Below are positions 1 to 22,748 of a DNA stretch of 22,748 nucleotides, in pieces. The notes beneath the pieces were generated by a model that ran no database searches, was not told where the DNA came from, and worked only from the letters and a program-made list of their open reading frames with translations. Numbering within the stretch: position 1 is the stretch's first letter; each line of letters starts with the position of its first letter. The stretch is from a virus: the IMG/VR virus record IMGVR_UViG_3300047550_005471, positions 1 through 22,748 of that record. The stretch is one strand, 5' to 3'. A program made the position numbers and the translations under genes.

Positions 1-1
1 T

Positions 2-247
2 CCTTATGCTTATGTTTTTATTCCAAAAGATCAAGAGTTACCAGTAAATTCTAGTGAACAACGCCCTCCGTTATTTAACGTAGCAAAATTCCCCGAGCCT
101 GATAAAAAGAAGTTTTTAGAGTTAGAAAAATATGCGGAAGGCGAATTTGAAATTCTTGATAGAGCTGCCTTACAAAGTTTATCTTTATTAGTTAGTGAAG
201 ATGATTTAGCAAGCGCAAAAGAAAAAATAGCAAAACTAAATTTATAA
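2..247 (+). CDS. C-terminal end of an unknown protein (5' truncated)
   Basis: An open frame enters from the left edge and ends at TAA 245-247, giving 81 residues of C-terminus. The segment begins PYAYVFIPKDQELPV, is rich in Lys, Glu and Leu, and has no Cys or membrane segment. I do not recognise it. A terminator/promoter unit follows within 25 bases, so this is the last gene of its transcript. The sequence is too short to judge family or function. Confidence 0.75.
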   Translation, partial: PYAYVFIPKDQELPVNSSEQRPPLFNVAKFPEPDKKKFLELEKYAEGEFEILDRAALQSLSLLVSEDDLASAKEKIAKLNL

Positions 248-257
248 TTTTTTACTC

Positions 258-286
258 TTTACAGAATAAAAACGAGATGGTACACT
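258..286 (+). promoter_or_regulatory. Sigma70-like promoter A, -10 in a terminator loop
   Basis: TTTACA (258-263), a 17-base spacer and TACACT (281-286), preceded by an AT-rich tract. The -10 occupies most of the loop of the terminator at 271-304. A start about 7 bases downstream would be near 293, inside the 3' arm, leaving a leader of about 25 bases before ATG 318. Same layout as units at 7123, 16079 and 22425. Confidence 0.6.
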
Positions 287-304
287 GCTGCCATCTCGTT
301 TTTT
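271..304 (+). terminator. Intrinsic terminator A
   Basis: Perfect 10-bp stem AACGAGATGG (271-280) with CCATCTCGTT (291-300), a 10-base loop and a T run at 299-304. It ends the gene stopping at 247. A-rich sequence before the stem mirrors the T run, so it may work in both directions. Confidence 0.85.
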
Positions 305-317
305 ATTGGAGAAATAC

Positions 318-563
318 ATGGAATATGATTATGAAGATGACGAGGTAACACCTGTTAACGAGGACTGGGAAGAAAAGTATCGTAAATTAAAGCTTAATTT
401 TGATCGTCTTGACAGACACAACGATTTACTGTATCGTGTTGCTCATGCTACAAAGTTATATGTAAAGGCTACTGACAATCCAAACTATTTTCAATTTATG
501 CGTGACGAACTTATTGCACGACTTGCCGAGCTTGATACCTACGAAAAAGGATTAAAAAAATGA
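318..563 (+). CDS. Small acidic hypothetical protein
   Basis: An 81-aa protein beginning MEYDYEDDEV: an acidic N-terminus, then a charged helical stretch that looks able to form a coiled coil (residues about 17-50). ATG 318 is chosen over an in-frame TTG at 306 because GGAG (308-311) lies 6 bases before it and the TTG sits inside the terminator T run. It is the first gene after promoter A, and its stop overlaps the next start (ATGA), so the two are probably translationally coupled. Family not recognised; early expression is inferred from the promoter. Confidence 0.75.
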   Translation: MEYDYEDDEVTPVNEDWEEKYRKLKLNFDRLDRHNDLLYRVAHATKLYVKATDNPNYFQFMRDELIARLAELDTYEKGLKK

Positions 564-769
564 GCGTCTACGATGAAGCGCAACAAATGCTTTCTCTACT
601 TATGAAAACAGTCAAAGAGCGTAATGATGCTATAGCAGAAAATACAGAGCTTCGTGATTGCCTCCGTTGGTATGTAGAAAACGACGATACTAACAACACA
701 GAATATAATAAATCTTGGCTTGATGGTAAGCGTCGGGCTATGGTAGCATTAGGGATGGATGTAGAATAA
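560..769 (+). CDS. Small hypothetical protein
   Basis: A 69-aa protein starting at the ATG that overlaps the stop of the preceding gene (ATGA). Residues about 5-35 form a predicted amphipathic helix with heptad-like hydrophobics, followed by a Trp/Tyr-containing segment and a C-terminal basic helix. No catalytic motif or Cys pair. Probably a small early accessory protein co-translated with its neighbour. Function not recognised. The opposite-strand frame across it is a shadow. Confidence 0.7.
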   Translation: MSVYDEAQQMLSLLMKTVKERNDAIAENTELRDCLRWYVENDDTNNTEYNKSWLDGKRRAMVALGMDVE

Positions 770-790
770 AATACATAGGCATTTTTCTCT

Positions 791-828
791 CTTAAGATAC
801 TATTTATTATATGGTAATGTATCTTAAG
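791..828 (+). promoter_or_regulatory. RBS-occluding hairpin with a promoter-like motif in its loop
   Basis: Perfect 10-base inverted repeat CTTAAGATAC (791-800) and GTATCTTAAG (819-828) with an 18-base loop. The 3' arm overlaps the AAGGAG ribosome binding site (826-831) of the endonuclease gene at 839. A transcript coming from upstream can pair both arms and mask the site. One starting in the loop near 812, downstream of ACTATTTATTAT (799-810), lacks the 5' arm and leaves it open. The same logic is known for T4 lysozyme gene e and I-TevI. Confidence 0.6.
799..810 (+). promoter_or_regulatory. Late-type promoter motif, copy 1
   Basis: ACTATTTATTAT, 28 bases before ATG 839. One of seven copies of ACTAYTTAT found on the plus strand just before genes (others at 6740, 9029, 9925, 15723, 17796, 19276). 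The role as a late promoter is inferred from position and gene content. Confidence 0.5.
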
Positions 829-838
829 GAGTTTTAAT

Positions 839-1660
839 ATGATAAAAGACGATAAACCGCTAAAAAATGTCAGGAAAAAAGCATTAGAAAATAGGATAAA
901 AGGTAGACACAAAATTTGTTTAAATTGTTTAGTGGAATTTTGTTCTATAACTCCAACAGGTTACAGAACTCCAAAACAAATATGCTGTTCTGAAATTTGT
1001 TTTCGTAAATATGGTGTGGAAAAACGCCATAAAAATGGTACATATTGTAAAAACGAACAGGCAATAGAAAAAATGCAAGCTACAAAACTTGCTAAAAATC
1101 CTGATTATGGAAAAAAATGGGCGGCAGTAAAGCAAGGAATACAAGAACGAGGTTTGGGGGGTTTTGACAGATCAAAATATAAACATTGGTCACAAACCCC
1201 GGAAGGAAGAAAAAAAATAAGTGAAATTCATACTGGTAGGCAAGTCTCTGATTCCACAAGAAAAATAATGAGCGAAAGGATGCAAAAGCTTTTGCATGAT
1301 CATCCAAGCAAAATTTATTCTAACGCGAACGGTGGTAAAAGAGCCGATCTAAACAATCAATACTTCCGTAGTAACTGGGAAGCCAATTACGCTAGGATAC
1401 TTAATGAACAAAAAATTAATTGGGTATACGAACCGGAAACATTTACTTTATCAAACGGTACGACATACACACCAGATTTTAAGATAGATGAAAAAAAGTT
1501 TGTTGAGCTAAAAGGCTGGTTCGATAACGATTCAAAACAAAAAATAGAATTATTTCTAAAAGAGTATCCCGACTACGAGCTTGACTTGATAGGGGAAACA
1601 GAGTATTATTCTCTTCGCAATTTGTTCAAGCATAAAATTCTTAACTGGGAAGGCAAATAA
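839..1660 (+). CDS. Homing-type endonuclease (zinc finger, NUMOD3, PD-(D/E)XK)
   Basis: A 273-aa freestanding endonuclease. Residues 27-54 hold a Cys cluster (C27, C30, C49/C50, C54) that looks like a zinc finger. Residues about 120-155 match the NUMOD3 DNA-binding repeat (GRKKISEIHTGRQVS followed by S-x-x-T-R-K-I-M-S). The C-terminal part has a PD-(D/E)XK arrangement: W180-E181, P212-D213-F214, and E223-L224-K225-G226. NUMOD3 is typical of phage homing endonucleases. The last base of its stop is the first base of the DNA polymerase start, and its 3' end supplies the polymerase ribosome binding site. The masked RBS suggests it is silent on early read-through mRNA. The nuclease subfamily is less certain than the homing-type assignment. 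Confidence 0.8.
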   Translation: MIKDDKPLKNVRKKALENRIKGRHKICLNCLVEFCSITPTGYRTPKQICCSEICFRKYGVEKRHKNGTYCKNEQAIEKMQATKLAKNPDYGKKWAAVKQGIQERGLGGFDRSKYKHWSQTPEGRKKISEIHTGRQVSDSTRKIMSERMQKLLHDHPSKIYSNANGGKRADLNNQYFRSNWEANYARILNEQKINWVYEPETFTLSNGTTYTPDFKIDEKKFVELKGWFDNDSKQKIELFLKEYPDYELDLIGETEYYSLRNLFKHKILNWEGK

Positions 1661-4600
1661 TGAGTGAACAAAAGAAACCTAGTATTCCATTTTTTTCTAT
1701 GCACATGCACAGCACGTATTCTATATATGATGGGCTTGGCTATCCTGATGAATTCGCTGATTTTTCATTTAAAAATGGCCTTTTAGGCATGTCCATGACG
1801 GAGCATGGCAATATGAACAGCTTTGCCCATGCCTTCCAGAAGTCTAAAAAGATGAAAGAGGAAGGCAAAGATTTTAAAATTGTCTATGGCATTGAAGCCT
1901 ACATCCATCCCAACATTGAGGATTGGAAGCTTGAAAAGCAAAAACACAAGGAAGATGCCAAACTTGCCAAACAAGTCGATGAAGATGTTGGTCTTGTTGT
2001 AGAAGACGAAAAAGAAACCAAGAAAGGTTCACATGGAACGCTTAATCAAAGAAGCCACCTCGTACTCAATGCAATTAATCAAGAAGGACTTAACAATCTT
2101 TTTAAGATGGTTAGCAATTCCTATCGTGGCGATAATTTCTATCGTTATCCCCGTATGGACTACAATTTACTTAAGCAGCACAATAACGGAATCATCGCCA
2201 GTAGCGCATGCATTGGCGGTATTCTCGGCAATGACTACTGGCGTAATCACGAGCTTGGCGATAAGGCTGTATTTGCTGCAATGGAAAAGACTGTCCAGCA
2301 GATGATGGATATCTTTGGGGATCGTTTCTACGGCGAACTCCAATGGGCAAACTATAAAGAACAACATATTATTAATCAATTTATTATCCAGTTAAGCAAG
2401 CAATATGGATTTCAACTAGTTAGCACTTGTGACGCTCATTTTCCTTCGCCTGATATGTGGAAGGATCGTGAGATTTATAAACTTCTTGGCTGGATGGGGA
2501 AGCGCAAGGATGAGATTAAGATTGATCAACTTCCGCAATCGCTTGCTGAAATGGAGTACCAGCTTTATCCTAAGAACGGGGATGAACTGTTCGCGGCGTA
2601 TCGCGAATATTCAGCACGCCTTGGATTTTCTTACGACGATAAACTGGTAGAAGAGAGTATTGCCCGCACAGCAGATATCCTCCAAAACCGTATTGAAAAT
2701 TATACGCCAGATACAAGCATCAAACTTCCAAGTTTCGTTGTTCCAGAAGGCGAAACTGCTGATACTGCGCTTGCCAAAATTGCAGTTGAAGCGCTAAAGA
2801 AAAGCAATCTATGGCAAGACAGTACCTATATTGATCGCCTGAAAGAAGAACTTCACACGATTAAGGATCGTGGATTCTCAAAATACTTTCTTACAATGAA
2901 AACGATTTCCGATAAGGTTTCGGATAATCAACTGGTGGGTAGCGGTCGTGGATCGGGCGCTGGTTCACTAGTATCTTATTTACTTGGGATTACCCAAATT
3001 GATCCTATCAAGTACAAACTACAATTCTCACGGTTTATCCGTAAGAACGCTAAGGATTATCCAGATATTGATTATGACTGTGCTGATCCTATGGCCGTAA
3101 AAGAGTTATTTATTAAAGAGTTTGGCGAGAACAGTGTTGTACCAATCTCTAACTATAACACTCTGCAAATCCGTTCTCTTATCAAGGATATCTCCAAGCT
3201 TTATGAGATCCCGTTTCAAGAGGTGAACGATGTCACAAGCAAAATGTTATTTGAAGCTACCCCTCTAGCTAAAAAGGATCACGGAATTACTGCCGGTGTT
3301 TACAACCCAACTTGGGAAGAACTTAAAAAATATTCACCAGCACTCGACGCATATCTTCGTAAATACCCACATGTTGCAACACACGTAGAAAATCTACAGG
3401 GACAAATCCGTAGTATCTCTCGCCATGCTGGCGGTGTATTGTTCGCGGATAATCTTGACCAAAAAATGCCGCTAATTAAAAGCGGTGATGTTGTCCAGAC
3501 TCCTTGGGTTGAAGGACAAACTGTTCGTCATCTTGAACCATTAGGTTTTATTAAATTTGATATTCTTGGGCTTGCTTCACTTCGTATGATTGAAGACTGT
3601 ATTAAACACGTGCTTAAGCGCAAGCATGGAATTATGGAGCCAACTTTTGAAGATATCAAAAAGTTTTATGATGAAAAGCTTCACCCAAGCACTATTGACC
3701 TTCAAGACCAAAACGTGTATGATAACGTCTTCCGTGGTGGAAATTTCATGGGGGTATTCCAGTTTGCTACAAACAAAAATGCTCAAGCTTTTTGTATGGA
3801 TGCCAAACCAAAAAACATTGTAGACATTGCCGCCATTACCTCTATTTATCGTCCCGGTCCATTGTCGGCTAATGTAGATAAAAAATATGTTGAGGCAATG
3901 CGCAACCCAGATGAGATTAAATATATCCATCCGCTGGTTAAAGAGGTAACAGAGGAAACATTTGGATTTATTATCTTTCAAGAGCAGCTAAGTTTACTTG
4001 CCCACAAGCTTGGTAAAGATGTTAGCCTTGATGAAGGTAATGAACTACGTAAAGTGTTAACAAAGAAAGGTACCGGCAAAGAAGCCGCAGTAAAGGAAAA
4101 GCTATATGGTAAATTCGTTGATGGGTGCATTGAAAAAGGCATCAGTCAAAAAGATGCAGATGGCCTCTGGAAGACTATGGAATTCTTTTCGGGATATGGT
4201 TTTAACCTTTCACACGCGGTATGTTATTCCATCCTCTCTTATCAATGTGCATATCTGCTACATTATTACCCAGCCGAGTGGGCGTGCGCTTTTCTCGCGA
4301 AAGAGCCAGAAGATCGCAAAGAAACAGCTATTGCATTAGTAAAGCGTGCCGGTTTTAAAATTCGCAAGCTAGACATTAATTTATCAAGTACAGATTGGGA
4401 AGTTGATCCAAACGATAGTAACACTCTTATCCAGCCACTATCTTCTATTAAAGGTTTGGGTGATACAGCTATCGCGGAAATAATGAAAGCGCGACCTTTT
4501 AATACAGTCGAGGAATTACTTTTCAATGAAAAAATCTCATACAGCAAGTTTAATAAACGTGCGCTTGATGCTCTTACTCGTAGCGATGCACTACTTTCTC

Positions 4601-5118
4601 TCATGGATAGCCGCTTCACAGGTAGTAAACATTTCTGGAGTGCGGTAGTTGTTGATCGTCCAAAAACACCAAAGAAGCTGAAAGAGAATATTGAACTTTA
4701 TAAACCAGAAGGGGATTTCTCAGATGAAGAAAAAATCGAGCACATTACTCAACTTACTGGCGCTTATCCTATTCATCTTGTTATGACAGATGATATAATG
4801 GACAAACTTGCCAAAAAAGAAATTGAACCACTTGGGTATAAATCAACAAGTGACGATGGGGAAGAAGAAAGATTTGTAGGTAATAGACTTGTATGGTTTA
4901 TTCCACGCAGTAAGGAAGTTAAAACAACCAAAAACGGCAAACCATATTGGATCATTACAGCTACAGATAGTACAAACATGTTGACAGAAGTCAAATGTTG
5001 GGGTATAAGAGAGACAGATGTTATACACATGAATCGTCCATACTTGGCACAAATATCGGTAGATAGTTTTGGTAATTCTATTAGATCATTTAAGGACGGA
5101 ATAAAGCTACTAGCATAA
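1660..5118 (+). CDS. dnaE: DNA polymerase III alpha subunit (C family)
   Basis: An 1152-aa replicative DNA polymerase of the bacterial DnaE type. The N-terminal PHP domain keeps a full metal-ligand set by motif comparison: H15, H17, D24, H49, E79, H133, C184, D258 and H260. The palm has GSGRGSGAGS (427-436), PDIDYD with catalytic D469 and D471, and KFDILGL with the third Asp, D634. Fingers-type motifs MGVFQF, YRPGPL and GYGFNLSHA follow. Next come a helix-hairpin-helix region (IKGLGDTAIAEI) and a C-terminal OB-fold-like segment. Length is near the DnaE norm of about 1160. No dnaQ, beta clamp or clamp loader is in the window. The start overlaps the preceding stop by one base (TAATG), with GGAAGG just upstream. 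No own promoter was seen, so it is probably read from promoter A or further upstream. Confidence 0.97.
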   Translation: MSEQKKPSIPFFSMHMHSTYSIYDGLGYPDEFADFSFKNGLLGMSMTEHGNMNSFAHAFQKSKKMKEEGKDFKIVYGIEAYIHPNIEDWKLEKQKHKEDAKLAKQVDEDVGLVVEDEKETKKGSHGTLNQRSHLVLNAINQEGLNNLFKMVSNSYRGDNFYRYPRMDYNLLKQHNNGIIASSACIGGILGNDYWRNHELGDKAVFAAMEKTVQQMMDIFGDRFYGELQWANYKEQHIINQFIIQLSKQYGFQLVSTCDAHFPSPDMWKDREIYKLLGWMGKRKDEIKIDQLPQSLAEMEYQLYPKNGDELFAAYREYSARLGFSYDDKLVEESIARTADILQNRIENYTPDTSIKLPSFVVPEGETADTALAKIAVEALKKSNLWQDSTYIDRLKEELHTIKDRGFSKYFLTMKTISDKVSDNQLVGSGRGSGAGSLVSYLLGITQIDPIKYKLQFSRFIRKNAKDYPDIDYDCADPMAVKELFIKEFGENSVVPISNYNTLQIRSLIKDISKLYEIPFQEVNDVTSKMLFEATPLAKKDHGITAGVYNPTWEELKKYSPALDAYLRKYPHVATHVENLQGQIRSISRHAGGVLFADNLDQKMPLIKSGDVVQTPWVEGQTVRHLEPLGFIKFDILGLASLRMIEDCIKHVLKRKHGIMEPTFEDIKKFYDEKLHPSTIDLQDQNVYDNVFRGGNFMGVFQFATNKNAQAFCMDAKPKNIVDIAAITSIYRPGPLSANVDKKYVEAMRNPDEIKYIHPLVKEVTEETFGFIIFQEQLSLLAHKLGKDVSLDEGNELRKVLTKKGTGKEAAVKEKLYGKFVDGCIEKGISQKDADGLWKTMEFFSGYGFNLSHAVCYSILSYQCAYLLHYYPAEWACAFLAKEPEDRKETAIALVKRAGFKIRKLDINLSSTDWEVDPNDSNTLIQPLSSIKGLGDTAIAEIMKARPFNTVEELLFNEKISYSKFNKRALDALTRSDALLSLMDSRFTGSKHFWSAVVVDRPKTPKKLKENIELYKPEGDFSDEEKIEHITQLTGAYPIHLVMTDDIMDKLAKKEIEPLGYKSTSDDGEEERFVGNRLVWFIPRSKEVKTTKNGKPYWIITATDSTNMLTEVKCWGIRETDVIHMNRPYLAQISVDSFGNSIRSFKDGIKLLA

Positions 5119-5128
5119 AAGGGATATA

Positions 5129-5329
5129 ATGACATATATAATCTCTTATTTTGTTGTAAACATTATCTTCGCGTCAAAAATGGTTCATAATGTTTACTTT
5201 GTTGCTCATCCTCCAGATGAGGAAAAGGAAATGAAAGAAGATATGCAATTCTTTTTCCCGCTAACACTATTATTTGGAACGATTTTATTGGTTATGGAAT
5301 ATTATTACAGAACATTGGATGGAGAATAA
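5129..5329 (+). CDS. Small membrane protein
   Basis: A 66-aa protein with two hydrophobic segments: residues about 2-15 and about 42-57 (FFFPLTLLFGTILLVMEYYY). Between them lies a charged loop containing PPDEEKEMKED. The start at 5129 follows AAAAGGGAT and lies 10 bases after the polymerase stop. A small two-span inner-membrane protein is the best description. Function not recognised. The next gene's RBS (GGAG 5321-5324) lies in its last codons, so the two are in one transcript. Confidence 0.7.
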   Translation: MTYIISYFVVNIIFASKMVHNVYFVAHPPDEEKEMKEDMQFFFPLTLLFGTILLVMEYYYRTLDGE

Positions 5330-5330
5330 A

Positions 5331-5672
5331 ATGGTAGAAGAGCGACCTTGGGGCTATTTCACAGTTTTAGAAGATACATCAACGCACAAAGTTAAACGTA
5401 TTGTTGTTTATAGTGGGCAGAGACTAAGCCTACAATCGCATTTGCACCGTGATGAAACTTGGATGGTTATCTCTGGACGCGGTATTGTTACGCGCAATGA
5501 CAATGAACTACAAGTAGATACTGGTAGTGTTATAAAGATATCACGTGGCGTTAAGCATCGTGTTAAAAATACTGGTCAAGGACATCTTGTTTTTATTGAA
5601 GTTCAAACTGGTGAATATTTTGGGGAAGACGACATTACTCGCTATAGCGATGATTATGGGAGGCATGTATGA
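5331..5672 (+). CDS. Cupin-domain protein (mannose-6-phosphate isomerase C-terminal type)
   Basis: A 113-aa single-domain cupin. It opens with RPWGYF and has the sugar-phosphate isomerase cupin pattern: SGQRLSLQSHLHRDETWMVI, G-R-G-I-V, a valley of beta strands, then ISRGVKHRVKN. The H-x-H-x3-E metal set and the later His of the second cupin motif (GVKHRV) are visible. The family includes type II mannose-6-phosphate isomerase and GDP-mannose pyrophosphorylase C-terminal domains. Here only the isomerase-like part is present, so it could make or modify mannose for a surface glycan, or be a cupin of other substrate. ATG 5331 is chosen because GGAG lies 6 bases upstream; earlier in-frame starts fall within the preceding gene. 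Confidence 0.85.
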   Translation: MVEERPWGYFTVLEDTSTHKVKRIVVYSGQRLSLQSHLHRDETWMVISGRGIVTRNDNELQVDTGSVIKISRGVKHRVKNTGQGHLVFIEVQTGEYFGEDDITRYSDDYGRHV

Positions 5673-5773
5673 TTACTGGCATTTTTGTTGGCTTCTTTGG
5701 TGGAATTGTTTCATCTATTAGTTATTCAATGTATACTAGATGGCTTGATAGAAAGTTTAAAAGGAGTCTATAA
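5669..5773 (+). CDS. Tiny membrane peptide (34 aa)
   Basis: ATG 5669 overlaps the cupin stop (ATGA), is preceded by GGGAGG (5658-5663), and runs 34 codons to TAA 5771-5773, whose last A begins the next gene. The peptide starts MITGIFVGFFGGIVSSISYS: one Gly-rich hydrophobic span followed by a basic tail (residues 24-34, R-W-L-D-R-K-F-K-R-S-L). The topology would be N-out/C-in by the positive-inside rule. Two-sided overlap and a good RBS argue that it is real despite its size. Function not known. A toxin-like or membrane-anchoring role is possible but unsupported. Confidence 0.65.
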   Translation: MITGIFVGFFGGIVSSISYSMYTRWLDRKFKRSL

Positions 5774-6000
5774 TGTTTTGGAGATTAAGTCACGAACAAG
5801 TTGAGGTTGAACCGCTAACAAACGAAGCTCAATCGCGATCTACGGTTTATATTGAGCTTGACGGTGTGCGGCTAAAATTAGCCGATACGCTGATCCCTGA
5901 GAATCATGTTCTTGGAAGTAAAAAAGTATTAGTTGATTCCGCATATAAACTACAAGACTTGGCTAGGCAAATGCTTAGTAAGGCGGATAAAATCAAATGA
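5773..6000 (+). CDS. Hypothetical protein, 75 aa
   Basis: Starts at the A of the preceding TAA (TAATG) behind AAAAGGAG (5759-5766). The N-terminal half looks beta-rich (residues about 8-36, with YIELDGVRLKLAD). The C-terminal half is an amphipathic helix ending in K-A-D-K-I-K. No Cys or catalytic motif. Overlaps the next gene by ATGA. Not recognised; it belongs to the same polycistron that runs to dUTPase. Confidence 0.7.
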   Translation: MFWRLSHEQVEVEPLTNEAQSRSTVYIELDGVRLKLADTLIPENHVLGSKKVLVDSAYKLQDLARQMLSKADKIK

Positions 6001-6251
6001 GCGATATTGAATTGCCGCCGGTTATAGCGCTAAAAGCCGCCGTACACAAAAAAGGAACTCCATATCCAGAAATGGTATTTGACCAATCTGTTGAAAAATA
6101 TGGTAGGATGTATACAGAATTTGCGTGTTATTCTAATGAAGATATTAAAACAAAGTTAGATGAACACTATCAAAGAAATCCAAAAGCTACTGATTGTACA
6201 TACTTTTGGTATGAATTATTTAAGGAACCAATCAAAACGGAGCAACTATGA
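5997..6251 (+). CDS. Hypothetical protein, 84 aa
   Basis: ATGA-coupled to the genes on both sides. It has a Pro-rich start (MSDIELPPVIALKAA), then a mixed segment rich in Tyr and Phe, including YFWYELFKEP near the C-terminus. It resembles many small cytoplasmic phage proteins but I cannot name a family. Its position directly before dUTPase in a tightly coupled run suggests early or middle expression. Confidence 0.7.
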   Translation: MSDIELPPVIALKAAVHKKGTPYPEMVFDQSVEKYGRMYTEFACYSNEDIKTKLDEHYQRNPKATDCTYFWYELFKEPIKTEQL

Positions 6252-6712
6252 CATCTATTAATTTTGATTTTCAAAGCGTTAAACTACAGTGGAAACCATT
6301 AACCCAAACAGCAAAAGGTCCAGTAAAAGCGCACGCTGAAGATGCTGCTTGGGATCTATTTGCTGATTGCCCAGAAAGCCACATTGATATTGGACCGGGA
6401 CAAACAAAGATTGTGCCAACGGGTCTTGCTATTATGCCACCAAAAGGTTGGGCATGTGATATCCGTGGTAGAAGCGGCATGAATAGCAAGGGTAAATTTG
6501 TTATTCTTGGGCTTGTTGATGCCTATTATACTGGTCCTTGGGGCGTTGTAGTGTATAATGGCACTAATGATGTTGTCACTATTCGTCACCATGATAAAAT
6601 TGCACAGTTTACCGTACAGCGTATTTATGATAGCCAACTTGTTCAAGTAGATAATTTTGATGATGCTGGTACGCGCGGATCATCAGGGTTTGGAGCTAGT
6701 GGCACTAAATAA
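6248..6712 (+). CDS. dut: dUTPase
   Basis: A 154-aa trimeric-type dUTP pyrophosphatase that converts dUTP to dUMP and pyrophosphate, keeping uracil out of DNA and feeding thymidylate synthesis. All five family motifs are visible: I, AEDAAWDLFA (30-39); II, RGRSGM; III, LVDAYYTGPWGVVVYN with the catalytic Asp; IV, KIAQFTV; V, RGSSGFGASGTK at the C-terminus, the flexible P-loop-like motif. Length is standard. It starts by ATGA overlap and is the last gene before a gap that carries a late-type motif. No obvious terminator follows, only an AT-only inverted repeat around 6707-6729. Confidence 0.95.
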   Translation: MTSINFDFQSVKLQWKPLTQTAKGPVKAHAEDAAWDLFADCPESHIDIGPGQTKIVPTGLAIMPPKGWACDIRGRSGMNSKGKFVILGLVDAYYTGPWGVVVYNGTNDVVTIRHHDKIAQFTVQRIYDSQLVQVDNFDDAGTRGSSGFGASGTK

Positions 6713-6739
6713 AATTTAAGGTTTATTTGCGAATACACT

Positions 6740-6751
6740 ACTACTTATTGG
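6740..6751 (+). promoter_or_regulatory. Late-type promoter motif, copy 2
   Basis: ACTACTTATTGG, 20 bases before ATG 6772. AGGAG (6758-6762) lies between motif and start, so a transcript beginning about 13 bases after the motif's first base would keep the RBS. A C replaces T at position 5, as in copy 4. Confidence 0.4.
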
Positions 6752-6771
6752 TATCATAGGAGATTTTATTT

Positions 6772-7113
6772 ATGAGAATTACAAAAAGTTATTTAAAGCA
6801 AGTTATTAAAGAAGAAATAGAAAAATTACAAGAAGCAGTTACTCCAATTGGAAATTATTCTTTAATGCCAAGCAGAGATGGAAGTCAAGTCCTGCTACAA
6901 ACATCAGAGCCAATGGCAAAAAACTATATTATTTCTGGCGCTAGTTATAATGCAGATAAAAGCACAAGAAATTCTATATATTATACATTAGATACGGCAG
7001 GTCAAGGAAAATTATCTGTTGCCGTTACTTCATGCAAAAACGTACAAGATTTAGATCTTTCAAAAGTTCCAGAATCCGTTAAAAAATTTGTTATGGCTTG
7101 TAAGAAGAAATAA
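6772..7113 (+). CDS. Candidate virion protein with the KQIIKEE-type N-terminus
   Basis: A 113-aa protein. Residues 1-22 form a charged amphipathic helix (MRITKSYLKQVIKEEIEKLQ, then EA) shared with the proteins at 19302 and 21913. It is followed by a beta-rich domain with many Ser, Thr and Asn and two Cys (SCKN and MACKKK at the end). L19-Q20-E21 just before A22 fits the L/I-x-E cleavage rule of T4-type prohead proteases, so the helix may be a capsid-targeting peptide that is removed; this is inference. It sits alone between a late-type motif and terminator B. The core domain is not recognised. Confidence 0.7.
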   Translation: MRITKSYLKQVIKEEIEKLQEAVTPIGNYSLMPSRDGSQVLLQTSEPMAKNYIISGASYNADKSTRNSIYYTLDTAGQGKLSVAVTSCKNVQDLDLSKVPESVKKFVMACKKK

Positions 7114-7122
7114 ATAATTCAC

Positions 7123-7150
7123 TTGTTTCTAACCCACGGTATGCTATAAT
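7123..7150 (+). promoter_or_regulatory. Sigma70-like promoter B, extended -10 in a terminator loop
   Basis: TTGTTT (7123-7128), 16-base spacer, TATAAT (7145-7150) with TG at 7142-7143, an extended and perfect -10. The -10 lies in the 12-base loop of terminator B. The predicted start near 7157 is in the 3' arm, about 25 bases before ATG 7182. ATAAATAATT (7110-7119) upstream also occurs before promoter D (22407-22416). Confidence 0.75.
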
Positions 7151-7168
7151 GGCTACCGTGGGTTTTTT
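7131..7168 (+). terminator. Intrinsic terminator B
   Basis: Perfect 11-bp stem AACCCACGGTA (7131-7141) with TACCGTGGGTT (7154-7164), followed by T to 7168. It ends the transcript of the gene at 6772. The stem CCACGGTA/TACCGTGG is repeated in terminator D. Confidence 0.88.
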
Positions 7169-7181
7169 ATTTGGAGGATAT

Positions 7182-7412
7182 ATGCCGCAATTAAATCGTA
7201 AACAACGTAGAGCATTAAATAAAATATCAGGCAAAGAAGCAACATCGTCAATAGATTTAATGTTAAATATTGGGGATAAGTGTTTGACATGCGAGCGACC
7301 TTTTGATAGACTATCTAAAGAAATGGCAAACACATGGTTTATAGAGGTTTATAAGGGCGCAAAAGAAACTCGCCTCTATTGCCCAGAGTGCCGAGAAAAG
7401 AGGACAAAATGA
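7182..7412 (+). CDS. Small CxxC...CxxC zinc-binding protein
   Basis: A 76-aa protein. A basic N-terminus (MPQLNRKQRRALNK) is followed by C34-x2-C37 and C67-x2-C70, a likely structural zinc site. ATG 7182 is chosen because GGAGG (7173-7177) precedes it. An earlier in-frame ATG at 7149 lies in the terminator loop and upstream of the predicted transcript start. The basic N-terminus suggests nucleic-acid contact. It is the first gene of the operon with the IMPDH-family enzyme, and its stop overlaps that start. Function not known. Confidence 0.75.
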   Translation: MPQLNRKQRRALNKISGKEATSSIDLMLNIGDKCLTCERPFDRLSKEMANTWFIEVYKGAKETRLYCPECREKRTK

Positions 7413-8446
7413 GAGAAGCTCTATCCTATGATGATGTATTATTAGTGCCACATTTTAGTGATATCGAAAGTCGTTCGCAAGTTAGCCTACAAAGTTCGTT
7501 AGATAAAAATTTAACTTTTGATACACCTATTATTGCTAGTCCAATGGATACTGTAAGCGGTTTAGATATGGCGCTTGCGCTTTCTAAACTAGGTGGAGTA
7601 GCTGTTATTCATCGATATAATGATATTGCTACTCAGGCTGATATCGTAAGGGCTGTTAAAAACGCTGGTGAACGTGTTGGTGCAGCGGTTGGAACAACTG
7701 CCGATTATATGAATCGCGTTTCAGCACTTGTTCAGGCTGGTGTTGACTTTATTTGTATTGATGTGGCTCACGGTCATCACAAGATGGTCTATGATGCTAT
7801 TAAATCTATTCGCGAAGTATATGGTTCTGGTTTGCATATTATGGCTGGTAACGTAGCGACAGCAGAGGCTTTTGAAGCGCTACAAGCTTGGGGTGCTGAC
7901 AGCATCCGCGTTGGTATTGGCGGAGGTTCTATTTGTTCTACCCGCGTCCAGACAGGTCATGGAGTACCAAACCTAACCGCTATCATGGATTGTGCCACAG
8001 TAGCTCATAAAGCTGCTCTTATTGCCGATGGTGGCATTAAAAATGCCGGGGACATTGTAAAAGCTCTAGCTGCTGGTGCAGATTTTGTTATGTTGGGATC
8101 GCTCCTAGCAGGAACCGATGAAGCTCCCGGTGATATCGTAGAATCAATGCTATATGGTATGAAGATGAAAAGCTATCGCGGTATGGCAAGTCGTGAAGCC
8201 CAAGAAGCTTGGCGTGGAAAATCCTCTGCACCAGAGGGTATTGCCACTATGGTTCCCTATAAAGGTCCAGTAGAAAACATTTTTAATGATCTTGTTGGTA
8301 ATATTAAAAGCGGTCTTTCATATACCGGCGCAGTTAATATTGGCGGTCTATTTGCTAGGGCTGAATTTATTCGGCAAACTAGTGCCGGTCAGCACGAAAG
8401 CGCCACTCATATTCTAAGCGTAACCCCACATGGACAACTACGGTAA
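7409..8446 (+). CDS. IMP dehydrogenase/GMP reductase-family protein lacking CBS domains
   Basis: A 345-aa TIM-barrel NAD(P)-dependent purine oxidoreductase. Family marks: YDDVLLVP at the N-terminus, SPMDTV, AGNVAT, the catalytic loop [11 protein letters not shown] with C176, [21 protein letters not shown] and YRGMAS. No CBS pair is inserted after the first strands. IADGGI and YRGM favour IMP dehydrogenase (IMP to XMP, the first step to GTP). However, the flap between YRGM and PEG is only about 17 residues and lacks the IMPDH Arg-Tyr pair, closer to GMP reductase. The loop has GGG where GPG is usual. ATG 7409 overlaps the upstream stop; an upstream in-frame start would overlap that gene more. 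Family certain, reaction direction open. Confidence 0.9.
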
Positions 8447-8753
8447 AAACCGCAAAAAGATCGTTTTCTATGACGACGATCATACGCATGCCCAATTGCG
8501 TATAAAATTTATTGCAGATGGCATAAAACAGGCTACATTTTTTAAAGATTTGGTACGCGCATACATTGACGATGATCCAAATATAAGAGCTTGGATAAAT
8601 AACAATCCGCATTGTAAAATAAGCAAACGTAGTATGAAACTGCGTAAACGTGAAGATAAAAAGATTGAACAGCAAAAAACTGATTTTAATCTTGATGAAC
8701 GTGATGTACAAGAAATATTTGATATATTAGCCGAAGAGGATAAAGAGCCATGA
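8430..8753 (+). CDS. Small charged protein, possible ribbon-helix-helix-like regulator
   Basis: A 107-aa protein overlapping the IMPDH-family gene by 17 bases. The start has no clear Shine-Dalgarno, so it probably depends on re-initiation. The N-terminus is basic, then a possible beta strand (AQLRIKFIADGI) and helices (residues about 36-55). A very basic stretch follows (SKRSMKLRKREDKK), and an acidic C-terminal helix ends ILAEEDKEP. Strand-helix-helix order hints at a MetJ/Arc-like DNA-binding fold, but this is weak. I recall similar proteins paired with sigma-4-like proteins in marine phages, as here. It overlaps the next start by ATGA. Confidence 0.7.
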   Translation: MDNYGKNRKKIVFYDDDHTHAQLRIKFIADGIKQATFFKDLVRAYIDDDPNIRAWINNNPHCKISKRSMKLRKREDKKIEQQKTDFNLDERDVQEIFDILAEEDKEP

Positions 8754-9001
8754 AATGTTTAAACGATTGTAGAAAATCTAAACAAACTTGCAGCCAAAAT
8801 GATTGTCGCCATTGGATTGATTATTCCGAAGATCTTAATTGTAGTATTCACACAGCAGATATAAATGGCCCTATGACACTTGATGAGGTATCGAAAAGAT
8901 TAGGCTTGTCTCTTGTACGCGTTAAACAGATCGAAGAAGCAGCTTTAGTTAAACTACGCAAGCGTAATAGTGGCCTTATTAGTGATCTTTTACATGAATA
9001 A
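8750..9001 (+). CDS. Cys-rich sigma70 region-4-like protein
   Basis: An 83-aa protein. The N-terminal 35 residues hold five Cys and several His (MKCLNDCRKSKQTC, then NDCRHW and NCSIH), a likely zinc site. The C-terminal part (about 41-75) matches sigma70 region 4.2: MTLDEVSKRLGLSLVRVKQIEEAALVKLRK, the helix-turn-helix that in sigma70 reads the -35. Region 2 is absent, so it cannot be a complete sigma factor. It might bind the polymerase beta flap and help late transcription, as T4 gp33 does, or replace region 4. It is the last gene of the promoter B operon, ATGA-coupled to the previous gene. Confidence 0.8.
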   Translation: MKCLNDCRKSKQTCSQNDCRHWIDYSEDLNCSIHTADINGPMTLDEVSKRLGLSLVRVKQIEEAALVKLRKRNSGLISDLLHE

Positions 9002-9028
9002 AATTTTTATTCTTTTGAGAACGATAAC

Positions 9029-9040
9029 ACTATTTATTAT
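9029..9040 (+). promoter_or_regulatory. Late-type promoter motif, copy 3
   Basis: ACTATTTATTAT, identical to copies 1 and 5. It is followed by an 8-bp hairpin (ATGTAAAT 9039-9046 with ATTTACAT 9052-9059) and then AGGAGAT before ATG 9084. The leader would be about 42 bases, the longest of the set. Confidence 0.5.
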
Positions 9041-9083
9041 GTAAATCCGATATTTACATCATTTCATATCCTAGGAGATAAAT

Positions 9084-9863
9084 ATGAGCGATAAGAAGTT
9101 ACTAGAAGAAGGCGCGATCCGCCGCTTCCAAACATTAGCAAACATCAAACCTATTGCTAACGGCTTACTCGAAGAAGCCTCAAAAACAAAAAAAACAGAA
9201 AAACCAAAGAAAGAACCAGTTAAAGAAAGCTATGCCCAAGAAGAAGAATCACTTGAAGAAATGAGCGGCATGGACAAAAAACATTACGAAGAAGAAAGTA
9301 TGGAAGAAGCCGAAGGCGAAATGGAAGCCCCAGAAACAGCAGCAGCAGCGGAAGGGGGTGATAAAGGCGATGAAGTACGTTCTGCTCTCGAAAGCATTAA
9401 GAGCGGCGTAGATGCTCTAATGGGCATGATTGAAGGCGCTGGCGATCTTGGTTTTGAAGTTGAAGAAGAACCAGAAGCTGGTGGCGAAGGCGAAATGCCA
9501 GAAATGAGCGGCGAAGAAGAATCAGGCGAAGAAGAACAAGAAGAAGGCTTAGCCGAAATGAAACACTCTGGCAAGCACGCTGCTAAAGCCAAGAAACACA
9601 TGAAAGGCGGCAAGATGAACGAAGCCGTAGAAGAGGAAGAAGAAGAGGAAGAAGAATCATTAGAAGAAACTCTTGATGAAGAAGCCCTCGCAGAAGAACT
9701 AACCCGTCGTGTTGCCGCACGCCTAATGCGCGAAGCTAAAAAAGGCGGCGCATCATGGGGAGCTAAACCACCATCAGCCGGTAAAGGGAGCAAGCCAAAA
9801 AACAAAGGCAATGCTTCAAAGTCTAACTGGGGCACCAAAAAAGGCACCAAAGGCCACGCATAA
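9084..9863 (+). CDS. Glu-rich candidate structural or scaffold protein
   Basis: A 259-aa low-complexity protein. The N-terminus MSDKKLLEEGAIRRFQTLAN is helical. The middle is extremely acidic, with repeated EESLEEM, EESMEEA and EESLEET blocks and a run of nine Glu at 183-191. A helix (LAEELTRRVAARLMREAKK) follows, and the last 40 residues are basic, rich in Gly, Lys and Ser. Several L/I-x-E sites occur (LEE, LAE). An acidic helical body with charged ends suits a scaffold or internal head protein cut by a prohead protease, but this is inference. Start supported by AGGAG and the late-type motif; a strong terminator follows directly, so it is a single-gene unit. The dense opposite-strand frame is a mirror of Glu codons. 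Confidence 0.75.
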   Translation: MSDKKLLEEGAIRRFQTLANIKPIANGLLEEASKTKKTEKPKKEPVKESYAQEEESLEEMSGMDKKHYEEESMEEAEGEMEAPETAAAAEGGDKGDEVRSALESIKSGVDALMGMIEGAGDLGFEVEEEPEAGGEGEMPEMSGEEESGEEEQEEGLAEMKHSGKHAAKAKKHMKGGKMNEAVEEEEEEEEESLEETLDEEALAEELTRRVAARLMREAKKGGASWGAKPPSAGKGSKPKNKGNASKSNWGTKKGTKGHA

Positions 9864-9884
9864 AGAATAAAGTTTAAAAATACG

Positions 9885-9917
9885 GGCGGCAGGGAAACCT
9901 GCCGCCTTTTCTTTTGT
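9885..9917 (+). terminator. Intrinsic terminator after the Glu-rich gene
   Basis: A 9-bp stem GGCGGCAGG (9885-9893) with CCTGCCGCC (9898-9906), a 4-base loop GAAA, then TTTTCTTTT. A textbook strong terminator with no promoter hidden in its loop, unlike units A, B and D. Confidence 0.93.
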
Positions 9918-9924
9918 CTTTACA

Positions 9925-9936
9925 ACTACTTATAAA
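9925..9936 (+). promoter_or_regulatory. Late-type promoter motif, copy 4 (abuts the start codon)
   Basis: ACTACTTATAAA runs into ATGATG at 9936-9941. By analogy with T4 late promoters the RNA would start about 13 bases after the first A, at about 9938, next to the second ATG (9939). No Shine-Dalgarno precedes either ATG. A leaderless message, or use of ATG 9966, would follow. Confidence 0.42.
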
Positions 9937-10340
9937 TGATGTATGATTATAACAATGAGCTTGATATGATATATTTCTTGTTTTTTATCCTTGGGATATT
10001 ATGTTATAAACTAATACGCACCCTATTAGGAATTTATGATTCCTATAGAATTTTTAAATATTCAGAAACGTACACAATATTATTGTTATTAGAGACAGAG
10101 GGCTGGCGTAAGCAGTGCTTAACTATTTTAAAACTTGCCTATGAAGACGTTGGTCGTGGAGAAGAATACACAAAAATTGATGCTGTTATAAACAAAAGGT
10201 TTGACGAAGTTCATAATGGATTAATAGGATTAATTAAACGCAGACTTCCATATGAAACAAAATATAATTCATTAAAAGAAAGTGAACCATATATAAAAGA
10301 AGAGTTACTAAAATTAAAAGGAGAACAAGACGATGGGTAA
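9936..10340 (+). CDS. N-terminally membrane-anchored hypothetical protein
   Basis: A 134-aa protein. A hydrophobic segment at residues about 11-30 (MIYFLFFILGILCYKLIRTL) is followed by a helical, charged cytoplasmic-type domain with many Lys, Glu and Tyr. No RBS is seen at ATG 9936 or 9939, and the late-type motif ends right at the start. An in-frame ATG at 9966, directly before the membrane segment, is an alternative with a weak GAG upstream. The gene follows a strong terminator, so it needs its own promoter. Topology suggests a single-pass anchor with the bulk inside the cell. Role unknown. Confidence 0.7.
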   Translation: MMYDYNNELDMIYFLFFILGILCYKLIRTLLGIYDSYRIFKYSETYTILLLLETEGWRKQCLTILKLAYEDVGRGEEYTKIDAVINKRFDEVHNGLIGLIKRRLPYETKYNSLKESEPYIKEELLKLKGEQDDG

Positions 10341-10518
10341 TGAGGCGATGATTAAGATTCTAAAGGATCTCATCAAAGAAGTTAAGGAAGAAAATAAGGG
10401 CAAAGTTCTTACTGAGGGTCTTGTCAAGGAAGAAGACGCAGTTCTAGTAGAACGCAAAGCATTAAAACAATATGTAACCAAGAATCTAATAGAGACTCTA
10501 AAAGACGCAGAAGACTAA
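10333..10518 (+). CDS. Small helical hypothetical protein, 61 aa
   Basis: Starts at ATG 10333, eight bases inside the previous gene, with AAGGAG (10318-10323) 9 bases upstream. It is almost all helix-forming residues, with 18 Lys/Arg and 15 Asp/Glu. The segment RKALKQYVTKNLIETLKDAE resembles the K-x-LKQ-x-I-K-E motif of the proteins at 6772, 19302 and 21913, but at the C-terminus. Its stop overlaps the next start (TAATG). Function not recognised. Confidence 0.7.
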   Translation: MGNEAMIKILKDLIKEVKEENKGKVLTEGLVKEEDAVLVERKALKQYVTKNLIETLKDAED

Positions 10519-10796
10519 TGACTATCAAACAGCCCAAGCAGATAGTTAACAGTATATATAAAAAGTATGCTATAATAGAAGAAAATGTAATATATGCTGA
10601 TAAGCTGTTTATTATTAATACTGTAATAAACTATATCTTTAGGGACAATGATAGGCGCGCTATGAGTAAGAAACTATTAGAGTATGGAGAAATTATTACC
10701 CGTTATCTAAACAATGATGTTGACATCTACTGGGAAGATGATAAACTGCTTGTAAAGGAGTTGGTTGAAGGTGAAAGATCAACTAGCGGAGAGTAA
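10518..10796 (+). CDS. Hypothetical protein, 92 aa
   Basis: TAATG overlap with the gene before. A Lys/Ile/Tyr-rich helical protein with an acidic C-terminal half (NNDVDIYWEDDKLLVKELVE). No Cys, no membrane segment. It is coupled between two other unknown genes and ends 1 base before the next start. The next gene's RBS (GGAGAG) lies in its last codons. Not recognised. Confidence 0.68.
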   Translation: MTIKQPKQIVNSIYKKYAIIEENVIYADKLFIINTVINYIFRDNDRRAMSKKLLEYGEIITRYLNNDVDIYWEDDKLLVKELVEGERSTSGE

Positions 10797-10797
10797 A

Positions 10798-11091
10798 ATG
10801 ATTTCTTATGCTTGGAAAATGCACGAAAATGATGATGGCATGGGCTACCGTTTGCAAATTGTGGAGGTGCCGTGGAAGTTTCGCAAAGTCCTTTTTGAGG
10901 CGATGAGGGATTGGACGAAATCAGGCGTAGGTTGGATTAAAGAAAGCGGTAACCAAATCTTTATTTTTGATAAAGTATTTAAGGACGAAAGCGATTGGAT
11001 TAAGTGGGCAAGAGCTTTTCCTTTAGAAATAAAGGAATCTAAACTCCGTGGAGAAAAAGAAAAAATTATTATCCACAGAAAGAAGAAATAA
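10798..11091 (+). CDS. Hypothetical protein, 97 aa
   Basis: Starts MISYAWKMHENDDGMGYRLQ. ATG 10798 is chosen because GGAGAG (10788-10793) lies 4 bases before it; an in-frame TTG at 10765 lies deep in the previous gene. An alpha/beta protein with six Trp, including FDKVFKDESDWIKWARAFP, and a strongly basic C-terminus (IIIHRKKK). The Trp-rich fold and basic tail suggest nucleic-acid or protein binding, but no family is recognised. It ends 1 base before the ClpP-like gene and is probably co-transcribed with it. Confidence 0.68.
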   Translation: MISYAWKMHENDDGMGYRLQIVEVPWKFRKVLFEAMRDWTKSGVGWIKESGNQIFIFDKVFKDESDWIKWARAFPLEIKESKLRGEKEKIIIHRKKK

Positions 11092-11092
11092 T

Positions 11093-11749
11093 ATGCGACG
11101 TAAACTAAAAAGCGATGAAGTGGAAACAACAACGCAAGACCATATGGCACCATTTGTTATGGTACAGCCAGTTCAGGAAGAGAAACCAGAAATTAGTCTA
11201 CGAAAGATTGGACTTGTTGGTGATGTTACAGAAGAAAAAAGCGGTGATATTATCTATGGCCTATATGCCCTAAAAGAAATGGGAAAATATGAACAGGAAC
11301 CAACTGGAAAAAGAGGTAAGGCTAAGACGGCATATGAGCCAATTGATTTTATTGTTTCTACTAACGGCGGCAGTGCTAGCGATATGTTTGCCATTTATGA
11401 TGTAATGCGTGAAGTACGAAAGGATTGTGAGATTCACACTCATGGTCTTGGTAAAGTAATGAGTGCTGGCGTTCTATTACTTGCCGCCGGTTCTAAAGGC
11501 AAGCGCAAGATTGGTAAGCACTGCCGTGTCATGATCCACTCAGTTATTGCTGGCAATAGCGGTCCAATGTTCAATCTTGAAAACGAAATGAACGAGGTAC
11601 GCGAAACACAAAAACGTTATATTGATGCCCTACGAGCCGAAACAAAAATGTCGGCAGCGCAAATAAATAAGTTTCTTGAACGTCACGTTGATATCTATTT
11701 ATCAGCAGAAGAAGCAGTTAAATTAGGTATTGCAGATATTGTAATTTAG
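11093..11749 (+). CDS. clpP: ClpP-family serine protease
   Basis: A 218-aa S14-type peptidase. The triad is intact by alignment to E. coli ClpP: Ser124 in GLGKVMSAGVLLLAAGSKGK, His149 in RVMIHS, and Asp200 in HVDIYLSAEEA. The oxyanion-type Gly motif STNGGSASD is present. The first about 45 residues, with many Lys, Glu and Gln, replace the usual short propeptide. It is somewhat longer than host ClpP (about 193-207). In the host it would form a barrel with a ClpX/ClpA partner. No ATPase is seen here, so it may use the host's, or may instead act as a head maturation protease as S14-type enzymes do in some phages. Start: AGAAGAA upstream is a weak RBS; translation coupling is likely. It lies directly before a long coiled-coil protein and GroEL. 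Confidence 0.9.
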   Translation: MRRKLKSDEVETTTQDHMAPFVMVQPVQEEKPEISLRKIGLVGDVTEEKSGDIIYGLYALKEMGKYEQEPTGKRGKAKTAYEPIDFIVSTNGGSASDMFAIYDVMREVRKDCEIHTHGLGKVMSAGVLLLAAGSKGKRKIGKHCRVMIHSVIAGNSGPMFNLENEMNEVRETQKRYIDALRAETKMSAAQINKFLERHVDIYLSAEEAVKLGIADIVI

Positions 11750-11760
11750 AGGACCATTAG

Positions 11761-14127
11761 ATGAAAAATAGCGATCTAGAAATACTCCAATTAATGCGTG
11801 ACAGCATTATTAAAGCAAACAAAGATTTAGGCTTTACTAAACCTGTATCTGTTCTGCAAGAGCAAAAGGGAGCTTTTGAAGAAGAATTTGATCCTGAAAA
11901 ACATATGCCCAAATTTGCCATTACTAAAAAATGGGGTACAAAGGGTTCATTGGAGGCAAAACAAATAGACGCTATTTTAGCAAATGTGGTTGATACTACA
12001 AAGACTAATGCTGTAGAAAGATATAAGTCTGCACTACAAAAGTTAAATGAAGTTCTTGGTACAGTACAAAAAAGCGAAGATGAATTACCTGTAGCTCCAG
12101 AAAAAAAACAGTTTAACCTATCGGAAACTATTTCCTCATTACAACTTAAAAATCTTATTCACTCTATTATTTATAACCTTGACCCACAAAGTGCTGGTAA
12201 GATTTACGAATTATTGATGTCAAGAATTGCTAGTGGATTTACACCAACACAAACAATTGGATCAGAAGACCTTATAATTGCAGACTTTTTAGATGGCGAT
12301 GGTAACTTTATAAGCTTAAAAACTCTAAAAAAGAGTACGGATACAAAAATAAAAGGTTCCAAGTTTAACTTAGCAACTGCAATTGCTAAAAAAGGAAAAG
12401 TTACATTTTTAGTAAATGAAAAAGATAAAGAAGATGATCCATTTAAAATGAGTGCTTTTAGCTTTTCTGTAAACAGAAATAATTATTTCAATTTTATTTT
12501 AGGCACAGAGAACGCGCCGGATATGAATCTTGTTCTTGGAGAAATCAATTTCTTAAATGAAAGATTTGCTGATTTAGAAAAAGATGTGCGTGTTCAGCGT
12601 ATGAAAAGAACAGGTGAAAAAGAGGAACGCCAGCTTTCAACTGATGCACTTGCTAAACAAGTGGCAGATGCTAAAGCTAAAGTAGATAATTTTAGAAATC
12701 AAAAGTTAAAAAAAGCTAGAGAAGCCTTTGAATCAGCGGCAGAAGGAACACCAGAAAAACAATCTGCTGAAGAAAAATATAAACAAGCTCAACAAGAATA
12801 TGATGATTTAGAAACAACAGCAAATGAAAAACAGGCAGAACTAAACGCTAGAAGAGAACGAGTAAAAAAATTAAAAAGCGGCGAAAAATTAGAAGAATCA
12901 TTACAAATTACTAAAACTATAGAATCAATAGCTTCTGATACTAAGCTAGCTTCTGATATTTATAAATTAATTTCTAATAACCCACAAGCCGGTGAAGAAG
13001 ATGTAAGAAATAAATTCATGGAAACAGTTGAAGCTTTTATAAGCAAAGTAAAAGCAGATCCTCTACAAACAAAATTATTGCTAAATTCCATAACAAAAGT
13101 CACGGAAGGAAGAGAGCAGCTTGAATTAGCGGAAATACCAAAAAATGTTGTTCAGGCAAGTGGAAAAAAACTTCTAAAGATAGAAAATTTAAAAACACTT
13201 TCTAAGGCTATTGATTATGCTGAATCTCTTACTGGTATGGAATTAGCATTTGAGGCAGAAACAGAGCCAAGCAAACTGAAACAATATGAAGAGTTTTTAT
13301 TTGGTAAATTATCTATACAAGCACGAGAAGACATAAAAGGAATTTTTAGTCAAAATGAAAGCAGATATTTAAAAGCCAAACAAGATCTTCAAAAGAATTT
13401 TTTTCCTTTTATAGAGTTATATACACAATTTGCTAATACGCAATTAAAGGGTAAAGTCATTATGCCAGCAAACCCAATTGTAAAAGCTGGTGAATATTCT
13501 ATTCTTACCGATCTTGAGACAACACGCGCCGATAAACCATTAGCAAATGCTCCTGTAGGCTCAAGTGAACAACATTTAACAGGTAAACAAATTTTTAGTA
13601 AGGTTGATGATTTTTGGAAAAAAATGGCTTCTTTCGAGGGTCTTGTCACTGAATCTCTTAATGAGGCGGAAGTACCAACAGCAAGTACGGAAGGTGAAAC
13701 TAAAAAAGCTTCCAAAGACACAACATTTTCAGTGTCTCTAGCCAGAGCAAGAAAGATAGCTTTAGCCACCAAAGATGCAGAATATGATGAAAATTATCCA
13801 ACTATAATTGTTTCAGCAACAAACCTTAAAGATTCTAGTATCCAATCTATGGAATTGTTTAAAAGATGGGCAGAACCAATATACCGTGGTATGCACGAAA
13901 TGACTAATGGTATCAATCAATACTTTATTGAAGATTTAGTTGATGGTCTTTCCGTGGCTCAAGATGGTATTGAAAAAGTTGATTCACAGATAACTAAAGT
14001 TTCTGAAACAGGACTAAAAGCTACAGAATTAAAAGAAGATAAACAAACTGTTTCCGAAAAACCAAATCTAAAAGAATATATAAAAAGCTCCCCGCTTGAT
14101 GATATACTTGAAGAACTCTTAAGATAA
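11761..14127 (+). CDS. Large coiled-coil hypothetical protein (788 aa)
   Basis: A soluble Lys/Glu-rich protein with no signal peptide or membrane span. The N-terminal region (1-40) is a helix ending in the segment SVLQEQKGAFEEEFDPEKHM. A long coiled coil is clear at about 295-375 (LAKQVADAKAKVDNFRNQ through NARRERVKKLKSG). Other helical stretches continue to the end, which closes with LKEYIKSSPLDDILEELLR. L-x-E sites (VLQE, SLNEAE) appear, as in the other candidate processed proteins. GAGG (11750-11753) lies 7 bases before the ATG. Placement between ClpP-like protease and GroEL suggests an assembly or virion protein that may be a substrate of either. I do not recognise the family. Confidence 0.85.
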   Translation: MKNSDLEILQLMRDSIIKANKDLGFTKPVSVLQEQKGAFEEEFDPEKHMPKFAITKKWGTKGSLEAKQIDAILANVVDTTKTNAVERYKSALQKLNEVLGTVQKSEDELPVAPEKKQFNLSETISSLQLKNLIHSIIYNLDPQSAGKIYELLMSRIASGFTPTQTIGSEDLIIADFLDGDGNFISLKTLKKSTDTKIKGSKFNLATAIAKKGKVTFLVNEKDKEDDPFKMSAFSFSVNRNNYFNFILGTENAPDMNLVLGEINFLNERFADLEKDVRVQRMKRTGEKEERQLSTDALAKQVADAKAKVDNFRNQKLKKAREAFESAAEGTPEKQSAEEKYKQAQQEYDDLETTANEKQAELNARRERVKKLKSGEKLEESLQITKTIESIASDTKLASDIYKLISNNPQAGEEDVRNKFMETVEAFISKVKADPLQTKLLLNSITKVTEGREQLELAEIPKNVVQASGKKLLKIENLKTLSKAIDYAESLTGMELAFEAETEPSKLKQYEEFLFGKLSIQAREDIKGIFSQNESRYLKAKQDLQKNFFPFIELYTQFANTQLKGKVIMPANPIVKAGEYSILTDLETTRADKPLANAPVGSSEQHLTGKQIFSKVDDFWKKMASFEGLVTESLNEAEVPTASTEGETKKASKDTTFSVSLARARKIALATKDAEYDENYPTIIVSATNLKDSSIQSMELFKRWAEPIYRGMHEMTNGINQYFIEDLVDGLSVAQDGIEKVDSQITKVSETGLKATELKEDKQTVSEKPNLKEYIKSSPLDDILEELLR

Positions 14128-14137
14128 TGGAGGGCGT

Positions 14138-15718
14138 ATGCCAAGAGTTTATGGTAAAGATACTGAATTAAATCAAAAAATAGTAAGTGGTGTTAAAAAG
14201 TTAAGCGAAGCTGTTAGCGTGACATTAGGCCCAAAAGGTCGAAATGTTATTATTCATCAAAAGGGCAAAGCTCCTTTTATAACCAAAGACGGCGTAACGG
14301 TCGCCGGTCATGTACACCTAGAAGATGTATTTGAGAATCTAGGTGCCCAAGTACTAAAGCAAGTTTCTCAAAGAACGGTAGAAGATTGCGGGGATGGAAC
14401 AACCACAAGCACAGTATTAGCTGGTGCTATTCTTATAAAATCACAGAAGTATATTACAGCTGGTAGTAGCCCAACTGATGTCAAACGTGGCATGGAAAAA
14501 GCCGTGGAAGCTATTACCAAAGAGCTAAAGAATATTGCGCGCCCAATCTCAACTCTGGAAGAAATTGAAAGTATTGCAAAAATTAGCGCCAATGGTGATA
14601 GTAAAATAGCTAAGCTTATTGCAACAGCAATTGATAAAGCTGGCGTTGATGGCGCTGTAAGTATTGAAGATGGGCGTGCTCAGGATACAACCCTTGATAT
14701 TGTTGAAGGTTTCCAGTTTGATGCCGGTTACTTATCGCCACAATTTATAACCGATGAGCGCAAAGGCTCAATGCGTTATGAAAATGCTCTTGTTCTTGTG
14801 TGCGACAGCGTTATTGATAATATAGAAGAATTGCTCCCAATCCTAGAAGTAGCTGCCAGAGAAAACAAACCTTTTATTATTGTCAGTGAAGGAGTTGAAG
14901 GACAAGCTCTAGCGGCTCTTATTATGAACGCTGTTCGCGGTACAATGAAAGTAGCTGCCATTAAAGCCCCACGTTATGGTATGGAGCGTAAAAACCTCTT
15001 ATCTGATTTAGCTGTATCAGTTGGTGCAACATTTATTACAAGAGAAAACGGCATGCTTCTAAAAGAAGCTAATCGTAGCCATTTAGGTATGGTCAAAAGC
15101 GTTGAGTCTTTAAAATCTTGGTCAACGTTTGTAGGTGGTAAGGGAAATGCCGAAGATATTGAGAAGCGAATCGAATCGTTAAAAGCCCAAATAGAACAAA
15201 CCGATGATCTTGATGAGTGTAGGCGTATTCAAGATCGGATTACCCGACTTGCATCAGGAGTAGCTATTATTCGTGTTGGTGGCGTCACAGAAGTAGATAT
15301 GATAGAACGCAAGCATCGCATAGAAGATGCCCTTGCAGCCGTTAAGAGCGCACAAGAAGAGGGCATCCTTCCCGGCGGTGGTGTAGCTCTACTACGCGCC
15401 GCCAGCAAAGCATCCGTACAAACCGATAATCACGATGAGCAATTTGGCGTTCAAGTCATTGTTGAAGCATGCCAAGAGCCAGCGCGCAAGATAGCAGAAA
15501 ACTGTGGTCTAAAACCAGATATCATTATTGAGACTTTATTAGATAAAAATAGATGCAGCACTGATTGGACCGGCTTTGATTTCGCTAATGAAGAATATGT
15601 AAATATGGATGCTGCTGGTGTTGTTGATCCAGCAAAAGTAACACGTTGTGCATTACAAAATGCAGTGTCCGCTGCCTCGACTCTTATGACTACATTTTAT
15701 GCTATCGTAGAAACTTAA
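14138..15718 (+). CDS. groL: GroEL-type chaperonin (Hsp60)
   Basis: A 526-aa group I chaperonin. Nucleotide-binding motifs are intact: D51 in ITKDGVTVA, D86 in GDGTTTSTVLA, D397 in IEDALAAVKSAQEEG, and LPGGGVALL. Apical substrate-binding hydrophobics are largely kept (GYLSPQF, LLPILE, ALAALIM), but Gln202 replaces the Tyr equivalent to E. coli Y203, and Ile-Met replaces Val263-Val264. The protein stops just after TTFYAIVET, so the Gly-Gly-Met tail is missing. No GroES or gp31-like cochaperonin is in the window. RBS GGAGG precedes by 5 bases. Phage GroELs are known, for example in large Pseudomonas phages. It presumably folds phage head proteins. It follows the 788-aa protein by 10 bases and shares its transcript. 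Confidence 0.97.
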   Translation: MPRVYGKDTELNQKIVSGVKKLSEAVSVTLGPKGRNVIIHQKGKAPFITKDGVTVAGHVHLEDVFENLGAQVLKQVSQRTVEDCGDGTTTSTVLAGAILIKSQKYITAGSSPTDVKRGMEKAVEAITKELKNIARPISTLEEIESIAKISANGDSKIAKLIATAIDKAGVDGAVSIEDGRAQDTTLDIVEGFQFDAGYLSPQFITDERKGSMRYENALVLVCDSVIDNIEELLPILEVAARENKPFIIVSEGVEGQALAALIMNAVRGTMKVAAIKAPRYGMERKNLLSDLAVSVGATFITRENGMLLKEANRSHLGMVKSVESLKSWSTFVGGKGNAEDIEKRIESLKAQIEQTDDLDECRRIQDRITRLASGVAIIRVGGVTEVDMIERKHRIEDALAAVKSAQEEGILPGGGVALLRAASKASVQTDNHDEQFGVQVIVEACQEPARKIAENCGLKPDIIIETLLDKNRCSTDWTGFDFANEEYVNMDAAGVVDPAKVTRCALQNAVSAASTLMTTFYAIVET

Positions 15719-15722
15719 GGAG

Positions 15723-15734
15723 ACTATTTATTAT
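15723..15734 (+). promoter_or_regulatory. Late-type promoter motif, copy 5
   Basis: ACTATTTATTAT starting 5 bases after the GroEL stop and followed by AAAGGAGGG (15741-15748). A start about 15736 would leave a 21-base leader with a near-perfect Shine-Dalgarno. The motif also gives TATTATAAT-like sequence, so a sigma70 -10 reading cannot be excluded. Confidence 0.48.
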
Positions 15735-15756
15735 AATAGCAAAGGAGGGTTCTAAC

Positions 15757-16074
15757 TTGCCACAAATGGACAGTGAAGTTGTTAGAGAATTATTAACAGA
15801 ATTAAAGCTTAGCGTTGAACGTATGTCGGCAAGGCTAGACCAAACCTATGATCGTATTGAAAGGTTAGAAACATCTATTCAAAAAGTCGAAGGTGCTGTT
15901 TCTACGCAGGAAAGAAGAGTAATTATTTTAGAACAAAGTATGCCAAAAGATCTTATCGCAGATTTAGCACTTATGAAAGACTCACTAGCAAACTATAAAA
16001 AGTTTTCTTGGATTGTAGCTGGTGCTGTTGTTGCAGGATGGATCAATGAACTTTTTGGTGTAATGCACAAATAG
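15757..16074 (+). CDS. Coiled coil plus C-terminal membrane span, XhlA/holin-like
   Basis: A 105-aa protein if translation starts at TTG 15757, 8 bases after GGAGGG. ATG 15766, three codons later, is 17 bases from that RBS and less likely. Residues about 5-70 form a heptad-rich coiled coil (LLTELKLSVERMSARLDQTY, then DRIERLETSIQKVEG). Residues about 82-98 (FSWIVAGAVVAGWINEL) are a single hydrophobic span near the end. This layout is that of XhlA-type holin/hemolysin accessory proteins, but it also fits other tail-anchored coiled coils. No endolysin is in view. It lies between GroEL and terminator C under a late-type motif, so late timing is consistent with lysis. Confidence 0.72.
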   Translation: MPQMDSEVVRELLTELKLSVERMSARLDQTYDRIERLETSIQKVEGAVSTQERRVIILEQSMPKDLIADLALMKDSLANYKKFSWIVAGAVVAGWINELFGVMHK

Positions 16075-16078
16075 TATC

Positions 16079-16087
16079 TGTTATGAT
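16079..16087 (+). promoter_or_regulatory. Extended -10 promoter C at a terminator
   Basis: TG (16079-16080) one base before TATGAT (16082-16087), an extended -10. No good -35 at 16-18 bases. It abuts the 5' arm of terminator C, so the start near 16094 would fall in that arm. It is the weakest of the four units because the promoter is beside rather than inside the hairpin. Confidence 0.5.
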
Positions 16088-16089
16088 AG

Positions 16090-16120
16090 CGGCAGCGGGT
16101 AGAACTCGCTGTCGTTTTTT
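16090..16120 (+). terminator. Intrinsic terminator C
   Basis: An 11-bp stem with two G-T pairs: CGGCAGCGGGT (16090-16100) with ACTCGCTGTCG (16104-16114), a 3-base loop and T6 at 16115-16120. It ends the coiled-coil/membrane gene. ATTGGAGG follows at once, as after terminator A. Confidence 0.85.
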
Positions 16121-16132
16121 ATTGGAGGATGT

Positions 16133-16480
16133 ATGGATGTCAAGATCTCATATGCTATACCATTTGAACGCGTACCGTCTAAAGTAGATGATTTATTGCG
16201 TGAAGCTGCCCGCGATTTAGAAATAATTGCCTCTCAAACAAAACCAGCAGATGGCAACGAATCCACGGAAGGCACGTTAGAAAAATTAAAAAATATAGAT
16301 TCCGCTCGTAGAAAGCTGGTTTCTGTTGACTTACTTTTAGCAGATTGCTATACTATTCTTGCTAGTTATAATAAGGAACTAGCAGAAATGCATATGCCTA
16401 AACAACAGGAGGCCACAAAATATGGCACAGTTTTTCAGGGGGGATCTAGTAGTAATCCCACAGAAAGTACCAATAGTTAG
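16133..16480 (+). CDS. Hypothetical protein, 115 aa
   Basis: Starts MDVKISYAIPFERVPSKVDD behind TTGGAGG. A short beta strand is followed by helices (residues about 20-95) and a Ser/Thr/Asn-rich tail. The tail overlaps the next gene by 59 bases and is read in a different frame there, so it may be dispensable. Not recognised. First gene of a four-gene operon running to 17299 from promoter C. Confidence 0.75.
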   Translation: MDVKISYAIPFERVPSKVDDLLREAARDLEIIASQTKPADGNESTEGTLEKLKNIDSARRKLVSVDLLLADCYTILASYNKELAEMHMPKQQEATKYGTVFQGGSSSNPTESTNS

Positions 16481-16661
16481 GTTAAACAAGGAAGGCTTTC
16501 CGGTTAAGCTTAAAGAACCAGAAAGCCCAATGGCAGCTATTGTTTATGAAAGCAATGATAGTTTTACTGATATTATTTATGATAATGAGATTTGGACTGT
16601 AGCAACTTATAAACTTAACAAAGGAGGCAGTTATGCTAGTAAGGTTGACCGAAGTCTATGA
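16422..16661 (+). CDS. Small beta-rich hypothetical protein, 79 aa
   Basis: ATG 16422 follows AGGAGG (16408-16413) by 8 bases, a strong RBS inside the upstream gene. The sequence reads like a small beta barrel: FRGDLVVIPQKVPIVRLNKE, then two further strands around IVYESND and IIYDNEIWTVATYKL. No Cys. It might be a small adaptor or SH3-like domain, but no family is recognised. It overlaps its neighbours by 59 and 29 bases. Confidence 0.72.
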   Translation: MAQFFRGDLVVIPQKVPIVRLNKEGFPVKLKEPESPMAAIVYESNDSFTDIIYDNEIWTVATYKLNKGGSYASKVDRSL

Positions 16662-16908
16662 AATGCCATCAGCAAGTAAGTACGGCGTAAGGGAAGTATC
16701 TGTAAACCCAGAACATGTTGTTGCCTTGAGACAGGATACTGTAGCTAAAATGGCCCTCCATGAAAACCGTATGCCAGACGGTCTTTCAAGGGAAGTAGAC
16801 TTTACAAGAATCTATTTAAATACAGGGAACTTGAACGTTGTTGTAGTTGGCACACCAGCTATGATCGAAGAAAAGCTAAAGTCTAATAAGCGAGTTCTCA
16901 AGGGCTAA
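16633..16908 (+). CDS. Small protein with FlbD-like beta pattern
   Basis: A 91-aa protein starting at ATG 16633, 6 bases after AAAGGAGG. The pattern VREVSVNPEHVVALR, then TRIYLNTGNLNVVVVGTPAM and an ending helix (IEEKLKSN), recalls the FlbD family of short strand-strand-helix proteins; the similarity is modest. Such proteins in phages have no assigned role. It is translated from an RBS within the previous gene, in a run of overlapping genes. Confidence 0.7.
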   Translation: MLVRLTEVYEMPSASKYGVREVSVNPEHVVALRQDTVAKMALHENRMPDGLSREVDFTRIYLNTGNLNVVVVGTPAMIEEKLKSNKRVLKG

Positions 16909-16909
16909 G

Positions 16910-17299
16910 ATGGCAGATAACGATAACGAACTTGATAACTATTACGTCATAAAATTTGAAAACTTTATTCAATTAATGAAACAAACGGATTCCATCTACG
17001 CGGTACTAAAAAATCTTATAAAAGATATTGTAGATGAAATTGACGTTGAAGAGTGGGAAGAAACAGCAATACCACAGTTATCAGGTTATTTATCGGTTAC
17101 TCATGAGCTAAAGACATATCTTGATGACATTATAAACAATCCAACCGAAAAAGAGGTTGAACTCACTGTTAAATATGATTTAAAAGATGTTCTAATAACT
17201 CTGGAAGACCTATCGGCCATTAATATTATGCTTGAGGCTATGCAAGCCTATGAAGTTAGGCTATACGATGAGCATAAAATAACAACAATTGTTCAATAA
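16910..17299 (+). CDS. Acidic hypothetical protein, 129 aa
   Basis: Starts 1 base after the previous stop with AAGGG (16900-16904) upstream. Acidic and helical throughout (MADNDNELDNYYVIKFENFI, later IDVEEWEETA and ELTVKYDLKDVLITLEDL), no Cys, no membrane span. Probably a soluble helical bundle. Last gene of the operon; no clear hairpin terminator was seen before the Hsp20 promoter. Function not recognised. Confidence 0.7.
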   Translation: MADNDNELDNYYVIKFENFIQLMKQTDSIYAVLKNLIKDIVDEIDVEEWEETAIPQLSGYLSVTHELKTYLDDIINNPTEKEVELTVKYDLKDVLITLEDLSAINIMLEAMQAYEVRLYDEHKITTIVQ

Positions 17300-17304
17300 T
17301 AGAC

Positions 17305-17332
17305 TTGACAAATTAGAATAGCGTATTATAGT
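17305..17332 (+). promoter_or_regulatory. Sigma70-like promoter of the Hsp20 gene
   Basis: Consensus TTGACA (17305-17310), 16-base spacer, TATAGT (17327-17332). Predicted start about 17339, followed by a small hairpin (GCGG/CCGC around 17345-17358) and AAAGGAG before ATG 17373. The best -35 in the window and the only sigma70-type site with no terminator around it. Confidence 0.78.
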
Positions 17333-17372
17333 ATGTGGCATATAGCGGTCCACCCGCAAAGGAGAAAACAAT

Positions 17373-17735
17373 ATGTCGAACGTAGATACTATTTTAAACA
17401 GCTTTTTTACAGGTAACCCTTGGTCTGTAACATCCCCGTATGTATTGACCAACGATTATCATCAAACCTCAACCCCGCAAGCTTATACTATTGAAATGCC
17501 GCTTGTTGGCGTTACAAAGAACGAACTTGCTGTAAATGTTGTAGACGGCACCCTCACCATTAGCACAACGCCAGCCTCTAAGTCTAAGTTTGTAAGACCT
17601 CTAAAGAAAAGTTGGTATTTAAACGAGGATGTAGATACTAATAGTATTCAGGCCAAGCTAGACAATGGACTACTAACGGTAACTCTACCAAGAGTTCAAT
17701 CACAAAAGAAAAATATCAATGTTTTAGTATCCTAA
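17373..17735 (+). CDS. Hsp20 / alpha-crystallin small heat-shock protein
   Basis: A 120-aa small chaperone. The alpha-crystallin domain spans about 36-115: YTIEMPLVGVTKNELAVNV, then DGTLTIST, YLNEDVDTNSIQAKLDNGLL and TVTLPRV. The DNGLLTVTLP block is the conserved end of the domain. The N-terminal arm is short and no C-terminal I-x-I tail is obvious beyond INVLVS. Such proteins hold unfolding proteins without ATP and pass them to chaperonin systems. Hsp20 is common in cyanophages and other large marine phages. Start set by AAAGGAG 8 bases upstream; own consensus promoter and a strong terminator make it a single-gene unit. Confidence 0.93.
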   Translation: MSNVDTILNSFFTGNPWSVTSPYVLTNDYHQTSTPQAYTIEMPLVGVTKNELAVNVVDGTLTISTTPASKSKFVRPLKKSWYLNEDVDTNSIQAKLDNGLLTVTLPRVQSQKKNINVLVS

Positions 17736-17760
17736 AAAACTAAACATTTTAGGTATTTAT

Positions 17761-17789
17761 GGGCGGCTAAAAGCCGCCCTTTTCCTTTT
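17761..17789 (+). terminator. Intrinsic terminator after Hsp20
   Basis: GGGCGGC (17761-17767), loop TAAAA, GCCGCCC (17773-17779), then TTTTCCTTTT. Its shape closely matches the terminator at 9885, and both are followed within 20 bases by a late-type motif and an ATG without RBS. Confidence 0.92.
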
Positions 17790-17795
17790 ATAAAC

Positions 17796-17807
17796 ACTAT
17801 TTATTGT
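17796..17807 (+). promoter_or_regulatory. Late-type promoter motif, copy 6 (abuts the start codon)
   Basis: ACTATTTATTGT ends 1 base before ATG 17809. With a start 13 bases after the first A, the first transcribed base would be the A of the ATG. No Shine-Dalgarno is present. Supports a leaderless mRNA. Confidence 0.48.
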
Positions 17808-17808
17808 T

Positions 17809-18537
17809 ATGAGATTGGTAATAAAGCCTAAAAAAGATAATCCCGAAATACAATACGTTGGAACACCCCCACAAAGCGCCATTGGTGGCGCTATAAGCGG
17901 CGCGGGCTATCGTACCCGTAATACTGCTGGATTAGAGGACGAAAGCTCCACAGAGGCAATAAATGAGTGCGGATGCCCATGCGCAGCGTGTTCTGCTGGT
18001 GAACACCCAGATTACCCAGAAGAAATAACAAATATACCTCAAGATATGCTTGCTGGTCTTTTTGGAGATCCAGAAGTTATTTATGTTCTCGTAGGAGAAG
18101 AAGCTTTATTTGAAGGCAAAAAAAAGGGTGACCGCTGTGTACGTATAGCAAAACGCAAATACCATAAATGGCCTAGTGCATATGCTAGCGGTGCTGTTGT
18201 AAAATGCCGTCAAGGCAAAATCTGGAAGGGGTTAAAAGAATCAACAGAGCATGTTGAATATGAAGTATATGAAGCAACACTAGAAGAAGCAACCGCGCTA
18301 TTAGAAAAATATAAAAAGGTTCAGCAAGGGTCGCTTCACGATTGGTTTTCGCAAAACCGTGGTAAAGGTTGGATAGATTGCCGTACTGGCAAACCATGTG
18401 GAAGAGAAAAAGCTGGTCGCGGCGCAAAGCGCAAGTACCCAGCTTGCCGTCCTACAAAAGCGCATTGCAATAAAGCTGGAACCAGACGTAAAAAAGGTAA
18501 AGCAACAGTATCTTGGAAACCAAAGAAGGAACAATAA
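17809..18537 (+). CDS. Cys-rich DUF5872-like candidate virion protein
   Basis: A 242-aa protein. The N-terminus MRLVIKPKK is followed by a Gly-rich stretch and a Cys cluster (CGCPCAAC at about 54-61). A block GDRCVRIAKRKYHKWPSAYA, then SGAVVKCRQGK, is one I recall from many large-phage proteins. The C-terminal region matches DUF5872 in my reading: LHDWFSQNRGKGWIDCRTGK, PCGREK and KYPACRPTKAHC. It is followed by a very basic tail (RRKKGKATVSWKPKK). Acidic parts lie in the middle; the tail would bind DNA or head. No RBS; preceded by a terminator and a late-type motif. First gene of the putative virion module. Role not established. Confidence 0.78.
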   Translation: MRLVIKPKKDNPEIQYVGTPPQSAIGGAISGAGYRTRNTAGLEDESSTEAINECGCPCAACSAGEHPDYPEEITNIPQDMLAGLFGDPEVIYVLVGEEALFEGKKKGDRCVRIAKRKYHKWPSAYASGAVVKCRQGKIWKGLKESTEHVEYEVYEATLEEATALLEKYKKVQQGSLHDWFSQNRGKGWIDCRTGKPCGREKAGRGAKRKYPACRPTKAHCNKAGTRRKKGKATVSWKPKKEQ

Positions 18538-18538
18538 A

Positions 18539-18928
18539 ATGAAACTTGTAATTGTAGACGCAAAACAATCAGCTATTAGTGAACTCGCAGAAGGATTAGA
18601 TACAGCGAGTCTAGAAAATAATTATCCTGTTTGTGAAGCTTGTTTATTAGAAAGCTTAGAGAACTTACAAGAAGGCGTTATAGAAGAGGCTGAATATCGT
18701 GGACGTAAAGTTCCACTTGGTAAGCCAATGCGTGGCGATGTAAAGAAATTTAAAGTCTTCGTGAAAGATCCAAAAACAGGTAATGTTAAAAAGGTAAATT
18801 TTGGTGACAAGAAGATGAGAATTAAAAAATCTAATCCAAAACGCCGTAAGAGTTTTCGTGCCCGTCATCACTGCGAAAATCCCGGTCCGAGAACAAAAGC
18901 CCGCTATTGGAGTTGCCGCAAATGGTAA
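18539..18928 (+). CDS. Basic conserved phage protein, possible internal head protein
   Basis: A 129-aa protein. The acidic N-terminal part (1-55, MKLVIVDAKQSAISELAEGL onward, several L-x-E sites) ends in EGVIEEAEYRG. It is followed by a strongly basic core: KPMRGDVKKFKVFVKDPKTG, KKVNFGDKKM and RRKSFRARHHCENPG, ending YWSCRKW. I recall this core as widespread in marine myovirus genomes. The acidic part looks like a removable propeptide because the conserved core begins right after I-E-E-A. ATG 18539 is chosen for AAGGA 8 bases upstream; earlier in-frame starts lie in the previous gene. Inferred nucleic-acid-binding virion component. Confidence 0.78.
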   Translation: MKLVIVDAKQSAISELAEGLDTASLENNYPVCEACLLESLENLQEGVIEEAEYRGRKVPLGKPMRGDVKKFKVFVKDPKTGNVKKVNFGDKKMRIKKSNPKRRKSFRARHHCENPGPRTKARYWSCRKW

Positions 18929-19248
18929 AACTATTAATAGTAGATCGTAAAGAACTACAAAAAGGTATTGAAAAAGAAAAAAGCGAGCATGGCATGAGTG
19001 ATGCAAAAGCAAAAAAAACCGCTATTGATCACTTAAAAGAAAATCCACATTACTATACTATAGCAGATAGTGTTGGTCTAGAAGACGAAGAATCATTAGA
19101 AGAAGTTAGTCATATAGTAAAGCCAACCAAAGCCAAACTTGCACATATACCAAGTCGCACTAAAAAGCTAAAGCAATACGCTAAAAAACATCCCGGCAGA
19201 CCGTTTACGGTAGTAGGTGGTAGCAATATTGCTGGTGGGGCGCATTAA
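18922..19248 (+). CDS. Hypothetical protein with acidic propeptide-like N-half
   Basis: A 108-aa protein starting MVKLLIVDRKELQKGIEKEK, overlapping the previous gene by 7 bases behind GGAG (18909-18912). The N-half is helical and charged and contains EDEESLEEVSH. The C-half is basic (KPTKAKLAHIPSRTKKLKQY, then AKKHPGRPFTVVGG) and ends in Gly-rich GGSNIAGGAH. The opening KLLIVD resembles the KLVIVD start of the preceding protein, as if the two share an N-terminal signal. The SLEE motif recurs in the 9084 protein. Function not known; probably part of the same virion set. Confidence 0.72.
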   Translation: MVKLLIVDRKELQKGIEKEKSEHGMSDAKAKKTAIDHLKENPHYYTIADSVGLEDEESLEEVSHIVKPTKAKLAHIPSRTKKLKQYAKKHPGRPFTVVGGSNIAGGAH

Positions 19249-19275
19249 TAAAATCTGTTTTTACACTATGGTACC

Positions 19276-19287
19276 ACTATTTATGTT
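19276..19287 (+). promoter_or_regulatory. Late-type promoter motif, copy 7
   Basis: ACTATTTATGTT, 14 bases before ATG 19302. CACTAT is repeated directly 10 bases apart around a GGTACC palindrome (19265-19280). AGGA (19291-19294) would be only about 2 bases into the transcript, so this leader is very short. Confidence 0.45.
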
Positions 19288-19301
19288 ACGAGGAATATAA
19301 T

Positions 19302-19766
19302 ATGAAAATCGCTAAAGATAGACTAAAGCAAATAATTAAAGAAGAACTTGCCATGCAAAGCGAAAAAGAACATGTATGCGATGATTCTTGCAAGCACGGC
19401 GAAGAACATGATGAATATGCTGGTGGTTCATATCCACACGATCAGCATGGCTATGAAGGCGAAATGGCAAAAACCAATCTATGGAAGATTGCCGAATACG
19501 CAAAAGAGATGCACGATCTCATCCATGATGACGAAGACCTTGAACCTTGGGTTGAAGAAAAAATTGCCGTTGCAGCATATATGATGGATAGCGTTGGTCA
19601 TCACCTACAATATAAAAAGCACCGTGGTCACGAAGACGCAGAAGGTGAAGTTGGTCATGCTGACTTTCCCGGCGATGAAGAAGAACACGGCGAAGAAGAA
19701 TATGATCTAGTTATTGGCGATCTTGAAGACGAAGAGCAAGAAGAAGAAATGTGCGAAGATTGCTAA
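19302..19766 (+). CDS. Acidic His-rich protein with KQIIKEE N-terminus
   Basis: A 154-aa protein. Residues 1-16 (MKIAKDRLKQIIKEEL) share LKQ-x-IKEE with the proteins at 6772 and 21913. The region about 20-50 is rich in His, Glu and Asp with a CDDSC motif. A helical domain follows (residues about 56-105, MAKTNLWKIAEYAKEMHDLI, then a Trp-Val-Glu-Glu-Lys-Ile-Ala stretch) that I recall from other marine phages. The C-terminus is again very acidic and ends EEMCEDC. His plus paired Cys could bind metal. Inferred virion or internal protein on the basis of the shared N-terminus. Late-type motif upstream. Confidence 0.75.
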   Translation: MKIAKDRLKQIIKEELAMQSEKEHVCDDSCKHGEEHDEYAGGSYPHDQHGYEGEMAKTNLWKIAEYAKEMHDLIHDDEDLEPWVEEKIAVAAYMMDSVGHHLQYKKHRGHEDAEGEVGHADFPGDEEEHGEEEYDLVIGDLEDEEQEEEMCEDC

Positions 19767-19785
19767 TATTTAGGAATTAAATAAT

Positions 19786-21612
19786 ATGTCAAAATCATTA
19801 AAAGAAACAAAATTATTATTAGAAGGGTGGCGTAAGTTCTACCTAAAAGAAGCTGAGGAGCCAGCCACCGAGGGTGGGGGTAAGGTTGTTCGTATATTTG
19901 ATTTTGATGGAACACTTGTGACTCCAAGAGTACCTACTAAATATAGCTATTTATTAAGTAATCTTTTTTATGTACCATTTTTAAATTCTGATAAATATGA
20001 TGAAGTAGTAAATGATTTGAAAGAAGCAGTGAAAAAACCGGAAAATCATAATAAAGAAATAGAAAAGTTAATGAATCCATCAACGGATTATATTATTACC
20101 GCGATGAGTTCAATTGGTTTGGATAAAAGAATTACAAGTTATCTTCTTTATCAATTATCTAAACAAGAAGGACTCTTTTTAGGCTTCGCCAGAAGAGTAG
20201 CTGGTATCCAAATTGAGTCGGCTTATAAAAAACCAGAGATGCTAGCGCCTGATGCAGATCAGGAAGACATGCCTGAAGAAGAGCCTGAGCAACTATCTCC
20301 AGACGCTATTACTCAACAAGAAATTCAAGAACTAAGAAAAGTTATTGAATCCGATCCAGAAATAAAAGATGTTAAGGATTCTTATAGAATTAACACAGAT
20401 TCACGAATTGTTAGAAAAATAATTACTAAATTAGGTAAAGGCTTTGATATAGGTAAAAGAGTTTCTATGAAAGATTTAACTAATCTAAAAAAAGAAATTG
20501 TATCAGCCGCTTACCCAAACTTACCAGCAGATCAAATAAAAGTTTCGCTTAATATCGCTATGTTACCAGAAGATCCAGAATTAAGCGGTATTGTTAAAGG
20601 CTCATCTGGTAAATTCAAGCCAGCGAAAGAAGTTGCTATCGAAAACCCTGAAGCAAAATTTGAAGTTTATGATAATAAAGTAAATTCAATGTCGCAAGTA
20701 CGCATGGGATTATATGGCAAAACTAAAGATCAAGCAGAACAAGAAGAAGCAGCTGAATCAAGCGAAAATATTGATGAAAATACCCCTATAGCTACACTAG
20801 AAAATAAAATTTCATTAGTTAACAAAGGTCTTTCTATCGGTCAAAATGTTGATTTTAAATACATTAAGGGCAATCAAATTGTTGATTATAACAATGGACC
20901 TTTTTCTTTAGGTAAAAAAGACCCAAGCGAAAAACCGGGCCTAGTTGGATTTGGTGGCGGCTATAGAAGCTTAAGGCGTTTAGCATCCGTATACATAAAG
21001 AAAGAATTTCTTACCTTAGAGGGAACTAGTGGCAAGGGTCGTACATCTGAAAAAGTTATACAACTATTTAAAAAATTTAAAGATTATTGCGATAATAATG
21101 GCTATAAAGACCTAATGGATTGTATTACGTTCAGCGGCAAAGATAATCAAGGTGTTCCATACGCGACACTTTATAAATTTTTTGAACCACAAACTTTAGA
21201 CGTTCAACCAACCTTTGAACTAAACAAAATTGTTGCTCAACAACTTGTTAAGCTTTATGAAAATAAAGAAGATATTAAAAACAAATTAGGTGCTTCTGAA
21301 ATAGTTCCCGCAGAAGCAACCCCTGAACAAACAAAACTAGCAGCCAAAACCGCAACCGAAGAACCAAAAACAAAAAAAGATTCGCGTCAATCTGTTATTT
21401 CTGGTGAAGAGGGTGCTGACGAGGGAGAAATTGGAACTGCCGCTTTTGAAGATGATGATTTATCGTGGAACGAAATGAGCGACTCAGCTAAGAAAAAATA
21501 TCGTATTGAATATCGCAAGAAAAAACAAGCGCTTCGTGAAACAGTCCTAAAAGAACTAAAACCAATGTTAGCTAAACTTGCAACCGTATCTAAAAGAATA
21601 GGAAAACGGTAG
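19786..21612 (+). CDS. Large protein with HAD-type DxDGT motif and capsid-targeting-like N-terminus
   Basis: A 608-aa protein. Residues 5-24 (LKETKLLLEGWRKFYLKEAE) look like the N-terminal helices of other proteins here, ending in L20-K21-E22-A23. Right after is IFDFDGTLV with D39 and D41, motif I of haloacid dehalogenase-type hydrolases. A possible motif IV is FEVYDNKVN near residue 288. Long helical, acidic linkers (ASEIVPAEATPEQTKLAAKT) separate it from a C-terminal basic helix (SAKKKYRIEYRKKKQALRET). The HAD catalytic Asp pair is intact, but the other motifs are spread and unproven, so phosphatase or nucleotidase activity is a guess. Start follows AGGAATTAAATA 20 bases after the previous gene. 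No domain is recognised for residues about 330-520. Confidence 0.8.
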   Translation: MSKSLKETKLLLEGWRKFYLKEAEEPATEGGGKVVRIFDFDGTLVTPRVPTKYSYLLSNLFYVPFLNSDKYDEVVNDLKEAVKKPENHNKEIEKLMNPSTDYIITAMSSIGLDKRITSYLLYQLSKQEGLFLGFARRVAGIQIESAYKKPEMLAPDADQEDMPEEEPEQLSPDAITQQEIQELRKVIESDPEIKDVKDSYRINTDSRIVRKIITKLGKGFDIGKRVSMKDLTNLKKEIVSAAYPNLPADQIKVSLNIAMLPEDPELSGIVKGSSGKFKPAKEVAIENPEAKFEVYDNKVNSMSQVRMGLYGKTKDQAEQEEAAESSENIDENTPIATLENKISLVNKGLSIGQNVDFKYIKGNQIVDYNNGPFSLGKKDPSEKPGLVGFGGGYRSLRRLASVYIKKEFLTLEGTSGKGRTSEKVIQLFKKFKDYCDNNGYKDLMDCITFSGKDNQGVPYATLYKFFEPQTLDVQPTFELNKIVAQQLVKLYENKEDIKNKLGASEIVPAEATPEQTKLAAKTATEEPKTKKDSRQSVISGEEGADEGEIGTAAFEDDDLSWNEMSDSAKKKYRIEYRKKKQALRETVLKELKPMLAKLATVSKRIGKR

Positions 21613-21626
21613 GTAACACAAAAGAT

Positions 21627-21911
21627 ATGTGCAGCATCTGTAGAAAATTCAAAAAAGGATCACTAACAATAGACGAAGCTCGCGAAGAACTCGAAGAGCA
21701 AGCTGAATATTTATCAGAAGAACACATGGAAGAAATAGAGGAGATGCTTTTCCAAGCAGAAGATACTTATGATTATATTCAGGAACGTAAGCAACAATTA
21801 GATGATAATGACGATTCGTATGATTATGAAGAATACGAAGATCGTTATATGGAAGATGATGGTTTACCAGAAGGTACAGATAAATATATCCTAGCGGATG
21901 AGGACGAATAA
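21627..21911 (+). CDS. Acidic CxxC hypothetical protein, 94 aa
   Basis: Starts MCSICRKFKKGSLTIDEARE: an N-terminal C2-x2-C5, then an amphipathic helical hairpin (ELEEQAEYLSEEHMEEIEEM) and a Tyr/Asp-rich acidic tail (DDNDDSYDYEEYEDRYMEDD). The two Cys could pair with those of another subunit to hold a metal. I recall similar small proteins near head genes in marine phages but cannot name a function. No strong RBS is seen (GGTAACACAAAAGAT). It ends 1 base before the next gene. Confidence 0.7.
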   Translation: MCSICRKFKKGSLTIDEAREELEEQAEYLSEEHMEEIEEMLFQAEDTYDYIQERKQQLDDNDDSYDYEEYEDRYMEDDGLPEGTDKYILADEDE

Positions 21912-21912
21912 A

Positions 21913-22386
21913 ATGAAGATTACAAAAGATTTAATTAAAGGTTTAGTTGTTGAAGCTCTTCAAGATAAAAAAGCAGTTATCAACGAAAACAAAATTAGCA
22001 AAAATATGCTAAAGCAGATTATCAAGGAAGAGTACACAAGATTACTAAAGGAAGCACATTGGGACCCAAAACCGGGGCGGGAACCGGCAGGTGATAGGCC
22101 TCATGAATATTGGAGAGGTTTTGAGAGGCCAAATTTAGGTGGACATAATGTTTCCCCTTATGATGTAGAGCCAGACACAGAACCAAGACCAAATAAAAAA
22201 TACGAAGAAATGTTATCAGATGCACAAGGCATGTTAATAGACCTTGGCAGATTTAACAATAAAGAATACGACAAACTTACCGGAATAAGAGCTGAGGGGT
22301 TTGGTGAATTTTTTACACAAGAGAAAAAAGACTTTATAGAAAACTTATATAATAAACTATCTACAGAAATTAAACAAAAAAAATAA
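21913..22386 (+). CDS. Candidate virion protein with two tandem KQIIKEE-type motifs
   Basis: A 157-aa protein with ATG 21913 behind GAGGA. The N-terminus carries the motif twice: residues 1-16 (MKITKDLIKGLVVEAL) and 27-47 (K-I-S-K-N-M-L-K-Q-I-I-K-E-E, then YTRLLKEAH). The second copy is nearly identical in core to 6772 and 19302 (LKQ[VI]IKEE). L45-K46-E47-A48 fits the L-x-E cleavage rule. The rest has a Pro/Arg/Gly-rich link (about 51-95) and helical C-terminal parts. The stop is followed by unit D. Function not recognised. Confidence 0.75.
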   Translation: MKITKDLIKGLVVEALQDKKAVINENKISKNMLKQIIKEEYTRLLKEAHWDPKPGREPAGDRPHEYWRGFERPNLGGHNVSPYDVEPDTEPRPNKKYEEMLSDAQGMLIDLGRFNNKEYDKLTGIRAEGFGEFFTQEKKDFIENLYNKLSTEIKQKK

Positions 22387-22424
22387 GAAGAAGCAAGAAT
22401 TAAAAAATAAATAATTACTTTCTC

Positions 22425-22453
22425 TTTACTTCCACAACAGGCCACGGTACAAT
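22425..22453 (+). promoter_or_regulatory. Sigma70-like promoter D, -10 in the stem and loop of a terminator
   Basis: TTTACT (22425-22430), 17-base spacer, TACAAT (22448-22453). The -10 covers the top of the 5' arm and the loop of terminator D. Predicted start about 22460 in the 3' arm, 27 bases before ATG 22487. ATAAATAATT (22407-22416) lies upstream as in promoter B. Confidence 0.65.
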
Positions 22454-22470
22454 GCGTACCGTGGTTTTTT
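22442..22470 (+). terminator. Intrinsic terminator D
   Basis: A 9-bp stem CCACGGTAC (22442-22450) with GTACCGTGG (22456-22464), a 5-base loop and T6 at 22465-22470. Shares the stem core CCACGGTA/TACCGTGG with terminator B. It ends the gene at 21913. Confidence 0.87.
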
Positions 22471-22486
22471 GTTTCTAGGAGGAAAC

Positions 22487-22748
22487 ATGGCTATTGCATT
22501 TGCGGATATTATCGTAGACTTGCAGCACGGCGATAGTGGGAAAGGCAAGATTGCTAATGAACTTTGTAAATCAGGTGAATATACTCACGTTGTAAGATAC
22601 AACGGAGGCAATAATGCAGGTCACACTATTTACCATGATGGAAAAAAAATTGTAACCCACGCTATTCCATGCGGTGTTATTCATGGTGTTAAGAGTATTA
22701 TTGGATCTGGATGTGTAGTAAACGCAAAACATTTCTTGTCTGAACTTA
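22487..22748 (+). CDS. purA: Adenylosuccinate synthetase (3' truncated)
   Basis: The first 87 residues of a PurA-family GTP-dependent ligase. ATG 22487 follows AGGAGG. The P-loop-like motif is HGDSGKGK (14-21): the Asp equal to E. coli D13 is kept (D16), while Glu14 of GDEGKGK is Ser. VVRYNGGNNAGHTI is the IMP-binding block, followed by THAIPCGVI and SIIGSGCVVN. PurA makes adenylosuccinate from IMP, aspartate and GTP, the first step to AMP. In PurZ enzymes, used to make 2-aminoadenine, that Asp is replaced as I recall, so this copy reads as PurA-type. Sole gene seen after promoter D. The rest lies outside the window. Confidence 0.93.
   Translation, partial: MAIAFADIIVDLQHGDSGKGKIANELCKSGEYTHVVRYNGGNNAGHTIYHDGKKIVTHAIPCGVIHGVKSIIGSGCVVNAKHFLSEL

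Follow-up and report, generated by a model that had tools for sequence, protein, structure and literature searches.

A late-promoter-like motif inside a conserved hairpin over the ribosome binding site of a mobile, homing-type endonuclease gene in uncultured phages

Introduction

Does a homing-type endonuclease gene of an uncultured phage carry its own timing device, a leader that would keep the enzyme from being made until late in infection? The underlying logic, in which a ribosome binding site (RBS) is masked in a longer RNA and freed by a late promoter, is known from T4 gene e, soc, 49, I-TevI, I-TevII, I-TevIII and segB and from Aeh1 mobE (PMC2988022, PMC3014915). For T4 gene e (lysozyme), expression from the longer early RNA is reduced about 100-fold (PMC2988022, PMC3014915). 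The T4 examples left open whether early silencing of homing nucleases is an accident of T4 or a general rule. The DNA analyzed here, referred to in its entirety as the window, is a 22,748-base IMG/VR virus contig in which a nuclease gene lies immediately upstream of a polymerase gene. An earlier note had proposed that the leader of the nuclease folds over its RBS, and we have followed this proposal through the window and related contigs.

Results

A hairpin covers the RBS of the nuclease

The perfect 10-base repeat on which the proposal was built is present, with CTTAAGATAC (791-800) facing GTATCTTAAG (819-828) across a loop of 18 nt. Folding adds three pairs, C787-G831, U788-A830 and C789-G829, and leaves U790 (T790) bulged. 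With the help of this extension, every base of AAGGAG, which the note had assigned to the 3' arm, is paired in the folded leader. The late-type motif said to lie at the 5' shoulder and loop is ATACTATTTAT, which occupies the inner part of the arm and the loop (Table 1). The inverted repeat over the nuclease RBS is therefore confirmed as an observation. An Rfam search of the leader matched no family.

Table 1. Coordinates of features in the window
Feature	Position	Strand	Remarks
Nuclease leader, one inserted unit with the gene (as judged from similarity)	770..838	+	similarity boundaries; absent from empty site L017
Hairpin 5' arm	787..800	+	perfect part 791-800; extension CTC 787-789; T790 bulged
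ATACTATTTAT, late-promoter-like motif	797..807	+	core ACTATTTAT 799-807; strand bias, placement before genes, consensus
Predicted late transcription start, best guess A811	808..815	+	inferred from motif-to-ATG spacing
Hairpin 3' arm	819..831	+	perfect part 819-828; extension GAG 829-831; compensatory pairs L003/L004
Shine-Dalgarno AAGGAG of nuclease	826..831	+	inside hairpin; predicted P(open) depends on RNA start
Free-standing homing-type endonuclease, 273 aa	839..1660	+	PF05367, phrog_945, T7-type endonuclease I structures, six-sequence alignment
Polymerase RBS GGGAAGG	1647..1653	+	within 3' end of nuclease gene; 6 nt before ATG 1660
DnaE-like DNA polymerase III alpha (PHP domain)	1660..5118	+	conserved right neighbour of insertion

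Taken by itself, the bare repeat is only mildly unusual in such AT-rich DNA. Perfect repeats of at least 10 bp with loops of 5-30 nt number 4 in the window, as against 0-2 in 8 dinucleotide shuffles, and the fold z-score of the leader hairpin is -1.8. Masking of the Shine-Dalgarno (SD) sequence of the window leader was equalled in 0.5% of controls with a shuffled 5' side. Because the bare repeat is only mildly improbable, relatives were used to decide.

The leader and the nuclease gene form a mobile unit

The nuclease has a zinc-finger-like N-terminus (C27, C30, C50, C54) and a C-terminal PD-(D/E)XK endonuclease I domain (residues about 173-251). It matches Phage_endo_I (PF05367; E 2.7e-7) and phrog_945 (E 1e-15), its family profile retrieves T7-type endonuclease I structures, and the candidate catalytic residues E181, D213, E223 and K225 are invariant in an alignment of six sequences. 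The C-terminal catalytic domain is shared with T7-type endonuclease I (PF05367), which differs from the present enzyme in that the latter has the zinc-finger-like N-terminal fusion, is mobile and has no known resolvase role.

The same nuclease (55-75% identical) lies directly before the same polymerase in five other virus contigs, giving six with the window, and ten further contigs carry the polymerase without it. Searches of phage records by nucleotide and of 84,980 prokaryote genomes by protein-guided comparison found no relatives. One candidate, L074 (43% over 74 aa), was set aside; it is without such a leader.

Comparison of L012, in which the site is filled, with L017, in which it is empty, shows an upstream ORF that is common to near its end and is then followed by the polymerase start; leader and nuclease are both absent from L017. 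Between L002 and L012 the leader plus gene are 95% identical from approximately 72 nt before the ATG, and the upstream genes differ. Similarity between the window and L003 starts at 768, at the upstream stop codon. As judged from these boundaries, leader and nuclease were inserted together as a unit. A nuclease domain and presence or absence at one site are features of homing genes, and we infer that the enzyme is likely to be active in homing.

The loop contains a late-promoter-like motif

Across 14 contigs, ACTATTTAT occurs in 93 coding-strand copies and 2 opposite-strand copies, and for 61 copies a gene start follows within 80 nt. The letters of the motif were permuted two hundred times, giving means of 13 forward occurrences, 25 reverse occurrences and 1.4 such placements, the sole large outlier being an overlapping word, TACTATTTA. 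Genes 3' of the motif encode a tail sheath (phrog_23, E 5e-66), tail-fibre-like and scaffold-like proteins. The strand bias, the placement before gene starts and the late-type genes bear out the description of the motif as late-type, and support ACTATTTAT as a late-promoter-like signal across this phage group. The motif does not qualify as a T4 late promoter, since in 63 aligned sites no conserved copy of the T4-type TATAAATA element stands upstream of it. Nothing relevant on the motif as a late promoter of phages was found in the literature. Within the window, other copies are located at 9029, 15723, 17796 and 19276, each upstream of a gene start.

In two long contigs a protein has phrog_234, the gp55-like late sigma family, as its top match, though a weak one (E 4.5e-6 and 1.6e-4), and no match was obtained in the other contigs or the window fragment. 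These two contigs may encode a late sigma factor that is weakly gp55-like. The sigma factor profile PF04542 was also tried; it gave weak matches only, and phrog_234 performed better.

Five genes have an ATG just 3-4 nt past the motif, which bounds the transcription start. Since these ATGs are so close, transcription would begin at most about 4 nt beyond the motif, and the 5' end of the late RNA would fall inside the hairpin loop, near 811. The genes concerned (window 17796-17811; G002 45101; G004 55935; G009 110734; G010 31483) are without an SD and are probably leaderless late genes, a layout that is also common to many ATACTATTTATAGTATG matches in other virus contigs. A mini-ORF in the nuclease leader, ATGGTAATGTATCTTAAGGAGTTTTAA (window 811-837), starts exactly 3 nt past the motif and stops immediately ahead of ATG 839. 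An ATG is found at this spot in 6/6 family leaders versus 0/50 other late-motif leaders, and the mini-ORF is possibly a leaderless upstream ORF in the late RNA.

Pairing is retained as the arms change

In each of the six leaders a stem encloses the same motif. L003 and L004 show three differences around the hairpin, two of which make up a single paired exchange of G-C to T-A, and another double, compensatory change separates the window from L003. In these three sequences 10/10 pairs are kept, two of them changed on both sides, and slid registers pair at 13-63%; shuffled controls reached this conservation in 72/500 cases, a test that is weak with three sequences. The arms of L002 and L012 are wholly different and in another register (TCCTTTTAC/GTAAAAGGA), and are still complementary; those of L072 are different again (TCTTTCTTCT/AGAAGAAAGA). 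The six-sequence DNA alignment misaligns these shifted arms and was left out of the pair counts, and the core family provides only about four independent leaders. Across these leaders, complementarity to the RBS region is kept but the sequence of the arms is not.

A chance palindrome in AT-rich DNA would be in keeping with the z-score of just -1.8 and the 0-2 such repeats expected per window. It would leave unexplained why pairing is kept in six leaders, through compensatory change and replacement of both arms, and why masking stems are enriched at unrelated nuclease genes, as described below; we find it scarcely credible. The hairpin stands above chance because it is placed over the RBS, is conserved with compensatory change and has a promoter-like motif in its loop.

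Alternatively, the inverted repeat could be a DNA operator for the nuclease or another repressor, overlapping the late promoter, with RBS masking incidental. There is precedent in I-TevI, which represses its own late promoter via an operator (PMC2988022/PMC3014915); the loop bases TATG....TGTA are conserved in six of six leaders, and some copies of the motif lie in palindromes that do not reach an RBS. A protein site would nevertheless keep its sequence, and here the arms differ completely while the 3' arm continues to overlap the SD. Comparison of the leader with its own polymerase start likewise found no similarity. We regard an operator as improbable.

Long palindromes of 10-19 bp surround the motif at G012 4285, G007 26227 and G006 1927 (L064, L060 and L058), where they precede MKIS...LK..I.EE proteins and the RBS is outside the stem. 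A palindrome can therefore have another role elsewhere, and not all of them mask an RBS.

RNA begun in the loop is predicted to have an open RBS

The masking proposed for the nuclease leader was evaluated by predicted folding. In the window, the SD of read-through RNA is predicted to be open with a probability of 2e-6, which rises to 0.24-0.29 when the RNA begins in the loop, a gain of approximately 10^5-fold. The predicted contrast is similar or larger, from 10^3.9 to 10^9, in L002, L012, L003 and L004, with the absolute opening of the late form in L003 and L004 varying with the chosen RNA start. In L072 it is tenfold, and masking is weak and not better than in shuffles. Among motif-bearing genes, the median opening ratio was 10^2.4 for nucleases as compared with 10^0.07 for 48 others (p 3.6e-7; p 2.7e-5 with orthologues merged), one mismatch to the motif being allowed in the nuclease set and none in the other genes. 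Predicted folding and conserved pairing thus support the idea that the RBS would be masked in read-through RNA but not in loop-begun RNA, and translation of the nuclease from read-through RNA would accordingly be silenced if the model holds.

Read-through RNA and expression of the polymerase

The earlier note had named a specific upstream promoter, "promoter A," as the source of the read-through RNA. None was identified: in a scan upstream of the leader, sigma-70-type matches did not exceed the level in shuffles. In 9/10 nuclease-free relatives the late-promoter-like motif is absent from the 1.5 kb (0.9 kb in L007) ahead of the polymerase, which must therefore be transcribed from further upstream; early RNA would read through the leader into the polymerase gene. 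The separate RBS attributed to the polymerase was found (Table 1), and a similar GGGAAGG precedes the polymerase in L002, L003, L004 and L012. A candidate stem over the polymerase start (1621-1633/1660-1672) was rejected; by eye, it is not conserved in L002 and L003. In L072 (3108-3220) the polymerase frame is broken about 30 codons past its start, through sequencing error or in reality.

If the hairpin were a terminator with a late promoter placed within it, early RNA would stop before the nuclease. UUUU does follow the stem in the window (832-835), and the motif is found within terminator-like hairpins at G004 66464 and G010 76740. The U run, however, is not conserved in L002, L012, L003, L004 or L072, the 18-nt loop is too long for a usual terminator, a terminator scan reports none here, and stopping at this point would cut off the polymerase as well. 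A terminator is, in our judgment, highly improbable. Elsewhere in the window (268-303), a 13-bp perfect hairpin, AAAAACGAGATGG/CCATCTCGTTTTT, is accompanied by a T run and precedes the small ORFs that come before the nuclease; it is a probable terminator.

Masking stems recur before unrelated nucleases

In these contigs we surveyed genes of the GIY-YIG, HNH/Endo VII and endonuclease I-like types, using gene calls made by a simple script. SD-masking stems precede 10/28 nuclease genes and 16/1,169 other genes; stems with the motif between their arms, one mismatch allowed, precede 8 of the 28 and 4 of the 1,169. With the polymerase-linked family counted once, p is 1.6e-6 for masking stems and 7e-6 for stems with the motif, and with that family left out the counts are 3/22 versus 4/1,169 (p 2e-4). 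Examples are a GIY-YIG gene at G010 19235 (arms CCAGTAGAGTAATCTCG/CGAGATTACTCTACTGG), within a split-intein ribonucleotide reductase gene, an HNH gene at G002 42106 (arms CTCCTATAA/TTATAGGAG), which adjoins a DNA ligase gene, and a GIY-YIG gene at G002 20790, between dCMP deaminase and 5'-3' exonuclease genes. Four masked nuclease genes adjoin replication or nucleotide genes, sites at which early read-through is expected. The same hairpin design is also found at G004 12598, a 425-aa ORF without nuclease similarity.

The suggestion that silencing was "convergent or inherited" can be divided. Inside the polymerase-linked family, co-insertion indicates that gene and leader are inherited together; the occurrence of such a leader ahead of GIY-YIG and HNH nucleases, which are unrelated, points to repeated recruitment. 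We lean toward the broader reading that free-standing nucleases unrelated to one another (endonuclease I-like, GIY-YIG, HNH/Endo VII) independently gained the loop-promoter/SD-hairpin device inside replication or nucleotide-metabolism operons of this DnaE-encoding myovirus-like lineage, and that masking may be a general, convergent requirement for persistence instead of a T4 peculiarity. The precedent of F-CphI, which established that Endo VII-type phage proteins can be homing enzymes (PMC6083498), is relevant to the surveyed HNH/Endo VII genes.

Two loci in these contigs carry inteins. NrdA is split at an intein (L049:18043-19158, G010 19235 onward, L050:196-1227): the first ORF closes with the N-terminal splicing domain of an intein, the C-terminal part of which opens the last ORF, and between them is the GIY-YIG gene with its own late-type leader (17-bp hairpin). 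The locus resembles a fractured gene that combines a split intein with a nuclease. At L049:13895-16315, the intein interrupts a DnaB-like helicase and is made up of a Hint domain with a LAGLIDADG nuclease.

Discussion

We consider it very likely, from the comparative evidence, that the leader serves a mobile, free-standing homing-type endonuclease gene as a self-contained timing device. RNA started upstream, needed for the early polymerase, would hold both arms, fold and hide AAGGAG, leaving the nuclease untranslated early while the polymerase is translated from its own RBS. Late in infection, RNA polymerase would start at a loop-internal ACTATTTAT-type promoter, and the resulting RNA, without the 5' arm, would have an open RBS from which the nuclease could be made. 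The nuclease is probably translated only late in infection.

The mechanism is the known T4 one; what is new is the promoter, the phage lineage and the nuclease family. The likeness to T4 gene e and I-TevI drawn by the earlier note agrees with the reviewed arrangement, and extends to segB and Aeh1 mobE. As in I-TevI (and I-TevII and I-TevIII), a homing endonuclease has a late promoter between the 5' arm and an RBS that is masked early. Those enzymes are intron-encoded GIY-YIG or HNH proteins with TATAAATA late promoters and experimental proof, whereas the present one is free-standing, endonuclease I-like and associated with a ACTATTTAT-type motif. Aeh1 mobE and T4 segB are the closest architectural match, being free-standing genes in an early operon with a masked RBS and a late promoter (PMC2988022), but they belong to other nuclease families and other phages and use a T4-type promoter. 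In T4 gene e, soc and 49, similarly, the longer early RNA hides the RBS and late RNA leaves it free; unlike this nuclease, they are not mobile genes.

In the present phages this logic recurs with another promoter and in another lineage, at three or more nuclease families that are unrelated, and pairing persists through changes of sequence. Whether silencing is a rule is now testable by comparative genomics, and a handle is gained on the late promoters and mobile nucleases of uncultured phages. By tail sheath and gp55-like protein, the closest cultured phages are Flavobacterium phage immuto and Microcystis phage Mel-JY01. Unlike the window group, they have family A or B polymerases, and their proteins are about 30-40% identical. 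Both have a related strand-biased motif with a shifted consensus, which is clear in immuto, where [CA]TATTTATA occurs 28 times forward versus 3 reverse, for example before the sheath and tube genes.
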